This document shows positions 1 through 64,000 of a DNA stretch of 64,000 bases, piece after piece (within the stretch, counting starts at the first letter, position 1; each line of letters begins with the position of its first letter). Source of the stretch: a virus. The notes beneath the pieces are model-generated. The model saw nothing but the letters and a program-made list of their open reading frames with translations, was not told where the DNA came from and made no database searches. Location: positions 41,670 to 105,669 of IMG/VR virus record IMGVR_UViG_3300044620_000592; one strand, written 5' to 3'. Both the position numbers and the translations under genes were made by a program.

Positions 1-3000
1 ACCAATACTCTTAGTATCTTCTGTGTCTTGCCTTGCCCCCGCATCGGCAATTGCTCTTGCTTCATCAATTTGCCCAGCATAAACTGCCATCGCATAATTA
101 CGTCTAGTATTAAGACGGTTAAGGGCTCTTTGCTCTTCGGCTTCTCTAAGTTTGTTTTGGTATTCTTGCTCTTTTGTAAGTTTTTCTTCAGCTTTTGCAA
201 CATCCTCAATTTTTTTAATTTGAGCATCATAAATTAAAAGAGATGCTTCTTTTTGATCTTTCAACGAGTTTGTTATAGATTCAACAACAGCAGTCATTGC
301 ATCCTTAATACGGCTTGCAATTTCTTCTTGGACTTCTTTCTTGATGTCTTTTAGCGCTTGAGCTGCTCTCTTTGCTAATTCCTTAGCGCCTTCATCAGCG
401 CCTTCAGATAAACCTTCACCAGTTGCATTGGCAATTTGCTCTTGCATTGGGTCTGTATCAACCTCAACATTATCGTCTTTCTTGCCCTTGCCGCCTAGTG
501 TGACTTTTCCTTTTGAAGCATCAATACCGCCCTTCTTTAAACCACCAAGTTTGTTTTTGATACCCTTAGCAGATTTATCAATAAGGCCATTAACAGCACC
601 TGTTGCTTTATCAACTGTGCTATTGACAACGCTAGTTGCTGAATCGACCATTCCTTTTGCGCCATTTACTACGCTTCTAAATTTATTATTAATACCTTTA
701 AATTTGTCACCAATTCCAAAAGGTAGCATTGATGCGAGTTTTAATACTCCAGTTATTGGCCAAACTAGATATTCAATCATCCCTTTAGCAAGAAGGCCAA
801 TAAGGCTAACAACTCCCTTTACAAGACCACCAGCAAGGCTGACTATAACTTTAAATCCAATTGCAAAAGCATTAACAAAAAATTCAGCAGCAAAAGCTAC
901 AGCAGCCATTAAGAAAGAGAATGCTTTCTTCCAATTACCTTGGAATAGCGATACAACTGCTCCAACAATGTTTATAATCATATAAAGGTATGGCTTAATG
1001 AACTTCTCAACAATCATTTTGAAAACATTAGCTACAAACTTAAAGACTACTGCAATACCAGAGAATGCTTTACCAAGACCTTGGACAGCACCTTCTGAGC
1101 CTTTTGCTCCGTTTCCAAAATGAGCAAACAAGTCAATAATAGGGCGGACAAGTTCAAGAACTGCATCTTTAACAGTAGTAAATGCCTCTTTAACAGTTTT
1201 AATTCCAGAAGATCCCGCTTTCTTAAAACTGTCTAGATTCTTCATTACAAGCATTACAGCAACGCCGATTGCAAGAATTATAATTCCAATACCAGAAGCG
1301 ATAAGTGTTAACTTCATTATCTTCAGAGCAGCTGTCCCAAGATTTGTTGATGTTACAAAACCTTTCATCGCAGCAGACATTCTTGCAAAGAATCTTGGCG
1401 CTTCAACGCCAGCAGCAGCATGCTGCATTCTTAATGCAAGCATTGCATCTTTAGCGCCTTTTACACTCTTCTTGTATCCTTCTATTGGAGCAGTTGCAAG
1501 ACCCTTGGCTGTACCGCCAAGTTCTTTTATTCTGTCGGGAGCAGCTTCTCTTGATCTTCCTACTGCTTCTGCGACTTGAGCAGCTCTTCCTTTAATTCCA
1601 CCTCTGTAGATATCCGATGCTCTGTCAGCAGTAATTTCTCTGCCCTTATACATATTTTGCCCAGTGAATACATCAAGATCTAAATTTTTTCTACTAAGCG
1701 TTCTCTTGGCTAATGTTCTCTTTTCAAGAGTCTCTCTAGTATCCTCATAAGCCTGCAGAGCATCTTTCTCTCCAGTGGTCATTCTTCTAAAACGACCACT
1801 CGCTCCTCTGATACCGGCCGCTCCTGAAGTAACACCAGATGCCTGCAGAGCGACTGCCTCCTGCACCATGTCGCCTACGGACTTTGAGAATCGACCACCA
1901 GGACCTCTACCACCTGTAGTTGGATAACCTTTAGCCAACAAACTTTGTTTGATCATCTCTTCAGTTTTTCTTAGGATTTCTCTTTCATCTGCATCCATTG
2001 GCCCCATACGACCACTGGGGCCTCTTACTCCCGCAGCGCCAGACATAACCCCAGTTTTCTGAAGCTTCAAAGCAGATTTCATTTGGGATGTAAAAGAAGG
2101 TTTTGCAGCAACAGGTGCGCCAGTAATTGGGTCAATAACTGAAGTACCAGTAATTGGAGCTAATGATTCTCTAACTGCTTTTTGAGCATTAACTTGTCTA
2201 GACAATGCCATTGGAGCAGTGCTTTGCTCTTGCAAAGCACCAGTCATTAATCCAATTTTATTTGCGAGTCTTCCAACCGGACCTTCACCAGATGCAAGAG
2301 TTGCAAGGAATGTCGCAAACTTCCCATTTGTATTAACAACGGTATCACCAACAACAGTTAATGGCTTAGATAGTCTAAGCATTGCTGATGAACTAGCAAC
2401 AGCTTCAACTGACAATGTTTTAAGGGATGGCAAAAAGGAGAGAAGGACTTTCGCAACGCTACCCATTGCAAGTCTAAACTGACCGAAGACAAAGATGAGT
2501 GGTCCAATTGCAGCAGTTGCTCCAGCAACAAGAAGAGCAACAGTTGATATTAATTGCTTAGTTCTACCATCAAGACTAGACCATGCAGTAATCAACTTAT
2601 TTGAAATATCTGTAATTTTTTCTATTGCAGGTCTTGCCCCTTTGATGATATCAGTAGCAAAAGCTTTAAAGTTGTTTTTAAGAATTGATATTTGTGTGTC
2701 AAGAGAACCTAATGCGACATCTAATTCTCTTTGTGCAACCTCAGCAGCGTTGGCTGCGCCTGCAAGTTGAATAAAGCTAGCTCGACCAGCCTCCGTATTA
2801 ACTTGACCAATTAAGTCTACTCCTTCTGTTCTTTGAGCTTTTACAATCTCATCAGTAACAGCTTGTCTAACTTTTCTAGCTTCTTTAACTTGCGCTAGAG
2901 TTACTCTACCAAAACCATCAATTTGCGCCGTTTCTCCCTCTTTAATCTGAGCTGTTGCAATTCTGGCAATAATTCCAATATCTTGATAACTCTTAATAAG

Positions 3001-4521
3001 AGGAAGGTTTGCATTAGATGACTTATTAGCCGAAATTATTGCTTGGTTTGCAAATCCTTGGAGTTTCTTTTCTGCAGACTCTAAACTTACAGTATTTGAT
3101 TTAAGAACTTCATCAAAGTCTGCCATCTGAGCAAGTGCAACTTCCATTCTTGGACCTTGACGAACACCAAAAACTTTTGCAAAGAACTCCATTGCGCCTT
3201 CTTGACCTGCTGCGCTGTTCTTTAGTTCATTAAAACCATCAATAAGAGATTGAATAGCATCAAGACCAGTACCTTTAATTGCGGTAAAGTTAGTATCATA
3301 CTCTTTTGATAATCTTCTAAACAAGTCAGCATTTTGCTTTGTTGGAGCAACAAGTCTCTGCAAAGAAACTTTAATTGAGTTAGCGGATGCTCCAACTTCA
3401 AAACCAGCAGCCTTCATTGGAGCAAGCATTCCAGCAAGTTCAGTCATTGAAAGACCAAATGAGGAACCAGCAGCAGCGACTTCTGGGAAAGCATCTCCCA
3501 AGTCTCTTAGAGTCAATGCAGTTACGTTTTCAACAGAGTTGAAAAGATTTAATTGAGCAGTTGCTGCGCCGATTGCAGCAATTTCTCTTTCTTCAAAGGT
3601 CATCTTTCTAGATTGACCCGACATTTGCATAGCTCGCTGAGCTTGGAAGTAAAGGCTTTGTACAAGATCTTTGGCTGCACCAATATCCATGTCACCAAGT
3701 TTTTCAGTAACAGCAGCTAATTCAGTAATCTTTGCAATGCTCTCTTCGCTTTGGATACCTAATTCAGCAAAGTCTCCTGCCAATCCGACTGTTAAACTCT
3801 TGGCAAGACCGAATCTATTGCTAATTTTTCCAAGAGATTTATCAAGCCTGTCATAGCGATCAACCATTCCTTGAAGTTGCTTAGATTGCTCCTTAGTTGC
3901 CCCAACAAGGTCAACATTCATCTTCTTCGCAGCGGCCTCAAGATTTGGTGCAACATTTTCAAGAACTTTATTTAATCTTACAAATTCTTTATCAACTGAC
4001 ACAAGAGCTTGGAGACCGTATCTTGCAAAACCAACCATTGGGGTTGTAAGACCAATAATAAGACTTCGACCAACGAACTGCGCATCCTTGCCAAGACGCT
4101 TCTGCTCTTGCGCTACGCTCTTTAAGTCCTCTGTAAGACCTCTTAGACGAATTCCCTTTAAAGCAGACTCATAAGCCTTAAGGTCGGAAACAGCGGCTTT
4201 TCTGAATGAGGCAGATGCTCCAGTAGCAAACTTAAACTCTGTGCCCATTCCGGCAATTTCTTTTCTTACCCTTCCAATCTCATTGGTAAGAACAGAGTTG
4301 TTTCTAGAAAGTTGATCAATTGTTTTAGCGTGAGCTTTTAATGATGAGTCAGCAGAGCCTACAGCAGCAGAGAGAGCCTTGCTTCTTGCGCTAAGGTTGT
4401 TCATTGGGGCTACAGAACCCCTTACAACAGCATTGAGCTGTTGCATAGCATTGCTAAGCTTATAAACATCCGCTACGCCCGCAGTCGCTACGGCAATTAC
4501 AATATCTACATCACTAGCCAT
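1..4521 (-). CDS. Tail tape measure protein (3' end outside window)
   Basis: The frame opens at an ATG at 4521 (MASDVDIVIA) and stays open for 1507 codons to the window edge, so the C-terminus is missing. Tape measure proteins set tail length and pass through the tail tube during DNA entry. The first ~350 residues show the TP901-type pattern: helical, Ala/Leu/Lys-rich, with a hydrophobic stretch ending in GLTTPMVGFARYG. A strong membrane-like segment lies near residue 1070 (LIASGIGIIILAIGVAVML). The distal part visible here is Lys/Glu/Ala-rich coiled coil. It sits directly downstream of the frameshifted chaperone pair, the normal place for this gene. Short plus-strand reading frames across it are antisense shadows. 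Confidence 0.93.
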   Translation of the reverse strand, partial: MASDVDIVIAVATAGVADVYKLSNAMQQLNAVVRGSVAPMNNLSARSKALSAAVGSADSSLKAHAKTIDQLSRNNSVLTNEIGRVRKEIAGMGTEFKFATGASASFRKAAVSDLKAYESALKGIRLRGLTEDLKSVAQEQKRLGKDAQFVGRSLIIGLTTPMVGFARYGLQALVSVDKEFVRLNKVLENVAPNLEAAAKKMNVDLVGATKEQSKQLQGMVDRYDRLDKSLGKISNRFGLAKSLTVGLAGDFAELGIQSEESIAKITELAAVTEKLGDMDIGAAKDLVQSLYFQAQRAMQMSGQSRKMTFEEREIAAIGAATAQLNLFNSVENVTALTLRDLGDAFPEVAAAGSSFGLSMTELAGMLAPMKAAGFEVGASANSIKVSLQRLVAPTKQNADLFRRLSKEYDTNFTAIKGTGLDAIQSLIDGFNELKNSAAGQEGAMEFFAKVFGVRQGPRMEVALAQMADFDEVLKSNTVSLESAEKKLQGFANQAIISANKSSNANLPLIKSYQDIGIIARIATAQIKEGETAQIDGFGRVTLAQVKEARKVRQAVTDEIVKAQRTEGVDLIGQVNTEAGRASFIQLAGAANAAEVAQRELDVALGSLDTQISILKNNFKAFATDIIKGARPAIEKITDISNKLITAWSSLDGRTKQLISTVALLVAGATAAIGPLIFVFGQFRLAMGSVAKVLLSFLPSLKTLSVEAVASSSAMLRLSKPLTVVGDTVVNTNGKFATFLATLASGEGPVGRLANKIGLMTGALQEQSTAPMALSRQVNAQKAVRESLAPITGTSVIDPITGAPVAAKPSFTSQMKSALKLQKTGVMSGAAGVRGPSGRMGPMDADEREILRKTEEMIKQSLLAKGYPTTGGRGPGGRFSKSVGDMVQEAVALQASGVTSGAAGIRGASGRFRRMTTGEKDALQAYEDTRETLEKRTLAKRTLSRKNLDLDVFTGQNMYKGREITADRASDIYRGGIKGRAAQVAEAVGRSREAAPDRIKELGGTAKGLATAPIEGYKKSVKGAKDAMLALRMQHAAAGVEAPRFFARMSAAMKGFVTSTNLGTAALKIMKLTLIASGIGIIILAIGVAVMLVMKNLDSFKKAGSSGIKTVKEAFTTVKDAVLELVRPIIDLFAHFGNGAKGSEGAVQGLGKAFSGIAVVFKFVANVFKMIVEKFIKPYLYMIINIVGAVVSLFQGNWKKAFSFLMAAVAFAAEFFVNAFAIGFKVIVSLAGGLVKGVVSLIGLLAKGMIEYLVWPITGVLKLASMLPFGIGDKFKGINNKFRSVVNGAKGMVDSATSVVNSTVDKATGAVNGLIDKSAKGIKNKLGGLKKGGIDASKGKVTLGGKGKKDDNVEVDTDPMQEQIANATGEGLSEGADEGAKELAKRAAQALKDIKKEVQEEIASRIKDAMTAVVESITNSLKDQKEASLLIYDAQIKKIEDVAKAEEKLTKEQEYQNKLREAEEQRALNRLNTRRNYAMAVYAGQIDEARAIADAGARQDTEDTKSIG

Positions 4522-4569
4522 TTGGTACCTCTTAAATTATCGCATTTTATATTGCAAAACGCAATGAAT

Positions 4570-5210
4570 TTATCCAGCAATTTCAAAGCCAAGGCCAATT
4601 GGAATATCTCTATAGTTATCTGCGGTGATTGAGTTATCCTCTGGAGGAAGTGGATCGTACCAGTCATCATCAAAGTCAACTTCTCCTCCAAATGCAACAG
4701 CAGATGCTTTGATTGTTTTTGTATATTCATTACCACATGCGCGGTAAAGCAAAAACAACTCATGCAAAAGCAAAGAGTCTTCTAATTCTTCTAAACTTTT
4801 CCACGCACCTATTTGTACAAAAACTTCTGATTCATACTTCAATAGGGGAAGATCATCCCAAGCGGTTACTTCGCCTGAACTTGCTGACCCTCCCTCTACT
4901 GGTTTGGGTCGCCACCCATAGCAACTGCCATGAGTTCTTGGAATGAACGGAGGTCGAGAGCGTCTTCCAATGCATCATCATCAGCTGCCAACTCTGGGTC
5001 AACCTTCTTGAGTGCAATTTTTGCTGCTGCAACCATCTTGTCAATGTCCTCATCTGTGAGGTTACCTTCGTCAGTTGTCTTCATATCATTTGCAACCTTC
5101 ATAAAGTCTCTCAGTGAGCGAATGGTCAGGGGTTTAATTGTGCGAACTTTTCCGTCAGCAAACACAATGTCTGTACCCTTATACATATCTACATTCTTAT
5201 TATTAGCCAT
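4570..5210 (-). CDS. Tail assembly chaperone, frameshifted long form (gpGT-like)
   Basis: A -1 shift at the CCCAAAC heptamer near the end of the 104-aa frame enters an open frame that runs through 4842 to a stop at 4570. The product would be 103 plus 110 residues. The -1 frame has no stop between the heptamer and 4570, and it lacks a convincing start of its own: the only early candidate is a TTG at 4842 without a clear ribosome binding site. This agrees with programmed frameshifting. The downstream part ends in an acidic, Asp/Pro-rich tail (DFDDDWYDPLPPEDN). Coordinates span both frames, so this is not one continuous reading frame. Confidence 0.8.
4896..5210 (-). CDS. Tail assembly chaperone, short form (gpG-like)
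   Basis: A 104-residue acidic protein encoded between the major tail protein and the tape measure gene, where long-tailed phages keep the lambda G/T-type chaperone. It would bind the tape measure protein and recruit tail tube subunits. The sequence has a small N-terminal beta part (TDIVFADGKVRTIKPLTIRSLRDFMK) followed by acidic helices. The last codons carry a slippery heptamer that gives a longer product. Assignment rests on position, size and the frameshift rather than on a recognised domain. Confidence 0.85.
   Translation of the reverse strand: MANNKNVDMYKGTDIVFADGKVRTIKPLTIRSLRDFMKVANDMKTTDEGNLTDEDIDKMVAAAKIALKKVDPELAADDDALEDALDLRSFQELMAVAMGGDPNQ
4902..4908 (-). other. Programmed -1 frameshift slippery site
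   Basis: On the minus strand the heptamer CCCAAAC sits in phase as C CCA AAC, three codons before the TAG of the short chaperone. This is the canonical X XXY YYZ form for tandem -1 slippage. Both tRNAs re-pair well after moving to CCC AAA. Confidence 0.8.
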
Positions 5211-5233
5211 TTTAAAATGTCCTACCTTTGTCT

Positions 5234-5280
5234 ATAAAAAGGGAAAATCCCTTGTGCAATATATTATCACACAAGGGATT
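5234..5280 (-). terminator. Intrinsic terminator after the major tail protein
   Basis: The arms AATCCCTTGTG (5246-5256) and CACAAGGGATT (5270-5280) are perfectly complementary over 11 bp. On the minus strand the hairpin is followed by TTTTCCCTTTTT. It lies between the major tail protein and the chaperone genes, so it probably lowers chaperone and tape measure expression relative to tail tube. Confidence 0.75.
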
Positions 5281-5309
5281 GCCCTAAGTACCAGTTTGTA
5301 GTTTTTTAA

Positions 5310-5903
5310 TTACAGGTCGTCAATAATCTTGCCGTACTCGTAGTTAGTGTCTGTTGACACTGGGAGGATACGGAAAGAGACTGCAAAGACGGATGCCTCT
5401 GCTCTCTTCATGCTGATTGTTGATGATTCCATTGAGATTGCTCTCTTTGTTCTGAACTTACGCAACTTCGTTACTGAAGCAGTTGAACCAGGGGCATTGC
5501 CCTCGATTTGTACTGCCTTTTCGAATGGGTAAACGCCTTGTCCACCAAACTTGAAAGTTCTTGTATTTAAACCGTCAAGTGTATTAACGATGTCTGCGCC
5601 ACTTGAGTCGCTGTTTGCGATTTCCGTGTTGTAGCTCCACGCAATAGCGAGGTTTCTCAATGTACCTTCAGCCATAGTTGTCTTAACCATAACCTTAACT
5701 TTCGATTGAATAACCTTTGCTGCGTCACCGAATTGATCAACCTCAATGTCAACCATGTCTGGCTGCCAAGAGATTTCCACACCACCTTGGGTGTAGCCAA
5801 CATCGGTAAGAGCATCGAAATCTACACCTGTCATTGTTGTGTTGGAAGCTCCAACTTTAACGACTGCTTCACCGACTACGATATTTGCTGCTTCTGTTGC
5901 CAT
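5310..5903 (-). CDS. Major tail (tube) protein
   Basis: A 197-residue, beta-rich protein just upstream of the tail chaperones and downstream of the tail terminator-like genes. That is the standard position of the tail tube subunit in siphoviruses. It begins MATEAANIVVGEAVVKVG and contains a VGYTQGGVEISWQPDMVDIEVDQ segment of the type seen in phage tail tube proteins, which often open with a sequence about a feature that changes to a tagged value. A good AGGAGA ribosome binding site precedes the ATG. A terminator follows, as expected for a highly expressed virion protein. Confidence 0.85.
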   Translation of the reverse strand: MATEAANIVVGEAVVKVGASNTTMTGVDFDALTDVGYTQGGVEISWQPDMVDIEVDQFGDAAKVIQSKVKVMVKTTMAEGTLRNLAIAWSYNTEIANSDSSGADIVNTLDGLNTRTFKFGGQGVYPFEKAVQIEGNAPGSTASVTKLRKFRTKRAISMESSTISMKRAEASVFAVSFRILPVSTDTNYEYGKIIDDL

Positions 5904-5918
5904 TTTTTTTCTCCTAAA

Positions 5919-6113
5919 TTATTCGAGGAAGAAAATTTTCTTTCCTCTTCTGTCACGCCATTTAGCGATCTTTTTTACATGGTCTGGGTTGACCTCATCT
6001 TGCTTTCGACCTATTCCTAAGCCCTTTTGCCATTCAAAATCGTAAGTTTTGGAACCCATCCTGACGGTATAACCTTCAGTTTTACCTATGTATGTAATAG
6101 TAGTATACTTCAT
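5919..6113 (-). CDS. Small unknown protein in tail module
   Basis: A 64-residue basic protein (MKYTTITYIGKTEGYTVRMG) between the tail tube and tail terminator-like genes. The first half looks like beta strands and the second half is rich in Lys/Arg (KKIAKWRDRRGKK). No family is recognised. Its tight placement in the late operon suggests a small virion or neck component, but that is only inference. Confidence 0.65.
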   Translation of the reverse strand: MKYTTITYIGKTEGYTVRMGSKTYDFEWQKGLGIGRKQDEVNPDHVKKIAKWRDRRGKKIFFLE

Positions 6114-6134
6114 ATCTTATTAGCATACCATACT

Positions 6135-6551
6135 CTAATAAGAAGTTGAGTATATTCTAAAGCTTAAATCCATTTGATACCAGCCTTCTTTCTCCAAAGG
6201 CTCCAGCAACCCAGAACCTACAAATATTGCAGACTTAAATCTATGGTTACTACTCTCAATTCCACCACTATCTCCAATTGTATCACCTCTGCCCAAGAGA
6301 TAAATCATTCTTTCAGATATTTTAAACATTCTATCAACATCACTATCATAAATTGAGTAAGTAATATTATCAAACCTATTCCAGTAGGACTCAACTGAAG
6401 GAATTGATGGATTAAAATAATAAACAATAAACGGAGGAGGCTCTGTTCCATACCCAATAATTGGGAAGAAGTTCATGGTTTTTCCGGCAATCTGTTGAAG
6501 GACTGTATCTTCTTTTAGAAAAGTATTAACATCATAAACACTTATTGTCAT
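6135..6551 (-). CDS. Tail terminator-like protein
   Basis: A 138-residue protein encoded between the neck protein and the tail tube, the usual place of the tail completion or terminator protein. It starts MTISVYDVNTFLKEDTVLQQ, a helix-first layout seen in that fold, then a mixed alpha/beta body with GLLEPLEKEGWYQMDLSFRIY near the end. In this family the C-terminal strand typically describes the domain edge. Its ATG overlaps the end of the upstream gene. Assigned by position and general character, not by a diagnostic motif. Confidence 0.6.
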   Translation of the reverse strand: MTISVYDVNTFLKEDTVLQQIAGKTMNFFPIIGYGTEPPPFIVYYFNPSIPSVESYWNRFDNITYSIYDSDVDRMFKISERMIYLLGRGDTIGDSGGIESSNHRFKSAIFVGSGLLEPLEKEGWYQMDLSFRIYSTSY

Positions 6552-7099
6552 CTTCCACCTGCTCTACTTCTAATTGATGGCAAATCTGACAAACCAGTTG
6601 AACCACCTCTTGGACCAAAGCCAAATCTCTTAATTGCATACTGCAAGTTCTCTAAAACAATTCTACGAGCATCCTGCTTCACTTCGTCAGCATGACCGCG
6701 CATGCTTGGTATCTTTGCAGACCATAAAGCACTTGGGTATGGAGGAACAGACTCCGGCCTTAAAACCATTCTGTAAGCACCTCTAGATTTAACTCTATAG
6801 GCTTTTCGACCTTTCAAGAAAACCGAGGCAACAATAAAGGCATCTGCTCCATTTCTTGTTTTCATACCTTTTTCTGGCTTAATTGTCAACTTATATCCTA
6901 AATCTCCACTTGGAGAAATTTCATATGCCAAGTATCTTGAAGCAGGATACATTGCATAAAGTTTTTGAGATATATTATCTGCGCTTCTGTACAAGCCAGA
7001 TTGCTGAATTGACGCAATACGATTAGGAAAGCTATCAATCTTATTAATAAGCGCATCCATTTGCCTTGTTGCATTGGAGTTAATATTCATATTATACAT
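6548..7099 (-). CDS. Neck / HK97 gp10-like head-tail component
   Basis: About 183 residues from an ATG at 7099, which is preceded by AAGGGTGG. A TTG six bases upstream would add two residues. The protein is basic and starts with a helical segment (NATRQMDALINKIDSFPNRIASIQQSGLYRSADNI), then a beta-rich middle and a C-terminal helix with many Arg residues. Genes of the HK97 gp10 neck type occupy this slot between the head closure protein and the tail terminator. The match is by gene order and layout. Confidence 0.6.
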   Translation of the reverse strand: MYNMNINSNATRQMDALINKIDSFPNRIASIQQSGLYRSADNISQKLYAMYPASRYLAYEISPSGDLGYKLTIKPEKGMKTRNGADAFIVASVFLKGRKAYRVKSRGAYRMVLRPESVPPYPSALWSAKIPSMRGHADEVKQDARRIVLENLQYAIKRFGFGPRGGSTGLSDLPSIRSRAGGR

Positions 7100-7466
7100 T
7101 CTCAACCACCCTTCTTGTAGTGATTAGATAATGATGTAATTTGCCTTTATAGCCCATGTACTTGCGAATGCTTATAATCTCTAATGGTCCAGACTCAAGG
7201 ACAACCCCGGCTCTATCCACGACATTTTGAATCCGATTGTTGTAAGTAATATACTGAGCATCTTGGTGTGAGACATAAAACTCATACTGATCAATGTTGT
7301 CAATATATGGCTCAATTCTTCTTTCGCTTCGCTGGGATTGGAATACCGCAGGTATCGTAGCAGCCTTGCTAAAAGTTATTGTCTTTTGACCAGCAGCATT
7401 ATTACTGGTTATTTTTTCGTATACATCAATCTTGTGTACAAATCTTAAATAAGTTTTTGCACTCAT
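7092..7466 (-). CDS. Head closure / head-tail adaptor protein
   Basis: A 124-residue beta-rich protein (MSAKTYLRFVHKIDVYEKIT) of the size and pattern of SPP1 gp16 or HK97-type head closure proteins. These begin with a line about a reporting strand, then an RxEPYI-like stretch; here SERRIEPYIDNIDQYEF. It closes the connector before the tail docks. It overlaps the neighbouring genes by a few bases on both sides, so it is probably translationally coupled. Confidence 0.7.
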   Translation of the reverse strand: MSAKTYLRFVHKIDVYEKITSNNAAGQKTITFSKAATIPAVFQSQRSERRIEPYIDNIDQYEFYVSHQDAQYITYNNRIQNVVDRAGVVLESGPLEIISIRKYMGYKGKLHHYLITTRRVVENV

Positions 7467-8377
7467 TAGACAACATAATCCATCACAAACAATGTGTAAT
7501 CCATAAGCAGAACATCAGCCTCGATGTTCCCAGTTGTCTCATAGAAAGAGTCTTTCATGTAAACAGTAAGAGCATCCATTTCAACTCTTGTCATGCCATG
7601 CATTCTGTATTCCGAATCATTATTCATTGCATCGGCAATCAGCAAAGAAGCGGCCTGCTTAACATTGTCGGGAATAAATCTCCAGCCAAAGTTGCCAATA
7701 ATCTGGTATGTAGAGTCAAGATCCCATTTGCCCAAAACAAAGACTTGCTCTGGCAGGGATGTCTTCCTAAAGCGGATGTTATAGGTTGTATCAAAATTGA
7801 AAGGCTGTCTTACCTTCTCAACTTTATCAACCGTTTCACTAAGAAGGATTAATTCATCGCTTGTTCCAAAGTCTTGGATAACAGATACTAGATCAGAAAC
7901 CGGAATTGGGAGTCTCATGCTCGAATAGTTATTGCCATTCATCAGCAAGGTTTTATTTTCATAATATTCAAAAGACTGTCCACAGTAGGTGTCAATTGTA
8001 TTTTTTACCCTTTTGGCAATTGCCTCAAACTTGGACTCAAATTCATTCTCAAGCTCTGGATATTCATCAAAGAACTCAGCTGCCGTAATGTAGGGGGTAA
8101 AGACATTGATGTACTTAGATTGGGTGTATGTCACCCCAGAAACCGCATAGGTGAAATCAGCCTTGTAACGCCCTGAGGAATTTAAAATATAGATTCCAGA
8201 GCTTTGTTGACCAAAGGTGATTGTATAAACCCCTGTGCCTGTTCTGGTGGCGCTGGTTGGTCCTGAAACCAAATCCCCAAGCTCATGATACAGGGATACC
8301 GATACCAGATTTGATGTTGGGTCACTTGGTAGCGTTAGCGTAAGGGTTTTAGATGTGTTGATCTTTACTTCATCCAT
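7466..8377 (-). CDS. Head-tail connector with N-terminal beta domain
   Basis: A 303-residue protein in two parts. Residues 1-~95 form a Thr/Ser-rich beta region (TLTLPSDPTSNLVSVSLYHEL) resembling an added Ig-like or BppU-like domain. From PYITAAEFFDEYPE onward it looks like the gp6/gp15-type connector, which has a short helical protein that sits under the portal, including a KRVKNTIDTYCGQSF helix. Connectors are usually ~100-200 residues, so the N-terminal domain is an extension, perhaps displayed outside the neck. It lies immediately before the head closure gene. Confidence 0.7.
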   Translation of the reverse strand: MDEVKINTSKTLTLTLPSDPTSNLVSVSLYHELGDLVSGPTSATRTGTGVYTITFGQQSSGIYILNSSGRYKADFTYAVSGVTYTQSKYINVFTPYITAAEFFDEYPELENEFESKFEAIAKRVKNTIDTYCGQSFEYYENKTLLMNGNNYSSMRLPIPVSDLVSVIQDFGTSDELILLSETVDKVEKVRQPFNFDTTYNIRFRKTSLPEQVFVLGKWDLDSTYQIIGNFGWRFIPDNVKQAASLLIADAMNNDSEYRMHGMTRVEMDALTVYMKDSFYETTGNIEADVLLMDYTLFVMDYVV

Positions 8378-8418
8378 TATGCTTTAATTATACAGCATAT
8401 AGGTTTAGTTGGTAAATC

Positions 8419-8709
8419 TCAAAACCCCCAAAAATGTTTCAATATCGATAAACTTGCCAAAACCACCCAAGCGACATTGAAAAGGATGATTGTTGGAAGG
8501 GTCTTGCGTGTTGAAGTCCAAATAAGAGCAACGCTGGAAATGATGGCAAAAATATATAACCACCAGAATTGCTTGCCGAGAAGAAGCCCTGGGAAGATAA
8601 TTGCAATCTTGGTAGCAAAGCCACAAGCCTCTACTGTATTAACACTTGTCCAGTATGAGCGATTACTCATGGTCTTGACAGCATTAATTATTTTTTGAAA
8701 AAATTCCAT
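8419..8709 (-). CDS. Small membrane protein
   Basis: A 96-residue protein with three hydrophobic stretches: CGFATKIAIIFPGLLLG, WWLYIFAIISSVALIW and TIILFNVAWVVLASLSIL. This suggests an inner-membrane protein with three segments. It overlaps the preceding gene and ends the metabolic insert before the connector genes. Function unknown. A holin-like role cannot be excluded, but better holin candidates sit beside the endolysin at 18-19 kb. Confidence 0.65.
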   Translation of the reverse strand: MEFFQKIINAVKTMSNRSYWTSVNTVEACGFATKIAIIFPGLLLGKQFWWLYIFAIISSVALIWTSTRKTLPTIILFNVAWVVLASLSILKHFWGF

Positions 8710-9491
8710 TTTTTATTTTCTTTTTCTAAAATTTCTAAGTCTGTTGATTTTTGTTTTTTTCTATAAAACAAATTTCTATCAGGGGCAATCAAAGAACCTT
8801 CTCCAAGTCCTGAAGCCTCTAAGAATCTACTATAACTCTCATTACCCCAAACAATTCTCTTAAAAGAATCACGCCTAGTGATGGGAACAAGGTATTGCAT
8901 CGGAGTTCCTGCGGGGATAGTGAATTCCTTATCTGTGGTTATGTTCAACACAACATGTATGTGATGGTAATAATCTGTATGCACAACCCCAGGTACAACC
9001 GTGTAGTTAGGATTTGGCTCATGCAACATTGGCAATGCCATTAATGAAACACCTTTGTGAGTAATATAAAGCCAAGGGGAAACCAGTTTGGGGTATTGCG
9101 CCGTTGGTATTTTCTTCAGAGTTGAGAACGGACATCCTTCAGAACTTTCATTATCAAATCCTTCAACTGCAAATCCCTTATCCCCATACCTAGACAGTTT
9201 TAACTCAAAACGCTTGCCATCAATTGCTGGCCTTACCGTAACATCTGTCCATAGGGGGATGACAATTCCATGAGTTATATAATCATACGTTCCTTGGCAT
9301 CGTCTAATTGAACCTTTTTTCTTTGAAAGATTTTTCCACCATGAGGGGAGCTGACTCCAAGGGAGGTATGGGGGCAGATGCATCAAACGATTATCAGTAG
9401 GAATGACAACAATCTCACCACGCTTGGGCTTAGGAATGTCTTTTTTATATTGAATAATTTTATATTTGTATTTGCCTGAGCGCCTCAGCAT
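8688..9491 (-). CDS. Unknown protein next to halogenase
   Basis: A 267-residue protein starting at ATG 9491, which follows AAAGG; a TTG at 9497 would add two residues. It has a proline-tryptophan segment (LPPYLPWSQLPSWWKN) and a beta-rich body with IPLWTDVTVRPAIDGKRFELK and HIHVVLNITTDKEFTIPAGT, suggesting a double-stranded beta-helix (cupin-like) fold. It overlaps the halogenase gene by about 30 bp, so the two are co-translated. It may handle the halogenase substrate, but that is inference. Confidence 0.65.
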   Translation of the reverse strand: MLRRSGKYKYKIIQYKKDIPKPKRGEIVVIPTDNRLMHLPPYLPWSQLPSWWKNLSKKKGSIRRCQGTYDYITHGIVIPLWTDVTVRPAIDGKRFELKLSRYGDKGFAVEGFDNESSEGCPFSTLKKIPTAQYPKLVSPWLYITHKGVSLMALPMLHEPNPNYTVVPGVVHTDYYHHIHVVLNITTDKEFTIPAGTPMQYLVPITRRDSFKRIVWGNESYSRFLEASGLGEGSLIAPDRNLFYRKKQKSTDLEILEKENKKWNFFKK

Positions 9492-10920
9492 GATCAACCT
9501 TTGCTTGTGATGTTTGGTCTAGTTTAATATCAGAAATCAATTTATGAACATATTCTTCTGTTCCGTATGCTTTTATCATTTCTCTAGCCTTTTTTGCTGA
9601 GAGCAGTTTTTGACCTTGAGCGACATGGTAAAAATGAGGAACCAAAAACATTTCATAATTGACCGATGGGATATCATACAAGAAAGGAGGTCTCTCTTGC
9701 CATAGTTCTAAAAGATTTGTTAAATACCCTGGCTTCTTCATTAACTTTTGCTGTCTCCACATTGGGGTATCATCTCTATCTGAGATGTAATGAAGGGATA
9801 TCATTGCCAATATATTTTCCATCATCATATTCATCTTATTGTTATAATCTTCTTCTATCTTCTTAGAGCCGTGATTATAAGTACTCAAGTTATGCATTAA
9901 GTATCTTGCTTGTTGGATTGTTGAGCCAATAGATGTTGCCTCAATAGGTTCAACAAAAGCAGCAGCAAGACCTACTGCTACGCAATTCTTTGACCAGAAT
10001 TTCTTCAAGTGACCAGGATCAAATTTAAAACTTCTTTTTGGTTCAACTTCACGACCTAAAAGTTCAGACACTTCTCTAACTGCTTGATCATCGGTGCAGT
10101 GATTTGAAGAATAGATATATCCATTACCCCTTCTGTCTTGAGTTGGTATTTCAAAGACCCATCCATTGGCTATTGCTCTTGCCCTTGTGTATGGTCTAAT
10201 CTGACCGGAAGGGTCACTTTCAGTTGGGAAAGCTATTGCAGAATCCATTTGTAGATAATCTTTATAAGAAACCCATTCGGTATTGCCAATCTCTGACATC
10301 AGAGTTCTTTTAAAGCCTGTAGCGTCAATCCAGAAATCAGACTCAAAAGCCTCAAGATTATCTAGAACAACAGAATCGATATATCCACTTTCTGGATTTA
10401 AATTAACCTTAATCACTTCTGCGTCAATTATTTTAATATTTCTAATAACGCACAATTCAGATAAATAATTATTCAAAGCAAAAGTATCAAAATGGAATTG
10501 ATTTACTGATTGATGAGGATGGTTTGCATTTATTTTATTTTCAATAATTCCTCTAGAGATCATATTTTCAGTCAGAGTTTTTCCGTCTTGGATCAATCCG
10601 TTATAGGCAGCATAATATCCAACAGGCTCATGAACTTCAGTCCTTGAAACACTGTGGATATAGTCAGGGGTATGATTAGTCCAGTTCTCAAAACGAATAC
10701 CGTATTTATGAGTAGCTCGCGATTTAACAATCATCTCTCCAAGCGGAATATCGCAAATGTCCATAAACATGCGCCAGTGCTCAGTTGAGCCTTCGCCAAC
10801 CCCAACTATGCCAATTTTAGAAGAAGATATCATATTTATCTCCCTAAATGGGAATGCTTTTCTTAACATTAATGCAGTAACAAGCCCAGCCGTTCCGCTA
10901 CCTACAATTGTTATTTTCAC
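9460..10920 (-). CDS. FAD-dependent tryptophan-type halogenase
   Basis: A 486-residue flavoprotein with the tryptophan halogenase layout. The FAD loop is GSGTAG at residues 7-12 near the start of the first strand. A lysine matching the catalytic Lys of PrnA/RebH is K72 in ATHKYGIRFENW. The usual WxWxIP block appears as W254-V-F-E-I-P259, with Phe at the second Trp. The active-site glutamate segment is FVEPIEATS (322-330). Length is slightly below the ~500-540 of tryptophan halogenases. In the family, reduced flavin and halide produce HOCl, which chlorinates or brominates an indole or other electron-rich ring. The flavin reductase partner is not visible here. It sits inside the late operon between oxygenase and connector genes. 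Confidence 0.9.
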   Translation of the reverse strand: MKITIVGSGTAGLVTALMLRKAFPFREINMISSSKIGIVGVGEGSTEHWRMFMDICDIPLGEMIVKSRATHKYGIRFENWTNHTPDYIHSVSRTEVHEPVGYYAAYNGLIQDGKTLTENMISRGIIENKINANHPHQSVNQFHFDTFALNNYLSELCVIRNIKIIDAEVIKVNLNPESGYIDSVVLDNLEAFESDFWIDATGFKRTLMSEIGNTEWVSYKDYLQMDSAIAFPTESDPSGQIRPYTRARAIANGWVFEIPTQDRRGNGYIYSSNHCTDDQAVREVSELLGREVEPKRSFKFDPGHLKKFWSKNCVAVGLAAAFVEPIEATSIGSTIQQARYLMHNLSTYNHGSKKIEEDYNNKMNMMMENILAMISLHYISDRDDTPMWRQQKLMKKPGYLTNLLELWQERPPFLYDIPSVNYEMFLVPHFYHVAQGQKLLSAKKAREMIKAYGTEEYVHKLISDIKLDQTSQAKVDHAEALRQIQI

Positions 10921-11969
10921 AAATAAATCAACCTTTCTATTGCAAGATTTGGATCAATTGCATAATCATCTTTATTATAACCTTTCGGACCCCTTATATC
11001 TTCAAGAAGATCAAAAAACCCTTTGCTTTCTGTATCAATATCATTTGCAAAACAGAATTGGTATACAACCTGTTCACAAATTCTTTTTTCTTCTTCAAGA
11101 ATAGAGGAGGGAATTTGTGGTTTTTGTGGATGGTTTAAAAACAAAGTGTTCAGCGACTTATATCTGCATTTATTATAGATATATTCTTTAAGAGATTCAG
11201 GCTCTTCAAAATTTTCGAATGGAATACTGGCTGAAAAATCAATTCCTTTTATATACCTAGCCAACTGCATATCAGGCTGTGAGGAAAGAATCTCCTCAAG
11301 AGTCTCTTGAGGCATATCGAGAGATTCCAAAAGCTTAACGGCTGCTAGGGCGATTTCCTCTGTGTTGTTGAATGGTTCTTTAGTTGACTCTGCCCATTCA
11401 TGGATTAATTTAAACATCCCAGAAAGAGTTCGTGAACCAGAATACAAACTATGATGATCTGCATTTTTATTTTCTGTAGCTGTTGTTTCAAGTCTTGCAA
11501 TATGGCCAATACCGCTAAAGTTTAAAATATTAAAAACTTTGGTATATGTGTACTGATTAGGAGCTGGCTCAAATGTAATACCGCCATACCTACCTGCATC
11601 ACACCTTGTAAAATTAAATCTATTCACTTCACTTCCATAATTTGAAGGAACAACACCGGAATTGGCAAAAATATAAAAATTAAATTTATCTAAACTTTTA
11701 TTATTAAAAGTAGTAGCGCAATCTTCATATGTTGTTAGTTCAATAGGTCTAATTTGTTCACCCTTCTTGAAAATACAGTCATGAAAACTAACTGTTGCAA
11801 GAGGGTGAAAAGCAACTATTGAACCATTACTTATCGAAAAAATTTCATAACCAGAATCAAGATTAATATATCCATCTGGGGTGTTGAATTGAACTTCAAA
11901 ATCATCAGTTAGGTCAGTAAAAGCGTAATAGTAGTATTTTGTTAAATCAGCTTCAAAGATATTTTTCAT
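10917..11969 (-). CDS. Unknown protein between halogenase and oxygenase
   Basis: About 350 residues from ATG 11969, which overlaps the stop of the upstream oxygenase as ATGA. The N-terminal half is beta-rich and aromatic (YYYYAFTDLTDDFEVQFN, FHPLATVSFHDCIF). The C-terminal half is helical with Glu/Leu repeats (LAAVKLLESLDMPQETLEEIL). No family is recognised. Its end overlaps the halogenase start (ATGA-type), so all three genes form one translational unit and may act on the same target. Confidence 0.7.
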   Translation of the reverse strand: MKNIFEADLTKYYYYAFTDLTDDFEVQFNTPDGYINLDSGYEIFSISNGSIVAFHPLATVSFHDCIFKKGEQIRPIELTTYEDCATTFNNKSLDKFNFYIFANSGVVPSNYGSEVNRFNFTRCDAGRYGGITFEPAPNQYTYTKVFNILNFSGIGHIARLETTATENKNADHHSLYSGSRTLSGMFKLIHEWAESTKEPFNNTEEIALAAVKLLESLDMPQETLEEILSSQPDMQLARYIKGIDFSASIPFENFEEPESLKEYIYNKCRYKSLNTLFLNHPQKPQIPSSILEEEKRICEQVVYQFCFANDIDTESKGFFDLLEDIRGPKGYNKDDYAIDPNLAIERLIYL

Positions 11970-12565
11970 ATAAACCACATTACCATACTATATTTTATAC
12001 CATTCGTAACAGGGTGAGCTATATGGGTATAAGGAAAATTAGATGGGAATAAAACTAGACTATTCTTTTCTAATTTAATAGTTTTATTAAAGTATGGGAA
12101 TTCCAACTCTCCTCCTTCAAAATCCTCACCAAAACATGCAACAAGGCTTAAAACCCTCTGGTTCTCTGAGCTATGGTCATGATGTGCATGATATTGAGCA
12201 TTATTCTCATATTTAAGAAGTTGCATTCCATCTGCTCCTCTCAAGAATAAATCATAGGATTTTCTATAATCCCAAATACACTGGTCAATTGATAGAAAAA
12301 TTTTCTTATAAGAATCAGAAATCTCTTTTATATCCTCTACAACTTCATCCTGCAGAAGCGGGGATAAGGGGGCTTCAAGAGAGCTTCTATGTTCTGACTC
12401 TTGGGTACCGTAGTCACCCCCATCGCCAGTTATAGATCTTTTCCAATCAAGATAGGGCCAAGGTTGTTGCGCTTGTTCTTCGAATTTTTCTATGAAGTTC
12501 CCAACATCAAAATAGTTTTTGTAAATCCAAACGGCTGGCATTTCTTCTATTTTTTCAATCAACAT
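11966..12565 (-). CDS. 2-oxoglutarate/Fe(II) oxygenase, prolyl 4-hydroxylase type
   Basis: A 199-residue protein with the iron-binding facial triad of this superfamily: H128-x-D130 in YHAHHDH, and the distal H181 in HIAHPVTNG, followed by K191 where a basic residue binds 2-oxoglutarate. The flanking segments (VACFGEDFEGGELEFP, LVLFPSNFPYTH) follow the P4H pattern. Such enzymes hydroxylate amino-acid side chains or small molecules. It begins the tightly overlapped block leading to the halogenase, so a shared modification pathway is plausible. Confidence 0.88.
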   Translation of the reverse strand: MLIEKIEEMPAVWIYKNYFDVGNFIEKFEEQAQQPWPYLDWKRSITGDGGDYGTQESEHRSSLEAPLSPLLQDEVVEDIKEISDSYKKIFLSIDQCIWDYRKSYDLFLRGADGMQLLKYENNAQYHAHHDHSSENQRVLSLVACFGEDFEGGELEFPYFNKTIKLEKNSLVLFPSNFPYTHIAHPVTNGIKYSMVMWFI

Positions 12566-12956
12566 TATAACTAAAACTTTCTAATATGTTATTATTTTGA
12601 ATAATATTACAATTCTTAATTCCACTAAGGTTCTCTAAAATTAAGAATCTAGCTTTATGCTTTTCACAAAGAATAGGTCTATATTCAACTTTATTTACTT
12701 CTAATAAAATACCTTTATTAAATGAAATAAAATCATTTTCATAAGATACTACTTGATGAAAATGTTTTTTTGCATTTTTATTATAAAAAATATAATTATT
12801 TTCTGGGACTTCCAGCACTTGAGATTTGGTTCTATCAAAATCTAGATTTTTAATTCCATCAAAAAGACCAATGTTTACTGGTAGATTATTGTCTTTAGCC
12901 AATATTTGCGCTTCAGCAATATTAGATTCGTTTGGACAAAAAATTATCCTTCTCAT
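12555..12956 (-). CDS. Unknown small protein, start of metabolic block
   Basis: A 133-residue protein, MRRIIFCPNESNIAEAQILA, with an alternating strand-helix pattern at the N-terminus and many Asn/Lys. It overlaps the oxygenase start by about 10 bases. No motif is recognised. Very AT-rich codon use, like its neighbours. Confidence 0.6.
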   Translation of the reverse strand: MRRIIFCPNESNIAEAQILAKDNNLPVNIGLFDGIKNLDFDRTKSQVLEVPENNYIFYNKNAKKHFHQVVSYENDFISFNKGILLEVNKVEYRPILCEKHKARFLILENLSGIKNCNIIQNNNILESFSYNVD

Positions 12957-12957
12957 T

Positions 12958-13191
12958 TTAAAGGTTCGAAATTTTCTCTTTAATTAAGTTATAGCGATTG
13001 TACAAAGTAAACAAGCGATACTCATTGCTTGGCGCTTCTCTTTCTGAGAGGGTACTTATTAGTGATTGGTCATAAGTATCAGGATCTTCACCAATGCTTA
13101 AAATTAAATTATAAATACTCATTTCAAGACCGGTTAAGGTAGATTCAAGAGCTTGCCTTTTTTGCTCATTTGTTAGTGAAAAATTAATCAT
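12958..13191 (-). CDS. Small helical protein after the fibre genes
   Basis: A 77-residue, mainly helical protein (FSLTNEQKRQALESTLTGLEMSIYNLIL) located between the glycine-rich adhesin-like gene and the metabolic block. It has the look of a small fibre-assembly or regulatory protein. No specific family recognised. Confidence 0.6.
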   Translation of the reverse strand: MINFSLTNEQKRQALESTLTGLEMSIYNLILSIGEDPDTYDQSLISTLSEREAPSNEYRLFTLYNRYNLIKEKISNL

Positions 13192-13199
13192 TATTACTC

Positions 13200-14723
13200 C
13201 TATGCGTTAAGAATGGTAAGAACAGTTCCATCACTACCAGACACTCCACTAAGTGTACCACCAGAAACGCTTGTTGTCACGCTTACTGGCTGGGTTTCTG
13301 TTAGGATAAGAATTCCTCCACCACCGCCAGATCGACCATTGGCACCTGCTGTTGTTGATCCATTTGTTCCGGAAGTTCCTGCAGATCCTGCAGAGCCTCC
13401 AGCGCCACCAGATACAGGAAAATGCCCAGTGTGTCTTGCTGAACCAGCATAGCGATAATCATCATTGCTATGAACACCTTGTTGGTCGTGCCTTCCTCTA
13501 GCCTGATGTCCTCCATCTACAGGGTTTCCTTTAAAATCTACATGGTCTGGGCAGTTGTCATGCTCATGATAATAAACTTCAAAAATTGCTCCGCTTGTGT
13601 GAGCATGGTTGTAGGCTGTCCCCCCGCTGTGACCGAATGGACCTCCGATTGTATGGTTTAAACCATTTTGATGGAAATAATCAGAAGCCGAAGCTCGCGG
13701 ATAATGTGTCGTTGAAGCATGCCCATAGGCGGGAGAAGAACCCCCATGATGATTAGCAGGGTAAAGACATGTAGCGCCATGATGAGTTGTTGTCCAATAA
13801 CCAAATGCATGATTTGATTGTATAGCGGAGACAGGAGTGGTCGGTAATGCAGGGGCGGGAGTGCTGGCATGTGCCCCATGTACACCATCACCAGTTCTGT
13901 AATGGGCAATGTTGTCAGTAGTGTAAGAAAGATGTTCAGTTGGAGCTGCTGACCCCGGACTTCCTGCTGCTCCATTTGTTGCGCCCGTTCCGGTAGCAGA
14001 TGAGCCTCCTGTTGAAGCATTTGAACCTCTAGACATGATAGTACCAGAGCCAGTAATTAATTTGGCAATGACAACAACAACACCGCCCCCTCTTGCTCCT
14101 AATCCGCCTGCTGCGGCTGGAGGCGTTGAACCAGCAACGCCGTTTGTTCCAGGGGTTCCTGCAGATCCAGGACCGCCAGGTGCCAGTGCATTTCTATTAA
14201 GAGTGCCTGCCCCCCCTGGACCTCCTGAAGTCGCACCAGAGCCATTAGCAGCAGGAGTAACTGTTCCAGCAGCACCAGTTTCTCCACCTGCACCACCTGT
14301 GAAAGCATTGAAGTTTCCAGATGCACTTACATGACCACCATTTAAAATATTTTCAACATAAGCGCGAACGCTTGAGGAAACTTGTGATGCTGTGTATGTT
14401 ACACCAGCAGCATTTCCTCCAATTGAGTTTGTTGTACTTGTTGCAAGAGGAGTTGTTCCAGCAACTGTGCCAGTATTAACAGTTGCTCCAGTATCAATTC
14501 CAATAGTTCCATTAAGAGTCAATGTGTTTTTTACAAAGACTTTAAAACCATTTGTGTTAAGATGAACACTATTGTTTACTGTTAAATTATCGTAATACAT
14601 ATCTCTAGTAAGAGATGTATTTGAGGCAATTACAACGGTGCCATCTTGACCGCCTCCATACACAGAGTCATTACCAATTCTTTGAACTTTTGCCGGTGAG
14701 TTGTATCTTTCTATGCCAGTCAT
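13200..14723 (-). CDS. Glycine-rich adhesin-like tail/receptor-binding protein
   Basis: A 507-residue protein, paralogous at its N-terminus with the next gene: both have VVIASNTSLTRDMYYDNLTV followed by a VFVKNTLTLN strand. The middle and C-terminus are low-complexity Gly/Ala/Ser/Thr with a His/Tyr-rich part (DNCPDHVDFKGNPVDGGHQA), and it ends in Gly-rich GGGGGILILTETQPVSV. Polyglycine sandwich domains of this type form variable tips of phage adhesins such as T4-group gp38. A host-recognition role is therefore likely. The His-rich section could bind metal. Confidence 0.7.
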   Translation of the reverse strand: MTGIERYNSPAKVQRIGNDSVYGGGQDGTVVIASNTSLTRDMYYDNLTVNNSVHLNTNGFKVFVKNTLTLNGTIGIDTGATVNTGTVAGTTPLATSTTNSIGGNAAGVTYTASQVSSSVRAYVENILNGGHVSASGNFNAFTGGAGGETGAAGTVTPAANGSGATSGGPGGAGTLNRNALAPGGPGSAGTPGTNGVAGSTPPAAAGGLGARGGGVVVVIAKLITGSGTIMSRGSNASTGGSSATGTGATNGAAGSPGSAAPTEHLSYTTDNIAHYRTGDGVHGAHASTPAPALPTTPVSAIQSNHAFGYWTTTHHGATCLYPANHHGGSSPAYGHASTTHYPRASASDYFHQNGLNHTIGGPFGHSGGTAYNHAHTSGAIFEVYYHEHDNCPDHVDFKGNPVDGGHQARGRHDQQGVHSNDDYRYAGSARHTGHFPVSGGAGGSAGSAGTSGTNGSTTAGANGRSGGGGGILILTETQPVSVTTSVSGGTLSGVSGSDGTVLTILNA

Positions 14724-14724
14724 A

Positions 14725-15474
14725 TTAAACCAATTGAGAGTATATCACTGTACCATTGGCACAACCTGTACCACCTGTAACATCAGTTGTAAGACCTGAT
14801 GGCAATGTTGCACCACTGGAAATAACGATTATTACTCCACCGCCTCCTCCACCACTGCCAGCTAAGCCAGCAGCGTCAAAATAAGATGTAGCAGTTGCAG
14901 AGATATAACGAGATGCAATAATTAGAACTCCACCACCTGCACCGCTAGAACCACCTGCACCACCTCTTAAGAACAGCGGGGTTGTATTGCTTGCATTAAG
15001 TACATAGCCTCTTACAGATTGAGTTGGCTGATACCAATACCCTGTAAGAGTCGCTGAGTTTGCCAAGTCAGGCTTTACACCAGTGCCTCCTTGTGCAACG
15101 GTTGGAGGAGTTGCAGTTTGAGATGCGCTGTTACCGCCAAGACTATTGGTAACAGCCGTGTTAGTAGCACCGCCTCCTGAAATCGTTCCAGTTCCTGAGA
15201 AGCCAGTTGTCATCGTGTAATTATTCGCCGTTCCAACTCCGATAGTAGAGTTGGAGTTAAGTGTTAAAAGATTCTTTACAAAAACTCTATAACCAGCAGT
15301 GTTTAAAACAACATCAGAGTTGACAGTAAGATTGTAATAAAACTTATCAGTTGTCAATGTTGTATTAGCAGAAATTGTTACTGTCCCATCAGAGCCAGTT
15401 CCATAAATTGGGTCTGGGGCATCGATAAATGATCCAAAAGCGTTTAAAGCAGGGAACCTAGATATACCGGCCAT
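14725..15474 (-). CDS. Glycine-rich fibre protein, paralogue of neighbour
   Basis: A 249-residue protein with the same opening architecture as the 507-aa gene downstream (TVTISANTTLTTDKFYYNLTV, VFVKNLLTLNSNSTIGV). It has Gly-rich segments (GGAGGSSGAGGG) and a VIIVISSGATLP-type end. It is much shorter than its paralogue and lacks the His-rich insert. The tandem pair implies duplication of a receptor-binding module. Its start overlaps the end of the following upstream gene. Confidence 0.7.
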   Translation of the reverse strand: MAGISRFPALNAFGSFIDAPDPIYGTGSDGTVTISANTTLTTDKFYYNLTVNSDVVLNTAGYRVFVKNLLTLNSNSTIGVGTANNYTMTTGFSGTGTISGGGATNTAVTNSLGGNSASQTATPPTVAQGGTGVKPDLANSATLTGYWYQPTQSVRGYVLNASNTTPLFLRGGAGGSSGAGGGVLIIASRYISATATSYFDAAGLAGSGGGGGGVIIVISSGATLPSGLTTDVTGGTGCANGTVIYSQLV

Positions 15475-15833
15475 TATGACTCCTCAACTCCAAAGATTGT
15501 CACATTCAATGCAGAGTTTGCAGAGCATAGGAATGTAATCTGATCACTTGTTGTATTGCTTGCCGTGTTACCATTATTGATTAAAACCATCGAGCAGTTA
15601 AAAGCAAGAGTTTCATTAGCATTAATAGTAATATTGCTTAAGATATCGTGAGTATTCGCCTCAGCAACATTGAGGGGTTTTAAACGGATTGTTGCAGTTC
15701 TTGCAGATGCTGTTGTATTTGTAATAAGAATTTGTTTAACGATTGTGGTTGTGTTAAGAGGGACAGTATAAGCAACAGCAGTAACTGTTGATATTTGTGT
15801 TGGGCCAGCTAATCTTTTCTGAATTACAGCCAT
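15474..15833 (-). CDS. Beta-sandwich virion protein (decoration/fibre type)
   Basis: A 119-residue Thr/Asn-rich beta protein. The segment TTTIVKQILITNTTASARTATIRLKP matches the pattern YTILKTITICNTTGASVLFDMHIL in the 110-residue gene at 21.2-21.5 kb. The two share an ITIN.NET-like motif (NITINANETLAFN against FTINASETVSVD), so they are paralogues. Small all-beta proteins of this type often decorate phage capsids or fibres. Confidence 0.6.
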   Translation of the reverse strand: MAVIQKRLAGPTQISTVTAVAYTVPLNTTTIVKQILITNTTASARTATIRLKPLNVAEANTHDILSNITINANETLAFNCSMVLINNGNTASNTTSDQITFLCSANSALNVTIFGVEES

Positions 15834-16636
15834 TATATAACCTCCATATAGAATCTGATCATGTTGTCACGAACAGTATTTCTATTTACCCATAAACTAC
15901 CATTATACTCCAAAACCTCTCCAGAAGATGGGGAATCGATGCTCACATCATGCATCCATTCAAGGTGATTATTTCCCGGAAGGACTCTGATAACTATTTG
16001 ACCATTTGAGCTGCCAATGATTGTTACAAAGGCAACTGCGAAATCATGCTGTGGTTTTACTTTTGTTAATTTTCCTGCAACAGTTGGGTGAGCATAAAGA
16101 ATATCTCCGGCAGCCCATGTTTCATCTCCAACAGCAAGACCGCTAGATACAGTTCCTCTTGTGTCCAAACCACGCAATGTCCCAAAGCTCATTACTTCAC
16201 CACTTTGACCATCCGTCAAGGTTTGAGTAAGAATTCCTATTGCCCTAAGTTCCGAATTTTCTGTTCCCGTTGTTTCAAAGGGGACTATGTTAATTCTTCC
16301 ACTGCCTTCTGCTCCATTAGCGGAAACAAAAGTTCCTTTTACAATTGTTGAACCACTATCATTCCGAACAAGAAAGGTATTTGGGATACTACTGTTGACC
16401 CATTCTGTACCGTCATACATCAGACCTTGATAAGTCAAAGGAGTATCTATTACAACATCTGTTAGTTCATCAAGTAACGATGCACCGCCCGAACTTCCGA
16501 ACTCAACAATTGTATTAGAACTATTTTTATAATAAAGTTTTCCATCAGCATAGTTAAGACCCAACTCACCGAATTCAAGGGAAGAGGGGACATTAGAAGC
16601 GGTACCTGAATTTTTAATTTTAATGGTATTAGCCAT
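15833..16636 (-). CDS. Fibre-like virion protein
   Basis: A 267-residue protein opening MANTIKIKNSGTASNVPSSLEFGELGLNYADGKLYYKN, the signature N-terminus of many phage fibre genes (also seen in the 365-aa neighbour). The middle resembles DUF2190-like or fibre-shaft beta structure (VKGTFVSANGAEGSGRINIV). The C-terminal region repeats a DSPSSGEVLEYNGSLWVN element of fibre proteins. Probably a tail fibre subunit. Confidence 0.7.
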   Translation of the reverse strand: MANTIKIKNSGTASNVPSSLEFGELGLNYADGKLYYKNSSNTIVEFGSSGGASLLDELTDVVIDTPLTYQGLMYDGTEWVNSSIPNTFLVRNDSGSTIVKGTFVSANGAEGSGRINIVPFETTGTENSELRAIGILTQTLTDGQSGEVMSFGTLRGLDTRGTVSSGLAVGDETWAAGDILYAHPTVAGKLTKVKPQHDFAVAFVTIIGSSNGQIVIRVLPGNNHLEWMHDVSIDSPSSGEVLEYNGSLWVNRNTVRDNMIRFYMEVI

Positions 16637-16648
16637 TACTTCCTCCTA

Positions 16649-17746
16649 CTAGAAAGTACCGCCATCTACTGTATCAGACCATGCAGGTACACCTGCTACA
16701 ACTTTTAAGAACTGACCTGTTGTTCCGATTCCAAGATTAGAAAGGGTGTTCCCAGATGAGGAGTAAAGTAAATCACCAGTTGTGTAAGAAGTAAGACCAG
16801 TACCACCAGATGTTGAAGCAATTGCTGTGCCATTCCATACACCAGTCACAATAGTGCCAAGTGTAGTCAAACTTGAGTATATGACTCCTGACCCTAAAGT
16901 TGTATTTGAAAGAACTGAAGTTCCAGCGATTTCGTAAACTTTTCCTGCAACGAGATTTAAATCTTCAGATGAAGTCCATGCGTCTGTTGCATCAACCCAG
17001 TTGAAGGTTTTGTTTGTTGCGCCAAGAATTGTAATACCAGCGCCATCAGCCGTTGTATCTGTTGGAGTAGCAACATTTGCAAGAACAATATTCTTATCCT
17101 CAACAACCAGAGTTGCGGTATTAAGAGTTGTTGTATTCCCATTAACAATCAAGTCTCCTGTAACGGTAAGTGTATTTCCAATTGTTACATCATCTGGAAG
17201 ACCAATTGTTACAGCACCAGTCCAAGGACCAGTGCCAGTGCCAGAGACAGTAACTTCATTTGATGTTCCTGTGACTGATGTAACAGCAGCTGTTCCAAGA
17301 TCGCTAATTTGTGAACCAGTAATTGAAATCGTTGTATTACCAGCAGCAGTTAGACGACCATCTCCTTGTACAGTGAATGTAGCAACAGTATTTGCACTAC
17401 CATAAGAACCGACTGTGACTGCTGTATTGCCAAGAGTAACTCCAGAAATTGCATTGTCAACATAAAGTTTTGTTGCAGCATGAGTGTTTGCTGTTGGAGT
17501 AGGTACAAGAACAAGACCATTGAAAGTCTTATTTCCTGATACTGTTTGAACACCAGAGAGGGTCAAATATGCGCCTGCACCACCAATTGCCTCTACTGTT
17601 GTAGCAGTGCCTCCTGCACCGCCTGAACCTTTACCGTAGTAAAGAACATCATCTACTTCGTTATATGCAAGCTCTGCATTCTCTAACGAACCTGGAGCCC
17701 CAGCATTACCGGAGCCTCTTCTTTTAATTCTAATTGTATTTGCCAT
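16649..17746 (-). CDS. Tail fibre protein
   Basis: A 365-residue protein with the MANTIRIKRRGSGNAGAPGSLENAELAYNEVDDVLYYGKG opening shared with the neighbouring 267-aa gene. It then has an AATKLYVDNAISG element, a typical collar motif of phage fibres, followed by Thr/Gly-rich beta repeats (TVTGDLIVNGNTTTLNTATLVV). The end contains SSSGNTLSNLGIGTTGQFLKVV, another common fibre repeat. Likely trimeric tail fibre. Confidence 0.8.
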   Translation of the reverse strand: MANTIRIKRRGSGNAGAPGSLENAELAYNEVDDVLYYGKGSGGAGGTATTVEAIGGAGAYLTLSGVQTVSGNKTFNGLVLVPTPTANTHAATKLYVDNAISGVTLGNTAVTVGSYGSANTVATFTVQGDGRLTAAGNTTISITGSQISDLGTAAVTSVTGTSNEVTVSGTGTGPWTGAVTIGLPDDVTIGNTLTVTGDLIVNGNTTTLNTATLVVEDKNIVLANVATPTDTTADGAGITILGATNKTFNWVDATDAWTSSEDLNLVAGKVYEIAGTSVLSNTTLGSGVIYSSLTTLGTIVTGVWNGTAIASTSGGTGLTSYTTGDLLYSSSGNTLSNLGIGTTGQFLKVVAGVPAWSDTVDGGTF

Positions 17747-18021
17747 TAATAATTTCCTCCGTCTAATAGCGTGTTTGCAATTGAGTGAACATGGTCACTT
17801 CTGCTAAACAGGGTTGACACCCCAGAAGAAGCTGCTCTTGCAATATCCGCTGGATCTCCACCACTTAAAAAAGGCTCACCACCCAAAACGATTGTTGCGG
17901 GGGCGGCCAAAACTGTTGTAACCTCAGATGACTGAACACTAAGCGCAGTGATATCTGATTCTGAAATTGTTACATTGGTAATATCACCAGACGTAACAGT
18001 TACATAGGTAACTTCACCCAT
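17746..18021 (-). CDS. Small fibre/baseplate-associated protein
   Basis: 91 residues from the ATG at 18021 (MGEVTYVTVTSGDITNVTIS), which has GAGAGG eight bases upstream. A longer version from 18054 exists but would overlap the upstream gene by 41 bp. Contains a Val/Thr-rich beta repeat and ends SGVSTLFSRSDHVHSIANTL, a segment often found at fibre shafts. Function inferred from neighbours. Confidence 0.6.
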   Translation of the reverse strand: MGEVTYVTVTSGDITNVTISESDITALSVQSSEVTTVLAAPATIVLGGEPFLSGGDPADIARAASSGVSTLFSRSDHVHSIANTLLDGGNY

Positions 18022-18346
18022 GATTAACCTCTCTTGAAACAACTGCTGTTCCACTTATCAAAGTGGTTACAATTGAACCGTTAAGCTCTTGCAAGTCATA
18101 AATATATGAACCAGCATCTATGTTAGATGTTTGCTCTGGAGTTAAACTAAATGTTAAAACACCGTTAGCAGCATTTGTAATTGCCGTTGTGAATGTTACA
18201 GCAGTATCTGAAGACTTACTCTTCCTAAGTTGAGCAGTATATACACGCCCTGTTATATTAATAGCAGTATTACTACTATTTCTAATCCTTAATTCGTGGA
18301 GATATGTATCTCCTTGATATATACTAATTTCTCTTTTAGCAGCCAT
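18014..18346 (-). CDS. BppU-like virion protein
   Basis: A 110-residue protein whose MAAKREISIYQGDTYLHELRIRNSSN opening and following GVLTFSLTPEQTSNIDAGSYIYDLQ pattern match the N-terminal domain of phage baseplate upper proteins (BppU family). That domain links fibres to the tail. The motif of a strand pair followed by L.P..T..I..G.Y.YD is well preserved here. Confidence 0.65.
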   Translation of the reverse strand: MAAKREISIYQGDTYLHELRIRNSSNTAINITGRVYTAQLRKSKSSDTAVTFTTAITNAANGVLTFSLTPEQTSNIDAGSYIYDLQELNGSIVTTLISGTAVVSREVNHG

Positions 18347-18348
18347 CG

Positions 18349-18429
18349 TTAGCAGTCACATTCCTCGCAACCACAATCGCATTGGTCAACACACTCACAA
18401 CCGCAAGCACATGTTTTGTTTCTAGACAT
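18349..18429 (-). CDS. 26-residue cysteine-rich microprotein (metallothionein-like)
   Basis: Short frame with ATG at 18429, eight bases after GGAG. It encodes 26 residues with nine cysteines in CxCxCxC and CxCxCxxCxC spacing (C7, C9, C11, C13, C17, C19, C21, C24, C26), plus several Asp/Glu. This resembles a metallothionein-type thiolate cluster, though it is shorter than known bacterial ones. It fills the gap between the BppU-like gene and the endolysin with a good ribosome binding site, so it is likely to be translated. No homologue known to me. Confidence 0.6.
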   Translation of the reverse strand: MSRNKTCACGCECVDQCDCGCEECDC

Positions 18430-18441
18430 AGAATCTCCTAA

Positions 18442-18975
18442 TTAAGCAGCACCAGGCTTAGGCAATGCTCTCCAAGCTGCTTCAAACTTTGCAGCGTCTT
18501 TTGCCATCTCTGGAGAAAGCTCTAAATGTAACCACTTCCCTCCAAAACTACCAGCATTATCAGACTCGGTAAAAATTTTTACCCCAGCCTCATTCTCACC
18601 TCTTGAGCACCTAAATCCGCGACCATACCCTTGATTCTTGTCCTTAGGGTTTGCATCAAATGCATAGTCATGAATTTCTTCAATACCTAACTCTTTAGTG
18701 TACTTAATGAACCAGTTCCACATTTCGACTCCAACTTTACGGTCTTTGTAGCCGATGTCGCATGCTGCACCAGTTGCGTGAACGCTCAGGAATTTCTCCA
18801 TGCCTGGGTCGCCAATCTTTTTACCAGCGGTCTTGGAATTTCTCATCAATCTTGGGACATAAATCCCCATGTTGGAAGTTTTCCATCTTTTTCCACAAAG
18901 TTCAACTAACTTCTGGGTTCCAGGCTGTGCGCCCTTACCATCAAAACTTGGATAATAGCTATACTTTCTTGGCAT
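18442..18975 (-). CDS. Endolysin, peptidase M15-type
   Basis: A 177-residue protein with the M15 zinc peptidase signature SxHxxGxAxD: S64-V-H66 to D73 (SVHATGAACDIGY), and the third ligand H150 in GKWLHLELS. M15 enzymes cleave peptide bonds in peptidoglycan stem peptides (L-Ala-D-Glu or D-Ala-D-Ala). A GKGAQPGTQKLVELCGKRW segment precedes the catalytic part. Neighbouring holin-like genes support lysis. There is no signal peptide, so release would need a holin. Confidence 0.85.
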   Translation of the reverse strand: MPRKYSYYPSFDGKGAQPGTQKLVELCGKRWKTSNMGIYVPRLMRNSKTAGKKIGDPGMEKFLSVHATGAACDIGYKDRKVGVEMWNWFIKYTKELGIEEIHDYAFDANPKDKNQGYGRGFRCSRGENEAGVKIFTESDNAGSFGGKWLHLELSPEMAKDAAKFEAAWRALPKPGAA

Positions 18976-19175
18976 TATTTACCAGCCTTGACTTTACCAA
19001 ATGCTAAATCATTTGGGTTTACATAGCGTAAAATCACTGGAAGAGCTGCAGCCCAGAGTGCGTTTGCAGCCATCTTTACATCACCGGTTGAAACATAGAC
19101 AGCAACAGCTGCGCCTAAAACACTTCTACCGTAGGAGGCAATCATTGCCTTATTTTCTTCTGAAATCTTAATCAT
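18975..19175 (-). CDS. Holin-like protein
   Basis: A 66-residue protein with one clear hydrophobic span (SVLGAAVAVYVSTG) and a second weaker one (ALWAAALPVILRYV), plus a basic C-terminus (KVKAGK). Actinophage holins beside endolysin genes have this size and topology. It is directly upstream of the endolysin and coupled to it. Confidence 0.7.
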   Translation of the reverse strand: MIKISEENKAMIASYGRSVLGAAVAVYVSTGDVKMAANALWAAALPVILRYVNPNDLAFGKVKAGK

Positions 19176-19225
19176 AAAATTCTCCTTTGCGGCCTAAAAC
19201 CACTTATTTACAGTATACATTAGTC

Positions 19226-19468
19226 TCATTCTTCAGGCTTACTTTTTGCCTTGCTGAATATTGACTCAATTTCATCTTCAGATAACTTTCCGTCATCAAG
19301 AAAGGCATTTGCAAGACCTTCTACGACTTTAGCAACACCGCCAATTCCGGCCATAAAAATAGCCTTTGGCAAGCTAACGCCAGCAACAGCACCAGCGCCA
19401 ATAACGCCAAGACCTGATGCACCGAAAACAGCAAGTATTCTCAATAGGATATTATTTACACTAGACAT
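19226..19468 (-). CDS. Second small membrane protein of the lysis block
   Basis: An 80-residue protein with a long Gly/Ala-rich hydrophobic region (ILAVFGASGLGVIGAGAVAGVSLPKAIFMAGIGG) and an acidic C-terminal tail (DDGKLSEDEIESIFSK). Could be a holin or antiholin paired with the 66-aa protein. Its ATG overlaps the stop of the 55-aa gene upstream. Confidence 0.65.
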   Translation of the reverse strand: MSSVNNILLRILAVFGASGLGVIGAGAVAGVSLPKAIFMAGIGGVAKVVEGLANAFLDDGKLSEDEIESIFSKAKSKPEE

Positions 19469-19635
19469 TAATCCTCCTTTTTAATTAATACACCAAACAT
19501 ATGAACAACAAAAGCAGCAACAGTTAGCCACAATCCATAAGTTTGAGTTTTACCAGATAATGTAATTAAAACAATTACACCTCCGGATAATGTCCATGCC
19601 AAAGCATGGAGTTCGTTTAAGATTTTTTTAAACAT
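19468..19635 (-). CDS. Third small membrane protein of the lysis block
   Basis: A 55-residue frame from ATG 19635 to a stop at 19468. It overlaps both neighbours through TAATG junctions, strong evidence that it is real. It has two hydrophobic segments (LAWTLSGGVIVLITL and LWLTVAAFVVHMFGVL) with a basic end. It fits a holin, spanin-like or antiholin role alongside the two other membrane genes. Confidence 0.65.
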   Translation of the reverse strand: MFKKILNELHALAWTLSGGVIVLITLSGKTQTYGLWLTVAAFVVHMFGVLIKKED

Positions 19636-21140
19636 TATTTTCTCCTTGATCGACTGCTACCTCGATCTCCATTTCCAGAACCACCATCTCCTGATGGTCC
19701 ACCAGCACCTCCACCTGATGGCGCAGAACCGCCTCCAGAGGGCATGGGAGCCGTTGTAATCGTTGTTAACACCGTTGTTACGGCAATCAGGGCTCTTCTT
19801 GCTTTTACATCTATCTCAGAACCTGTAGGAACATAATCATCAAGCCCCTCTCCAAAGATGTCAATTTCTGTTTCAAATTCTTCTTTGATGTCATTTGGGG
19901 CATTCGTCAGGGCTTCAACAAGGGCATTCTCTTGCTCTAACGACAAGTCAGAAACTGTTATCTCAGCAAAAATTTCCCCGGCTTGCTCTGGAGTGATGCT
20001 CTCCAAGACTTTTTCACTTGTCGCAAGTTCACTTGCTTGATCTGAAGACAGTTCAGAGTCAAGAATTTTATCAACAATATTTGCTACTTCTTCTTGCGAT
20101 ACTGAATCTGAATCAATAGCACTTATAACTTCAGTAACCTGCTCATCATTTAGCCTTTCATTTGAATTAAGTATCTCAATAACTTCTTGAACAATAGCTG
20201 CTGTTGGAGCAATTGTTGTTGTCGTAGTTGTAGTAGGTGCTACTGTTGTAGAAACGACTGTGGTTGTTGTAGTTGTTGGAATTGGCACAGTTGTTGGAGC
20301 AATTGTTGGAAATACAAAAACACTTGTAGTTGTAGGCGGTATAGTTGTTGTTGATGAAGTTGTTGTGCTTGTGGTTGTTGTGGTTGATGTTGTACTTGTG
20401 GTTGTCGTAGGGATTGGCAAAGTCAATCCAGATACCTCATTGCTCCAACCCGAATAGACCGGAATAGAGTCGTTATCAGCACGAACTTTAAACTTATATT
20501 CAGTATTTGGTGCAAGATCCTCAACGACTGTAGATGTTTGAATGGATGACGCTGCCCAGCCAGTAAGCCAATTGTCATTTGAGAAAAAAACAGCATATCT
20601 TTCCACCTGTACATTGGATTGTTCTGGGGCATCCCATGATAAATAAACTTTGTTTTGGTTTGTAGATGTGACTATAAGATTCTGTGGACTATTCAAATAT
20701 GGAGCAATAGTGGTTGTAGTTGTACTGCTCGTTGTGGTGCTTGAAGTTGTTGTTGATGGAATTTGAGTTGGTACCGAGTCGGTTTCAATATCGTAGAAAT
20801 TTCCATACCACCTATTAGGGTCTCCACAGCAAACACCTGTGCGTAAACGATAGGTTCCAGATTCTTGCACATTATAAGAAATATAGGAATCTAAACCAAA
20901 ATGGTCATCATTCGCAGCTAACAGCCCGTCATTGCTGTCGTAAAGCCAAAACATGCTGTCAATCCCGTATTGCTGAGCGGTTGCTCGCACGGTGAAGGTT
21001 GTTCCAGATTCAAGTTGGAAATAAAAATCTCCAGCACTTTCAGTTCTAAAAGTCTCGGCTTTGGCGGGGCTTGAAAAGAAGGATAAGATTAATATAGGTG
21101 CTAATAACCATGAGCCTTTTTTAAATCTTAATCTTCTCAC
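19635..21140 (-). CDS. Secreted FN3 protein with Thr-rich linkers
   Basis: A 501-residue protein with an N-terminal signal peptide (basic MRRLRFKKGS, then a hydrophobic core, cleavage likely after AKA near residue 28). It then has a beta-sandwich region (~30-125) reminiscent of a pre-peptidase C-terminal domain, Thr/Ser-rich linkers, one fibronectin type III domain (~150-240, ending EYKFKVRADND), further TTTT linkers, a helical region and a Gly/Ser-rich basic end. The poly-Thr style is typical of secreted proteins of low-GC or acidimicrobial Actinobacteria. It lies between the fibre-like and lysis genes, so it may bind or alter the host envelope. It could also be a cargo gene taken from a host. 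Confidence 0.75.
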   Translation of the reverse strand: MRRLRFKKGSWLLAPILILSFFSSPAKAETFRTESAGDFYFQLESGTTFTVRATAQQYGIDSMFWLYDSNDGLLAANDDHFGLDSYISYNVQESGTYRLRTGVCCGDPNRWYGNFYDIETDSVPTQIPSTTTSSTTTSSTTTTTIAPYLNSPQNLIVTSTNQNKVYLSWDAPEQSNVQVERYAVFFSNDNWLTGWAASSIQTSTVVEDLAPNTEYKFKVRADNDSIPVYSGWSNEVSGLTLPIPTTTTSTTSTTTTTSTTTSSTTTIPPTTTSVFVFPTIAPTTVPIPTTTTTTVVSTTVAPTTTTTTTIAPTAAIVQEVIEILNSNERLNDEQVTEVISAIDSDSVSQEEVANIVDKILDSELSSDQASELATSEKVLESITPEQAGEIFAEITVSDLSLEQENALVEALTNAPNDIKEEFETEIDIFGEGLDDYVPTGSEIDVKARRALIAVTTVLTTITTAPMPSGGGSAPSGGGAGGPSGDGGSGNGDRGSSRSRRK

Positions 21141-21164
21141 ATAACAATAATACTAGATTATTGA

Positions 21165-21497
21165 TTAAGCGGAATACTCAACTCCACTAATGGTAAAAGT
21201 ACATTTATTATTGGCATTTACAACATGAATTTTATATCCAGAGTCTAAAACTGTTGTTGTATCAACAGAAACAGTCTCACTAGCGTTAATTGTAAAAGAT
21301 TTAAAGAGTGCATTATTATTTCCAGGAGTTCCAGAAGGAGTTAAGATGTGCATATCAAATAATACAGAAGCACCTGTCGTATTGCATATAGTAATTGTTT
21401 TTAAGATTGTATAAGAACCTGTGTCTGTTGACACGGTATAAACATTGGATGCTGTATCGTTTCCAATATATAAAGATTTTGGTGTTAAATTAGCCAT
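21165..21497 (-). CDS. Beta-sandwich virion protein (paralogue of 15.5 kb gene)
   Basis: A 110-residue all-beta protein. It shares the ITI.N.T / FTINASET pattern with the 119-residue gene at 15.5-15.8 kb. The two flank the lysis/fibre block, which suggests duplication. Overlaps the preceding gene by one base. Role as a small decoration or fibre protein is inferred. Confidence 0.6.
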   Translation of the reverse strand: MANLTPKSLYIGNDTASNVYTVSTDTGSYTILKTITICNTTGASVLFDMHILTPSGTPGNNNALFKSFTINASETVSVDTTTVLDSGYKIHVVNANNKCTFTISGVEYSA

Positions 21498-21841
21498 TAG
21501 ACCCCCATCCAGTTAAGTATTTGATTATCATATACAGTTGTATTCATTGATTGAACAGTAGTCGCATCAAGAACATGATCTACTAATTCACCAACTGTAT
21601 GATCTATTGCAGTTGTGCCATCGTAACCTCTGCTTAAAACAGTAAATGTATTAGCACTTCTGCTTGATATTAAAACCTTTTCTTCATATGGGTTTCCACG
21701 ACCTATTGACACAACGAAGCTGTTTAAATCGCCAGATGGAAATGTTGAGCCATCTGTCACAGAGAAAGATGTAGCGGAGTTTGAAATATTCGCACTTAAA
21801 GCCTGTGCAACAACTGCACCAGCAAATTCTCTTCTTTCCAT
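21497..21841 (-). CDS. Virion protein, fibre-associated
   Basis: A 114-residue protein with a SATSFSVTDGSTFPSGDLNSFVVSIGRGNPYEEKVLIS pattern frequent in phage structural proteins, in which a strand pair is followed by a glycine turn and a VLSRGYDGTTAIDHTVG element. That last motif is common in short fibre or baseplate-associated proteins. Sits in the virion gene run. Confidence 0.6.
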   Translation of the reverse strand: MERREFAGAVVAQALSANISNSATSFSVTDGSTFPSGDLNSFVVSIGRGNPYEEKVLISSRSANTFTVLSRGYDGTTAIDHTVGELVDHVLDATTVQSMNTTVYDNQILNWMGV

Positions 21842-21849
21842 ATTACCTC

Positions 21850-22236
21850 TTAGTCAATTGTGATATCAAGATCGCCAGTTGCAACTCTAAGAGTGTCACC
21901 AGCGTCAAGAACTTTGTTTGCAGTTAATGTTCCGTAAACTAAAAGATTTCCACCTGTGCTGTTGTCCATGATTCCAATTGCAACGATTGTGCATGCTGGC
22001 ATGTCAGGGAAATCAATGTTTGCATTGTTTGATGTAGCACCACCGCTTGAGGCGGTAAAAAGACCTGCAAGGGCTTTTCTTGAATAAGAAGCACCAGTTG
22101 CTTCTGTGCCCGCTGTTGAATCAGTTGGAGCAGTTGTAAACAACGCTAGATGAGTTGTTGGCATTGTATATGATGTAGTTCCAACTACATGATCAAGAAT
22201 TTTGTTTTCAGCATAATCGCTAAGGCTACCTGCCAT
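21850..22236 (-). CDS. Phage tail fibre/structural protein (LFTTAPT family)
   Basis: A 128-residue protein with the hallmark HLALFTTAPTDSTAGTEATGASYSRKA segment of a widespread phage family annotated as tail or head fibre proteins. The body continues IDFPDMPACTIVAIGIMDNSTGGNLLVYGTL, also characteristic. Placed just downstream of the capsid gene. Likely a virion surface component. Confidence 0.75.
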   Translation of the reverse strand: MAGSLSDYAENKILDHVVGTTSYTMPTTHLALFTTAPTDSTAGTEATGASYSRKALAGLFTASSGGATSNNANIDFPDMPACTIVAIGIMDNSTGGNLLVYGTLTANKVLDAGDTLRVATGDLDITID

Positions 22237-22238
22237 AA

Positions 22239-22562
22239 TTAATCCTCCTTAGAATTAAGATAATCTTCCAATTCTAACTGATCTGGAAGTCTGAAGTTTT
22301 CAAGGGTAAGAAGGAAAGCGGCCTCTGCTTCTGATACTTCTTGAATATTGTTTTGTCTTGTAAAATGAACTTCACCGGAAACATAAGATGCACCGCTCTC
22401 AAATATAACAACAACTTTGCCAGATTCAGTTTTAACTTCTTCAGCCTTTTTTTCGGCTTTGGCTTTTGGAGCAGCAGCTTTTTTGGCTGGTGCTTTCTTT
22501 ACAGTGTTCTTTTCTTCTTTACCAGAAGTAACATCTGTGCTTTTAATAACATTATCACTCAT
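22239..22562 (-). CDS. Lys/Ala-rich small virion-linked protein
   Basis: 107 residues from ATG 22562 (MSDNVIKSTDVTSG); a longer frame starts at 22631 but would run through the upstream hairpin. The N-terminal half is a Lys/Ala linker (VKKAPAKKAAAPKAKAEKKAEEVK). The C-terminal half has a compact beta region (VVVIFESGASYVSGEVHFTR) and a helix. Resembles Ala/Lys-rich proteins that follow the capsid gene in actinophages. Confidence 0.6.
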   Translation of the reverse strand: MSDNVIKSTDVTSGKEEKNTVKKAPAKKAAAPKAKAEKKAEEVKTESGKVVVIFESGASYVSGEVHFTRQNNIQEVSEAEAAFLLTLENFRLPDQLELEDYLNSKED

Positions 22563-22598
22563 AGGTAATAGATTACCACATATGTTTAAATAATGCGA

Positions 22599-22624
22599 GA
22601 AGGAGAGGATTTCTCCTCTCCTTC
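22599..22624 (-). terminator. Hairpin after major capsid gene
   Basis: The arms GAAGGAGAGGA and TCCTCTCCTTC pair over 11 bp with a 4-base loop, right after the capsid stop. There is no long U tract next to it on the minus strand, so it may act as a weak terminator or as an mRNA stabiliser that keeps capsid transcript high. Confidence 0.55.
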
Positions 22625-22648
22625 CGCACACATTTTTAGTTATGAATA

Positions 22649-23680
22649 TTAGAGGCTACGAAGCTTAACATTCTTACCGATTACATAAGAATCAGCATTT
22701 TCAATGTTAGATCCAACTCTCATGAATTGTGTATATTCAATCGTGTCGGTCTTTGGCTTGAACTGACGGTAAACGGTAATGTCACGGTGGATACCAATGA
22801 TGCGGTTGTTAGGGAATGTTAATTCAACATGACCATGTGAACCAGCAGCACCAGAGTAATCACCAGATACTGTTTCTGGCATCAAAGGAACTTCAAGCAA
22901 TGGAATACCGAATGGTGCGATACCAGTTGAACCTGGACCGCCATTTGCTCTCATAGCTCCCTGAAGGAATGCCATATCACCAACGGTAGATGCTGGTGAT
23001 GGTGCGCCTGCTGTTGCAGCAGTTGCGGAGTTTGGATTACCCAAGCTATAAATGGTGTCTTGCACAACACCCGAACCGGTGAAGAATCTCAATTCATTTC
23101 TGCGCTGGAGATACTTGGTTGGGAGGTTGCGGAGGATACGGTCGTATGTAGCGCGGGAAACTTGGTTTCCTGCCTCATCTACGGTACGGCCATTTGCCTT
23201 TGCAAGCTTGATAAAGCCATCAAGAGCCTTAATAAGACCATTGTTGGAGGAGGTGTTACCATTGATGAACAAGTCGTCAAGGTCGTTGGCTGTCTGACGA
23301 GCCATAACCTGTGCGATGTGATCTTCAAGAGAAGCACCCTCGATGTTGTCCTCTAAGGACTCTGTTGACACAGCCCAATCAAGACGAAGCTTGACAGTGC
23401 TTAATGAAACCTTGCTGAATGTTACAGCAGCATTGGTGCCATCGTCAGTTGCCTCGGTTGCCTTGGAAAGCAAACGAGTACCAACAGAAACCTTATCGAT
23501 TTCCATTTGTGGTGTACGCATGCGAACGACTCTAGCGTTCTGCATGAGTACGGATTGGTCAATAACGTAATCTAAGAAGCGGTTGGACTGAGCTGGCTTT
23601 AACAAACCACCTGAATCATTGCCAACAACGCCCGTTGTTACTTCATTAGCCTTTGAAAGAATTTCTTCTTGTGATGCCAT
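22649..23680 (-). CDS. Major capsid protein (HK97 fold)
   Basis: A 343-residue protein directly downstream of the protease, where the major capsid gene normally lies. Sequence features fit HK97-fold subunits: an N-terminal arm with SNRFLDYVIDQSVLMQNARVVRM, a spine helix with DLDDLFINGN, and a P-domain followed by a C-terminal strand (NRIIGIHRDITVYRQFKPKTDTIEYTQ). Starts ATG 23680 after a good AGGAGG. Followed by a stable hairpin. Highly expressed gene expected. Confidence 0.9.
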   Translation of the reverse strand: MASQEEILSKANEVTTGVVGNDSGGLLKPAQSNRFLDYVIDQSVLMQNARVVRMRTPQMEIDKVSVGTRLLSKATEATDDGTNAAVTFSKVSLSTVKLRLDWAVSTESLEDNIEGASLEDHIAQVMARQTANDLDDLFINGNTSSNNGLIKALDGFIKLAKANGRTVDEAGNQVSRATYDRILRNLPTKYLQRRNELRFFTGSGVVQDTIYSLGNPNSATAATAGAPSPASTVGDMAFLQGAMRANGGPGSTGIAPFGIPLLEVPLMPETVSGDYSGAAGSHGHVELTFPNNRIIGIHRDITVYRQFKPKTDTIEYTQFMRVGSNIENADSYVIGKNVKLRSL

Positions 23681-23697
23681 ATATTTTTTCCTCCTAC

Positions 23698-25269
23698 TTA
23701 TGACTTATAACCCAGGGCGCTAATAACGCTCTGTGGCAAATACATGTTTCCCCAGATAGAATCTGACTTAGCGAGCTCATCGCCCTCTTCCTCTTCTTCT
23801 TCCGGATCAACGCTTTTCTTGATAGCACCAGCGTCAGCAAACTTGCTGACTTGCTCTTCTGTTTCAGCGAGAGCCTTTTCTGCTGCTTCTAATTTTTCTT
23901 GAAGCTCAATTGTGTTGGCTTCAAAACCCTTTGCAATATTGTCGATCTTTTCGTTAAGCGAAGCCTCAACCTCTTCTTTGATAGAAGTAGCGAAGTTAGC
24001 CAGTTTGTCATCAACAACAGCACTAAGAGCATCTTTAAGGACTTCAATATCCATATTTTCCTCCTGTGTGTTAATAGTAACTTCAACTTGGGTTGAAGCA
24101 TCCTCTTGAACATCTGGGACAAGCCAATTGACCATACGCTTTAAAAGCGATAATCTATTTATTTCTTGTTCATTCATGTTTAAGACCTTATCATAGTTTA
24201 CATCATTCTGCAATGTTTCATCTTGCGTTTTAATGATTTCTACTAGTTCTTCCATTTTATAAGAACTCATTTCTTTTTTCTCCTTTTTCTTTTTTGGTGT
24301 TGTAGGTGTAATAAATTGATTACCCTGTGTTGGATTTTTAATTCCAGAACCCATACCGGAAGAAGTAACTTCTCCTTCCTTTTCCATTTCAGAATCAACA
24401 GACTTCTCTTTTGTGTTCTGATATCTCTCAAGGAGTCTTCTTCCTTTTGCTGCTAATTCCGCAGCGTCTTGAGCATTCTGAGGAACTGGTTCGCCCCATG
24501 CAGCAGCAGAAAGAGCCAATCTTGTTGGCTCTCCATTTGGCTTTTTCATTGGGCCAGATGGGTTTGTAAAAAATCTTGTTAAAAAAGAGCCTTTTCTACG
24601 CATTTTTTCAGGAGTATCTGCTCGCCCCTTTACCCCTGGTTTAAGGTTTGCACCTTCTGTTTCTTTGAAGTGAGCACGACCAGCAGCGGTAAGTCCACCT
24701 TTTGGATCCTTGAGAGGGGCTTTTGCTTTTTCAATATCAAAATCAATTCCTTCAACAACATCAAGGATGTAATCCAAATTTCCATCCGTATCCATTTTGA
24801 TAATGTCAACAGTCGCAAGCGCATTGGCTGGGTTGTCGACTAAACTCAACTCACCTAATGTATATTTTTTAATAACATTAACTGGTCTTCCTCTAAACAT
24901 CTTTTCTGTAGACTCAGCCTTTTCCATAATCTTTCCACCAATAGAAAATGCTTGAAGAGTTCCATCGAGAATTTTTTCCCAAGTATCTTGGGCTCCCTTT
25001 GATATGTAAGCACTTACTTTAATAGCCTTATATCTTTCACCATCTTCAGATTCAATCTCAACTGGTTCATAACTAATAGCCTTGCCTACGGCAATGGGGT
25101 GGTGCATTTCTCGGATATTTCCACCCCAGTTTTTAAATGCCTCAAGAGAAGCATTGAATTCAACAATGTCTCCAGATTTATCAATATTATCAGCAGTTGC
25201 AATACCGCTTACAATTCTTTCCTCTTTTTTGATCATATCAATTGGGAAAGATAAATTAAAGTTTTCCAT
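23698..25269 (-). CDS. Prohead protease fused to scaffold, with DUF6321-like insert
   Basis: A 523-residue protein. The N-terminal ~160 residues are an HK97-type (U35) prohead protease: REMHHP with the catalytic His near 56, and the serine in AFSIGG at 109. Residues ~186-285 (GGLTAAGRAHFKETEGANL onward, ending AAKGRRLLERY) match a domain I recall as DUF6321. The remainder is a charged helical scaffold (~410-490, EEVEASLNEKIDNIAKGFEANT) with an acidic tail. The protease would clear the scaffold during maturation. Precedes the capsid gene. Confidence 0.85.
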   Translation of the reverse strand: MENFNLSFPIDMIKKEERIVSGIATADNIDKSGDIVEFNASLEAFKNWGGNIREMHHPIAVGKAISYEPVEIESEDGERYKAIKVSAYISKGAQDTWEKILDGTLQAFSIGGKIMEKAESTEKMFRGRPVNVIKKYTLGELSLVDNPANALATVDIIKMDTDGNLDYILDVVEGIDFDIEKAKAPLKDPKGGLTAAGRAHFKETEGANLKPGVKGRADTPEKMRRKGSFLTRFFTNPSGPMKKPNGEPTRLALSAAAWGEPVPQNAQDAAELAAKGRRLLERYQNTKEKSVDSEMEKEGEVTSSGMGSGIKNPTQGNQFITPTTPKKKKEKKEMSSYKMEELVEIIKTQDETLQNDVNYDKVLNMNEQEINRLSLLKRMVNWLVPDVQEDASTQVEVTINTQEENMDIEVLKDALSAVVDDKLANFATSIKEEVEASLNEKIDNIAKGFEANTIELQEKLEAAEKALAETEEQVSKFADAGAIKKSVDPEEEEEEGDELAKSDSIWGNMYLPQSVISALGYKS

Positions 25270-25311
25270 AAAGACCTCGTAATCTTAAATTATACACTAT
25301 AAAGCGTATCT

Positions 25312-25578
25312 TTAACCAAAAGCCATTACAGCGATTGTTACGCCAGATGTAATTACTTGAAACTTTGTATAGTCTCCATACAATTCAACATAGCCAGCAT
25401 TGCCTTCGGCAGTTGAGGGAATTAGTACCCTCAATGGTCCACCATTGACTTCGACAACAGCATCTGTTGCATTGCTTGCATTGTAAAATTTAATAGAAGA
25501 TGTATGTCTTCCAACACTTACTTCACCATCGGTGCTTGTAACACTTGTGTCTGAATAGACTAAAGTTTGTTCACTCAT
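25312..25578 (-). CDS. Small beta protein between portal and protease
   Basis: 88 residues from ATG 25578, preceded by AAGGAG. An upstream in-frame start at 25593 would lie inside the portal gene. Mostly beta (TLVYSDTSVTSTDGEVSVG, VVEVNGGPLRVLIPS). Overlaps the portal end by eight bases. A capsid-associated or decoration role is possible. No named family. Confidence 0.6.
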   Translation of the reverse strand: MSEQTLVYSDTSVTSTDGEVSVGRHTSSIKFYNASNATDAVVEVNGGPLRVLIPSTAEGNAGYVELYGDYTKFQVITSGVTIAVMAFG

Positions 25579-27202
25579 TATTTTCTCCTTCAAATACCTT
25601 AACGGTATCTACATTATCGCCAGAATCTTGATTCTGACCTCTTTCTGCTTGGTCTCCTGAGCCTTGAACACCAGGGGGTGTTGAACCTGCATCAGACCTA
25701 GATTTTGGCGGAAGTGAGGCAGCGTTGTTAGAATTACCTATCGGTGCGCCAGCAGCTTCCTTTTTAACATTTGTTGGGTATGGAAGAACATCATCTCCAC
25801 TCTTGCGCTCTGGCAATCCAACCTTGCCTCTAACCTCGTTAGGTGACATAACCTCTGTTCTGAGATATCTGTCGTAGATTCTTGACTCCATCTCTTCATC
25901 CATAAGGTCAATCTTCTTAAGTTTAAATTGAAGTAAATCAGTAAATTCAGCAACAATTCTATTAATCTTCTTTTCAATTACCGCTTGGTCTGGACCAATA
26001 ACCTGCATCTTAAATGTCTTATCAGCATCTCTTGAAACAGCCAAGTTTGCGTTATCGTAGACACCGACTTTTGGAGCAGGAACTCTGTTTGCAACAAGTA
26101 TTTCATCACGGTTTGATTTGCGGTATTTGTCAAATGAAGCATCCTGAATACCGGCCTCAAGTTTTTCAAACTTAATATCAGTATCTGAACCTACAGATGC
26201 AGGGATTGGAATAATCAATGTTCCATGATTTCGACCCTTAACTTCATTTCTAAAATAGTTAACAAGCTCTTGTTTTGAGCGTTGACTAATCTTTGCACCT
26301 TTTAGAATGATTGCATAACGAGGAATTGCCTTGTTTTCAAAGTAGTCAATATTGTATTCTTTTGCAAACTTATCTCCAACAATCGCAGCAGCAGCTGACA
26401 CTGCCGATGGAATCCCGTAATATGTGTGATTTGGAGAATACATTTTAAAGTGAATAATCTCGTTAGGATTTGGATCCATGTTGATTGGGTCTTCAGTTTC
26501 TGTATCTTGGAAGTTTCTAAAATACACTGCCTGAATCTTATTGCTTCTAGAAATCTGAACATAGCCATCACGATTTCTTCTAACGCGAACCATTGTGCCG
26601 GGTATATGACCTATATAACCAATCTTTCCAGCGTTATTGCGACCAATTTCTAAATAGCCATTGCCAATGGTAAGAACATCTTGCCAAACGCGAACCATAG
26701 TTTCAATAAGGGTTTCTTCAATGTTAAGATTTTCAAATATCTCATCAAGATCTTCTTTTAAATCCTGCATTTGTCTTCTTGTTCTATCGAGTTTTGCTCT
26801 GTCGTCTTGGACTCTTTCAATTTTTCTTTTTGCTTTTAATGTTTCATTAAACTCAAAACCAAGACCAACAGTGTTCATAACTCTTGCGTTAATTGCAGCA
26901 TAGTGAATTGAACTTTGATCATATAGATGAGCAAGATTGTCTAAATCATATGGAGGATTAATAATATCCCAAAGAGAATATCCATTAACAACTAATGGAT
27001 CAACATATTTAGTCTGTGTGCCATCTGTGCCCTCATATTTTTTCTGAAGGCGTGATGCTTTTCTCTTCATTCTTGGAGAAAGAGAATCAATCTTTACATT
27101 TAAGAAGGGGTCTGTAATTTTCTTCTCAACCTCAAAAGAGCTATAAGAAATATCATCAAGCTCCTGTGATTCTTCTTCTTGTACGACTTCCCATTTTTGC
27201 AT
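25571..27202 (-). CDS. Portal protein
   Basis: A 543-residue protein with portal character: an N-terminal region with MKRKASRLQKKYEGT, the central stem/wing segment (LETMVRVWQDVLTIGNGYLEIGRN, followed by GKIGYIGHIPGTMVRV), and a membrane-like helical barrel region ending in AVSRDADKTFKMQVIGPDQ. The sequence PAPKVGVYDNANLAVSRDAD is typical of portals. The C-terminus is disordered (SLPPKSRSDAGSTPPGVQG). It forms the DNA channel and packaging dock. Confidence 0.88.
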   Translation of the reverse strand: MQKWEVVQEEESQELDDISYSSFEVEKKITDPFLNVKIDSLSPRMKRKASRLQKKYEGTDGTQTKYVDPLVVNGYSLWDIINPPYDLDNLAHLYDQSSIHYAAINARVMNTVGLGFEFNETLKAKRKIERVQDDRAKLDRTRRQMQDLKEDLDEIFENLNIEETLIETMVRVWQDVLTIGNGYLEIGRNNAGKIGYIGHIPGTMVRVRRNRDGYVQISRSNKIQAVYFRNFQDTETEDPINMDPNPNEIIHFKMYSPNHTYYGIPSAVSAAAAIVGDKFAKEYNIDYFENKAIPRYAIILKGAKISQRSKQELVNYFRNEVKGRNHGTLIIPIPASVGSDTDIKFEKLEAGIQDASFDKYRKSNRDEILVANRVPAPKVGVYDNANLAVSRDADKTFKMQVIGPDQAVIEKKINRIVAEFTDLLQFKLKKIDLMDEEMESRIYDRYLRTEVMSPNEVRGKVGLPERKSGDDVLPYPTNVKKEAAGAPIGNSNNAASLPPKSRSDAGSTPPGVQGSGDQAERGQNQDSGDNVDTVKVFEGENNE

Positions 27203-27540
27203 TAAATAATCCTTTTATGAGCAAAGTGAGCATCAAGATAATCTTCAAATGGGTCTGCGACTAGACCATTTGATAATCTTTCTGCTTGGTCATCTCTTTC
27301 TGATGCAGAAATTTTTCTAGCACCGGCAACCCAACTAGCATGACCGGAATCAGAACCAGTCCAATATCGAGCAGCTTCAGCGACTTTTTTTTCAATTATC
27401 GGATCATTCATCAATCCCTCAGCACAAAGAACACCATCACCGTCTGATAAAGGAAGACCGTCTTCCATAATCCAAACGCATACGCCATATGCTCTTTCGG
27501 GAACCCAAATTTTTTTATCCTTGATAATATCAAAACTCAT
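27202..27540 (-). CDS. Small protein preceding portal
   Basis: A 112-residue protein (MSFDIIKDKKIWVPERAYGVCVWIMEDG) whose stop is coupled to the portal start. Contains an SGHASWVAGARKISASERDDQAERLS helix. Small genes in this position are common in actinophages and may assist head assembly. No motif-based function. Confidence 0.6.
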   Translation of the reverse strand: MSFDIIKDKKIWVPERAYGVCVWIMEDGLPLSDGDGVLCAEGLMNDPIIEKKVAEAARYWTGSDSGHASWVAGARKISASERDDQAERLSNGLVADPFEDYLDAHFAHKRII

Positions 27541-27602
27541 ATGTGTACAATTCTACATCACTTTTAATAAATTATCTACACACAGATGACACTTTTGAAT
27601 CA

Positions 27603-29675
27603 TTATTGCGAAATGTTGTCTTTAATAAGTTTAATTTCGCAAGAATCTGTTGTGCAATATGCCTCACCAACTGCGTCAGCAGCCATACCAGCGTAAACAC
27701 CAGCAAAGTCAATTGGGAATAAATCTAATGTTTCTTTAGAATATTCCTCCTCTGTAATTTGAGTATAAGGCATTTGAGGGTATGTAAAGTTTCCAGATGG
27801 AAGGAATGAAACAGTTTTAAGTTGTCCATCATACATATGAAGTACAGTACCTACATATTCTTTTTCAGTTTCTGAGTCAAATGAGATAGTTACTGATACT
27901 GAGTTATCTGACCAATACCTCTGAGCTACAGATGCAATTGCCATTTTTTCAAAAATAGTAACATCTTTCTCTGCTCGCTTAGCGTCAGATTTAATTGGGA
28001 AGAATACAACACTTGTTGTGTCTGGTGATTCAGATGCAGGCTCCACTCTATAATTAGCCATTTTAAACAGCGGAAGCATTGGGTCATCATTGCCAAATCG
28101 AATAGCGCGAAGGAAATACTTACCACCCGGAGTCCAATGGACACCTGGAGATTCACCGGCCAAGATTGAAACCGTGCCAGATGGCTTAACGGTTGTCATC
28201 TTGATTGATTCACGAATGCCAAACCACTCTGAGTACACATTGTCATATCTCTTAACAACCTCATAGCCTTGGTCCATCCATTCACGAAGTACAGGGATTC
28301 CATGAATATCAGCAAAGTTTGCAATACCAGACATTGATGCACCAATACGGCGATTTCTCTGCATGATTGCATTTGTCTTTTCCCAGTGAGTAGGAAGTAG
28401 TGTTACAGTCTTTGCATAGAGATATGCGAATTTCAAAGTGCGCTTATAGTCCTCAAGTGACTCATGACGATTTAAATAAGTCTCAACGAGCGTACAGCAC
28501 TCATACGACTCAAGCGACTGCTCAGCACAGGGGTTATATCCAGCAACACGCCAGTCCTTGTTGTTTGGTGGATCAATAAGACGACCATACTTACGAGACA
28601 TATCCATCCAGATAACACCTGGCTCTCCATTAAGAGCAATGCCATCAACAATGTTTGAAATATCTGCACCGACTGTTGTTTCAATTGAATTGTTACTCAT
28701 CCAACCCCAGCCTGGATTTTCTGGATCATAGGAGTTTCTTTCTGGGTATACTTCTGAGTTTTTAAGATTTAATGTTTCAGGTGTGTTTCGACCAATAAAC
28801 AATTCTGCCGAACGGCGAACATTGCCAGAAACAACACAAACTCCAATGAGATTTCCCAAGTCTGCAATATCAACAGTCGTTAACTTTTCACCAGCACGAC
28901 CTTCAAACTTTTTCTTAATTGCATTGTGCAGTTTGATTAAAGGCTCTGGACCAGAAGCAGTTCCACCGAAAGTTGCAATAGGTGAACCATAAGGGCGAAT
29001 AAGGCTATAGTCAAAGTTGATAGGGCTTTGATCAGGCTTAAGATATGAGTTGATCAAATCCCCAGTTGCTCTTGCCCAACTCTCACGATCATCAGCAATA
29101 ATGTCAAGAATAGGAGTTTTTTTTGGCTCATAGATTGTAAATTCTTTATCAGAGCCTTTATCGTCAAAGCCAACACCAATTCCAAGCATTGATGCTTCCA
29201 TCAAGAATGTAAAAGGCTCTGCCGGATTATCTTTGCTCATTTCAGATGTAGATACAAAAGCACAGTTCTGAAGAGCTGCTGAGTTCTTGTGAACATTGAC
29301 AAGTGGAGTTCCCATAATCCAAAGACCACGACCGGGGGGTGTCCACTTCAAGTTGAAAAGGCGATCAAAGGCCTCTTTTGCACTAGCCTGAGCCTTAACC
29401 CCATTCCAAGGAAGACGATTTTTTTTGCAATGATCTTTTTGCAATGAGTACATTCCATTAATGACTCTTTCGCAAACATCAACCCAAGTCTCTTTTGCTC
29501 CGTCAGCTTTCTTGCGAGAATATGTACGAAGGAAAGTAATCTCTCCAACAGAATTCCCTGCTGCGTCTCTGTAGCCAAAAGGCGCAGTTTTATCATTGTA
29601 CGATGAAACAAAATCATCGCTCAATTTAAATGAAAAAAGAGGCGTTGAAGCCTCTGAAAAATGTGTAGTAACCAT
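27603..29675 (-). CDS. nrdJ: Class II (adenosylcobalamin-dependent) ribonucleotide reductase
   Basis: A 690-residue protein with the 10-stranded barrel motifs of class II RNR. NPCAEQSLESYECC holds the active-site N-x-C-x-E triad, VSGNVRRSAEL lies near the substrate loop and KPSGTVSILAGESPG is a phosphate-binding loop. The C-terminal tail carries the redox pair CTTDSC used for re-reduction. Length and layout match the monomeric L. leichmannii-type triphosphate reductase. It makes deoxynucleotides without oxygen and needs B12 from the host. Together with ThyX it indicates phage control of dNTP supply. Lies apart from structural genes but on the same strand. Confidence 0.92.
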   Translation of the reverse strand: MVTTHFSEASTPLFSFKLSDDFVSSYNDKTAPFGYRDAAGNSVGEITFLRTYSRKKADGAKETWVDVCERVINGMYSLQKDHCKKNRLPWNGVKAQASAKEAFDRLFNLKWTPPGRGLWIMGTPLVNVHKNSAALQNCAFVSTSEMSKDNPAEPFTFLMEASMLGIGVGFDDKGSDKEFTIYEPKKTPILDIIADDRESWARATGDLINSYLKPDQSPINFDYSLIRPYGSPIATFGGTASGPEPLIKLHNAIKKKFEGRAGEKLTTVDIADLGNLIGVCVVSGNVRRSAELFIGRNTPETLNLKNSEVYPERNSYDPENPGWGWMSNNSIETTVGADISNIVDGIALNGEPGVIWMDMSRKYGRLIDPPNNKDWRVAGYNPCAEQSLESYECCTLVETYLNRHESLEDYKRTLKFAYLYAKTVTLLPTHWEKTNAIMQRNRRIGASMSGIANFADIHGIPVLREWMDQGYEVVKRYDNVYSEWFGIRESIKMTTVKPSGTVSILAGESPGVHWTPGGKYFLRAIRFGNDDPMLPLFKMANYRVEPASESPDTTSVVFFPIKSDAKRAEKDVTIFEKMAIASVAQRYWSDNSVSVTISFDSETEKEYVGTVLHMYDGQLKTVSFLPSGNFTYPQMPYTQITEEEYSKETLDLFPIDFAGVYAGMAADAVGEAYCTTDSCEIKLIKDNISQ

Positions 29676-29746
29676 GTCAACTCCTAAATATATGTAAAGA
29701 CAATACTACCAAAAGAAGTTCATGCTCGCACTAGATAATGCTTGGG

Positions 29747-30760
29747 TCAATTGAATGTATTTTGATAATCTTTGTATCTTTCAAGAATCTTATCAGCAAC
29801 AGAATCCCAAGACCATTCAGAATGAATAATTCTTGCAGACTTCATAGCAAAGTCTGAAATTTCATCATATTCATTAACAACACTTTGCATGGTTTTTAAA
29901 AGTTCGTCAATATCTGGAGAGGCCCATAGACCTGTATCATCATTGTATACATGGTCATGCCAAGAGGCTTTTGTCATTGTTGCTGAAATAGGAATACCCA
30001 GATGGGCATAGTCTGTACAGCCAGTAGCGTTTGTAATAATGGTTGGAAGTCCTGTAGCCATTGACTCTAAAGGAATCAAGCCAAAACCTTCTCCGCTTGT
30101 TGGATAAACCATACAATGACATTTATGATAAAGCCGTACTAATTCATCCGTAGTAAAGATGTCTGGTATCCCAACAATTTGAGGATGCTCAATTGCATTT
30201 ACCAAATTACCATTAATATAAACTTCTGCATGACAGAAGTTGTTATATTTAAGAACTAGCCTATAATCATCATCACCATCATAGAGTTCTAGGAAAGCGT
30301 CTACAACAAGTTGTGCATTCTTTCTTTTAGAATCTCCACCGACATGAAGGAATACAAATCTATTTGTTAACTCTCTCTCATAAATTTCCCATTCTGGAGT
30401 AACTCCATGAGGTATTACATGAATATTTGTATGAACCTTATTCTGAAGATAGATATCTTTAACAAAATTAGATGTTGCCCAGATTTCATCACACTGAGAC
30501 ATATGGTAAAACCAGTTTTTTGGTACTTTAGTTGACTCCCAAGGAGTATAACCTACTTTATATTTATTTTTTAATCTATAATATAAAGGACTACAAAAGT
30601 TAATGTGATAATCAATTTCTTCTCTGCTATAAAAAACAGCAGTTTCTTTTTTCTGAAGAGCCAAGATGGTATTAATACCAGCATTGTAATAACCTTGGCT
30701 ATACCAAAGTTCTCCAGATTCATCTAAATTGTTGAGGCTAAACCAGCTAATTTTATTCAT
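29747..30760 (-). CDS. Glycosyltransferase, GT4 type
   Basis: A 337-residue protein with GT-B fold features: HVIPHGVTPEWEIYE before the linker, then FVFLHVGGDSKRKNAQLVVDAF and the nucleotide-sugar EX7E motif EGFGLIPLE followed by SMATGLPTIITNATG. It would add a sugar to an acceptor, such as host glycan, virion protein or DNA base. Phage GTs often alter host surface or protect DNA. Acceptor unknown. Confidence 0.85.
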   Translation of the reverse strand: MNKISWFSLNNLDESGELWYSQGYYNAGINTILALQKKETAVFYSREEIDYHINFCSPLYYRLKNKYKVGYTPWESTKVPKNWFYHMSQCDEIWATSNFVKDIYLQNKVHTNIHVIPHGVTPEWEIYERELTNRFVFLHVGGDSKRKNAQLVVDAFLELYDGDDDYRLVLKYNNFCHAEVYINGNLVNAIEHPQIVGIPDIFTTDELVRLYHKCHCMVYPTSGEGFGLIPLESMATGLPTIITNATGCTDYAHLGIPISATMTKASWHDHVYNDDTGLWASPDIDELLKTMQSVVNEYDEISDFAMKSARIIHSEWSWDSVADKILERYKDYQNTFN

Positions 30761-30770
30761 TAATCTTTAC

Positions 30771-31031
30771 TTATATTTGATCTTCAGCAAATGCGTTTAA
30801 ACATACTACACCTTTTGCAATCAATGCATGGGCAGTTTCTTCAGAAATTTCACAAGTAATTGGGCGATCAGAGTACATACATCTTGTCGCAGCCATATAA
30901 AAATCACCAAAACTAAATACAGTAATGTGATCAGGGTCAACAATAATGGCAGGGCCGTAGTCATCAGACTCAACAACCGCAATTATTTCCATAGTATCAA
31001 TCATAGCATTCTTATAATTCTTTATAAACAA
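30771..31031 (-). CDS. Small unknown protein, divergent from thyX
   Basis: An 86-residue protein; starts at 31031, or at 31004 (MIDTMEIIAVVESDDYG). Contains a mixed beta/alpha region with AIIVDPDHITVFSFGDFYMAATR and ends with an ISEETAHALIAKG helix. No family. It faces thyX across a shared regulatory region and could be the first gene of the minus operon. Confidence 0.6.
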   Translation of the reverse strand: MFIKNYKNAMIDTMEIIAVVESDDYGPAIIVDPDHITVFSFGDFYMAATRCMYSDRPITCEISEETAHALIAKGVVCLNAFAEDQI

Positions 31032-31188
31032 TATAATCTAAGTACTATAAGTACTTAAAGCACACTTAGCATACTAGGAGTACTACGCATGCTGACATGC
31101 TTTAGCATACAGCAGTTGTCAAATCAATGTGTCCAAGAAAAGACTTTTTTTAAAGAATTTTTTGAATTCTTCATGGTAGGATTTCATC
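31032..31188. promoter_or_regulatory. Divergent regulatory region upstream of thyX
   Basis: Holds a perfect inverted repeat AAGTACT-ata-AGTACTT, a direct repeat of TTAGCATAC separated by an overlapping GCATGC/CATGC segment, and a second inverted repeat AAGAATT-ttttg-AATTCTT close to thyX. A TAGGAT element sits six bases before the thyX ATG at 31177-31182, either an AGGA-type ribosome site or a -10 box. Likely operators for both directions. Confidence 0.5.
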
Positions 31189-31887
31189 ATGAGTTACAAG
31201 AATACAGTATTTGATGTTTTAGATCACGGAGAAGTTGAACTTTTAGATGTGATGGGCAACGATGTTGCCATTGTTAACGCAGCGAAGGTTTCTTTTGCTG
31301 CACAGGTCAAGGAGATGGATGAATCTTCAATTGGCTTAATTAATTACCTTATGAAGAATAAGCATGCTACTCCGTTTGAGCATGTTATTTTTAAGTTTAG
31401 AATTAAGGCTCCAATTTTTGTAACGAGAGAGTGGATGAGACATAGATGGTCATCATTTAACGAAATGAGTATGAGATATCATGTTCCTCCAGTTATTGAT
31501 TATTATATTCCTGCTTATGACAAAATTAGAAAGCAAACTGGAAAACCCGGCGCTTATAAGTTTGAAGAAATTGAAGATCTAGAAGTTAAGGAACTTGTAT
31601 ATTACAACTTTCAAAATGTAATCAATCAGGCAGATAAGGCTTATCACACTCTTCTAGAGGCCGGTGTTGCTAAAGAGATTGCTCGATGTGTACTGCCAGT
31701 AACTCAATATACAGAGTTTATTTGGACAGTCAATGCAAGATCTTTAATTAATTTCTTGAGCTTGAGAAATGAAGAAGCTGCTCAGTACGAGATTAGAGAG
31801 TTTGCGGAGATTATTGAGATGTTGTTTGCTTATGCTCTACCATTTACTCACATGGCTTTTACAGGTTCTGGCAGAACAGCAATTTAA
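31189..31887 (+). CDS. thyX: Flavin-dependent thymidylate synthase
   Basis: A 232-residue protein with the ThyX signature RHRxxSxNExSxRY as RHRWSSFNEMSMRY (84-97). ThyX uses FAD/NADPH and methylene-tetrahydrofolate to methylate dUMP. The length is typical. ThyX replaces ThyA in many bacteria and phages. Start ATG 31189 follows TAGGAT by six bases. Begins the plus-strand block. Confidence 0.96.
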   Translation: MSYKNTVFDVLDHGEVELLDVMGNDVAIVNAAKVSFAAQVKEMDESSIGLINYLMKNKHATPFEHVIFKFRIKAPIFVTREWMRHRWSSFNEMSMRYHVPPVIDYYIPAYDKIRKQTGKPGAYKFEEIEDLEVKELVYYNFQNVINQADKAYHTLLEAGVAKEIARCVLPVTQYTEFIWTVNARSLINFLSLRNEEAAQYEIREFAEIIEMLFAYALPFTHMAFTGSGRTAI

Positions 31888-31890
31888 TAA

Positions 31891-32169
31891 ATGAGGGTTG
31901 TTAATTATCCGCATGATTATGAATTAAATGATATTCATAGCTTATCAATAACAATTAAAGCCGTTCCATTTGAGGGTTACTTTGTACCAGCATTTGTAAT
32001 TACATCTCCAGAGGATGACTATGAAATAACAATTGACGAGCTTAACTGTTTAATGGATGGTATTGAGATTGCAACGAAGAAAATTGACGATATAATAGAT
32101 TTTATATTAAGAAATAAGGTTTTTAATCAAAAGGAGGAACCAGATGTTGATGGGGAGAGTGATTCCTGA
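31891..32169 (+). CDS. Small unknown protein after thyX
   Basis: A 92-residue protein (MRVVNYPHDYELNDIHSLSITIKAV) with a beta-rich N-terminal half and a helical C-terminal half (NCLMDGIEIATKKIDDIIDFIL). Its start follows the thyX stop by three bases, and its end overlaps the next gene. Probably co-transcribed with thyX. No family recognised. Confidence 0.6.
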   Translation: MRVVNYPHDYELNDIHSLSITIKAVPFEGYFVPAFVITSPEDDYEITIDELNCLMDGIEIATKKIDDIIDFILRNKVFNQKEEPDVDGESDS

Positions 32170-32431
32170 TTTTCCATATCCGGTAAAGCTATGTCCATAC
32201 TGCAATCGTCAGCTTGTAGTGGTTAATGCCATTCATTGGCATGAAGACCCATATCAGTTTAAAGCCGTGTATTTAGACCCTAATCCAAAATGTCCGGTCT
32301 ATGATGAAGAAGCTCTTCAGGCTTATGCGAGAATTTATTACACATCTGAAGATGCTTTCAATTACTTTAGAGATGTCCAGATTCCTGTCCAAAGATGGAG
32401 TCAAGAAGATTTATATTCTATTTATCAATAG
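32144..32431 (+). CDS. Small zinc-ribbon-like protein
   Basis: A 95-residue protein with CPYC near residue 17 and a later Cys in NPKCPVYDEE, suggesting a small zinc site. Excellent AAAAGGAGG ribosome binding site. Aromatic-rich C-terminus (RIYYTSEDAFNYFRDV). Role unknown. Overlaps the preceding gene. Confidence 0.6.
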   Translation: MLMGRVIPDFPYPVKLCPYCNRQLVVVNAIHWHEDPYQFKAVYLDPNPKCPVYDEEALQAYARIYYTSEDAFNYFRDVQIPVQRWSQEDLYSIYQ

Positions 32432-32454
32432 TTTAATGGTATAATTAGTCTACT

Positions 32455-33435
32455 ATGCCTGTAAATCCTTGCTCTGAAAATGGAAACCCCGGATTTAAAT
32501 GGGGAGATAGTGGAAAGTGCTATATCTACACTCGCGGTGACACGGAATCGATGGGTGAGGCAAAGCGCAAGGCAACTGTTCAGGGACTTGCAACTGGCGA
32601 GTATGAATCCGAGAAGTCCTTTGATGAAGAGCAGTTGGAGCAAACTTTAAAGTCATTAAAAGAATGGTTTAAAGAAAAATGGGTTGACATCTCAAGACCA
32701 AAACCCGGTGGTGGATTTGAACCTTGCGGTCGTAGCGATGCAAGCACTGGTAAATATCCAAAGTGCGTTCCTGCGTCAAGGGCAGCTCAAATGAGTCCTG
32801 AGCAGATTGCGTCTGCTGTACGTAGGAAAAGAACTGCTGAGGCAACTCAAGCAAGAGATGGCAAGAAGCCAATATATGTGTCTACAGATAAAGAAAAAAT
32901 AGAAAAAGCCAATACTCCTATTGATCCTGAACTTTATGCAAGGGTTAAAGCGGAGGCAAAGGCTAAATTCGATGTATATCCTTCAGCCTATGCAAATGCA
33001 TGGCTTGTTCGAGAATATAAAAAAAGAGGAGGAGGTTACAGAGTGACAAAAGAAAATGTGGAAAAAGTCGCAGAAGATCTTGCAGAAGAAGAAGCTGCAC
33101 TTGCAGATGCTTTAATAACAATTGCATCAAATTATGGCAAGTTTAATGAAGATGAAACCGGCATTTGGGCTGGCTATGATGAGCCAGACGAAAATGAGGT
33201 TAAAGACATTGGAGTTAAATGTGCGAATTGTGTTCTATATGAGGGTGATGGCATTTGTAAAATTATTGCCCAAAAAGTAGAAGAAGAAGGAAAATGCAGA
33301 TTTGCTGTAATTCCAGATGGACTCGTAAAACCAGAAATGGAAGATGAATACGAAGAAGAGGATGACGAAGAAGAAGATTCAATGTCTACCCTCGTCTCTA
33401 TGCTTAGAGATTTATTAAATAATAAGGAGAAATAA
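32455..33435 (+). CDS. Multi-domain virion-like protein (DUF5872-like)
   Basis: A 326-residue protein built from recognisable phage building blocks. An N-terminal CSENGNPGFKWGDSGKCYIYT domain is followed by an AKRKATVQGLA helix. At ~75-130 is WVDISRPKPGGGFEPCGRSD with a SASTGKYPKCVPASRA continuation, which I recall as DUF5872. At ~165-195 is YPSAYANAWLVREYKKRGGG, found in many phage proteins. It ends in an acidic Glu/Asp tail (EEEDDEEED). These modules occur in capsid-associated or internal proteins of marine and freshwater phages. Contains a CANC..C..C pattern near 256-275. Confidence 0.65.
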   Translation: MPVNPCSENGNPGFKWGDSGKCYIYTRGDTESMGEAKRKATVQGLATGEYESEKSFDEEQLEQTLKSLKEWFKEKWVDISRPKPGGGFEPCGRSDASTGKYPKCVPASRAAQMSPEQIASAVRRKRTAEATQARDGKKPIYVSTDKEKIEKANTPIDPELYARVKAEAKAKFDVYPSAYANAWLVREYKKRGGGYRVTKENVEKVAEDLAEEEAALADALITIASNYGKFNEDETGIWAGYDEPDENEVKDIGVKCANCVLYEGDGICKIIAQKVEEEGKCRFAVIPDGLVKPEMEDEYEEEDDEEEDSMSTLVSMLRDLLNNKEK

Positions 33436-33436
33436 A

Positions 33437-33817
33437 ATGAAATACAACATTGATAAAATGATTCAAGATCATGACGCAATGAAGTCTTGGCATGAGGGTA
33501 TGGCTAAATCAGCCGCCGATAGCATGCAGGACCATATCAAAGCAGCTGCTTGGCATAACTCACAGGCTGACATTATGAAGTCTATGATGAGCGAAGTACC
33601 TCTTGATCCAGAAAAGAAGGTTACAACCATTCCTACCGCTGGATCAGCACAAACACCAGTTTCTGGTGCCGGTATGACAGCACCAACAAAGCAGATTGCT
33701 CTTGACCCAGAAGTTAAGAAGTCTGACTTGGTTGCTATTCTTAGCGAGCATGTAGCTGAATATGGCGATTTCGACATGGAAGTTGAAGCCATTGCTAAAT
33801 TCCTTTTGAACGACTAA
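33437..33817 (+). CDS. Small helical protein
   Basis: A 126-residue protein. It starts with amphipathic helix KMIQDHDAMKSWHEGMAKSAADSMQDHIKAAAWH, then a Pro/Thr-rich linker and a C-terminal helix (KSDLVAILSEHVAEYGDFDMEVEAIAKFLLND). The layout suggests a scaffold or assembly helper. Starts right after the preceding stop. Confidence 0.55.
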   Translation: MKYNIDKMIQDHDAMKSWHEGMAKSAADSMQDHIKAAAWHNSQADIMKSMMSEVPLDPEKKVTTIPTAGSAQTPVSGAGMTAPTKQIALDPEVKKSDLVAILSEHVAEYGDFDMEVEAIAKFLLND

Positions 33818-34008
33818 TGGATGCAAGCATTATTGGTGTAGTAATTGCAGGAGTGTTTTCTGTTCTTGTTACTCTTATTCAGAAAACAAGAAAAGAAAAT
33901 AAAGAAGATCATAACATGGTCTACGACTCACTTCAAAACTTACACGATGATGTTCGTTCGGTTAATGAGAAATTAGATAATCATATTGATTGGCATTTGA
34001 ATAAATAA
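33817..34008 (+). CDS. Small membrane protein with coiled coil
   Basis: A 63-residue protein with an N-terminal membrane segment (IIGVVIAGVFSVLVTLI) followed by a charged coiled coil (KTRKENKEDHNMVYDSLQNLHDDVRSVNEKLDNHIDWHLNK). Similar small proteins with DUF2746-like layout are common in actinophages near lysis genes. Its start overlaps the preceding stop. A strong terminator follows. Confidence 0.65.
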   Translation: MDASIIGVVIAGVFSVLVTLIQKTRKENKEDHNMVYDSLQNLHDDVRSVNEKLDNHIDWHLNK

Positions 34009-34015
34009 AAAGTCT

Positions 34016-34080
34016 AGAGCGTCTCTTGGTAGTGATATTTCGAAAGATTATTACTAACTCCAAGAGACGCTCTTTTTTTT
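34016..34080 (+). terminator. Strong intrinsic terminator
   Basis: The arms AGAGCGTCTCTTGG (34016-34029) and CCAAGAGACGCTCT (34060-34073) are perfect over 14 bp. The stem extends inward through TAGTGATA, and it is followed by an 8-T run. It closes the thyX transcription unit. Confidence 0.9.
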
Positions 34081-34145
34081 GCAAACTCGATGAAAATGCC
34101 CTGATTATCTGATATGATTCTTGAACATCTCAACAAAAGGAAGAA

Positions 34146-34571
34146 ATGCTTACAAAAGAACAAGAAAACAATCTCATTTCAAGAATCCCAAAAGGAACGA
34201 TTGAAGAAGATTTGCGTGTTGCCTACTCTGTTATTGCTGGTTTGAGAGATGATAAATCACCAGCACAAGTTTCTGCTTACTACTCAGCTTCAATCGAATC
34301 TGTGAACAAATGGTTCCAGTTCTTTGAGGTTGAAATTCCCGATGGCGCGTCTAAGAAGGGCAAAGGTCGAAAGGGTAAAGACTTGTCGGCCTATATGAAA
34401 AACAATACCGGAAGAGTAATTACTCCAAAAATTGTTGCTGACGAGGTTGGGATATCTTTACCTACTTTTTATAATTATTATAATGCAAATAGGCACTTGT
34501 TTAAAAAAGTAAAAAGAGGAGAGTTCCAAATTGCAGATCCAAAACAAGAAAGAGCGGAGAATAAGAAATGA
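34146..34571 (+). CDS. Helix-turn-helix DNA-binding protein
   Basis: A 141-residue protein with two helix-turn-helix-like regions: SPAQVSAYYSASIESVNKWFQFF (~38-60) and KIVADEVGISLPTFYNYYNANRHLF (~99-123). They are separated by a basic linker KKGKGRKGKDL. It could be a transcriptional regulator and is a candidate for binding the box array at 40.7-48.7 kb, though nothing ties it to those sites. The ATG follows AAAGGAAG. The gene starts a unit after the 34.0 kb terminator, with a TATGAT element at 34113-34118. Confidence 0.65.
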   Translation: MLTKEQENNLISRIPKGTIEEDLRVAYSVIAGLRDDKSPAQVSAYYSASIESVNKWFQFFEVEIPDGASKKGKGRKGKDLSAYMKNNTGRVITPKIVADEVGISLPTFYNYYNANRHLFKKVKRGEFQIADPKQERAENKK

Positions 34572-35257
34572 GTTTGATTGAAAAGTCTTTGGCTGTTGAT
34601 AGCAAAGTATTTGAAACATGGGAAGATGCTGACAAATTTTGTGTATCTAAAATTTTTAGATTTTCAGAGCAGTGTGGTAATGCTTCTTTGTCACAGTGTA
34701 TTGAACTTGTTGTAAATTCATCCACTATTTCTAATAACAACATATTTGCTTATATGACATTTAGAACAGATAATGAAATTGACTTCCTTAAAAGCATTAT
34801 TGATCAATACCTAGAATCAGGGCTTGAAATGCTTGAGCCAAATTCTTTTAGCAGTCATGAAGAGTTGCAAACTGTTATTGAAGCACATCAAGCGATGTTT
34901 CTTCTCATGGCTCATAGCGCTATCAAGCTTTTTGACCAGCTTCAGAATGATGAAAGATACAAATCTTTTATAAATGTATTTCTCTCAGAAACAATGATTG
35001 CAGAAACTGTTGCAAAAAAACAGCGTGATTATGGCCCAAACAATGTTTCAAAATTTGGAGTTTCCGGATTAGTTGTAAGAATTCACGATAAAATTGCAAG
35101 ACTCGATAATCTCCTTTCTTCATCTAGGAAAGGACAGAACTCTGTAAAGAACGAAACTGTCTTTGATACATTGCTTGACATTGTTGGCTATTCAACGGTT
35201 GCTCTGCTTTGGGTTAATGGCTGGTTTCTCACACCTATGAGTATTGATAAGCCATGA
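34568..35257 (+). CDS. MazG-related protein with DUF1599/Nmad1-like domain
   Basis: A 229-residue protein. Its C-terminal region (KKQRDYGPNNVSKFGVSG, VVRIHDKIARLDNLL, ETVFDTLLDIVGYSTVALLWV) has the pattern of DUF1599, also called nucleotide-modification-associated domain 1, a member of the all-alpha NTP pyrophosphohydrolase (MazG) group. In phages this domain accompanies DNA base modification. The N-terminal ~145 residues are an unassigned helical region. Its start overlaps the preceding HTH gene's stop. Confidence 0.7.
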   Translation: MSLIEKSLAVDSKVFETWEDADKFCVSKIFRFSEQCGNASLSQCIELVVNSSTISNNNIFAYMTFRTDNEIDFLKSIIDQYLESGLEMLEPNSFSSHEELQTVIEAHQAMFLLMAHSAIKLFDQLQNDERYKSFINVFLSETMIAETVAKKQRDYGPNNVSKFGVSGLVVRIHDKIARLDNLLSSSRKGQNSVKNETVFDTLLDIVGYSTVALLWVNGWFLTPMSIDKP

Positions 35258-35859
35258 CAACAATTGTTGGAATACAGGGTGATGGGTATTCACTGATTTG
35301 TACAGACTCAAGAGTTTCTTCATTTGATGAGGGAGGCATGGCCTACCAGATTACGACTCTTGGAACTGGAACATCAAAAGTTGCACAAAACGGTAGATAC
35401 CTACTTGGAGCTGCTGGTGATGTTAGAGCTATCAATATTCTTCATCATGTATTTATTCCACCAGCGCCTCCTTTTTCAGAAGGTGGTGTAAAACTAGATC
35501 ATTTTATTACTCAGAAGTTTATTCCACAGCTTAGGAACTGTTTTGAAAATACTGGATATGCAATGCCAGATAATGACGCTAAAGATCATATTGCAGAACA
35601 TTCATCTCAAATTCTTGTAGTTGTAAATGGTACTATATATATTATTGATGGAGACTATTCTTGGACTTCGGACAAGACTGGAATCTATGCAATAGGAACT
35701 GGCTCATCGTATGCGCTTGGGGCATTATATGCATTGTCAAATGGAAAAGAAATGACAATGCCAAAAGCCAAAGTAGCAATTAATAAAGCTTTATCAATCG
35801 CTTCTAAATTTGATCCGTATACAGGGGCTCCGTTCCAAACTTTTATACAGGAGCAATAA
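35254..35859 (+). CDS. Proteasome/HslV-like Ntn hydrolase
   Basis: A 201-residue protein opening MTTIVGIQGDGYSLICTDSR, as in HslV and proteasome beta subunits, where the Thr after Met becomes the nucleophile. D18 fits the conserved Asp, and K42 in TSKVAQNGRYLLGAAGDVR aligns with the catalytic Lys of HslV. The later GTGSSYALGALYAL matches the substrate-pocket loop. An unassisted phage protease or a subunit working with a host regulator are both possible. Adjacent to the DUF1599 and FmdB-like genes. Confidence 0.8.
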   Translation: MTTIVGIQGDGYSLICTDSRVSSFDEGGMAYQITTLGTGTSKVAQNGRYLLGAAGDVRAINILHHVFIPPAPPFSEGGVKLDHFITQKFIPQLRNCFENTGYAMPDNDAKDHIAEHSSQILVVVNGTIYIIDGDYSWTSDKTGIYAIGTGSSYALGALYALSNGKEMTMPKAKVAINKALSIASKFDPYTGAPFQTFIQEQ

Positions 35860-36032
35860 TGCCGACATACCAATATAAGTGTCTTAATGGTCATGAATTT
35901 GAAGAGACTCGAAAGATAAACGAAGACCAAAAAATAACCCTCTGTTCAGAGTGCGGACACGCTCTTAAGCAGGTATACTCATCACCGGGTATCCAGCTTA
36001 AAGGCGGGGGCTTCTATCGTAATAATCGATAG
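35859..36032 (+). CDS. FmdB-type zinc ribbon protein
   Basis: A 57-residue frame with TAATG coupling to the Ntn hydrolase. The opening MPTYQYKCLNGHEFEE and CSECG pair are the FmdB family signature (Cys at C8, then CxxC at ~32-35), and the GGGFYRNNR end is typical. FmdB-family proteins are putative regulators. In phages they are often small unlinked genes. Confidence 0.8.
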   Translation: MPTYQYKCLNGHEFEETRKINEDQKITLCSECGHALKQVYSSPGIQLKGGGFYRNNR

Positions 36033-36153
36033 TGTATAATTATTACGACACCTCTGTGTCTGTTGCGCGAGTGCAGGCTACCTTGAGGATCGTTATAGTT
36101 ACGCCAAAGCCCCGTGTTTAAAAGCATGGGGCTTTGGTTTTTATAGGAGAAAT
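36033..36153 (+). ncRNA. Possible small structured RNA/leader with terminator before P450
   Basis: The 121-bp gap holds TATAAT at 36035-36040, then GACAC-ctct-GTGTC, then further pairable sequence and a terminator, in front of the P450 gene. It could be a ~100-nt independent RNA or an attenuator for the P450 unit. It has no open frame. No match to a known riboswitch is claimed. Confidence 0.4.
36104..36142 (+). terminator. Intrinsic terminator upstream of P450
   Basis: CCAAAGCCCC (36104-36113) pairs with GGGGCTTTGG (36128-36137), a perfect 10-bp stem, followed by TTTTTAT. The P450 ribosome site (TAGGAGA) begins right after it. Confidence 0.85.
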
Positions 36154-37389
36154 ATGGCTATTAATGTAAATGATATGGAACTACCTTATGTTCCGGCAAA
36201 GATTATTAAATCAGATTTAGATGCATACGATCAATTTCTTATTGGAATTGATGCGCGTGAAAAAAGTTGGATTGCAACAACTAATCTTTCATATATAATT
36301 TTAGATCATGATCATTCTTTTAAAATGTCAAGAGATACAAGATGGCATAATGGCTTATCACTTTTAAGTGATTTAAATCCTCATTTTGATGAAAAAACAA
36401 AAGAAGGTCGAAGAAAAATAATTATAAATCTTGAAGGTAATGACCATCTGAGATTGAAGAGAATTATTGGACCAGTCTTTTCTCCTAAAAATGCAGACTC
36501 ATTAAGGCCAGATATGGAAAAAGCCATTAATGAGATTATTGATGCCGTTATTGAAAGTGGTGAATGTGATTTACAAAAGGATATATTTAATAAATATCCG
36601 TCATATATTATTACAAAAATACTTGGTATTCCAAATTCTGATTGGGAAGAGTTTAGTAGATGGGCTGATATTACATTTAGTACATTTGCAGGCAACTATG
36701 ACCAAGATCCAGAAGAAGTTCGCAATACGCAAAAGAAACTTGATAAGTACACTCAAAATTTAGTATATGAAAAAAGAAACAATCTTGGAAATGACCTTGT
36801 GTCGATGTTAATCACTGCAGAATCCGATGGGGAAAAATTAACCGATTCTGAGATTGTGCATTTAATTCAAGCGGTTTTAATGGGTGGACTTGATACGACA
36901 AAGCATCAGTTAGGTCTTATTTCAATAATGTTAGCAGACCAGCCAGAACTAATTGATATGTTATCTAAAGATATAAATGTTCAAGAAATTATTGAAGAGT
37001 CAATTCGGTTAGATGGTGTATTTAAATATGTGATAAGAGTTGCATCTGAAGATATTGAATATAATGGCGTTTTGTTCCCTAAGGGTACAATTATCTCTCC
37101 AGCATTAATGGTTGGTAATTACGATGAGTCGACATTTAATGATGCTGGAAGCTTTATGGTAGATAGACCAAACAGGAAGGGCGCAACTCTTTCATTCGGA
37201 GCTGGAATTCATTATTGCCTAGGTGCATCTATAGCAAGAGCTCAGATACAAGAAGCTATGAGGGCTATTGCAAAAAGAATGCCGGACTATCAGATCAATG
37301 GGGATGTTGTGTATAAGAAAGCATATGAAGCAGTATGGGGAGCCAGATCCCTCCCTGTTAAATTTACTCCAGGGAATAAAAATGCCTGA
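36154..37389 (+). CDS. Cytochrome P450
   Basis: A 411-residue protein with the full set of P450 signatures. The oxygen-binding I helix reads GGLDTT (244-249), the K-helix ExxR is E282-S-I-R285, and the heme-binding loop is FGAGIHYCLG with the cysteine ligand C355. Length is normal for soluble bacterial P450s, which take electrons from ferredoxin. No membrane anchor. It oxidises an unknown small molecule. Rare in phages. Precedes the next three genes with overlapping ends. Confidence 0.95.
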   Translation: MAINVNDMELPYVPAKIIKSDLDAYDQFLIGIDAREKSWIATTNLSYIILDHDHSFKMSRDTRWHNGLSLLSDLNPHFDEKTKEGRRKIIINLEGNDHLRLKRIIGPVFSPKNADSLRPDMEKAINEIIDAVIESGECDLQKDIFNKYPSYIITKILGIPNSDWEEFSRWADITFSTFAGNYDQDPEEVRNTQKKLDKYTQNLVYEKRNNLGNDLVSMLITAESDGEKLTDSEIVHLIQAVLMGGLDTTKHQLGLISIMLADQPELIDMLSKDINVQEIIEESIRLDGVFKYVIRVASEDIEYNGVLFPKGTIISPALMVGNYDESTFNDAGSFMVDRPNRKGATLSFGAGIHYCLGASIARAQIQEAMRAIAKRMPDYQINGDVVYKKAYEAVWGARSLPVKFTPGNKNA

Positions 37390-38038
37390 GTTAAATGCAA
37401 ACACACCACCAATTCATTGCTATGTGAGGGGCAACTTTTTGACGAACCAAAAACACAGTCATGATATGAAGTTCCCTGTTGTTATCTTTGGTGTCGCTTC
37501 TATTACAGATAGAGCACCGGTATTTCATTTTCTTATGGAAGATGGCGGAGTTTGGTGGAGAGCGCCAATTAGTGCTTTCTGTATGAGGGAAGATAGCCCT
37601 GTTGTTGATATTCACGATTTAGTGATGTGGAACTGTTTCTCTCCATACATCACTGTCACCACATTTGAGCACATGCGAGGCAGATCAATGACCTATGTGG
37701 ACCGGCATAAAGAAGATGTAAATGGAAAATACCTATTCACTCTAGACTGGCATCATCCGGATAACAATATTGTTGACTCTAATTATTCAATTAACTCAGC
37801 CAATCATAAATGCGGTCATGTGATTGAGCGAGAAGATGGTAACTTTGCTATCCAACCTAACAATCGTGTGCATCTTTGGGATCCTTCACATACAACCAAA
37901 AAAGGTGTTCATCTGATTGACCGTGAAGTAAGTGATTACATCTGGGGAGTTGAAGATGGCTCTAAATGGTTGACATCCGATGATTACGCATATAATTACG
38001 ATGTTCAGAATGTGGAGAATAAAAAAAATGTCAAATGA
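37382..38038 (+). CDS. Unknown protein downstream of P450
   Basis: 218 residues from ATG 37382, which overlaps the P450 stop and follows AGGGA. An upstream in-frame extension to 37268 would lie inside the P450 gene. The sequence is rich in aromatic/His residues (FHFLMEDGGVWWRAPISAFC, NRVHLWDPSHTTKKG, DYIWGVEDGSKWL). Likely a compact beta protein. Coupled translation suggests it works with the P450, for instance as a binding or acceptor protein. Confidence 0.7.
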   Translation: MPELNANTPPIHCYVRGNFLTNQKHSHDMKFPVVIFGVASITDRAPVFHFLMEDGGVWWRAPISAFCMREDSPVVDIHDLVMWNCFSPYITVTTFEHMRGRSMTYVDRHKEDVNGKYLFTLDWHHPDNNIVDSNYSINSANHKCGHVIEREDGNFAIQPNNRVHLWDPSHTTKKGVHLIDREVSDYIWGVEDGSKWLTSDDYAYNYDVQNVENKKNVK

Positions 38039-38309
38039 ATATGAGGCAACAATTCGTGATATGCAAAAGAGCATTGACGAATACGAAAAGAATCTGAGCA
38101 ACTGGATGAAGGTAGCAGAAAAGTACTCAATTGACGCTACACTTGCTAAGATGGAAAGGGATACATATCTTTCCATGATGAAAGAAGTTCACAGGGCAGT
38201 AGCCAATGTAGGCCCGGTTCCTCAATACCACGCCCATGTGATGAGAAAACATCGGGCTGAATGGCCTACACTGTGGAAAGCTATTGATAGGATTCTTGAT
38301 AGTCTTTAA
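38028..38309 (+). CDS. Small coiled-coil protein
   Basis: 93 residues from ATG 38028 (MSNEYEATIRDMQKSIDEYEKNLSNWMK). Helical first half, then a His/Arg-rich region (AHVMRKHRAEWPTLWKAIDRIL). Overlaps the previous gene by 11 bases. An alternative start at 37980 adds 16 residues but lies inside it. Function unknown. Confidence 0.6.
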   Translation: MSNEYEATIRDMQKSIDEYEKNLSNWMKVAEKYSIDATLAKMERDTYLSMMKEVHRAVANVGPVPQYHAHVMRKHRAEWPTLWKAIDRILDSL

Positions 38310-38312
38310 CTC

Positions 38313-38384
38313 TCGGAGATTGTGTAATTGGCAGCACAAATGGTTTTGGTCCATTTAGTCAGGGTTCGAGTCCTTGTCTCCGAA
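38313..38384 (+). tRNA. tRNA-Gln (anticodon TTG)
   Basis: Cloverleaf reads on the plus strand: acceptor TCGGAGA/TCTCCGA, D arm GTGT/GCAC, anticodon stem AATGG/CCATT with loop TTTTGGT, and a T arm CAGGG-TTCGAGT-CCTTG (one wobble). The anticodon TTG reads CAA. It lies between two protein genes on the same strand. Confidence 0.9.
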
Positions 38385-38386
38385 CT

Positions 38387-38599
38387 ATGGAAAATAAAAA
38401 ACAAACAACTTCAGTTACAACCATTCTACTGGTTGTATTTGTAGTATTAAAGTTAACCAATAATATTGACTGGTCATGGTGGTGGGTATTGTCCCCCATC
38501 TGGATTCCAATTGCCTTTATTGCAGTAATTGCAATATCCATTGGGATTCTAATGGCTTTGTTTGGGAGTAGGGAAGTTCATGAGTCTAACGGTAATTGA
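38387..38599 (+). CDS. Small membrane protein
   Basis: A 70-residue protein just after tRNA-Gln. It has a hydrophobic stretch VTTILLVVFVVLKL, then WWWVLSPIWIPIAFIAVIAIS, suggesting two membrane spans. The C-terminus (LFGSREVHESNGN) is polar. No motif. Confidence 0.55.
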   Translation: MENKKQTTSVTTILLVVFVVLKLTNNIDWSWWWVLSPIWIPIAFIAVIAISIGILMALFGSREVHESNGN

Positions 38600-39152
38600 A
38601 GATTTCATCCTCAAAGATAAACAAGACGAGCTTGAGGCTTATGTAAAGGACTCAAAGTTCCCTTACCGCTTTCATAAGATTCATAACTATGGGGCTGGAG
38701 GCGCAGCTTGGGGAGAAGATCTCCAACTGACCCATCATCTGATGATGTATGGGGAACATGACGTATCTCCACACTTCCCTATCATTGCTCCGTTGTATGA
38801 CACCCTTACAAAATTGTATGGCAGTATCACCTTCTTCAGAGCGAAGGTCAACTGTACCTTCCCTAGCGTCACAATGTCTCCATATGCCCCTCAGGAGCCC
38901 CATGTCGATTTAAAATACGAGGATGGTCGTTCTGTTCCACACCTCGTATGTTTGTATTATATAAATAATGCGGATGGCCCGACATATTTTTATGACGGGA
39001 ATGGTAGAATTACACATAAGATTGAACCCGATAAGGGAACGGCGGTGATTTTTGATGGTAGTATTATGCATGCGGGCAGCAATCCGGTTAACTTCCCTTA
39101 TCGATTCGCTTTTAACATTAATTTTAGGCAAGGTACAAGCGAAAAGCTTTGA
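38580..39152 (+). CDS. 2-oxoglutarate/Fe(II) oxygenase (second)
   Basis: 190 residues from ATG 38580, with AGGGA upstream. An earlier TTG adds six residues. H108-x-D110 in EPHVD and H164 in MHAG form the iron triad, with R175 available for 2-oxoglutarate, and TYFYDGNGR plus VIFDGSIMHAG match phage oxygenases of this type. Distinct from the P4H-type enzyme at 12 kb. It shares a transcription unit with the P450 and may hydroxylate a protein or small molecule. Confidence 0.85.
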   Translation: MSLTVIEDFILKDKQDELEAYVKDSKFPYRFHKIHNYGAGGAAWGEDLQLTHHLMMYGEHDVSPHFPIIAPLYDTLTKLYGSITFFRAKVNCTFPSVTMSPYAPQEPHVDLKYEDGRSVPHLVCLYYINNADGPTYFYDGNGRITHKIEPDKGTAVIFDGSIMHAGSNPVNFPYRFAFNINFRQGTSEKL

Positions 39153-39153
39153 T

Positions 39154-39315
39154 ATGATGATAAACAACAGCAAGGGTGGCCCAAAAAGGTACTATTCGCA
39201 TGGCAAGCGTAGGAGCAATCGTGGCTTCCCCCAAAATTCGAAGGGTCACCGACTTTCCCACCTTATCCCAGCAAATTATGTCTATGTATATCCCATTAGA
39301 GAGAGTATGGAATGA
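39154..39315 (+). CDS. Small basic protein
   Basis: A 53-residue Lys/Arg/Ser-rich protein (NSKGGPKRYYSHGKRRSNRG) that starts right after the oxygenase stop and ends with an ATGA overlap on the next small gene. The alternative frame at 39176-39376 covers the same DNA. The ATGA junction favours this reading. Could be nucleic-acid binding. Confidence 0.45.
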   Translation: MMINNSKGGPKRYYSHGKRRSNRGFPQNSKGHRLSHLIPANYVYVYPIRESME

Positions 39316-39395
39316 TAGAAAACATCATCAGTGGAGTTATCCTAGCCTCTATAGGAGTCTTATTCTATATTACTAATAAGACTGAAAAAAATTAA
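39312..39395 (+). CDS. 27-residue membrane microprotein
   Basis: Starts with the ATGA overlap at 39312 and encodes MIENIISGVILASIGVLFY, a single membrane-like span, with a polar end (ITNKTEKN). Real gene status rests on the overlap and hydrophobicity. Confidence 0.45.
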   Translation: MIENIISGVILASIGVLFYITNKTEKN

Positions 39396-39427
39396 ACCCG
39401 AAATTCAATTATAAAGAAAGAATTATT

Positions 39428-39820
39428 ATGTTAAATATTATTAAGAAACTAAACAAACTCATTTCCAAGAGTAAAAAAATTGAAGTTGAGACTCCTTCTG
39501 TGTTCTCTAATGAGAAATACGAAGAGATTCAAGCATTTGTATATAGAGACCTCGATCTAATCAAGAAGAAAGCTGCATACGCAGCATATATTCAGAATCT
39601 CCCCGAACCTTTATCTGCTGAAGCCCAAGAAAAGATTAGACTCCGCAAGATTGAGCTCTCTCAAACAGTCGATAAGATGATTAGAGCCCATAAACCCGCA
39701 CTTGACAAGCTTGCGAAGTCTGAGACACCCAAGAGAATCGAAATCAATCTTCCTGAGTATGTTTTGGAAATCGACCAATCCCCGATTCCCCGACATCCCC
39801 GAACCCCCAAATCATTGTGA
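39428..39820 (+). CDS. Unknown Lys-rich protein
   Basis: A 130-residue protein with Lys-rich helical segments (KKLNKLISKSKKIEVE, IQAFVYRDLDLIKKKAAYAAYIQ) and a proline-rich C-terminus (PIPRHPRTPKS). The last gene before the composition change. No family recognised. Confidence 0.55.
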   Translation: MLNIIKKLNKLISKSKKIEVETPSVFSNEKYEEIQAFVYRDLDLIKKKAAYAAYIQNLPEPLSAEAQEKIRLRKIELSQTVDKMIRAHKPALDKLAKSETPKRIEINLPEYVLEIDQSPIPRHPRTPKSL

Positions 39821-40120
39821 GACGAATATTCTTCAAAAATTTAATAAAAATTTTTGATGGCAAACTCCCAATCCGATATTATCGAAAATTTTAGTATATA
39901 TCGATGCAATGCTATGCATGCTTTCAGCTGCGAACATCCGGGGACTGTTCGCAGGGTCAATGGTTAGGGGATACCCCTAGGGGTATAGGGGATCATTTTT
40001 TATGCACTCCCGTGCATAATCATTCACCGAAACCCTTTATTTACAAGGGTGCGCCACCCCTAATGCATGCCCTAATGAATGACTTGCGAAGGGGGGGCGG
40101 GGGCGTGTAACCTTTCAGGT
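39821..40120. other. Gene-free junction with palindromes
   Basis: No open frame. Contains ATACCCCTAGGGGTAT, a perfect 16-bp palindrome at 39971-39986, and TATGCAC-tccc-GTGCATA at 40001-40018. The right part turns G-rich before the first GC-rich gene at 40121. May hold a promoter or recombination junction between the AT-rich block and the array region; TTGCGA at 40084 with a TAACCT 18 bp later is a weak promoter candidate. Confidence 0.5.
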
Positions 40121-40615
40121 ATGGCAACTAAGTCAGTCCCAACCAAGAGCAAGGCGCGCGTCGTGCGCTCTGCCACCCCTACCGTTACCAAGAGCGCCGT
40201 ACTAGCGCATTTGGCAACCGCCCGCACAGCGAACAAGGCGAAAGGCGTGAAAGCCTTTTACACGGGAGCGCAAGCCGATTCCCTCGCCTCTGCCGTTGCC
40301 CGTGCCCACAAGTTCCCCACACTCACCGAGGCGGGTCTTGTGGTCAAGGGTGCAAGCGTTCCCAAGACCGCCCAAGACGGGGCAGACCGCCGAGCCTTTG
40401 CCCGTGCGAACCGTGCCACCCTTGTCAATGTCTCCGACATTCTTGGCGAGAGCAAGAACGGGGAAATTACCCATGACCGCCCTGAGAACACCGTGCGTGT
40501 TCGCTTGGCAAGTATCGCCAAGGCTCTTGGCTTGCCAGCGGACACCTACTACGCCGTAAGGGCGGAGGCATACGCCGAGGGCGAGACCCCAAAGGTCTAC
40601 ATCCTCCGCAAATAG
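40121..40615 (+). CDS. Array protein, DRPEN-type family, GC-rich copy
   Basis: 164 residues from ATG 40121, or 178 from 40079. An N-terminal Lys/Thr/Val-rich basic region (TKSVPTKSKARVVRSATPTV) precedes a body ending in HDRPENTVRVRLASIAKALG and YYAVRAEAYAEGETPKVYIL. That segment is paralogous to the 136-aa gene at 41.7 kb (TDRPENAVRANLLSFMKLIG, YYAIRGESYREGEIPPVWVV). Locally about 60% GC, far above the region average. Probably DNA-binding by its basic N-terminus. No family known to me. Confidence 0.65.
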   Translation: MATKSVPTKSKARVVRSATPTVTKSAVLAHLATARTANKAKGVKAFYTGAQADSLASAVARAHKFPTLTEAGLVVKGASVPKTAQDGADRRAFARANRATLVNVSDILGESKNGEITHDRPENTVRVRLASIAKALGLPADTYYAVRAEAYAEGETPKVYILRK

Positions 40616-40634
40616 CGGAGGGTGAACCCTCACG

Positions 40635-40674
40635 GGGGCGAGAGTCGCAAGGCTCTCGCCCCTTTCCCCTTTTA
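40635..40674 (+). terminator. Terminator after first array gene
   Basis: GGGGCGAGAG (40635-40644) pairs with CTCTCGCCCC (40653-40662), followed by TTTCCCCTTTT. Confidence 0.85.
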
Positions 40675-40756
40675 TGGGGAGTGCTGCAAAACTCCAGGAC
40701 CGAACGTCTGTTCGCCCGGCGCGCGGGAGGAGCTTCGCACTTTGATCCCGTGTTAG

Positions 40757-40924
40757 TGTAACTTTAGACAGGGCGTGTAATTTTAGTACAAAAATCTTTA
40801 TGCCCGTGTAATATTACAGCTGATACCTTTATGGAAACTGTGTAACATTACACACTGTGTAACTCTAGGTATCCGTGTAATATTAGCTCCAGGAAGTTTA
40901 TGAAAAAGATCCGTGTAATCTTAG
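40757..40924 (+). repeat. Box cluster 1
   Basis: Near-perfect TGTAAYATTACA at 40807 and 40841. Variant TGTAANNTTAG-type boxes at 40757, 40776 and later near 40857, 40875 and 40914. The octamer CTTTATGG appears near 40838, with CTTTATGC a little upstream. Lies between the first array gene and the 71-aa gene. Confidence 0.8.
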
Positions 40925-40932
40925 AAATAGTG

Positions 40933-40961
40933 TTGTATTCCTCTTAGTAATCCTGTAAGGT
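40933..40961 (+). promoter_or_regulatory. Promoter of 71-aa gene
   Basis: TTGTAT (40933-40938), 17 bp, TAAGGT (40956-40961). The gene ATG follows six bases after the -10-like element, so the mRNA could be leaderless; TAAGGT could also serve as a ribosome site. Confidence 0.5.
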
Positions 40962-40967
40962 AACACT

Positions 40968-41183
40968 ATGAATAATTTCACGATAAGCATTAAAGAGACC
41001 GCCAAGACGATGGAGTTCACCATCACATTCGAGGAGCCTTATCGCACAGACGATAAGTTTGCCGCGAATGGTGCGCGTGTTCGTATTTGGGACTTCATTC
41101 AGAGGAACCGTATCCAGTACAGCCGACACACTAAGACCAAGCGTGTTGATGACTACTCATTCACAATGGGTATTTGGAAGTAG
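40968..41183 (+). CDS. Small array protein, 71 aa
   Basis: MNNFTISIKETAKTMEFTITFEEPYRTDDKF opens a beta-rich basic protein with IRIWDFIQRNRIQYSRHTKTKRVDDYSF. The repetitive beta pattern suggests a small nucleic-acid or protein binding fold. Monocistronic: its own promoter and terminator. Confidence 0.65.
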   Translation: MNNFTISIKETAKTMEFTITFEEPYRTDDKFAANGARVRIWDFIQRNRIQYSRHTKTKRVDDYSFTMGIWK

Positions 41184-41198
41184 GGGGATACACACAGG

Positions 41199-41226
41199 GA
41201 GGGGGCCGCTTGGCCCCCTTCTTTTT
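41199..41226 (+). terminator. Terminator after 71-aa gene
   Basis: GGGGGCC-gctt-GGCCCCC (41201-41218) followed by TTCTTTTTG. Confidence 0.8.
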
Positions 41227-41239
41227 GTCTCCAGCTTCG

Positions 41240-41600
41240 TGTAACATTACAACCCTGTGTAACATTACAGAACTACCTAGTAGTGCAGGTAGGTGTAACA
41301 TTACAAAACTCTCAAATTGTAGTATGCGCTACAAATCGTGTGTGTAACATTACACAAGGTACCTTTATGGGATTGCTCACGCGGGTGGAGCTCCCCAGTT
41401 TCACGTAGGAGACGCACCCGCGAGAGAATAAGGTAGTTTCTACCATAATTGAGTATGAAATTGTAATCGGGCTTGTAATATTACAAGTCTTTCCGTTATT
41501 CAATTCCCTACTACATTCGCTAGGTAAAGTCAAGTCATTATGGGCATTTTCCCAGCTGGATTTTTTCTAGATTATTTTCCCTAAATGCGTAACTTTACAC
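41240..41600 (+). repeat. Box cluster 2
   Basis: Boxes at 41240, 41258, 41294, 41343 and 41474 are near-perfect TGTAAYATTACA; CGTAACTTTACA lies at 41588. CTTTATGG near 41363. A separate CGCGGGTG/CACCCGCG hairpin lies near 41380-41420, beside a half-parS-like TTTCACGT. Gene-free stretch of ~440 bp. Confidence 0.8.
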
Positions 41601-41664
41601 AGTTTGTCGGGTAGTATTTTCTTGTTGGCAATTCCGCCAACTTGTCCCGAAAGGTAGTGCCGAA

Positions 41665-42075
41665 ATGTCTAAGCGTCATCAAGCACAATGGAAGAAGCGC
41701 AAGGCTTCTTATCTCAAGCAAATAGCCGAAGCCAATAAGGTGAACGCTAGTCGGGGAGTAAAGCAATTTTACTTTTCCGATGACCTAATCAACCTCATCG
41801 TTGATGCCGATTTTGCGCCAGTTATGCCAGTTGATATGTTGGGTCGTTCATTCGTTCAGGGTGAGGCTAGGCGTTCATTCTGTATTGAAATTGACGCTAT
41901 GCCAGTTGAGGTTGAGAACGCTACCCGAAAGGCTACGACCGACCGACCCGAAAATGCAGTTCGGGCTAATCTGTTGAGTTTCATGAAACTCATCGGAAAG
42001 AATGAGTATTACGCCATTCGGGGAGAGTCGTACCGTGAGGGTGAGATTCCGCCAGTTTGGGTTGTTCGGGTCTAG
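41665..42075 (+). CDS. Array protein, DRPEN-type family, second copy
   Basis: 136 residues with a basic N-terminus (MSKRHQAQWKKRKASYLKQIA). The C-terminal TDRPENAVRANLLSFMKLIG, YYAIRGESYREGEIPPVWVV matches the GC-rich copy at 40.1 kb, but GC content is clearly lower. Start ATG 41665 follows AAAGG by about ten bases. Terminator follows. Probably DNA-binding. Confidence 0.65.
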   Translation: MSKRHQAQWKKRKASYLKQIAEANKVNASRGVKQFYFSDDLINLIVDADFAPVMPVDMLGRSFVQGEARRSFCIEIDAMPVEVENATRKATTDRPENAVRANLLSFMKLIGKNEYYAIRGESYREGEIPPVWVVRV

Positions 42076-42092
42076 TCCCCGAACACTTACGG

Positions 42093-42117
42093 AAGCCCCC
42101 CGAAAGGGGGGCTTTTT
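42093..42117 (+). terminator. Terminator after 136-aa gene
   Basis: AAGCCCCCC-gaaa-GGGGGGCTT (42093-42114) followed by TTT. Confidence 0.85.
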
Positions 42118-42143
42118 CGTTTCCCCAAAAAAGGCCGGTACCT

Positions 42144-42251
42144 TGTAAAGTTACACCCAGTGTAATATTACAAAAAGAACCTTTATGTGGAGTGTGTAAT
42201 TTTACGAGAAATAACTTTATGGAAGGCTAAAACTTTTTTCGTGTAATATTT
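42144..42251 (+). repeat. Box cluster 3
   Basis: TGTAAAGTTACA at 42144, TGTAATATTACA at 42161, TGTAATTTTACG at 42195, and TGTAATATTTG near 42242 directly upstream of the promoter. CTTTATGTGG and CTTTATGG also present. Confidence 0.8.
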
Positions 42252-42260
42252 GGGAAATGC

Positions 42261-42288
42261 TTGCAATTGCTTTTCCAGCTGGTAGTAT
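42261..42288 (+). promoter_or_regulatory. Promoter of 96-aa gene
   Basis: TTGCAA, 16 bp, TAGTAT. Leader of about 33 nt before ATG 42328 with a GAGAAAG purine-rich site. Confidence 0.5.
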
Positions 42289-42327
42289 TTCTAATACAAG
42301 GCAATAGCCCATAGAGAAAGATAAGAA

Positions 42328-42618
42328 ATGAAAGTTCAAGAATTACAGACACCAAATCTTGTAGAGTTGGTAATGCCATATGAGATGTATAGATTTCTTC
42401 TTTACTGCATGGCTACCTATGAAAATCCAAAAGACACCGACATGAAGCAGGTCTACAAGAATTGCTGGGAGTTTGCAGAGTCTCTCGGTGCAGAGTCACC
42501 CCATCACTTCATTTCAGAGAATGATGGTTTCATGAAACTTTACCACCACCAGCTGGTAGTGCTTAGAGGACAGGCAGAAGCACAAGCCGAAAAGGTTGCA
42601 AAGGTAATCAAAAAGTAG
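42328..42618 (+). CDS. Small array protein, 96 aa
   Basis: Mostly helical acidic protein (MKVQELQTPNLVELVMPYEMYRFLLYCMATYENP...). Contains SPHHFISENDGF and a Gln/Lys-rich end (GQAEAQAEKVAKVIKK). No family recognised. Single-gene unit. Confidence 0.6.
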   Translation: MKVQELQTPNLVELVMPYEMYRFLLYCMATYENPKDTDMKQVYKNCWEFAESLGAESPHHFISENDGFMKLYHHQLVVLRGQAEAQAEKVAKVIKK

Positions 42619-42625
42619 TAGGGAA

Positions 42626-42647
42626 GGTAGAGAGGAAACTCTCTACC
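42626..42647 (+). terminator. Hairpin after 96-aa gene
   Basis: GGTAGAGAG-gaaa-CTCTCTACC, perfect 9 bp. Lacks a U-tail, so it may stabilise or terminate weakly. Confidence 0.6.
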
Positions 42648-42659
42648 GGCCTGCAATTG

Positions 42660-42907
42660 TGTAATATTACAAACCTGTGTAATATTACATGCCGTTGCTT
42701 TATGGCGGGCAGGTGTAATGCCTTGTTTTATCAAACATTACACCTGCTGTAACATTACACGAAGCTGGATGAAATAGAGTGTGTAATTTAAGACTGTGTA
42801 ACTTTATGGGATCGTGTAACATTAGCCAATTGCATTATGGAACTAATCCAAAAAATATTTCCTGGAATATTAGAAATTGACTTGCATAGCTTGTGTAATA
42901 TTTGTAT
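42660..42907 (+). repeat. Box cluster 4
   Basis: Boxes at 42660, 42678 and 42748; variants at 42782, 42796, 42815 and 42894. Includes the GCAGGTGTAATG/CATTACACCTGC hairpin (42709-42747) ending next to the 42748 box. The 42748 box begins a ~46-bp direct-repeat unit (CGAAGCTGGATGAAATAGAG follows). CTTTATGG at ~42698 and ~42804. Confidence 0.8.
42709..42747 (+). repeat. Array hairpin A
   Basis: Perfect 12-bp arms GCAGGTGTAATG/CATTACACCTGC with 15-base loop; abuts a TGTAACATTACA box. Confidence 0.75.
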
Positions 42908-42917
42908 CCTTACAGGT

Positions 42918-43163
42918 ATGAGTTACACACAACTTTCACGCCCATACCGCCTAGAGTTCAAGCCCCGTATGCAGACAATTTTTGCTCGCATGATTGTCTG
43001 TAACAATTGCCGACCTGCTGGCGAGAAATTGCTGGCTGGTCATATGTTCTTCGGCGCTCTCAGCGTCAAGCACCTTGACCGCTTCGCAGATGTCAAGTGC
43101 GACTTCTGCGAGAACGAAATCTGCAAGGAGCCTGCTCCCTGCAAGTGCCACCGCTGCAAATAG
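42918..43163 (+). CDS. Cysteine-rich zinc-binding array protein
   Basis: 81 residues from ATG 42918, preceded by CAGG; upstream in-frame 42837 would add 27 residues through a box. CNNC, CDFC, a further Cys and CKCHRC suggest two zinc sites. Single-gene unit, likely nucleic-acid or protein binding. Confidence 0.6.
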   Translation: MSYTQLSRPYRLEFKPRMQTIFARMIVCNNCRPAGEKLLAGHMFFGALSVKHLDRFADVKCDFCENEICKEPAPCKCHRCK

Positions 43164-43173
43164 CGGGGCTAAA

Positions 43174-43203
43174 GTTACAGGGAGTGCCCTCCCTCCCTGT
43201 AAC
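43174..43203 (+). terminator. Terminator with box arms
   Basis: GTTACAGGGAG (43174-43184) pairs with CTCCCTGTAAC (43193-43203), 11 bp. The arms carry TTACA/TGTAA sequences like the boxes. Confidence 0.7.
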
Positions 43204-43216
43204 ACTTCCAGGGCCA

Positions 43217-43350
43217 TGTAATGTTACACACCAGTTGTAATATTACGCGAAGCTGGATAGATTTGAGTGTGTAAGTTTACACACCGGGTAAGGTCTGATC
43301 GTGTAACATTAGCCCCCGGGCTTTATGGAAATTTTTTCTGTAACATTAGA
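43217..43350 (+). repeat. Box cluster 5
   Basis: TGTAATGTTACA at 43217, TGTAATATTACG at 43236 (start of direct repeat unit CGAAGCTGGATAGATTTGAG), TGTAAGTTTACA at 43270, TGTAACATTAG at 43302 and 43339. CTTTATGG near 43321. Confidence 0.8.
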
Positions 43351-43357
43351 AATAGAG

Positions 43358-43386
43358 TTGTTCTTTGTGTTTGGTTCTGTTAGGAT
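43358..43386 (+). promoter_or_regulatory. Promoter of 113-aa gene
   Basis: TTGTTC, 17 bp, TAGGAT; ATG six bases later, so possibly leaderless, or TAGGAT contributes a ribosome site. Confidence 0.5.
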
Positions 43387-43392
43387 TTCCTC

Positions 43393-43734
43393 ATGACCTA
43401 CTCACCTAAGCCCTATCAGACCACTTCTGCGCTTCAAGCCGACCACAAGTATTTCCGTACTTTGGTCATGCTTGGAGACATTACTATCTCATCAGAAGGC
43501 ATCATAGATATGACCGTCAATGATGCACCTACTAGCATCTACTCTTTCCTTCATAATGAGGTAGAAGAAAAGTTGTTCAATGTCTATGACACTTACTGCC
43601 TTGGCGGTTATGAAGATGAGACACTCGCAATGATTCAGCGCAAAGAATTAAAGATGTCAATGGTTGAGTTTTACACTCGCCAAATCCGTTACGCAATGGA
43701 TGAGATTTATGACGAACTAGTGAAGAGGGGGTAG
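43393..43734 (+). CDS. Small array protein, 113 aa
   Basis: MTYSPKPYQTTSALQADHKYFRTLVMLGDIT opens a protein with beta and helical parts, including FLHNEVEEKLFNVYDTYCLGGYEDETLAMIQRKELKMS. No known family. Single-gene unit between clusters 5 and 6. Confidence 0.6.
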   Translation: MTYSPKPYQTTSALQADHKYFRTLVMLGDITISSEGIIDMTVNDAPTSIYSFLHNEVEEKLFNVYDTYCLGGYEDETLAMIQRKELKMSMVEFYTRQIRYAMDEIYDELVKRG

Positions 43735-43748
43735 AATTACACGGAGAG

Positions 43749-43780
43749 TCCCCTAGTATTACACTAGGGGATTTCTCCCC
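43749..43780 (+). terminator. Terminator after 113-aa gene
   Basis: TCCCCTAGT-attac-ACTAGGGGA (43749-43771), then TTTCTCCCC. Confidence 0.75.
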
Positions 43781-43788
43781 CGGCTTTG

Positions 43789-43962
43789 TGTAACATTACA
43801 TACCTAATCTTACAGGCGGGCGTAAGTCGCTTCACCACAGCTATTACGCCCGCAGTAATATTACACGGAGCTGGATGGATTTGAGTGTGTAAGTTAAGAT
43901 CGTGTAACTTTATGTAGTTGTATTATGCAATCTATTAAAAAATATCTTTGTGTAATATTTGG
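43789..43962 (+). repeat. Box cluster 6
   Basis: TGTAACATTACA at 43789; AGTAATATTACA at 43854 (opens the direct repeat CGGAGCTGGATGGATTTGAG); variants at 43888, 43903 and 43951. Hairpin GCGGGCGTAA/TTACGCCCGC (43816-43853). A TTTATG element follows the 43903 variant. Confidence 0.8.
43816..43853 (+). repeat. Array hairpin B
   Basis: GCGGGCGTAA and TTACGCCCGC, perfect 10-bp arms, next to the box at 43854. Confidence 0.7.
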
Positions 43963-43980
43963 AAATGCTTGACGGAGCTA

Positions 43981-44220
43981 ATGTTACACATTACAGTGGT
44001 ACACATGAAGTCAGCGATAGCAACCGAAAAGTTACACAAAATCTGCACCGACAGCACCAACTGCCAGTGCCCTATTATTACAGAGGACAAGGCTTGTTCT
44101 ATTGTTACACTCATTAACGAGTTTGTAACTGAAACAAATCCCGTAGCAATTACCTTTGACAAGGCAGAAGATTACGACAAGTTCCTCGCTTATATTACAC
44201 TAGCAAGTTTGAGGGGGTGA
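43981..44220 (+). CDS. Small array protein, 79 aa
   Basis: Start ATG 43981 after GGAG (MLHITVVHMKSAIATEKLHKIC). Internal boxes overlap its start (TGTTACACATTACA). CTDSTNCQCPIIT gives three Cys near 35-41. No family recognised. An ATG at 44005 is less likely because it has no ribosome site. Confidence 0.5.
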   Translation: MLHITVVHMKSAIATEKLHKICTDSTNCQCPIITEDKACSIVTLINEFVTETNPVAITFDKAEDYDKFLAYITLASLRG

Positions 44221-44228
44221 AAAATTAC

Positions 44229-44372
44229 ATGAGTACAGATGAAATCGTTTTGTTCTTTTCCGTCTTTGGATTCCTTTGCGGATATGGCACTTGCGCCTTT
44301 GGAAATGCATTGGCTAAAGCTACACCGGTCAAAAATTACAGACCTTACGACTGGGCGATAGACGGGGAGTAA
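44229..44372 (+). CDS. 47-residue array membrane protein
   Basis: MSTDEIVLFFSVFGFLCGYG continues into CAFGNALAKATPV; a single membrane-like segment with a polar acidic C-terminus. Starts eight bases after the preceding stop, probably the second gene of one unit. Terminator follows. Confidence 0.55.
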   Translation: MSTDEIVLFFSVFGFLCGYGTCAFGNALAKATPVKNYRPYDWAIDGE

Positions 44373-44394
44373 AATTACAGATCTCCCAAAAGTT

Positions 44395-44432
44395 ACACGG
44401 TTCCTAATGTTACAGGGGCCGTGTTTCTTTTT
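44395..44432 (+). terminator. Terminator after 47-aa gene
   Basis: ACACGG (44395-44400) pairs with CCGTGT (44419-44424), with an inner TCC/GGG extension, then TTCTTTTTG. Confidence 0.7.
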
Positions 44433-44442
44433 GTCCCGGAAC

Positions 44443-44517
44443 TGTAATATTACGCACCTTGTAATATTACATAGATGTCCGGAAAATGCAGTAGATAATT
44501 GTTTGCTGTAATATTAG
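44443..44517 (+). repeat. Box cluster 7
   Basis: TGTAATATTACG at 44443, TGTAATATTACA at 44460, TGTAATATTAGGAAATGG at 44507 abutting the promoter. Confidence 0.8.
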
Positions 44518-44524
44518 GAAATGG

Positions 44525-44553
44525 TTGTTTTGGCCTTGGCTATTTGGTAGTGT
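44525..44553 (+). promoter_or_regulatory. Promoter of 41-aa gene
   Basis: TTGTTT, 17 bp, TAGTGT. An ATG seven bases later (44561) precedes the strong AAAGGAGGT ribosome site used for ATG 44579. Confidence 0.5.
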
Positions 44554-44578
44554 TTCATTTATGAAAGGAGGTAGTCAT

Positions 44579-44704
44579 ATGAAGCTTGCAGTGCTTTACC
44601 CGAACGGGTACAAGTCTCCAATTTCGGAGGAGCAGGTCGCGAAGCACGGGCTGCGAGTAGGAATGCTCACACCGTTCACGCGCTTGCCAATCGTGGAACT
44701 CTAG
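44579..44704 (+). CDS. 41-residue array protein
   Basis: MKLAVLYPNGYKSPISEEQVAKHG continues into LRVGMLTPFTRLPIVEL. The AAAGGAGGT ribosome site is ideal for ATG 44579; a leaderless start at 44561 would add six residues. Base composition is richer in GC than its neighbours. Function unknown. Confidence 0.6.
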   Translation: MKLAVLYPNGYKSPISEEQVAKHGLRVGMLTPFTRLPIVEL

Positions 44705-44721
44705 AGTTACACGGTGAGAAC

Positions 44722-44750
44722 GGGGAGGGTCGAATGACCCTCCCCTATTC
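44722..44750 (+). terminator. Terminator after 41-aa gene
   Basis: GGGGAGGGTC-gaat-GACCCTCCCC, perfect 10 bp, followed by TATTCTT. Confidence 0.75.
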
Positions 44751-44763
44751 TTACAGAGCACTG

Positions 44764-44972
44764 TGTAACATTACAAGGGCGGGCGTAAGGTTCACACTCT
44801 TGTAACCTTACGCCCGCGTGTAAGATTACACCATGCGAGTAGATTTTAGTATGTGATTGTAATATTACATAGCCTGGCTTTATGGCGTGTAATTTTAGAA
44901 CTGATCGTGTAACTTTAGGTAAGCTATGTAACATTAGATAAAACTCTGTAACTTTACCTGTAACAATAGGAA
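44764..44972 (+). repeat. Box cluster 8
   Basis: TGTAACATTACA at 44764, TGTAAGATTACA at 44819, TGTAATATTACA at 44858, TTAG/TTAC variants at 44888, 44908, 44927, 44947 and 44959. Hairpin GCGGGCGTAAGGTT/AACCTTACGCCCGC (44779-44817). CTTTATGG near 44878. Confidence 0.8.
44779..44817 (+). repeat. Array hairpin C
   Basis: 14-bp perfect arms GCGGGCGTAAGGTT/AACCTTACGCCCGC, next to a TGTAAGATTACA box. Confidence 0.75.
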
Positions 44973-45073
44973 ATAGCCTATCTGTTCACTTACTGTTCAC
45001 CTAGATTCCACCTTCTGTTTACCTTGGGCTGTTATCTTGGTAAATGTCAAGGGGAAGCACCTCCGAGACACCA

Positions 45074-45093
45074 AATGTTTCACGTGAAACATT
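45074..45093. other. Canonical parS-like centromere site
   Basis: AATGTTTCACGTGAAACATT is a 20-bp perfect palindrome whose core TGTTTCACGTGAAACA (45076-45091) equals the chromosomal ParB-binding parS consensus of Bacillus and Actinobacteria. It sits 24 bases before the start of the 98-aa gene. Exact agreement across 16 bp is very unlikely by chance in a 64-kb window. It would be bound by host ParB. No parA/parB is visible here. Confidence 0.85.
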
Positions 45094-45116
45094 GGTCAAG
45101 CCGAAAGGTAGTCATA

Positions 45117-45413
45117 ATGGAATTCGAGTTTATCGATGAGAACGAAATCGAGGCAGTACGCCGAGGTCGTAAGTCAAATGTCTCAGCCGAACTGGTTGAA
45201 GCATTCCGCACAATGCCCAAGGGCAAGGCAGTCAAGGTCAAGGGTCTCAGCGTAGACCCGAAGTCGGAAGACTTCAAGAATGACAAGGCTACCGCCTCCG
45301 CTACCATCCGTACCGCAGGTCGCTTGGCAGGCGTGAAGGTCTCCATCTCATGGAGCCCCGAAGGTATCCCTCAGGTGACCACCAAGGTCGCCAAGGCTGC
45401 AAAAGTCAAGTAG
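45117..45413 (+). CDS. Array protein, FEFI(D/N)E family, GC-rich copy
   Basis: 98 residues from ATG 45117, just after AAAGG and parS (an upstream in-frame start at 45024 would read through parS). N-terminal EFEFIDENEIEAVRRGRKSN with an AT-hook-like RGRK, then TASATIRTAGRLAGVKVSIS. Paralogous to genes at 46.0 and 46.8 kb. Basic and likely DNA-binding. Confidence 0.65.
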   Translation: MEFEFIDENEIEAVRRGRKSNVSAELVEAFRTMPKGKAVKVKGLSVDPKSEDFKNDKATASATIRTAGRLAGVKVSISWSPEGIPQVTTKVAKAAKVK

Positions 45414-45422
45414 CCCAAGTTC

Positions 45423-45452
45423 GCTTGGAGGGGTCGGGACACCCCTCCAAGC
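45423..45452 (+). terminator. Hairpin after 98-aa gene
   Basis: GCTTGGAGGGGT (45423-45434) pairs with ACCCCTCCAAGC (45441-45452), 12 bp, no U-tail. Confidence 0.65.
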
Positions 45453-45546
45453 ACAGGGGCTGAAGTAGGTGCATGGTGCATGGGGAGACCCCATGACAGC
45501 GGTTAGGATGTTTCCGCCATGAAACACACTTACCTCAGTCCCCTGT
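45453..45546. ncRNA. Candidate multi-branched structured RNA or DNA cruciform
   Basis: Outer arms near 45453-45471 and 45527-45546 pair over 18 of 19 bases, with one bulge and one mismatch. CATGG (45472-45476) pairs with CCATG (45517-45521). Inside are CATGGGG-aga-CCCCATG (45479-45495) and GCGG...CCGC (45499-45502 with 45514-45517; excludes the last CATGG pair). This is a compact branching fold without an open frame. Either an RNA element or an origin-like cruciform; no known family is claimed. Confidence 0.5.
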
Positions 45547-45560
45547 CCCCCCAGGATCTG

Positions 45561-45783
45561 TGTAATATTACAGACTGTGTAATATTACGAGCGGGTGTAA
45601 TTTTACTTACCTGTGAAAATTACACCCGTGCAAATTGTGTAATATTACAGGGTATTTTTAGTGTGCGTTTGTAATATTACAGTACCCCTGGAGCTACGCT
45701 CGATCGTGTAACTTTAGAAGCTGTGTAACATTAGCCGTGTAACTTTATGCGCGTGTAATACTAGACCGATCGTGTAACATTAG
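45561..45783 (+). repeat. Box cluster 9
   Basis: TGTAATATTACA at 45561, 45648 and 45670; TGTAATATTACG at 45578; variants at 45707, 45724, 45738, 45754 and 45773. Hairpin CGGGTGTAATTTT/AAAATTACACCCG (45592-45628). TTTTAGTGTGCGTTTG near 45657 is another recurring element. Confidence 0.8.
45592..45628 (+). repeat. Array hairpin D
   Basis: CGGGTGTAATTTT/AAAATTACACCCG, perfect 13-bp arms, between two box pairs. Confidence 0.7.
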
Positions 45784-45871
45784 AAGCTTGCACACTACAA
45801 CCAACTTTTTTAATTATTTGGGTTGTTGGTGAGGAAATGCGAAATATGGCGATATCGTTCTACTTGTCAGA

Positions 45872-45900
45872 TTGACACTCGGTTAGGTTCGGGGTTAGGC
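45872..45900 (+). promoter_or_regulatory. Possible promoter upstream of 98-aa gene at 46.0 kb
   Basis: TTGACA (45872-45877), 17 bp, TTAGGC. Leader is about 120 nt and includes GGGGC-gcaa-GCCCC. Weak -10 agreement. The 45.8-46.03 kb stretch holds little else. Confidence 0.4.
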
Positions 45901-46027
45901 GGGGCGCAAGCCCCTAGCAATTTCCCCCCCTAATGGTTCTGATAGACATGAGTGATGGATAGTAAGTAACACTATCGTTCCGAAAGTTACACTCGTACAA
46001 TTTATTACACGAAAGGCAGTAACCATT

Positions 46028-46324
46028 ATGGACTTTGAGTTCATTGACGAAAACGAGATTGAGAGCGTTAAGCGTGGTCGCAAGTCCAACGCTAGCCCCG
46101 AACTCGTAAAGGCACTATCAGAGGTTCCAGCAGGCAAGGTTGTAAAAATTACAGCAATGTCAGTTGACCCAGCCTCTGAGGACTTTAAGAACGACAAGGC
46201 AACAATGTCGGCAAGCATTCGCACGGCTGGCAAGTTGGCAGGCGTAAAGGTTTCCATTTCATGGAGTCCAGCAGGCGTTCCACAAGTCAAAGTGTCTAAG
46301 CCTAAGGCTAAGGCTGGCAAGTAA
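46028..46324 (+). CDS. Array protein, FEFI(D/N)E family, second copy
   Basis: 98 residues (MDFEFIDENEIESVKRGRKSNAS), almost collinear with the 45.1-kb protein: KNDKATMSASIRTAGKLAG and SISWSPAGVPQV. Lower GC than its paralogue. AAAGGCAG before the ATG. Carries the RGRK motif and ends Lys-rich (SKPKAKAGK). Confidence 0.7.
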   Translation: MDFEFIDENEIESVKRGRKSNASPELVKALSEVPAGKVVKITAMSVDPASEDFKNDKATMSASIRTAGKLAGVKVSISWSPAGVPQVKVSKPKAKAGK

Positions 46325-46352
46325 TCGCTGGGTCTAATTGACCTACCGATAG

Positions 46353-46389
46353 GAACAACCCCCGTGAGTGTTCTTCACGGGGGTTGTTC
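46353..46389 (+). terminator. Strong terminator after 98-aa gene
   Basis: GAACAACCCCCGTGA (46353-46367) pairs with TCACGGGGGTTGTTC (46375-46389), perfect 15 bp. Followed by T and mixed bases, no long U tract. Confidence 0.75.
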
Positions 46390-46422
46390 TGCGTACCCAT
46401 GAAAGTCCGGCCGGAGGAAGAT

Positions 46423-46717
46423 CTATTATTACACGACACCTAATATTACAGAGGTTCTATTATTACACCGGATCTAAAATTACAGAGCTCCAGGAATCCA
46501 GCTTGTGTAATATTACAGCCAGCACCTTTATGTAATATTACATAGCTCGATGGGTGTAAGTTGATATCCCCCGTCAACTTACACCCATGTAATATTACAG
46601 AGAATTCTATTAGATTATAATATATATTATGAATTAGATTAAGCTTTATCTAATCTATAACTTTATGTAACCTTTATGTGTAACATTACACGCATCTTTA
46701 TGTGGTGTAATGTTACA
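46423..46717. repeat. Box cluster 10, partly inverted
   Basis: Four asymmetric boxes are in reverse orientation (CTANNATTACA at 46423, 46440, 46458, 46474). Then TGTAATATTACA at 46506, 46531 and 46588; TGTAACATTACA at 46679; TGTAATGTTACA at 46706. Hairpin ATGGGTGTAAGTTGA/TCAACTTACACCCAT (46550-46588). Followed by an AT-rich repeat region. Confidence 0.8.
46550..46588 (+). repeat. Array hairpin E
   Basis: Perfect 15-bp arms ATGGGTGTAAGTTGA/TCAACTTACACCCAT, abutting the box at 46588. Confidence 0.75.
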
Positions 46718-46733
46718 ACCTGGTACAATAAAA

Positions 46734-46759
46734 AAACGGATCAGTTTCCTGACCCGTTT
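46734..46759 (-). terminator. Terminator of minus-strand array gene
   Basis: On the minus strand AAACGGGTCAG-gaaa-CTGATCCGTTT is followed by TTTT. One mismatch in the stem. Confidence 0.75.
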
Positions 46760-46796
46760 CTTTAACTTTTGGAATGAGTATTGTTTTATTTAATTC

Positions 46797-47150
46797 TTAA
46801 GCGATTTTCTTAAGAAATGGGACATTATTTACATCCCAAATAATGCCAACTTTTGCCCAACCTGAAGCTTTTGCCTGAGAGCGAAGAATTGCTGAATTCT
46901 TTGCTTTGGCATTTTTCTTCTCTTCAAGTGTAACAATTTCGTTATCCAATGCGAACATTGGAACACGAACAGTTTGCCCAACTTTTGCTTTACTCAAAAA
47001 AGCAACCAATTCAGGAACAACATGAGCCTTACGCCCACGCTTTACTGATTCAATTTCTTCTTCATTAATGAACTCAAATTGCATGTTCATTTCCTTCTCA
47101 TTTTCTTCTGGATTTTCTTCAGGATTTCCTGAAGTATTTTTTGAAGCCAT
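46797..47150 (-). CDS. Array protein, FEFI(D/N)E family, AT-rich minus copy
   Basis: 117 residues. After a polar Asn/Glu/Pro extension (residues 1-~22) it has MQFEFINEEEIESVKRGRKAHV, collinear with the two plus-strand paralogues, then NSAILRSQAKASGWAKVGIIWD. A start at MNMQFEF would remove the extension. It is the only minus-strand gene of the array region and is AT-rich. A TTGTTG-17-TAAGGT promoter lies upstream on the minus strand. Probably DNA-binding. Confidence 0.7.
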   Translation of the reverse strand: MASKNTSGNPEENPEENEKEMNMQFEFINEEEIESVKRGRKAHVVPELVAFLSKAKVGQTVRVPMFALDNEIVTLEEKKNAKAKNSAILRSQAKASGWAKVGIIWDVNNVPFLKKIA

Positions 47151-47200
47151 TTTCTTACTCTTTCTTTTATTTAATTAACTCATTCCTTGAGTCAATGTCC

Positions 47201-47229
47201 ACCTTACCGCCTAAACGTAGCAACAACAA
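47201..47229 (-). promoter_or_regulatory. Promoter of minus-strand array gene
   Basis: On the minus strand TTGTTG (47229-47224), 17 bp, TAAGGT (47206-47201). Confidence 0.5.
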
Positions 47230-47321
47230 CCTATCCAAAAAATTAACAATTAAAAACTTAATTACCGAGCTTATTCTTCATCCATTTTCCGATCTGTTGT
47301 TTTAGCAGCTAGCGGGGGTTG

Positions 47322-47380
47322 TGTAATATTACGTTAGTGTAATATTACAAAATACTCAAATTATAGTGTGTAATATTACG
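47322..47380 (+). repeat. Box cluster 11
   Basis: TGTAATATTACG at 47322 and 47369, TGTAATATTACA at 47338. CTTTATGG follows near 47389 and 47450. An ATCTAAT-rich inverted repeat AAAAGATTA/TAATCTTTT (47403-47434) sits nearby. Confidence 0.8.
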
Positions 47381-47494
47381 TTGATCACCTTTATGGAGAT
47401 CTAAAAGATTATCTAATTTATTATCTAATCTTTTATTGCCTGGTACCTTTATGGGAGCTCATTTAATTCCCCTAAAGAAACATTATTCCTAAGG

Positions 47495-47523
47495 TTGGTA
47501 ATCTAATTATCAGACGGTAGGAT
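47495..47523 (+). promoter_or_regulatory. Promoter of 153-aa gene
   Basis: TTGGTA (47495-47500), 17 bp, TAGGAT (47518-47523). Leader ~60 nt, so here TAGGAT is clearly not a ribosome site. Supports TARGRT as a real -10 class. Confidence 0.55.
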
Positions 47524-47585
47524 ATTTATAGGCTGACATTTAGCCGAAAAACCAAATCTATTTCCTAACGTGAAAGATAATCCAA

Positions 47586-48047
47586 ATGACCACCGAACCA
47601 ATTGACGAAATGTTTATTGCAATCCATAGTCTTACATTATGTATTGAAGTAGAAATTACTACAACAGAACATTTCCTTAAAACTGAAATTGAATATTCAA
47701 AAATTAATGGATATCAAACACAGATCAATTTCCTAACCCGATTTAGCGAGATATTCGATAAAGTTATCTCTAAGCCTTTCTATGAGAAAGTCTTTATTCC
47801 AAATATGGAAGAAAAAATGGATGCCGATACAATGGATTTCCTTTTTAGCTATAGCTATCTTAAGAATTTCTTTAAGGAATTCCATAAGGCTAACATTCTT
47901 CTAACAAAACACTTTAAGGATGCCTATACCCTAAGCGAAGTCAATAACGATATTCGTAACGCTTATCCAGGTATTGGTCATAATCCCGAACTCTTCCCTC
48001 ATCAGGAACTAATTCAATATCTAGGTTCAATGGGTAAAGGGAAGTAA
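47586..48047 (+). CDS. Unknown helical array protein, 153 aa
   Basis: Acidic, helical (EIEYSKINGYQTQINFLTRFSEIFDKVI, MDADTMDFLFSYSYLKNFFKEFHKA). AT-rich. Followed five bases after its stop by a second helical gene; both contain LFP followed by a charged helix (ELFPHQELIQYL and HLFPNRESFFKEI). May be distant paralogues or partners. No family known. Confidence 0.6.
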   Translation: MTTEPIDEMFIAIHSLTLCIEVEITTTEHFLKTEIEYSKINGYQTQINFLTRFSEIFDKVISKPFYEKVFIPNMEEKMDADTMDFLFSYSYLKNFFKEFHKANILLTKHFKDAYTLSEVNNDIRNAYPGIGHNPELFPHQELIQYLGSMGKGK

Positions 48048-48052
48048 AAACA

Positions 48053-48538
48053 ATGTCAAACTTTGAAACAATATTCAATAATCCAGAAAAAGCAATGGCT
48101 ATCATTTTTCATATGACTAATAGCCATGAAATAGCTGCTCAAACCATTACCGATATTCATAAAGGTATTCTTAAGGCAACTGAAATTGTTAACCAAACTT
48201 CTAACTTTCTCGAAAAGTTAAATTTTATGAAGATTCCTCAGACAATGATTGATAATCTTGAAAAGGCTAATAATGCACGTGATTCTTTTGCTAATATCCT
48301 AGAGAATCTAAAAGCTGAAAGGATAGATTATGATAAATACATCATGGAAATCTATTCCTTAACTCTTGAGCTTTGCATAATTGGTCAACAAATTACTGCT
48401 GTTTTTGGTAATACTGATGAATTCGGAATTGACCATTTATTTCCTAATCGTGAATCTTTCTTCAAAGAGATATACGATCTATTTACCGAGCTTTCATTTC
48501 AGTCAAAAGACGTAGTTCAAGAATACGCTAGTCTTTAG
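48053..48538 (+). CDS. Unknown helical array protein, 161 aa
   Basis: Long helices (AAQTITDIHKGILKATEIVNQTSNFLEKLNF, NARDSFANILENLKAERIDYDKY) with an FGNTDEFGIDHLFPNRES segment. Paired with the preceding gene in one unit under the 47.5-kb promoter and closed by a strong terminator. Function unknown. Confidence 0.6.
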   Translation: MSNFETIFNNPEKAMAIIFHMTNSHEIAAQTITDIHKGILKATEIVNQTSNFLEKLNFMKIPQTMIDNLEKANNARDSFANILENLKAERIDYDKYIMEIYSLTLELCIIGQQITAVFGNTDEFGIDHLFPNRESFFKEIYDLFTELSFQSKDVVQEYASL

Positions 48539-48552
48539 CCAATTCTTTAGAG

Positions 48553-48582
48553 AAAGGGGCAGGTTTTCCTGCCCCTTTTTTC
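48553..48582 (+). terminator. Terminator at end of array
   Basis: AAAGGGGCAGG-tttt-CCTGCCCCTTT followed by TTT. Confidence 0.9.
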
Positions 48583-48597
48583 ATGCCTGCAATCATG

Positions 48598-48740
48598 TGT
48601 AACATTACACCAATTGTAATATTACAGGAACCCTGCTGGAATAGAGTGTGTAATATTACACCGCTATTCTTTATGGAAATCAAATCCAAATACTAATGTT
48701 TATCCAAATCCTAACATCCGGCCAACTTTATGGCGGGCAA
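48598..48740 (+). repeat. Box cluster 12 (last)
   Basis: TGTAACATTACA at 48598, TGTAATATTACA at 48615 and 48649; GCTGGAATAGAG (part of the direct repeat) between them. CTTTATGG at ~48670 and ~48730. This cluster lies after the last plus gene and terminator. Confidence 0.8.
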
Positions 48741-49282
48741 TAGGCTTACCTAATATGGGATCTAAAGTCCGGGTCTATTCAGAACCTAATTAACTACCTA
48801 TAGATAGGTATTACATCATTGTAATTCCCATATTTAGCACCTCAAAACGCACACTAAAATTCTCACAAATAAAAACGACGTTATTTATGAGTATTTTACT
48901 GTCTTTTTGATTGATTTAATAGACAATTAGTCTATTTATTACTTATTTTATAACATTTATCTATCTTTATGGGGGGTACAAATAACCGAAATTATGGCTA
49001 TTGGGGGGTTTATATAGATATATATCCCTATAGATAGGAGAATACATAGATAGGTCTACACCAGTTTATTAATAAGATCTGTACCTTTATTTAGAACGCT
49101 TTACAGCATCATTAATAGATTTGGACCCTTCTGAGAATCTATTCCTTGGTACTTCGCTGAATACCTTAAAGGAATCTATTCATCTATCTATATCTTATCC
49201 CTATGAATACTTCTATCTATACTTCTTCTAGAGGTATATCTTAGTTATAACCCGGAAATCAGGGTTTATTCGTAGAATACTT
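48741..49282. other. AT-rich gene-free convergent region
   Basis: No credible gene. Multiple ATAGATAG/CTATCTAT segments and a minus-strand copy of the TTTTAGTGTGCGTTTTG element (near 48840-48860). Plus genes end at 48.5 kb and minus genes end at 49.3 kb, so both transcription directions converge here. CTTTATGG near 48966. It could hold termination or replication elements. Confidence 0.5.
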
Positions 49283-49393
49283 CTACTCCGATTCGCAATC
49301 ATGACCGTAATACCATTCATTAGCCTCTTCTTCATCCAATAGATCAAACAATCTATCGCATTCCGGGCATTCCATCTTTGTTTTAACCTTCAT
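49283..49393 (-). CDS. 36-residue zinc-ribbon-like protein
   Basis: MKVKTKMECPECDRLFDLLD is followed by an acidic part and HDCESE. CxxC and a later Cys/His suggest one zinc site. ATG at 49393 follows AAGGAAAAG. Last gene of the right minus block. Confidence 0.55.
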   Translation of the reverse strand: MKVKTKMECPECDRLFDLLDEEEANEWYYGHDCESE

Positions 49394-49402
49394 ATCTTTT
49401 CC

Positions 49403-49606
49403 TTATCCTATGACCATAAACAATAGGTCAAATAAGACCCAACAGATAGACACAACCATCATCAAAGGCAATAGAAAGGCTGAAACCGTATCCATCTCCT
49501 TATATGAATCAACCGAATTCCTATCCATCTTCCAAAGTGCATATAGCAATACCACTCCCAATATATTCAAAATAATCATTCCATACCCTTTCGTATGTTT
49601 ATGCAT
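49403..49606 (-). CDS. Small membrane protein
   Basis: A 67-residue protein with hydrophobic segments MIILNILGVVLLYALW and AFLLPLMMVVSICWVLFDLLF, likely two spans. No motif. Downstream it nearly abuts the 36-aa gene. Confidence 0.6.
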   Translation of the reverse strand: MHKHTKGYGMIILNILGVVLLYALWKMDRNSVDSYKEMDTVSAFLLPLMMVVSICWVLFDLLFMVIG

Positions 49607-49842
49607 GATCCCGTATGGATATGCATTTCCTTGTATTCACATATAGTATCTTTTGGCCACTTTTGCCAATCCATACCAATATCAAAAGCCCCCTCCTAAT
49701 CTCTCCTCATTGGCTACTGAATAGCTTTCTAAGGGTCTTAAAGATTAGAAAAGGGCAATCACATAGCCCATTTTCTTTTTTACAATATTGAATGGTATTA
49801 GAAATAATCCTAAGTACAATTAATATTAAGTATTAGGGTTAT
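49607..49842. other. Short gene-free stretch
   Basis: No gene seen. Near 49800-49840 there is an imperfect inverted repeat (AATAATCCTAA with TTAGGGTTATT) that could be a terminator on the minus strand. Otherwise nothing recognisable. Confidence 0.35.
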
Positions 49843-50112
49843 TTACTTGACAATATCATGGCTAACCATTTGGTCATTAAGAGGCTCAACGATAAGTCCA
49901 ACTCCATCTTTTGTCATACCAAAGATGCAACCCGAATCATTTCCTTCAGGATCAGATGAAGCATAAATCATACTTCCATCTTCAAAGACAATCGCTACTG
50001 GAAAGCCTCCCCAACTATTTTCCCAACCTTCAGCGTCAAGCTCAAGTTTATTCATCATTCTAACTTCAGTTACTTTTAAGCCTACTGGATAGGCTACTTT
50101 CTTTTTTGTCAT
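49843..50112 (-). CDS. Unknown small protein
   Basis: An 89-residue protein with the beta-rich body GGFPVAIVFEDGSMIYASSDPEGND and a basic start (MTKKKVAYPVGLKV). Typical compact phage protein; no function visible. Confidence 0.6.
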   Translation of the reverse strand: MTKKKVAYPVGLKVTEVRMMNKLELDAEGWENSWGGFPVAIVFEDGSMIYASSDPEGNDSGCIFGMTKDGVGLIVEPLNDQMVSHDIVK

Positions 50113-50129
50113 TATTCTTTCCTTTTGTT

Positions 50130-50639
50130 TTAACCGATGTAATCGCCATAGGCATTAAAATATTGTTCTAAATCATCTAATTTTCCACACCATTCTGATG
50201 GGTCTCTAGAATCATGAATATTCTGCAATTCATTAACCAATTTTAAAGAATTATTGGTAGTAAACCATACTGGGTTAGATTGCTTAATAGCATCCCAAAT
50301 GTGATTTTTTTGGCTAACCAATTCACCTTCGAAATAGTCATAATAGAAACTATCAGCAATGAGCCAACCAGCAGCACATTTCATATCTGGAGCTTGACCA
50401 GCAATCAGATTATCTAGAATTTCAGATTCCCATTCCAAAAGGCTATCTAAATCATCAGGTGGTTCGGATTGTGTAATGATATCCTCTGCTTTATTCCTAG
50501 CTTTATCAATAAGATCAGCTGAATAACCACGATATACACAATTGTCAGTTAAATCTTTTGATTGCTCATCTTGGTCAAGAAGCATCATTTTTACATATTT
50601 AAATGCTTCTTTATCGTTTGTGATTACATTATTCATCAT
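50130..50639 (-). CDS. Unknown acidic protein
   Basis: 169 residues from ATG 50639 (MMNNVITNDKEAFKYVKMML). The longer frame from 50693 overlaps the upstream gene by 65 bp. Acidic helical protein with Trp-rich segments (WESEILDNLIAG, KNHIWDAIKQSNPVWFTT). No motif recognised. Confidence 0.6.
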   Translation of the reverse strand: MMNNVITNDKEAFKYVKMMLLDQDEQSKDLTDNCVYRGYSADLIDKARNKAEDIITQSEPPDDLDSLLEWESEILDNLIAGQAPDMKCAAGWLIADSFYYDYFEGELVSQKNHIWDAIKQSNPVWFTTNNSLKLVNELQNIHDSRDPSEWCGKLDDLEQYFNAYGDYIG

Positions 50640-50829
50640 CTTCATCCTCTTCCATTTCAACTTCATCACCCTCAATGACGGTAAAAAGACCATTCAAATA
50701 AGTCTTCAACTGGTTAGGGGTAACATTGCCTAATTCTGCTTCCATCTCCGCAAGGATAAATTCAGCAATATCCTTATCCTTTGGGATTTGAGCAATGTAA
50801 CGGCCAACTACATAGTATTGTTTAAGCAT
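50629..50829 (-). CDS. Small protein with acidic tail
   Basis: 66 residues from ATG 50829 (MLKQYYVVGRYIAQIP), which suits the 13-base gap to the upstream gene. A start at 50898 would overlap it. Ends DEVEMEEDEDDE. No motif. Confidence 0.6.
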   Translation of the reverse strand: MLKQYYVVGRYIAQIPKDKDIAEFILAEMEAELGNVTPNQLKTYLNGLFTVIEGDEVEMEEDEDDE

Positions 50830-50842
50830 TGTATTTTCTTTC

Positions 50843-51055
50843 TTATTGTGGTTTTGGGATACAGGTTCGTGAACAAAATGAGGAGTTATTTTCTTCATAA
50901 ATAACTCCCTTAATCAATTGTCTTGAACAGGTTGGGCAAATAAAAGGTTCAGCATTTTTTGAACCAAAATACATAACGGCTTTGCCAAGCAAAACCTTAG
51001 TCATTTCCTTACTTTGCCCTGCAATTGGTTTCGCAGGCTTTTTCTTAGTTGCCAT
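50843..51055 (-). CDS. Small zinc-ribbon protein
   Basis: 70 residues with a basic start (MATKKKPAKPIAGQSKEM) and CPTC...FCSRTC pair (~40-43, 61-65), a typical zinc ribbon. Possibly nucleic-acid binding. Confidence 0.65.
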   Translation of the reverse strand: MATKKKPAKPIAGQSKEMTKVLLGKAVMYFGSKNAEPFICPTCSRQLIKGVIYEENNSSFCSRTCIPKPQ

Positions 51056-51056
51056 G

Positions 51057-51548
51057 TTATTCTCCTATTTTTTCTGATGTGGTAAATGAATTCTCAAACT
51101 CAATCTTTGCTTCTCTAAGGAAGGCTCTGATTTCTTTTTCAGTAACTAAAGTATCTCTGTAACCTCTAGAATGATCCGAAGCGTAACTCTTAGCGATTCT
51201 CTTAGCCCAAACCGTTTCTGACTCTGTAGAAACATTCGTGCTCAATCCGAAATGCTTTATAATAACCTTAGGTGTCAGGTATGTCTTAATGGTTTCTTCC
51301 CCATTCCATACACTATAAAGACAGAAGTTATCGTACTTTTCAAATAACTTCCATCTTGCATAGAAATCCGGACCATTTTTGTAATTGATATTACCAATCC
51401 CTAATGCCATAGAACCAAATACTAATGATTTAGTTTCTACATTTAAATCTTCCTGTTCGCCAGGAAGTCCTACATTAATCTTTGTCCAAAGCTCATCTGG
51501 ATAATCTTTGAAATACTTTACATTTTCTGTTGACCAATTTAAAGTCAT
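51057..51548 (-). CDS. Unknown protein
   Basis: A 163-residue protein (MTLNWSTENVKYFKDYPDELWTK). Alpha/beta mix with KSYASDHSRGYRDTLVTEKEIRAFLREAK. No family recognised. Normal spacing to neighbours. Confidence 0.6.
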   Translation of the reverse strand: MTLNWSTENVKYFKDYPDELWTKINVGLPGEQEDLNVETKSLVFGSMALGIGNINYKNGPDFYARWKLFEKYDNFCLYSVWNGEETIKTYLTPKVIIKHFGLSTNVSTESETVWAKRIAKSYASDHSRGYRDTLVTEKEIRAFLREAKIEFENSFTTSEKIGE

Positions 51549-51558
51549 TTTATTTTCC

Positions 51559-51705
51559 TTACTCTATTTCTTCTGCTTCTGCGGAGAAATCTCTGTTTTT
51601 GATTTCTCCATTAATTAACATATCTTTTGCTATCTCTTCAGCAATAGCACTATTGCCAGCTTCAACATCTACTGATGTCCAAATTGATACTCTATAGGTT
51701 TGCAT
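51559..51705 (-). CDS. Small repeat-pattern protein A
   Basis: 48 residues: MQTYRVSIWTSVDVEAGNSA, then a helix. This strand-then-helix layout recurs in small genes at 52.5, 53.2 and 53.4 kb and probably describes a shared fold. Overlaps the start of the next gene. Confidence 0.6.
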   Translation of the reverse strand: MQTYRVSIWTSVDVEAGNSAIAEEIAKDMLINGEIKNRDFSAEAEEIE

Positions 51706-52030
51706 ACTTTTTCAATTCGTCAAGTAAAGACGCAGGAATATCTGTATCGTTACCTTCATCATCAACTTGACCAAAGAATACAACATCACCTGCAATGTAA
51801 TCCCCAAGCAAAACTCTTTGCCCAGAGTTATACCAAAGTTCAGTAGCGGTTTTGTTTTCTTCTAACCCCAAGAATTTACCTTCTTCATTGATATAGCAAA
51901 AGTATGGCTTATCACCAAAGCTAACCGCCTCGATATAACCACCTACAACTTCACCAATTTGTGTGTAAAAGCCATTGTAAAGAAATTCTTCAACTTCTCC
52001 ATTTACTCTTACAATTGTTCCTACAATCAT
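51692..52030 (-). CDS. DUF3846-type protein
   Basis: 112 residues from ATG 52030, preceded by AAGGAAAAT. Contains EVVGGYIEAVSF, FCYINEEGKFLGLEENKTAT and a DYIAGDVVFFGQVDDEG end, the DUF3846 pattern found widely in phages and mobile elements. An ATG at 52054 would add eight residues. The molecular role is unknown, often placed near anti-restriction genes. Confidence 0.75.
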   Translation of the reverse strand: MIVGTIVRVNGEVEEFLYNGFYTQIGEVVGGYIEAVSFGDKPYFCYINEEGKFLGLEENKTATELWYNSGQRVLLGDYIAGDVVFFGQVDDEGNDTDIPASLLDELKKYANL

Positions 52031-52055
52031 ATTATTTTCCTTATCTGTTGTCATT

Positions 52056-52475
52056 TTAGTAAAGACCTAACTCTTCTCTTTGCTCATCTGAAATCATTGT
52101 TACAACACTTCTGCTGCCCATTGAGTCATGATGAGATAATGAATACTCAATGCGATCATTGAATACTTTTCCTTTAATATGCCATCCACTATTAACTGTC
52201 ATAAGATTCAATAAAGATTCTGCATCTTTTGCTTGACCATATCCACTATGATTTCCATCCCATAATGCTAAGTTGGATACTTTCCACCACATTGTTTCAT
52301 TTTGTTCAAACAATCCTGAAGTAATATCCTGAAAGTCTTCTAATGCAGATTCCCAGCATTCACCTTCACAATCAATTTCCAATGCCTCAAACATTACAAA
52401 ATCATCATTGTAATCTCCATCAGCACACATGCATTCATTACTGAATGCGAACTCATATACTTTTTCTGTTTCCAT
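52056..52475 (-). CDS. Unknown acidic protein
   Basis: 139 residues from ATG 52475 (TAATG overlap with upstream gene and AAAGG). Several Cys (CMCADGD, CEGECWE) and Trp residues. No family recognised. The longer version from 52517 overlaps the upstream gene. Confidence 0.6.
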   Translation of the reverse strand: METEKVYEFAFSNECMCADGDYNDDFVMFEALEIDCEGECWESALEDFQDITSGLFEQNETMWWKVSNLALWDGNHSGYGQAKDAESLLNLMTVNSGWHIKGKVFNDRIEYSLSHHDSMGSRSVVTMISDEQREELGLY

Positions 52476-52651
52476 TATTTGATAATCCTTTGATAATCTT
52501 GTATAGCAAAGATGCAAGCAATCTCTCCATTGCCTAAATCTTTAACATCTCCATTGCCTAATAGTGTTTCGTAAATTTTATTGATAGCTTCATTCTCACT
52601 TTCGGATTCAATAAAATATGCAGCAGTTGTTATTACTGTATAACCGGGCAT
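52475..52651 (-). CDS. Small repeat-pattern protein B
   Basis: 58 residues, MPGYTVITTAAYFIESESENE then a helix (AINKIYETLLGN). Same layout as proteins A, C and D. TAATG junctions at both ends. Confidence 0.6.
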   Translation of the reverse strand: MPGYTVITTAAYFIESESENEAINKIYETLLGNGDVKDLGNGEIACIFAIQDYQRIIK

Positions 52652-52902
52652 TAGTATTCCTCTCCACTTTCATCTTGAAAAATCAAATCACTAACATCTG
52701 TTCTATGTCCCCAACCACAACTAAAGTCATCTCTTGCCATTTCGTGAATCATTTCAATTACATCATCTAATGTAATCTCCAGTTCATTATCGCTATCTCT
52801 ATTGTCTTCTCTGATTTGCTCAACGACTTTTTCGACATCATAAGAGATAACTTTAGTTACATTAATTCTCTCCGGCCATTCTTCTGGTAATTCATTGTCC
52901 AT
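52651..52902 (-). CDS. Acidic small protein
   Basis: An 83-residue acidic protein (EKVVEQIREDNRDSDNELEITLDDVIEMIHEMARDDF). Coupled to the neighbours by overlap. No motif. Confidence 0.6.
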   Translation of the reverse strand: MDNELPEEWPERINVTKVISYDVEKVVEQIREDNRDSDNELEITLDDVIEMIHEMARDDFSCGWGHRTDVSDLIFQDESGEEY

Positions 52903-53185
52903 TGCTTAACGCCTTTCTAAATACAAAGTCAACTCTTTTGTCCCAAGCTTCATAAACTTCTTTCTTAAACACATTGTTAACAGAACGAAGATTTAAAATA
53001 TTAGTAATCTCATGTTTGATAGCTTGAACTTCTTCAATAGTCCATTCTCTACTTGCAACATAAGATTTAACTTCTTGTACGCTTGCTTCACCTTTTTTGT
53101 ATGCTGAATAATCATCAGTCATATTGTAATACCAATCTGCTCTCATAATCATTTGAGCAATATCTAATGCTTCCATTGAATTCAT
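52892..53185 (-). CDS. Unknown helical protein
   Basis: 97 residues (MNSMEALDIAQMIMRADWYYNM), with a C-terminal helix EVYEAWDKRVDFVFRKAL. Starts with an ATGA overlap on the upstream gene. No family. Confidence 0.6.
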   Translation of the reverse strand: MNSMEALDIAQMIMRADWYYNMTDDYSAYKKGEASVQEVKSYVASREWTIEEVQAIKHEITNILNLRSVNNVFKKEVYEAWDKRVDFVFRKALSNGQ

Positions 53186-53346
53186 TTTTTAATCTCCATA
53201 GTGTCGTAAAAGTCAAAGTCTTTATAAATTTCATCACATTCAATGCCATCATTTTCTAGAATATTAATTGCATCTTTTTCATCTTCAGCATCAATATAAT
53301 AAATTTCAGCATAGTGATAGTTTTTAACTACTTGATATGTTTTCAT
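53182..53346 (-). CDS. Small repeat-pattern protein C
   Basis: 54 residues, MKTYQVVKNYHYAEIYYIDAE then a helix (DEKDAINILEND). Same fold pattern as A, B and D. Overlaps both neighbours. Confidence 0.6.
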   Translation of the reverse strand: MKTYQVVKNYHYAEIYYIDAEDEKDAINILENDGIECDEIYKDFDFYDTMEIKK

Positions 53347-53513
53347 TACTTTTCCCATCTTCTAGTAATTAATACATGAACTGTATCTTCATCAAGATTT
53401 CTATATTCAAATGGATCATCTAAGATCATTTCTAAAGCTTGCTCCTTATTCTCTGCTATAACTTCATACACAAGAGTATAAGTATAGTCTTCATAAATTT
53501 TATAACTAGGCAT
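53346..53513 (-). CDS. Small repeat-pattern protein D
   Basis: 55 residues, MPSYKIYEDYTYTLVYEVIAE then a helix (NKEQALEMILDD). Coupled to the next gene by TAATG. The four small proteins may be duplicates. Confidence 0.6.
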   Translation of the reverse strand: MPSYKIYEDYTYTLVYEVIAENKEQALEMILDDPFEYRNLDEDTVHVLITRRWEK

Positions 53514-53514
53514 A

Positions 53515-53655
53515 TCAGTCCCTTGGGAATGGAATATTATATTGAGATTTAATTATCTCAATAATTTCATCAATACATTCACCATCTGTAATCTCTTCTC
53601 CCGGCAATTGCAATACTTCAACAATCCGTTCAACGATTTCTTTGTCTTTACTCAC
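53515..53655 (-). CDS. Small helical protein (GTG start)
   Basis: 46 residues from GTG 53655, with GGAGAAGAA upstream. Contains ERIVEVLQLPGEEITDGECIDE. No motif. Overlaps the preceding gene by GTGA. Confidence 0.5.
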   Translation of the reverse strand: MSKDKEIVERIVEVLQLPGEEITDGECIDEIIEIIKSQYNIPFPRD

Positions 53656-53900
53656 TTCTTCTCCATAGTTCTATTCTGTGCGATAATTGCAAATGTTGTT
53701 GATAACTGTGCATGAATCTGTGCTTCAACCAAAGAGAAAGGAGTTGTATTAAAAAATACTCCTTTTTGTGGTTTAGTTGAAAGCATTAACTCACTTGCAC
53801 ATTCAGCATGAAAAATTGACAATGCTTCAAAGTTTTCTGTTTCAATATAATTGTCTTGAACTTCAATATCGTTCTCTGACCAACTAAGTATTGTTCTCAT
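53652..53900 (-). CDS. Unknown small protein
   Basis: 82 residues (MRTILSWSENDIEVQDNYI) with FHAECASELMLSTKPQKGVFF and AQLSTTFAIIAQNR. No motif recognised. Confidence 0.6.
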   Translation of the reverse strand: MRTILSWSENDIEVQDNYIETENFEALSIFHAECASELMLSTKPQKGVFFNTTPFSLVEAQIHAQLSTTFAIIAQNRTMEKK

Positions 53901-53914
53901 ATTATTTCTTTCTA

Positions 53915-54331
53915 TTAAAATTGACGTGTGTCAAAGTTATTTTTTGTATGGAATGTGATTGTAAAACAACCATTATCTTCGTCAGGTAATTCAACTTCAG
54001 TGATATTTAACCACCAATCATTTTTATCATCTCTGACAACAACTTGGATATCTTCACTAATCGTGTCCAAAATAGCCTTCAATTCTTTTACTGTAATTGT
54101 TGGGCTAAAGCCGTCTGTTTTGATTGAAAACTTTTCGCAAATGTTATCAAACCATTTAGCGTACTCATAAATCCATTCATCAAAAGAACCATTAAAAGGG
54201 TAACTATCTCCAGTCGTACCATTATCCTCAGTTGATAATTTCTCCCAAGCATGAGTTAATTTCATAATGGGTTCCCAAAGAGCACCAGCAGCTTCTATAA
54301 ATTGTTTTCTTACAATGTGATTGTTTTCCAT
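53915..54331 (-). CDS. Unknown protein
   Basis: 138 residues (MENNHIVRKQFIEAAGALWEPIM) with KLSTEDNGTTGDSYPFNGSF and a beta C-terminus (WWLNITEVELPDEDNGCFTITFH). Preceded on the minus strand by CCCATAAAG after a strong terminator. No family. Confidence 0.6.
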   Translation of the reverse strand: MENNHIVRKQFIEAAGALWEPIMKLTHAWEKLSTEDNGTTGDSYPFNGSFDEWIYEYAKWFDNICEKFSIKTDGFSPTITVKELKAILDTISEDIQVVVRDDKNDWWLNITEVELPDEDNGCFTITFHTKNNFDTRQF

Positions 54332-54360
54332 TTTTTTTATTCCTATCTTTCTTTATGGGG

Positions 54361-54426
54361 TGATATAAAAAGAGACCAGCTATAAATGCCCCGATTTTCC
54401 CTAAACGACATTTATAACTGATCTCT
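54361..54426 (-). terminator. Strong terminator after tRNA-Arg
   Basis: On the minus strand AGAGATCAGTTATAAATG and CATTTATAGCTGGTCTCT form an 18-bp stem with two wobbles, followed by TTTTTATATC. Separates the tRNA/lysozyme block from the 53.9-kb gene. Confidence 0.9.
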
Positions 54427-54429
54427 TAG

Positions 54430-54502
54430 CGCTTTCAGTAAGATTCGAACTTACAACCTACTGATTAGAAGTCAGTTGCTCTATCCATTGAGCTATGAAA
54501 GC
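54430..54502 (-). tRNA. tRNA-Arg (anticodon TCT)
   Basis: Minus strand: acceptor GCTTTCA/TGAAAGC, D arm AGCTCAATGGATAGAGC, anticodon stem ACTGA/TCAGT with loop CTTCTAA, T arm GTAAG-TTCGAAT-CTTAC. Reads AGA. Confidence 0.95.
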
Positions 54503-54579
54503 ATAAAGGTATATTAGTTATTTTTATTCACACATATACCAGATGCGATGTTTTGAGGTAATAACTTAACCTCGTTCCT

Positions 54580-55101
54580 TTACACTTTAAAACCCCAGTT
54601 ACTAAATCCACCACCATGATATAGAAGGTATTTAGCAACTTTTATATTGCATTTTTCTTTAAGGAGAACTGTCATATCTCCCCAACGCTTTCCGCAAACT
54701 ATCTGCGTTACCGTTGTCCAAGATGAATTTATTTGCAATAAGCCTGAGTCATAAGAATCAACAGCACTACATCTTTTATAGACATTAGCAGCTGATACTT
54801 TACAATTTTTGTGTGACTTACCTTTCTTATAATTCCAACCAATTGCTTTTGGTTGACATCTTGACTCTCTCCACATAATGTAAGAGAATATTTGTACAGG
54901 TAATCCTTCATCTTTAATCATTTGATTATATTGAGGACATCTGTACTCTTCACCTTTCGGTATTTTTTGTTTAACTATCGAGATTTGTCTCTTTAGCTCT
55001 TTGTCACTTAATTCTTTAGCCTGTACGGGGAGTGAAGTAACAACACTTCCCAGACTTAATATCAATGTGATTGATAATAATCGTTTTATAAACCTAGACA
55101 T
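54580..55101 (-). CDS. Secreted lysozyme/transglycosylase-like protein
   Basis: 173 residues with a signal peptide (basic start, hydrophobic ITLILSLGSVVTSL, cleavage near residue 28). SLT-like features: catalytic E79 in IMWRESRCQ, GLLQINSSW (~120-128), then AKYLLYHGGGFSNWG. Six cysteines (C55, C82, C100, C111, C136, C151) probably form disulfides, typical of exported enzymes. It would cut peptidoglycan from outside, e.g. during lysis. Separate from the main lysis block. Confidence 0.82.
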   Translation of the reverse strand: MSRFIKRLLSITLILSLGSVVTSLPVQAKELSDKELKRQISIVKQKIPKGEEYRCPQYNQMIKDEGLPVQIFSYIMWRESRCQPKAIGWNYKKGKSHKNCKVSAANVYKRCSAVDSYDSGLLQINSSWTTVTQIVCGKRWGDMTVLLKEKCNIKVAKYLLYHGGGFSNWGFKV

Positions 55102-55298
55102 ATTTCGCTCCTTTAGTTGTTGGGTTTACGATTTCTGTAAAACAGATAAACGCATTAGCATTTGCTAAGGTGTGCGAAACGAGGTCGTAGCATATTTATC
55201 TACATTCAATGCTCACTCGCTTCACTATTAATTGTCAATAAGCACCACCTCCTCTAAAAAATGGATAAATACAATTATATCACTTAATGTCATATAGT

Positions 55299-55371
55299 AC
55301 CGAATATGGGAATTGAACCCATTCAGGAAACTTATAAGATTTCTTCCGTCAAACCGTTCGGACCATTCGGC
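55299..55371 (-). tRNA. tRNA-Ile (anticodon TAT)
   Basis: Minus strand: acceptor GCCGAAT/ATTCGGT, D arm TCCG/CGGA, anticodon stem GAAAT/GTTTC with loop CTTATAA, T arm ATGGG-TTCAATT-CCCAT. Anticodon TAT reads AUA without lysidine modification, an unusual type in bacteria. Confidence 0.8.
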
Positions 55372-55383
55372 TCATTTGGTTAA

Positions 55384-55761
55384 TTAAAAATCATCATCTT
55401 CATTATACAGCTCTTCTAACTCTTTTACCGTTGATAAGATCTGCTCTAATACTTCTCTTGCTCTGTGTACATTCAGCAATGGATTATCCATAAGATGTTC
55501 CCTGGCTAAAGCATAATCCATTGCGTAATCAGAAAGTAATTTTTCAAGAGGTACATCTGTACCAACAGATACTAATCTAAATATCTGACCTAGATGGTAC
55601 ATAAGGCCGTATATTAATCCCGGCATAAACATTTCATCTATGTTCTTGCCATCTTTTTTGAATGATTCAAGGATATATTCCATTGAACTTAAATCATCAC
55701 TTATGTATGATGAAAACATCTGCAATGCATAATCTGTATACAGATCGTTTTTGTTACTCAT
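55384..55761 (-). CDS. Unknown helical protein
   Basis: 125 residues from ATG 55761 after AAAGGAG. Helical with LYTDYALQMFSSYISDDLSSMEYILESF and acidic end (ELEELYNEDDDF). No family recognised. Confidence 0.6.
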   Translation of the reverse strand: MSNKNDLYTDYALQMFSSYISDDLSSMEYILESFKKDGKNIDEMFMPGLIYGLMYHLGQIFRLVSVGTDVPLEKLLSDYAMDYALAREHLMDNPLLNVHRAREVLEQILSTVKELEELYNEDDDF

Positions 55762-55789
55762 CTTCATCTCCTTTCTTTTATTTTTTTAG

Positions 55790-55862
55790 TAGGGGCTATG
55801 GGATTCGAACCCATGACCAATAGATTAAAAGTCTACTGCTCTACCAACTGAGCTAAACCCCC
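55790..55862 (-). tRNA. tRNA-Lys (anticodon TTT)
   Basis: Minus strand: acceptor GGGGGTT/AGCCCCT, anticodon loop CTTTTAA in stem GTAGA/TCTAT, T arm ATGGG-TTCGAAT-CCCAT. Reads AAA/AAG. Confidence 0.95.
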
Positions 55863-55872
55863 ATCTTTTGAG

Positions 55873-56451
55873 TTATTGCTTTTCTAACTCAAGAGCTTTT
55901 GCTTTAGCGCGTTCCTTTTCCCATTGAATTTGCCAATTCTTGGAAAAAGTATCAGCCTGAGACAATTCTCCAAACTTATATTCTTCTCCATCATCATACT
56001 GAATCTGAACAGAACCTTGTTGCTTGAGCATTTTACCATCTGTAAATAGGAATCGATAGTAGTCTTCATTTTCTTCACCTTTGAATTCAATGTAACTTCC
56101 ATCTTTTACATAACCAGCAAAGCACTGCAAGAAGTAATCTTCATTGCCGGTCTTATTGCTATAGATAATGTTAGTCATATTACCATCGTTGTCAAACTCA
56201 CAGTCAAAGTCTAAAGCAGCAAGGATGCTAATCATATCCTTACAAGTTTCTGGATAGTTATGTTCCATCCAAGAGAACCATTTGTTTCTAGGATATCTAT
56301 CACCTTCAACTTGATCATTATTTGTACCGTATGAACCACCACGTTTTAAATCGTGATAGTCATTCAATTCGCACATCTTCTTGTAAACATCTTCAAAATG
56401 TTTTTTATCAAGAAAAAACTGTACTTCAGTTGTATTTACATAATAACCCAT
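55873..56451 (-). CDS. Unknown protein, MGYYV type
   Basis: 192 residues (MGYYVNTTEVQFFLDKKHFEDVYKKM). Mixed alpha/beta with GSYIEFKGEENEDYYRFLFTD. Resembles a phage family beginning MGYYV; its function is unknown to me. Confidence 0.65.
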   Translation of the reverse strand: MGYYVNTTEVQFFLDKKHFEDVYKKMCELNDYHDLKRGGSYGTNNDQVEGDRYPRNKWFSWMEHNYPETCKDMISILAALDFDCEFDNDGNMTNIIYSNKTGNEDYFLQCFAGYVKDGSYIEFKGEENEDYYRFLFTDGKMLKQQGSVQIQYDDGEEYKFGELSQADTFSKNWQIQWEKERAKAKALELEKQ

Positions 56452-56481
56452 TGGGTTCCTTTCTTTTGTTATTTATAACAG

Positions 56482-56565
56482 TAGGGATAATGGGACTCGA
56501 ACCCATACAATATTACTATTGGAAAGTTTTAAGCCTTCTGCGTCTGCCAATTCCGCCATATCCCC
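56482..56565 (-). tRNA. tRNA-Leu (anticodon TAA)
   Basis: Minus strand: acceptor GGGGATA/TATCCCT, anticodon stem GAAGG/CTTTC with loop CTTAAAA, long variable arm, T arm ATGGG-TTCGAGT-CCCAT. Reads UUA. Confidence 0.93.
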
Positions 56566-56614
56566 AAACCTTTTTGCTAAACCAAACAACCGCTTGTTTT
56601 ATGCAATATATTGA

Positions 56615-57052
56615 TTAAATTTTAGTACATAGCGAAGAGGTATATTTTTCAAGTTTAGAAACATATAATTCCCAACCTTCCTTATGCAATTTTGTATGAC
56701 AACCGTTACATAACAATACAAGATTGTTAAGATCATCATTTCCTCCATTTGAAACAGGAACAATATGATGAACTTGAAGATTAAAAGAATCTAATTTGTT
56801 TAAACAAAGACGACATGTAAACTCATCTCGCTGCTTAATAGTTTCTCTTAACTCCGCATTTACACCATGTCGAAATGTCCCGTTTTCAATTTTCTTTTGT
56901 GCTTTCTTGTAGTTAGCATTTTTAACCTTGTAGTCAATATTCTCTTTACAGAGGCTATTACCACACCATCTTTTACTCCTATAAAATTCTGTTTTTGTTG
57001 TTAAAAAACAATCACCACAACCAGCACAAATAACCTTTCGATTACTTGTCAT
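56615..57052 (-). CDS. HNH endonuclease
   Basis: 145 residues. CAGCGDC at the N-terminus and CRLC...LQVHHIVPVSNGGNDDLNNLVLLCNGCH form an HNH site: HH, N and H with structural CxxC zinc pairs. Free-standing HNH nucleases are often mobile or help packaging. Located beside the tRNA group. Confidence 0.88.
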   Translation of the reverse strand: MTSNRKVICAGCGDCFLTTKTEFYRSKRWCGNSLCKENIDYKVKNANYKKAQKKIENGTFRHGVNAELRETIKQRDEFTCRLCLNKLDSFNLQVHHIVPVSNGGNDDLNNLVLLCNGCHTKLHKEGWELYVSKLEKYTSSLCTKI

Positions 57053-57339
57053 AATCTAATACCAATCTTTTCTAGTGGAGAACCACTATTGACAATACCA
57101 ACATTTTTGTATGGGTATCTTAATTTAATTTCTTTTGAAAAAGCTGAGCCTACAGAGTCAGCTTTTAACACACTTAATATGTCAAACATAGGAACATCAT
57201 TATAGATATAAGATTGTCCGGATTTAAACTTAACTCCTAACAAGCCTTTTGAACCATCGTTATGATAGTGCATATATTTAACAGTTGATGAATCTATCTC
57301 TGACCAAATAATGTTTACAATTCCGCTTTTATTCAACAT
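57049..57339 (-). CDS. KTSC-domain protein
   Basis: 96 residues with DSSTVKYMHYHNDGSKGLLG, SYIYNDVP and SVGSAFSKEI, the KTSC domain pattern. KTSC occurs in bacterial and phage proteins with nucleic-acid functions. Overlaps the HNH gene. Confidence 0.75.
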   Translation of the reverse strand: MLNKSGIVNIIWSEIDSSTVKYMHYHNDGSKGLLGVKFKSGQSYIYNDVPMFDILSVLKADSVGSAFSKEIKLRYPYKNVGIVNSGSPLEKIGIRL

Positions 57340-57646
57340 CTTTCCCCTTAGCTAATTCTTCAGGCGTAATCCCTTGTGCAACCAGTTCTGAATGATAAGC
57401 AATATTCTTAGTTATCTCCCTGGAAGTTGCTGAATTCGGATTATAAAAGAATTCTTTAGAATGGCCGGAAGCATTAGCATCAGTTGAATATTGAAAGATT
57501 CTTGCATTCCAATTGTCAGGCTTAAAGCCAAACTGATTCTGGAACACTTGCGAAGCCATAGACACAGCTTCTTGCACACTATTAACAGAATCTATTTTAA
57601 TAGGGAATCTATATTCAACTATGAAATATTCGTTATGCTTAGGCAA
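57329..57646 (-). CDS. Unknown small protein
   Basis: 105 residues (MPKHNEYFIVEYRFPIKIDSV), with FKPDNWNARIFQYSTDANASG. No motif. Overlaps the neighbours. Confidence 0.6.
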   Translation of the reverse strand: MPKHNEYFIVEYRFPIKIDSVNSVQEAVSMASQVFQNQFGFKPDNWNARIFQYSTDANASGHSKEFFYNPNSATSREITKNIAYHSELVAQGITPEELAKGKDVE

Positions 57647-57764
57647 CTATGGCTCCAATCATTATAACCAAATAAACTAAAACTAAAAAGACAAAAACAG
57701 GGAAAGCAATAAAAAGCAAAAATAGGCAAATCATTGCCAATACAAAGCATTGTAAATAGTACAT
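57639..57764 (-). CDS. 41-residue membrane protein
   Basis: MYYLQCFVLAMICLFLLFIA continues hydrophobic to the end, almost wholly membrane. Overlaps the next gene by eight bases. Confidence 0.5.
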   Translation of the reverse strand: MYYLQCFVLAMICLFLLFIAFPVFVFLVLVYLVIMIGAIVA

Positions 57765-57809
57765 AAATCTTCTTTCTCAGAAATCCTTTCTGTATCCTAC
57801 ATCGCTCTT

Positions 57810-59261
57810 TTAAACGATGCTTTCACTACCATTCGTTATTTTGAAGATTTGAAGAATAAGTTCGCCCATTCTTGAATCGGCTACTTCTCTAAACATTCTT
57901 CCTTCCATATTGCCATCACCAATTCCTGTTGAATAGTGATCCCATTCATGAACTAATGTAGACATGATTTTTACGATTGTTTCATTTTCTGCAAACTCAC
58001 GATTAATTAGGATTGTCTTATTCATATGAGTTGGGTCATCTTCATCGGGTAACTCAAGAGTAAGCCCATTACAAACAATATCTTCATCTTCCTCAGTATA
58101 AACTCCAACAATATAATCAAAGTTAATTGTTGGTACTACTGTCTCAATTATTTTAATTGCTTGATTTAACTTACTAAACCCATTGATATCCATAGAGTAT
58201 TCATACTTAAAAGACTCTCCAAAGACGCTCTGTGCAGTTGTAATGCCTCTATTAAGTAAAAAGGTATAAATACCCTCATGGTCAATTTGAAAAGGTTTGT
58301 AACCTTTTGACTCAATTGTTTTAATAGCATTTACTGATGATTCAAGAGTCTTAATCAAAACATGATTTGGATATAATTCATCAAATGCTTCTTTCCACAA
58401 TTCGCCAGTAATTCCGTAATTAAAAACATGAGTAGCAATAGAGTCAAACTCGAAATAATTCTCAATGTCAGCATTAACCATTGCTTCAAGAACTTTCTTA
58501 ATCAGATCCTTATCATTAAGTTTTGTCCAACAACGTACAATTTCCATACCCATATCCCATGAGCTAGCAATTGTTCTTTCTTCATTCAATTCAAGATTGT
58601 CAAATTCATAGTCAAAGATTCCATACATAGTTTCTCTTCCAATGTTTTCAGCAGCTTTTTCATCAGAATAAACCAAAACACCTTTTACATAAACTCTAAA
58701 AGTGTCATCAATATGGTTATACAATTTAAAATTGCCATCTGAATAAAGAGCATAACGATTTACTGAGAAATACTTTGCAAAATTCTCATGAATTCTCATC
58801 ATCTCTTCTGTTGCCGTAAAGTAAACAGAAAACTCACCCGGACAATGAACAATTTCTTCAACATCAATAATGTCAATTGACCAAGCTAGGCCACTAATTC
58901 TACTTTCATCTATTGCGTTAGAAACAACTTCACGATAAATCTGAAAGTCATTTGTCCACGAAAGCAGACCTGCTTCTGCAGTAAATGACGAAGGCTTTTC
59001 GTAATCTCCATAGTCATAGAATACGCAAGGAATTCCATCATCTTCTTTGATTACATATTTAAGAATGTAATCACCCTTATTATCACTTCCTACAAATGCC
59101 CAGTCCATTCCTTTCCTAATTGCAGCAATTGGCGCAAACTTAATACCAGATCCGAACTGACCAATTGTCTCATCATTATCCCTCTTTGTAGACAGACCTA
59201 ATTTTTCAAGACCAAGACGATTGACTTCTTTAACCTTATTTGTAACTTTAATGTATTTCAT
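57810..59261 (-). CDS. GHKL-like and HExxH protein
   Basis: 483 residues. The N-terminus (ETIGQFGSGIKFAPIAAIRKG) resembles a GHKL ATP-binding loop, IGxFGxG. The C-terminus has LVHEWDHYSTGIG (H438-E-W-D-H442), the zincin HExxH motif, with a possible third ligand downstream (GRMFREVADSR). The long middle is unassigned. Unusual combination; could be a metalloprotease with a nucleotide-binding N-terminus. Preceded by CCCATAAAG and AAAGG. Confidence 0.65.
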   Translation of the reverse strand: MKYIKVTNKVKEVNRLGLEKLGLSTKRDNDETIGQFGSGIKFAPIAAIRKGMDWAFVGSDNKGDYILKYVIKEDDGIPCVFYDYGDYEKPSSFTAEAGLLSWTNDFQIYREVVSNAIDESRISGLAWSIDIIDVEEIVHCPGEFSVYFTATEEMMRIHENFAKYFSVNRYALYSDGNFKLYNHIDDTFRVYVKGVLVYSDEKAAENIGRETMYGIFDYEFDNLELNEERTIASSWDMGMEIVRCWTKLNDKDLIKKVLEAMVNADIENYFEFDSIATHVFNYGITGELWKEAFDELYPNHVLIKTLESSVNAIKTIESKGYKPFQIDHEGIYTFLLNRGITTAQSVFGESFKYEYSMDINGFSKLNQAIKIIETVVPTINFDYIVGVYTEEDEDIVCNGLTLELPDEDDPTHMNKTILINREFAENETIVKIMSTLVHEWDHYSTGIGDGNMEGRMFREVADSRMGELILQIFKITNGSESIV

Positions 59262-59290
59262 AACATTAACCTTTCTTTATGGGCGACATA

Positions 59291-59316
59291 GAGGGGTAAT
59301 CATTCGACTACCCCTC
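59291..59316. other. Small hairpin before GHKL-like gene
   Basis: GAGGGGTA (59291-59298) pairs with TACCCCTC (59309-59316). Lies between two minus genes, upstream of CCCATAAAG. No U-tail on the minus strand. Confidence 0.45.
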
Positions 59317-59332
59317 CACATCATTTAAATTA

Positions 59333-59929
59333 TTAAACTAAATCCAATGGGATTGTTGTTGTTTGCTGATTAGCAATTTCTTGAGCACGAAGAACTTCTC
59401 TAGCCTTTTCCGCTTCAATAGCGTCAGCGTATTGCGTAAGTTCTAACTGAAACTGTTGGCGAAGGCTAGGAGCAATCTCTGCAATAATCTCAGACTTAGC
59501 ATCTTCAATCATTTTCTTTGTATTAGCCTTATCAATAGCGCTAACAATGTCTGCTACGAATTCTTCATCTTTAAGAAGAAGATAACGTATTGCTTTCTTC
59601 ACAGTTGAAGTTGCAAGATCACCAGTTGTGCAATGAGTAACAGGACTATATGCGCGCATCAATTGCTGAAGCTTTTCCTCAACATCAATCTCTTCAACAT
59701 ACTCAGACCAATCTGTTTCGCGAACTACGTCTCTTACAGTATCTTCAATGTCAATATTATAGTCAAACCATGTCTGAATTTTTCCGTCAAGGTCAACTTC
59801 ATCAATTGCATCCTCAATCTTTTCATCAAGAATTTCACTAACTTTTTCATCAAGGTCTTGCAAGATTGCTTCGGAAAGAGTTTCCAAACCATCTTCGCTA
59901 ATATCGAGTGTTACATTTAATCTATTCAT
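59333..59929 (-). CDS. Unknown coiled-coil protein
   Basis: 198 residues from ATG 59929 (MNRLNVTLDISEDGLETLSEA); an earlier start at 59986 overlaps the next gene. Acidic coiled coil (EKVSEILDEKIEDAIDEVDLDGKIQ), then KKMIEDAKSEIIAEIAPSLRQQ. No motif. Confidence 0.6.
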   Translation of the reverse strand: MNRLNVTLDISEDGLETLSEAILQDLDEKVSEILDEKIEDAIDEVDLDGKIQTWFDYNIDIEDTVRDVVRETDWSEYVEEIDVEEKLQQLMRAYSPVTHCTTGDLATSTVKKAIRYLLLKDEEFVADIVSAIDKANTKKMIEDAKSEIIAEIAPSLRQQFQLELTQYADAIEAEKAREVLRAQEIANQQTTTIPLDLV

Positions 59930-59946
59930 TTTCTTATTTCTTTCTA

Positions 59947-60306
59947 TTATTGTTCTGTGTCTACAATTTGTATTGCAAAATCCCAAAGATAGGAATTTTC
60001 ACTAATTTTTCTCTGAGCATGGTCGCCCCAATCTTGCCAATGATAAAACATATTTCTTACATATCCATCATTGTCAACTCTAACTTCAATCCAATCTGCT
60101 GGTCCACCTCCAGATAAAATAATTTTAATTACTTTAAATGATTCAATACCGGCAGGAAATTCATTAAGCTCTCTCAATGCATTTTCTACATCTTCAGACG
60201 AAGATTCATTGTCTCCAATAATGTCATTTAGATTTTCTAAATAAGCATTTCGGTCTTCCATATGTGAATCAATTACTTGTTCACAAGTTTTCTTTTTTGT
60301 TTCCAT
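59947..60306 (-). CDS. Unknown protein
   Basis: 119 residues (METKKKTCEQVIDSHMEDRNAYLENLND), with IILSGGGPADWIEVRVDNDGYVRNMFYHW near the centre. No family recognised. Starts two bases after the upstream stop. Confidence 0.6.
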   Translation of the reverse strand: METKKKTCEQVIDSHMEDRNAYLENLNDIIGDNESSSEDVENALRELNEFPAGIESFKVIKIILSGGGPADWIEVRVDNDGYVRNMFYHWQDWGDHAQRKISENSYLWDFAIQIVDTEQ

Positions 60307-60307
60307 T

Positions 60308-60769
60308 TTACATTCCTAAATATTCTAGTAGGTTCTTTTCAAATTCCTCTAATGATTTTGAGTACTGAAGCATCTTTGCAAGGTCGTTTTTAACGCCATT
60401 CAATATACTAAATAAAGAGGAGACTTTTTCTTGCTGACAAAATTCATAGAAGAATATATAATCATTGGCCGTAGCAGTAACATATGCCATTTTTGAAGGA
60501 GTATGATCAACTGTATAAAAAGGCACAAGCCAACCTCCATTTCGACCTTCAAGCGTATATCCACCATAACCATAAATATGACATACTTCAGAAGCTGTAT
60601 TAAAAAATGATTCAGTAGCTAAATCATAAGCTTGAATATATTCTTCATCACTCATCAAACGAGTAACGCCATGATATTTAATATTCATAGCATATTTACC
60701 TTCGTGAGTAGTAACTGAATATTTATTCTTATAACCAATTACTGTAAGAAATGCTTCATTCACTTTCAT
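60308..60769 (-). CDS. Unknown protein
   Basis: 153 residues from ATG 60769 (MKVNEAFLTVIGYKNK), with AAAGG before. Contains RNGGWLVPFYTVDHTPSK. Overlaps the upstream gene by 14 bases. No motif. Confidence 0.55.
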   Translation of the reverse strand: MKVNEAFLTVIGYKNKYSVTTHEGKYAMNIKYHGVTRLMSDEEYIQAYDLATESFFNTASEVCHIYGYGGYTLEGRNGGWLVPFYTVDHTPSKMAYVTATANDYIFFYEFCQQEKVSSLFSILNGVKNDLAKMLQYSKSLEEFEKNLLEYLGM

Positions 60770-60938
60770 ATACCTTTCCATTAGCAGCTTTAAAGCCTTT
60801 GTCGTATTCTTTTGAAATATCAACACCAGTTATTGAACCAGTATATTGAACTTCTTCCTCACTTGGAGGCATATACTCTTTCGTTTTTGCATGCCAAAAA
60901 CCAACAGCATACCAATATTTTTCTACCGAGCTTGTCAT
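60756..60938 (-). CDS. Unknown small protein
   Basis: 60 residues (MTSSVEKYWYAVGFWHAKTKE), aromatic-rich. Compact. Overlaps the next gene. Confidence 0.5.
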   Translation of the reverse strand: MTSSVEKYWYAVGFWHAKTKEYMPPSEEEVQYTGSITGVDISKEYDKGFKAANGKVYESE

Positions 60939-60984
60939 ACTCTATTTTCCATTCTGACATTTTTAATAATCATCCTTATCTTGC

Positions 60985-61104
60985 TCACTGGCTTTTCTTT
61001 TTCCTTGGCCTATTCTTTTTCTTTTTGATAACAAAAGGAATGTTCAATGCTTTTTTAATCTCGGAGATTGTTACCTTTACATCAAAATTAAGATTTTCAT
61101 CCAT
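60985..61104 (-). CDS. 39-residue basic protein
   Basis: MDENLNFDVKVTISEIKKAL then a Lys/Arg-rich end (KKKKNRPRKKKSQ). Overlaps the next gene by eight bases. Possible nucleic-acid binder. Confidence 0.5.
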   Translation of the reverse strand: MDENLNFDVKVTISEIKKALNIPFVIKKKKNRPRKKKSQ

Positions 61105-61270
61105 CTGAATACTTCTCAATTTCGCTGTATGTATAACTAATGTTTCCTAGAAATGTTGGAATTGAATTCCTTTCTTCTAAGATGTCAGCAATTTGTTTTG
61201 CTTCATTCATAGAAGTTAGATCAAGTATTGTTTCATTAATAACTTTAATTTTAAACTTTGTTGTTGTCAT
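61097..61270 (-). CDS. 57-residue small protein
   Basis: MTTTKFKIKVINETILDLTS then a helix (MNEAKQIADILEERN). Coupled to WhiB gene upstream by overlap. Confidence 0.55.
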   Translation of the reverse strand: MTTTKFKIKVINETILDLTSMNEAKQIADILEERNSIPTFLGNISYTYSEIEKYSDG

Positions 61271-61547
61271 TTACTTTTACCGTTGTAATAGATACGTCTC
61301 TAGCAGTAACTGTTTGAGTTCGCAAAAGTTTAATTCTTTCCTTTGGGGTGAGTCCTCCCCAAACCCCAAAGGCTTCATCATTCTTTAGTGCATACTCAAG
61401 GCATTCACTTTTAACTGTGCAAATATTGCAGAATGCTTTTACATCATTCGCTTGCTTTACAGCACCCTTTGTGCCAGGTTCAGGGTAAAACAATTCTGTA
61501 TCTTGTCCTAAACATGCAGCATTTAAACGCCAATTTTCATTACTCAT
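61251..61547 (-). CDS. WhiB-family Fe-S regulator
   Basis: 98 residues. C12, C40, C43 and C49 bind a [4Fe-4S] cluster (FCNICTVKSEC), followed by GVWGG (61-65) and the basic LTPKERIKLLR. These are the WhiB signatures. WhiB proteins are exclusive to Actinobacteria and their phages and bind sigma factor or DNA, so this supports an actinobacterial host. Confidence 0.95.
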   Translation of the reverse strand: MSNENWRLNAACLGQDTELFYPEPGTKGAVKQANDVKAFCNICTVKSECLEYALKNDEAFGVWGGLTPKERIKLLRTQTVTARDVSITTVKVNDNNKV

Positions 61548-61929
61548 TTACATCCCAATAAGGTAGTGATTTTGATTCTTCCCGCATAACAGGAAGAACT
61601 TCTTTTTGCAGAAACTCATAATACTCATCAACATTAAAGCCATCTACAATGAGATTACTAATGATATTAGAGTAGTTAAAACAAAGACCAAGGATTACTC
61701 CAAACATCTTATCTTCAACTAATACGGGTTCTCCTTCTTCATCTTGATAACAGATATTTACGCAATTCATCATGAATTCCATTCTGCTTTCATCAGATGT
61801 AAAATCAGTCTTTGACATAAGCCCAACAATTTGTTCAAGAACCATATGTGATTCTGAACCATCAGTCATACCATCAGCCATAGATGATTTCATTTTTTCA
61901 ATGTGATTAAAATCTTCTTCGTTAAACAT
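61540..61929 (-). CDS. Unknown acidic protein
   Basis: 129 residues (MFNEEDFNHIEKMKSSMADGMTDG), helical, Met/Glu-rich, with VSMLKDKMFGVILGLCFNYS-like hydrophobic centre. No family recognised. Coupled to WhiB. Confidence 0.6.
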   Translation of the reverse strand: MFNEEDFNHIEKMKSSMADGMTDGSESHMVLEQIVGLMSKTDFTSDESRMEFMMNCVNICYQDEEGEPVLVEDKMFGVILGLCFNYSNIISNLIVDGFNVDEYYEFLQKEVLPVMREESKSLPYWDVNE

Positions 61930-61938
61930 CTATCCCTT

Positions 61939-62370
61939 TCAGTCGTTAAAGAATTCAATAAATGCATCATTAAGTGAACCAGTAGCATCACCGTAATCAT
62001 AAACTGGTTCATCAGGTGAATCAGAGAAGTTAAGAATACTTCCAATCAAACCCTTTTCAGAATTTGAACCGGAGATAATAAGCTTAACCCTACGCCTTTC
62101 TGGATGCTTACTTGGAGCTCCATCTACTTCTCCATCTGCATTCAAAGGCGCAGCCCAACCCCAAGTTACAATTGAAAGATAATCAAATGACTTTGCATTA
62201 TCTGTATCTTCAAGGCTTTCAATAAGGTCATACACATCAGCACAGCGACCAATAACCTCATGAGTAAGAGTATCCCCATTCTGATGCAAACCATATGCAA
62301 TAGCAGATGATCCATCTTTGTCAAAGTTGAGCGTATTATTAATAAGCTCTAGTGTTTTAAAATTTTCCAT
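61939..62370 (-). CDS. Unknown protein
   Basis: 143 residues (MENFKTLELINNTLNFDKDGSSAIAYG). Alpha/beta, with SYLSIVTWGWAAPL-like Trp-rich stretch and ISGSNSEKGLIGSIL. No motif recognised. Confidence 0.55.
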   Translation of the reverse strand: MENFKTLELINNTLNFDKDGSSAIAYGLHQNGDTLTHEVIGRCADVYDLIESLEDTDNAKSFDYLSIVTWGWAAPLNADGEVDGAPSKHPERRRVKLIISGSNSEKGLIGSILNFSDSPDEPVYDYGDATGSLNDAFIEFFND

Positions 62371-62384
62371 TTTTCTTTTCTTTC

Positions 62385-62921
62385 TTAATTGTTGTTAATA
62401 TATTGGTCAAAGAGATATTCTTCATCAAAGTATGATGAAATAAGTTCTGCTTGGTAATTTTCTTTTCTTTCACCAGAACCCCATATTGCACTTCCACAAA
62501 AGCCCATACCGCATTCTTCATAGTAAATGCAGAATAAAAGGTTAGGGTAATCTTCAGAAATTTTGTCAAATGCTTCTAATGGCGGAGCCCAAGCACTTTC
62601 AAAATTAAAAGCAATTGTTGCTGTACCATCTGAATTCTCAGTATAATCTTGACCTGTATGCAAATCAGATTCCGGCCATTTGGTTCCCCATTTGTCAATT
62701 CGCCAGTCATACCAACTCTTATAACCAAACTTTTCTTGATTGGCTAATTGTTGTTCATCTGGATTCATTGATACATCACCTATATTCAATTCCTCAGGAG
62801 TTGGATAAAGCTTTTCTAAAAGTGAATATTCATCTTCACCAATGGTAATTACTTCCATTAGCTTTTTCATATCTTCTTGCCTGCCATGAATAGACAAGTT
62901 ATTACTACACCAATTAGGCAT
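62385..62921 (-). CDS. DUF1281-type (YubB-like) protein
   Basis: 178 residues with MPNWCSNNLSIHG, then SWYDWRIDKWGTKWPESDLH and CGMGFCGSAIWGSG, matching the DUF1281/YubB ferredoxin-like family common in phages and plasmids. Function unknown. Confidence 0.75.
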   Translation of the reverse strand: MPNWCSNNLSIHGRQEDMKKLMEVITIGEDEYSLLEKLYPTPEELNIGDVSMNPDEQQLANQEKFGYKSWYDWRIDKWGTKWPESDLHTGQDYTENSDGTATIAFNFESAWAPPLEAFDKISEDYPNLLFCIYYEECGMGFCGSAIWGSGERKENYQAELISSYFDEEYLFDQYINNN

Positions 62922-63069
62922 TTTCTTCTACTTTCTTGTTTTGATAATTTGCATTTGCACACTGATAACAGATTTTTTCTGTAAGTTCAACGCAACCTAA
63001 AATCCAAGCATCAGTTCCTGAATAAACAAGATTCTCAGTTGTACCACATTCAATACATATTTTAGTCAT
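62914..63069 (-). CDS. Small zinc-ribbon protein
   Basis: 51 residues: CIECG near the start and CYQCAN in the middle suggest a zinc ribbon. Overlaps both neighbours. Confidence 0.6.
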   Translation of the reverse strand: MTKICIECGTTENLVYSGTDAWILGCVELTEKICYQCANANYQNKKVEENA

Positions 63070-63196
63070 TTTCTTTTTCTTCTTTCTCAAAGAGTGAATC
63101 CCAATCGGACTTCACATATTTAACATTACCTTCATCATCAACATATGCTGTTAATACCATTGTTGCACTAAAAAGTGCATTGTTTTCATTTTCCAT
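63062..63196 (-). CDS. 44-residue acidic protein
   Basis: MENENNALFSATMVLTAYVD then an acidic end (DSLFEKEEKEND). Tight overlaps both sides. Confidence 0.5.
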   Translation of the reverse strand: MENENNALFSATMVLTAYVDDEGNVKYVKSDWDSLFEKEEKEND

Positions 63197-63311
63197 TTTC
63201 TTCTTCCTTTTCGAAGTCTGTTTGATTTTCGTAATAAACTAAATAACATCCCCAACACATTGGGTTCTGTACATCAGAAATATCACAACATAATTCTGTT
63301 TTAAATTTCAT
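63186..63311 (-). CDS. Small Cys-containing protein
   Basis: 41 residues from ATG 63311, or 44 from 63320. LCCDISDVQNPMCWGCYLVY has four cysteines, likely metal-binding. Confidence 0.5.
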   Translation of the reverse strand: MKFKTELCCDISDVQNPMCWGCYLVYYENQTDFEKEEENGK

Positions 63312-63471
63312 CATCTTCATCTATAATCATAGGTCCATCTCCCATTTCACATTTACCACAAAGCAAATCTGGGCCCCACCATGAACCAATAAAAGTACCG
63401 TGTTCACAATATTGAGACTTATCATTTCTGTCCCAATCGTATTCATCACCGTATTGATAATCATCTTCCAT
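63301..63471 (-). CDS. 56-residue zinc-type protein
   Basis: MEDDYQYGDEYDWDRNDKSQ, then YCEHG and CGKCEMGD give a likely zinc site. AGGAT before ATG. Confidence 0.5.
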   Translation of the reverse strand: MEDDYQYGDEYDWDRNDKSQYCEHGTFIGSWWGPDLLCGKCEMGDGPMIIDEDDEI

Positions 63472-63473
63472 TT

Positions 63474-63983
63474 TTAATCCTCAAATAATTTTAATTGGTT
63501 AGGGTTTTCTTTTACCGGGAATATTGGTCTATCAAAACCTTGTTCATCACACCATTCATTCCACTCTCCCCATCTTTCGGGGTTACACAAATTAGAATTT
63601 AAAATTGCTTTTAAAACATCATTGTCTTTAATTTCACAATGTTGATACAGTTCAACACCCATATTGTTTGCTAATTCATAATACAATTCCTCAGCCCAAT
63701 TTTCTTTTTCTGGATTAATCATGTTCTTCAAATAATCTTCCATATTATTAAACATATCAACCATTTCTGCATGCTCCATTTCTAAATAATGATCTTCATT
63801 AGCAATTGAATACTCATCCAATTCGTTATGCCAAGTCATCGCAGCAATAAAAGCATTAGTAATGTTTTCTTCAACAACATCACCTGGACTTTTAAGGATA
63901 CGGCAAACCAAACGATCAACTGAATTAACAGCCCAATGCTTATAAGTTTCAATTCTAAAATCATTAGGATATCGCTTAATCAA
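63474..63983 (-). CDS. Unknown protein near right edge
   Basis: 169 residues (MIKRYPNDFRIETYKHWAVNSVDRLV), Trp/Glu-rich helices (MTWHNELDEYSIANEDHYLEMEHAE), ends PVKENPNQLKLFED. No motif. Starts 17 bases from the window end. Confidence 0.6.
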   Translation of the reverse strand: MIKRYPNDFRIETYKHWAVNSVDRLVCRILKSPGDVVEENITNAFIAAMTWHNELDEYSIANEDHYLEMEHAEMVDMFNNMEDYLKNMINPEKENWAEELYYELANNMGVELYQHCEIKDNDVLKAILNSNLCNPERWGEWNEWCDEQGFDRPIFPVKENPNQLKLFED

Positions 63984-64000
63984 ATCATTTGATATAACTT

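Follow-up and report, generated by a model that had tools for sequence, protein, structure and literature searches.

The site described here lies in a window of 64,000 nucleotides, bases 41,670–105,669 of a 105,669-base IMG/VR record. Positions 45074–45093 of the window (no strand assigned) form the 20-bp perfect palindrome AATGTTTCACGTGAAACATT, the longest in the whole record, and its core at 45076–45091 (likewise unstranded), TGTTTCACGTGAAACA, is identical to the host-type parS consensus at all 16 bases. An earlier note had called this a perfect chromosomal-type parS, which is what we find. It is the sole site within two mismatches in the whole 105,669-base record, and no second site within three mismatches is present in the 64,000-nt window. 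Markov models of the record (order 0–3) predict 4e-6 to 4e-5 exact copies per record, a figure that is an unfair p-value when taken alone, because the reader who first singled out the site was looking for notable ones, and the comparisons with other genomes weigh more.

A 16-bp palindrome of the form TGTTTCACGTGAAACA or TGTTNCACGTGNAACA characterizes bacterial chromosomal-type parS, and chromosomes often have several such sites. The phage site shares all 16 bases of the ParABS–SMC consensus (TGTTTCACGTGAAACA) and is intergenic, as chromosomal sites are, and the variant carried by a relative, described below, alters positions 5 and 12 only. It differs in being single, in standing inside a gene leader and in having no ParA or ParB genes found with it: rather than being oriC-proximal on a parAB-bearing chromosome, it is located on a phage record that lacks ParB_N, HTH_ParB and ParA-type domains.

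The palindrome ends 23 nt before the ATG of an RGRK gene (45117–45413, plus strand), whose 98-aa product belongs to no Pfam family. Two paralogues follow, one at 46028–46324 on the plus strand (69% identical, with a leader that has no parS) and one at 46797–47150 on the minus strand. The three genes share a low-coding region of about 8 kb in which parS is surrounded by an array of TGTAAYRTTACA boxes (40807–48660, no strand assigned); 26 of the 28 boxes in the record fall between 40.9 and 49.5 kb. The location given in the earlier note, within a box array and adjoining an RGRK-type gene, is therefore accurate. We also considered whether parS is itself a variant box, which was ruled out, as the box sequence is unrelated. 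The box arrays are possibly read by RGRK proteins. These proteins yield a moderate structural model (pLDDT 79) with no significant PDB match, and none was found in cultured phages or, by pattern search, in bacterial genomes. A box array is also present in L217.

Within the RGRK leader, parS lies between a possible -10 element, TATCTT (45033–45038, plus strand), and a ribosome-binding-site-like sequence, GAAAGG (45103–45108, plus strand), which also occurs in the leader of the divergent relative G038. The -10 element is weak and was not called by a promoter scan; it is common to the leaders of the relatives L126 and L127. The leader, parS included, is probably transcribed. Folding of several RGRK leaders predicts two stem-loops, of which the first in the window (SL1, 45046–45069, plus strand) is of the GUCAAGGGGAAGCACCUCCGAGAC type, recurs in relatives and is not in Rfam, while the second (SL2, 45070–45096, plus strand) contains parS. 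The earlier note does not mention that the palindrome occupies the second of two stem-loops in a structured mRNA leader. Searched against Rfam, the leader gives weak chance matches only, none of them over parS. The two-stem-loop leader is a possible autoregulatory RNA. The arrangement seen at 45046–45096 of the window also precedes RGRK genes in L126–L131, L134 and L234–L236, with SL1 often closed by an AAxAxC-like hexaloop. An upstream extension of the RGRK frame to a TTG at 45024, which would make parS coding, was discarded, since L126 does not conserve it and the ribosome-binding-like site precedes the ATG at 45117.

The record is a viral contig with portal, head maturation protease and capsid genes. 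It has no end repeats and, at 105.7 kb, is shorter than its cultured relatives (127–138 kb), which leaves room for up to a quarter of the genome to be absent. DNA similarity searches gave no match to known phages. The capsid protein shares about 50% identity with its counterparts in Stanwilliamsviridae phages of Streptomyces (such as TunaTartare, NootNoot and Jay2Jay), with which the record also has a WhiB gene in common; unlike it, the tested records of that family carry neither the RGRK family nor a parS within two mismatches. Two WhiB genes are present, one at 61329–61532 of the window (minus strand) and one at 26861–27040 of the record, outside the window. WhiB was also matched in all 13 other records tested and, among control genomes, in Corynebacterium glutamicum only. 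On the strength of the WhiB genes and the capsid protein, the phage host is placed, at the level of phylum, among the actinobacteria. The earlier note had made its reading depend on a host of matching ParB/parS type, and Actinobacteria is a phylum whose chromosomes use this parS: Mycobacterium smegmatis has GTTTCACGTGAAAC, from which the consensus of Streptomyces coelicolor hardly differs (PMC7022226). The window also encodes a complete cytochrome P450-like gene (36154–37389, plus strand; 411 aa; PF00067, E 1.9e-26; best PDB match, E 1.1e-46), with the heme-Cys motif FGAGIHYCLG. It had 0 matches in 50,697 phage records and none in genomes by peptide patterns, and its use as a guide to host identity was dropped for want of a match.

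Profile searches found neither ParB domains (ParB_N, PF02195; HTH_ParB, PF17762) nor ParA-type AAA_31 (PF13614) in the 105,669-base record, which may be incomplete; with the same reservation, the claim that no parA or parB is to be seen in the window extends to the whole record, and the phage-encoded parA and parB of a self-contained ParABS system are missing from it. A tyrosine integrase (PF00589) is likewise absent from the record, which gives no ground for placing it among temperate integrating phages. With no tyrosine integrase or par gene found, the plasmid-like prophage suggested in the earlier note is not supported, and stays one among a number of things that captured ParB might be used for. 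One could still suppose that the site is part of a full phage-encoded par system, that of a plasmid-like prophage, with a parA and parB that fall outside the recovered part of the genome or have diverged beyond recognition. The record is linear and short for its kind, and some actinophages are extrachromosomal prophages with parABS (PMC7157519). Those prophages, and cyanophage Mic1 with its ParABS (PMC7156551), resemble our phage in bearing a partition site, but they have their own ParA and ParB along with their own sites, which our phage lacks as far as the record goes. The domains missing here are missing elsewhere too: PF17762, PF13614 and PF00589 from G038, G001, G002 and G004, and PF17762 from five cultured relatives with complete genomes. 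We therefore regard a complete par system as very unlikely.

What stands at the parS position in related phages bears on the function of the palindrome. Eleven RGRK leaders, that of the window included, have a hairpin at this place, and ten of the eleven hairpins end 18–24 nt before the start codon. Those of the relatives other than G038 are short and unrelated in sequence, and by eye their differing stems keep pairing (ACCGC/GCGGU, CACCC/GGGUG, CACUC/GAGUG, GCGGA/UCCGC); a hairpin in a fixed place with compensating stem changes marks the RGRK leader as structured. The hairpins of the relatives thus give the palindrome a second possible role, as RNA, and this is the main rival to a role as parS. 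The palindrome would then be a mere hairpin (SL2) controlling translation or stability of the RGRK mRNA, and the parS match a coincidence inherited by two phages. The predicted presence of SL1 and SL2 in several leaders agrees with this. However, neither a self-complementary loop (ACGU) nor these particular bases are needed for a hairpin, and the stems of the other leaders are mostly 4–6 bp, with unrelated loops. Seven fixed half-site bases would be matched by chance in a given leader with a probability of about 6e-5, and two leaders match; for two independent matches among some 11 leaders we estimate a chance on the order of 1e-7, which rises to about 1e-3 if both trace to a single event. A hairpin alone would also leave the over-representation of parS in viral contigs unexplained. 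We consider it unlikely that the palindrome is an RNA hairpin and nothing more.

The second of the two leaders belongs to G038, a divergent relative (90.9 kb; capsid protein 87% identical, RGRK protein 43% identical), in which AGTGTTCCACGTGGAACACT, at the homologous position and 19 nt upstream of the RGRK start, contains the parS variant TGTTCCACGTGGAACA. Its half-sites differ from those of the window at two of 10 positions, both changes being compensated on the opposite side, and the sole change in the core falls at parS positions 5/12. Each phage consequently has a 20-bp perfect dyad, with the core TGTTYCACGTGRAACA. The same position-5/12 variant occurs elsewhere, in L097, in tandem with a consensus parS before terL. 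The array of G038 is of the same kind as that of the window, with a different box, CTAACGTTAG in place of TGTAATATTACA. The boxes have changed, while change in the parS core is confined to positions at which parS allows it, which fits a phage protein reading the boxes and a conserved host protein reading parS.

Conservation in related phages, which the earlier note had set as the test that could refute it, gives a mixed answer. In favor is the site of G038. Against it, among relatives with an orthologous gene and leader the two nearest, L126 and L127 (RGRK 70–71% identical), have another hairpin and no parS. No parS within two mismatches was found in ten cultured Stanwilliamsviridae and Rhodococcus phages; G038 was the only one to have such a site among about 80 capsid-related contigs, mostly fragments that need not span the region, and among about 100 related records, again mostly fragments. 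A search by pattern for parS ahead of an RGRK start gave five matches, with a true RGRK gene only in G038. Of the first interpretation, the site itself, its location and the lack of detectable par genes stand, the host phylum agrees with it, conservation is divided, and the plasmid-like prophage is not supported.

Beyond these relatives, at least 120 IMG/VR contigs contain an exact parS, whereas scrambling its bases into two control palindromes gave counts of 11 and 3. Among the matches listed, 77 of 146 parS sites fall between genes, a location shared by 12.6% of positions chosen at random within these contigs; the first control palindrome is also intergenic at its 11 sites. Of 50 parS contigs tested for ParB_N, mostly the longer ones, 46 had no match and four had one, three of these over the cut-off. 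Some parS contigs may be misclassified pieces of chromosomes or plasmids, but the size of the excess, and the presence of phage genes next to many sites, speak against this being true of them all. As parS is far commoner in viral DNA than chance would allow, some phages probably recruit host ParB. About half of the intergenic sites among the matches listed are no more than about 55 nt from a predicted start, a position that would also suit an operator. Our palindrome, perfectly symmetric over 20 bp and placed between promoter and start codon, might accordingly bind another dimeric repressor of the RGRK gene, encoded by phage or host. Against this, no such repressor was identified, every base of the core agrees with the parS consensus, from which G038 departs only at the two parS positions named above, so that an operator of this sort seems improbable to us.

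The reading we prefer is that the palindrome is a functional orphan parS in the RGRK leader of an actinobacteriophage, a loading site for the chromosomal ParB of the host. The exactness of the site, its position, the variant at the homologous spot in G038 and the viral over-representation, mostly in contigs without ParB domains, make this probable, if by no means certain, on sequence evidence. Weighing against it are the other hairpin in L126 and L127, the occurrence of parS in only two of about 11 distinct leaders with this stem-loop, the presence of a single site, and the possible incompleteness of the record, which could conceal a ParB of the phage's own.

At parS, ParB dimers are loaded and close into CTP clamps, which slide onto adjacent DNA and act together with ParA and SMC (PMC7022226, PMC12704722). 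By analogy with chromosomal parS, host ParB–CTP clamps would load at the leader parS after infection and slide over the neighboring box array. With artificial lambda-parS phages, labelled ParB gathers into foci on the infecting genomes (PMC13190303), which indicates that ParB can reach a parS on phage DNA entering the cell. If ParB is recruited, the most likely benefit would be positioning or shared inheritance of phage DNA through the host ParA/SMC machinery, to which we give an even chance. Local control of the RGRK gene comes next, as a tentative possibility; ParB near parS is also able to repress genes. Titration of ParB we rank lowest and think rather unlikely, since one site per genome makes a weak decoy until the phage replicates.

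A precedent exists in SGI1, whose parS mimics are bound by the ParB of its helper IncC plasmid, stabilizing SGI1 (PMC10954446). In both cases a mobile element has only the DNA site, and the ParB to be used belongs to another replicon. For SGI1 the donor is a plasmid, and binding and stabilization have been demonstrated, whereas for our phage the chromosome is a candidate donor, proposed from sequence. Like SGI1, the phage has no ParB of its own in the record and a site that matches a host replicon, the match being to the actinobacterial consensus (PMC7022226). While parS mimics that use another replicon's ParB are known from SGI1, an orphan host-type parS on a phage appears to be new: we found no description of one in the literature searched, a search whose scope left out most subscription journals and preprints.

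The surprise is less this single site than the pattern of viral parS sites around it. ParB reads nearly the same 16 bases in most bacteria, and thus a phage could borrow the machinery of segregation, nucleoid organization and polar anchoring at the cost of a 16-bp site and no protein. The excess in viral contigs suggests that such borrowing arose repeatedly. We propose, with slightly less than even confidence, that many phages of unrelated lineages and without partition genes have orphan host-type parS at defined regulatory places, recruiting host ParB and thereby SMC or ParA; if true, this would be a general and so far undescribed viral route to hijack the bacterial centromere. The defined places would be the RGRK leader here and the terL leader in pelagiphage-like contigs. 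Exact parS stands directly before terL in five pelagiphage-related contigs (L029, L083, L093, L097, L120), a set that was picked for holding parS and so cannot show retention. The cultured pelagiphages HTVC027P and HTVC023P have no parS before terL, although HTVC027P has a site with one mismatch elsewhere.

Other arrangements were seen among the viral contigs. Clusters of three to five exact parS are found in L010, L017, L044, L053 and L063 and may be parts of partition loci; ParB_N was not matched in L010, L044 or L063. In L040, L055 and L084, parS lies 45 nt upstream of the start of large uncharacterised genes that resemble one another.
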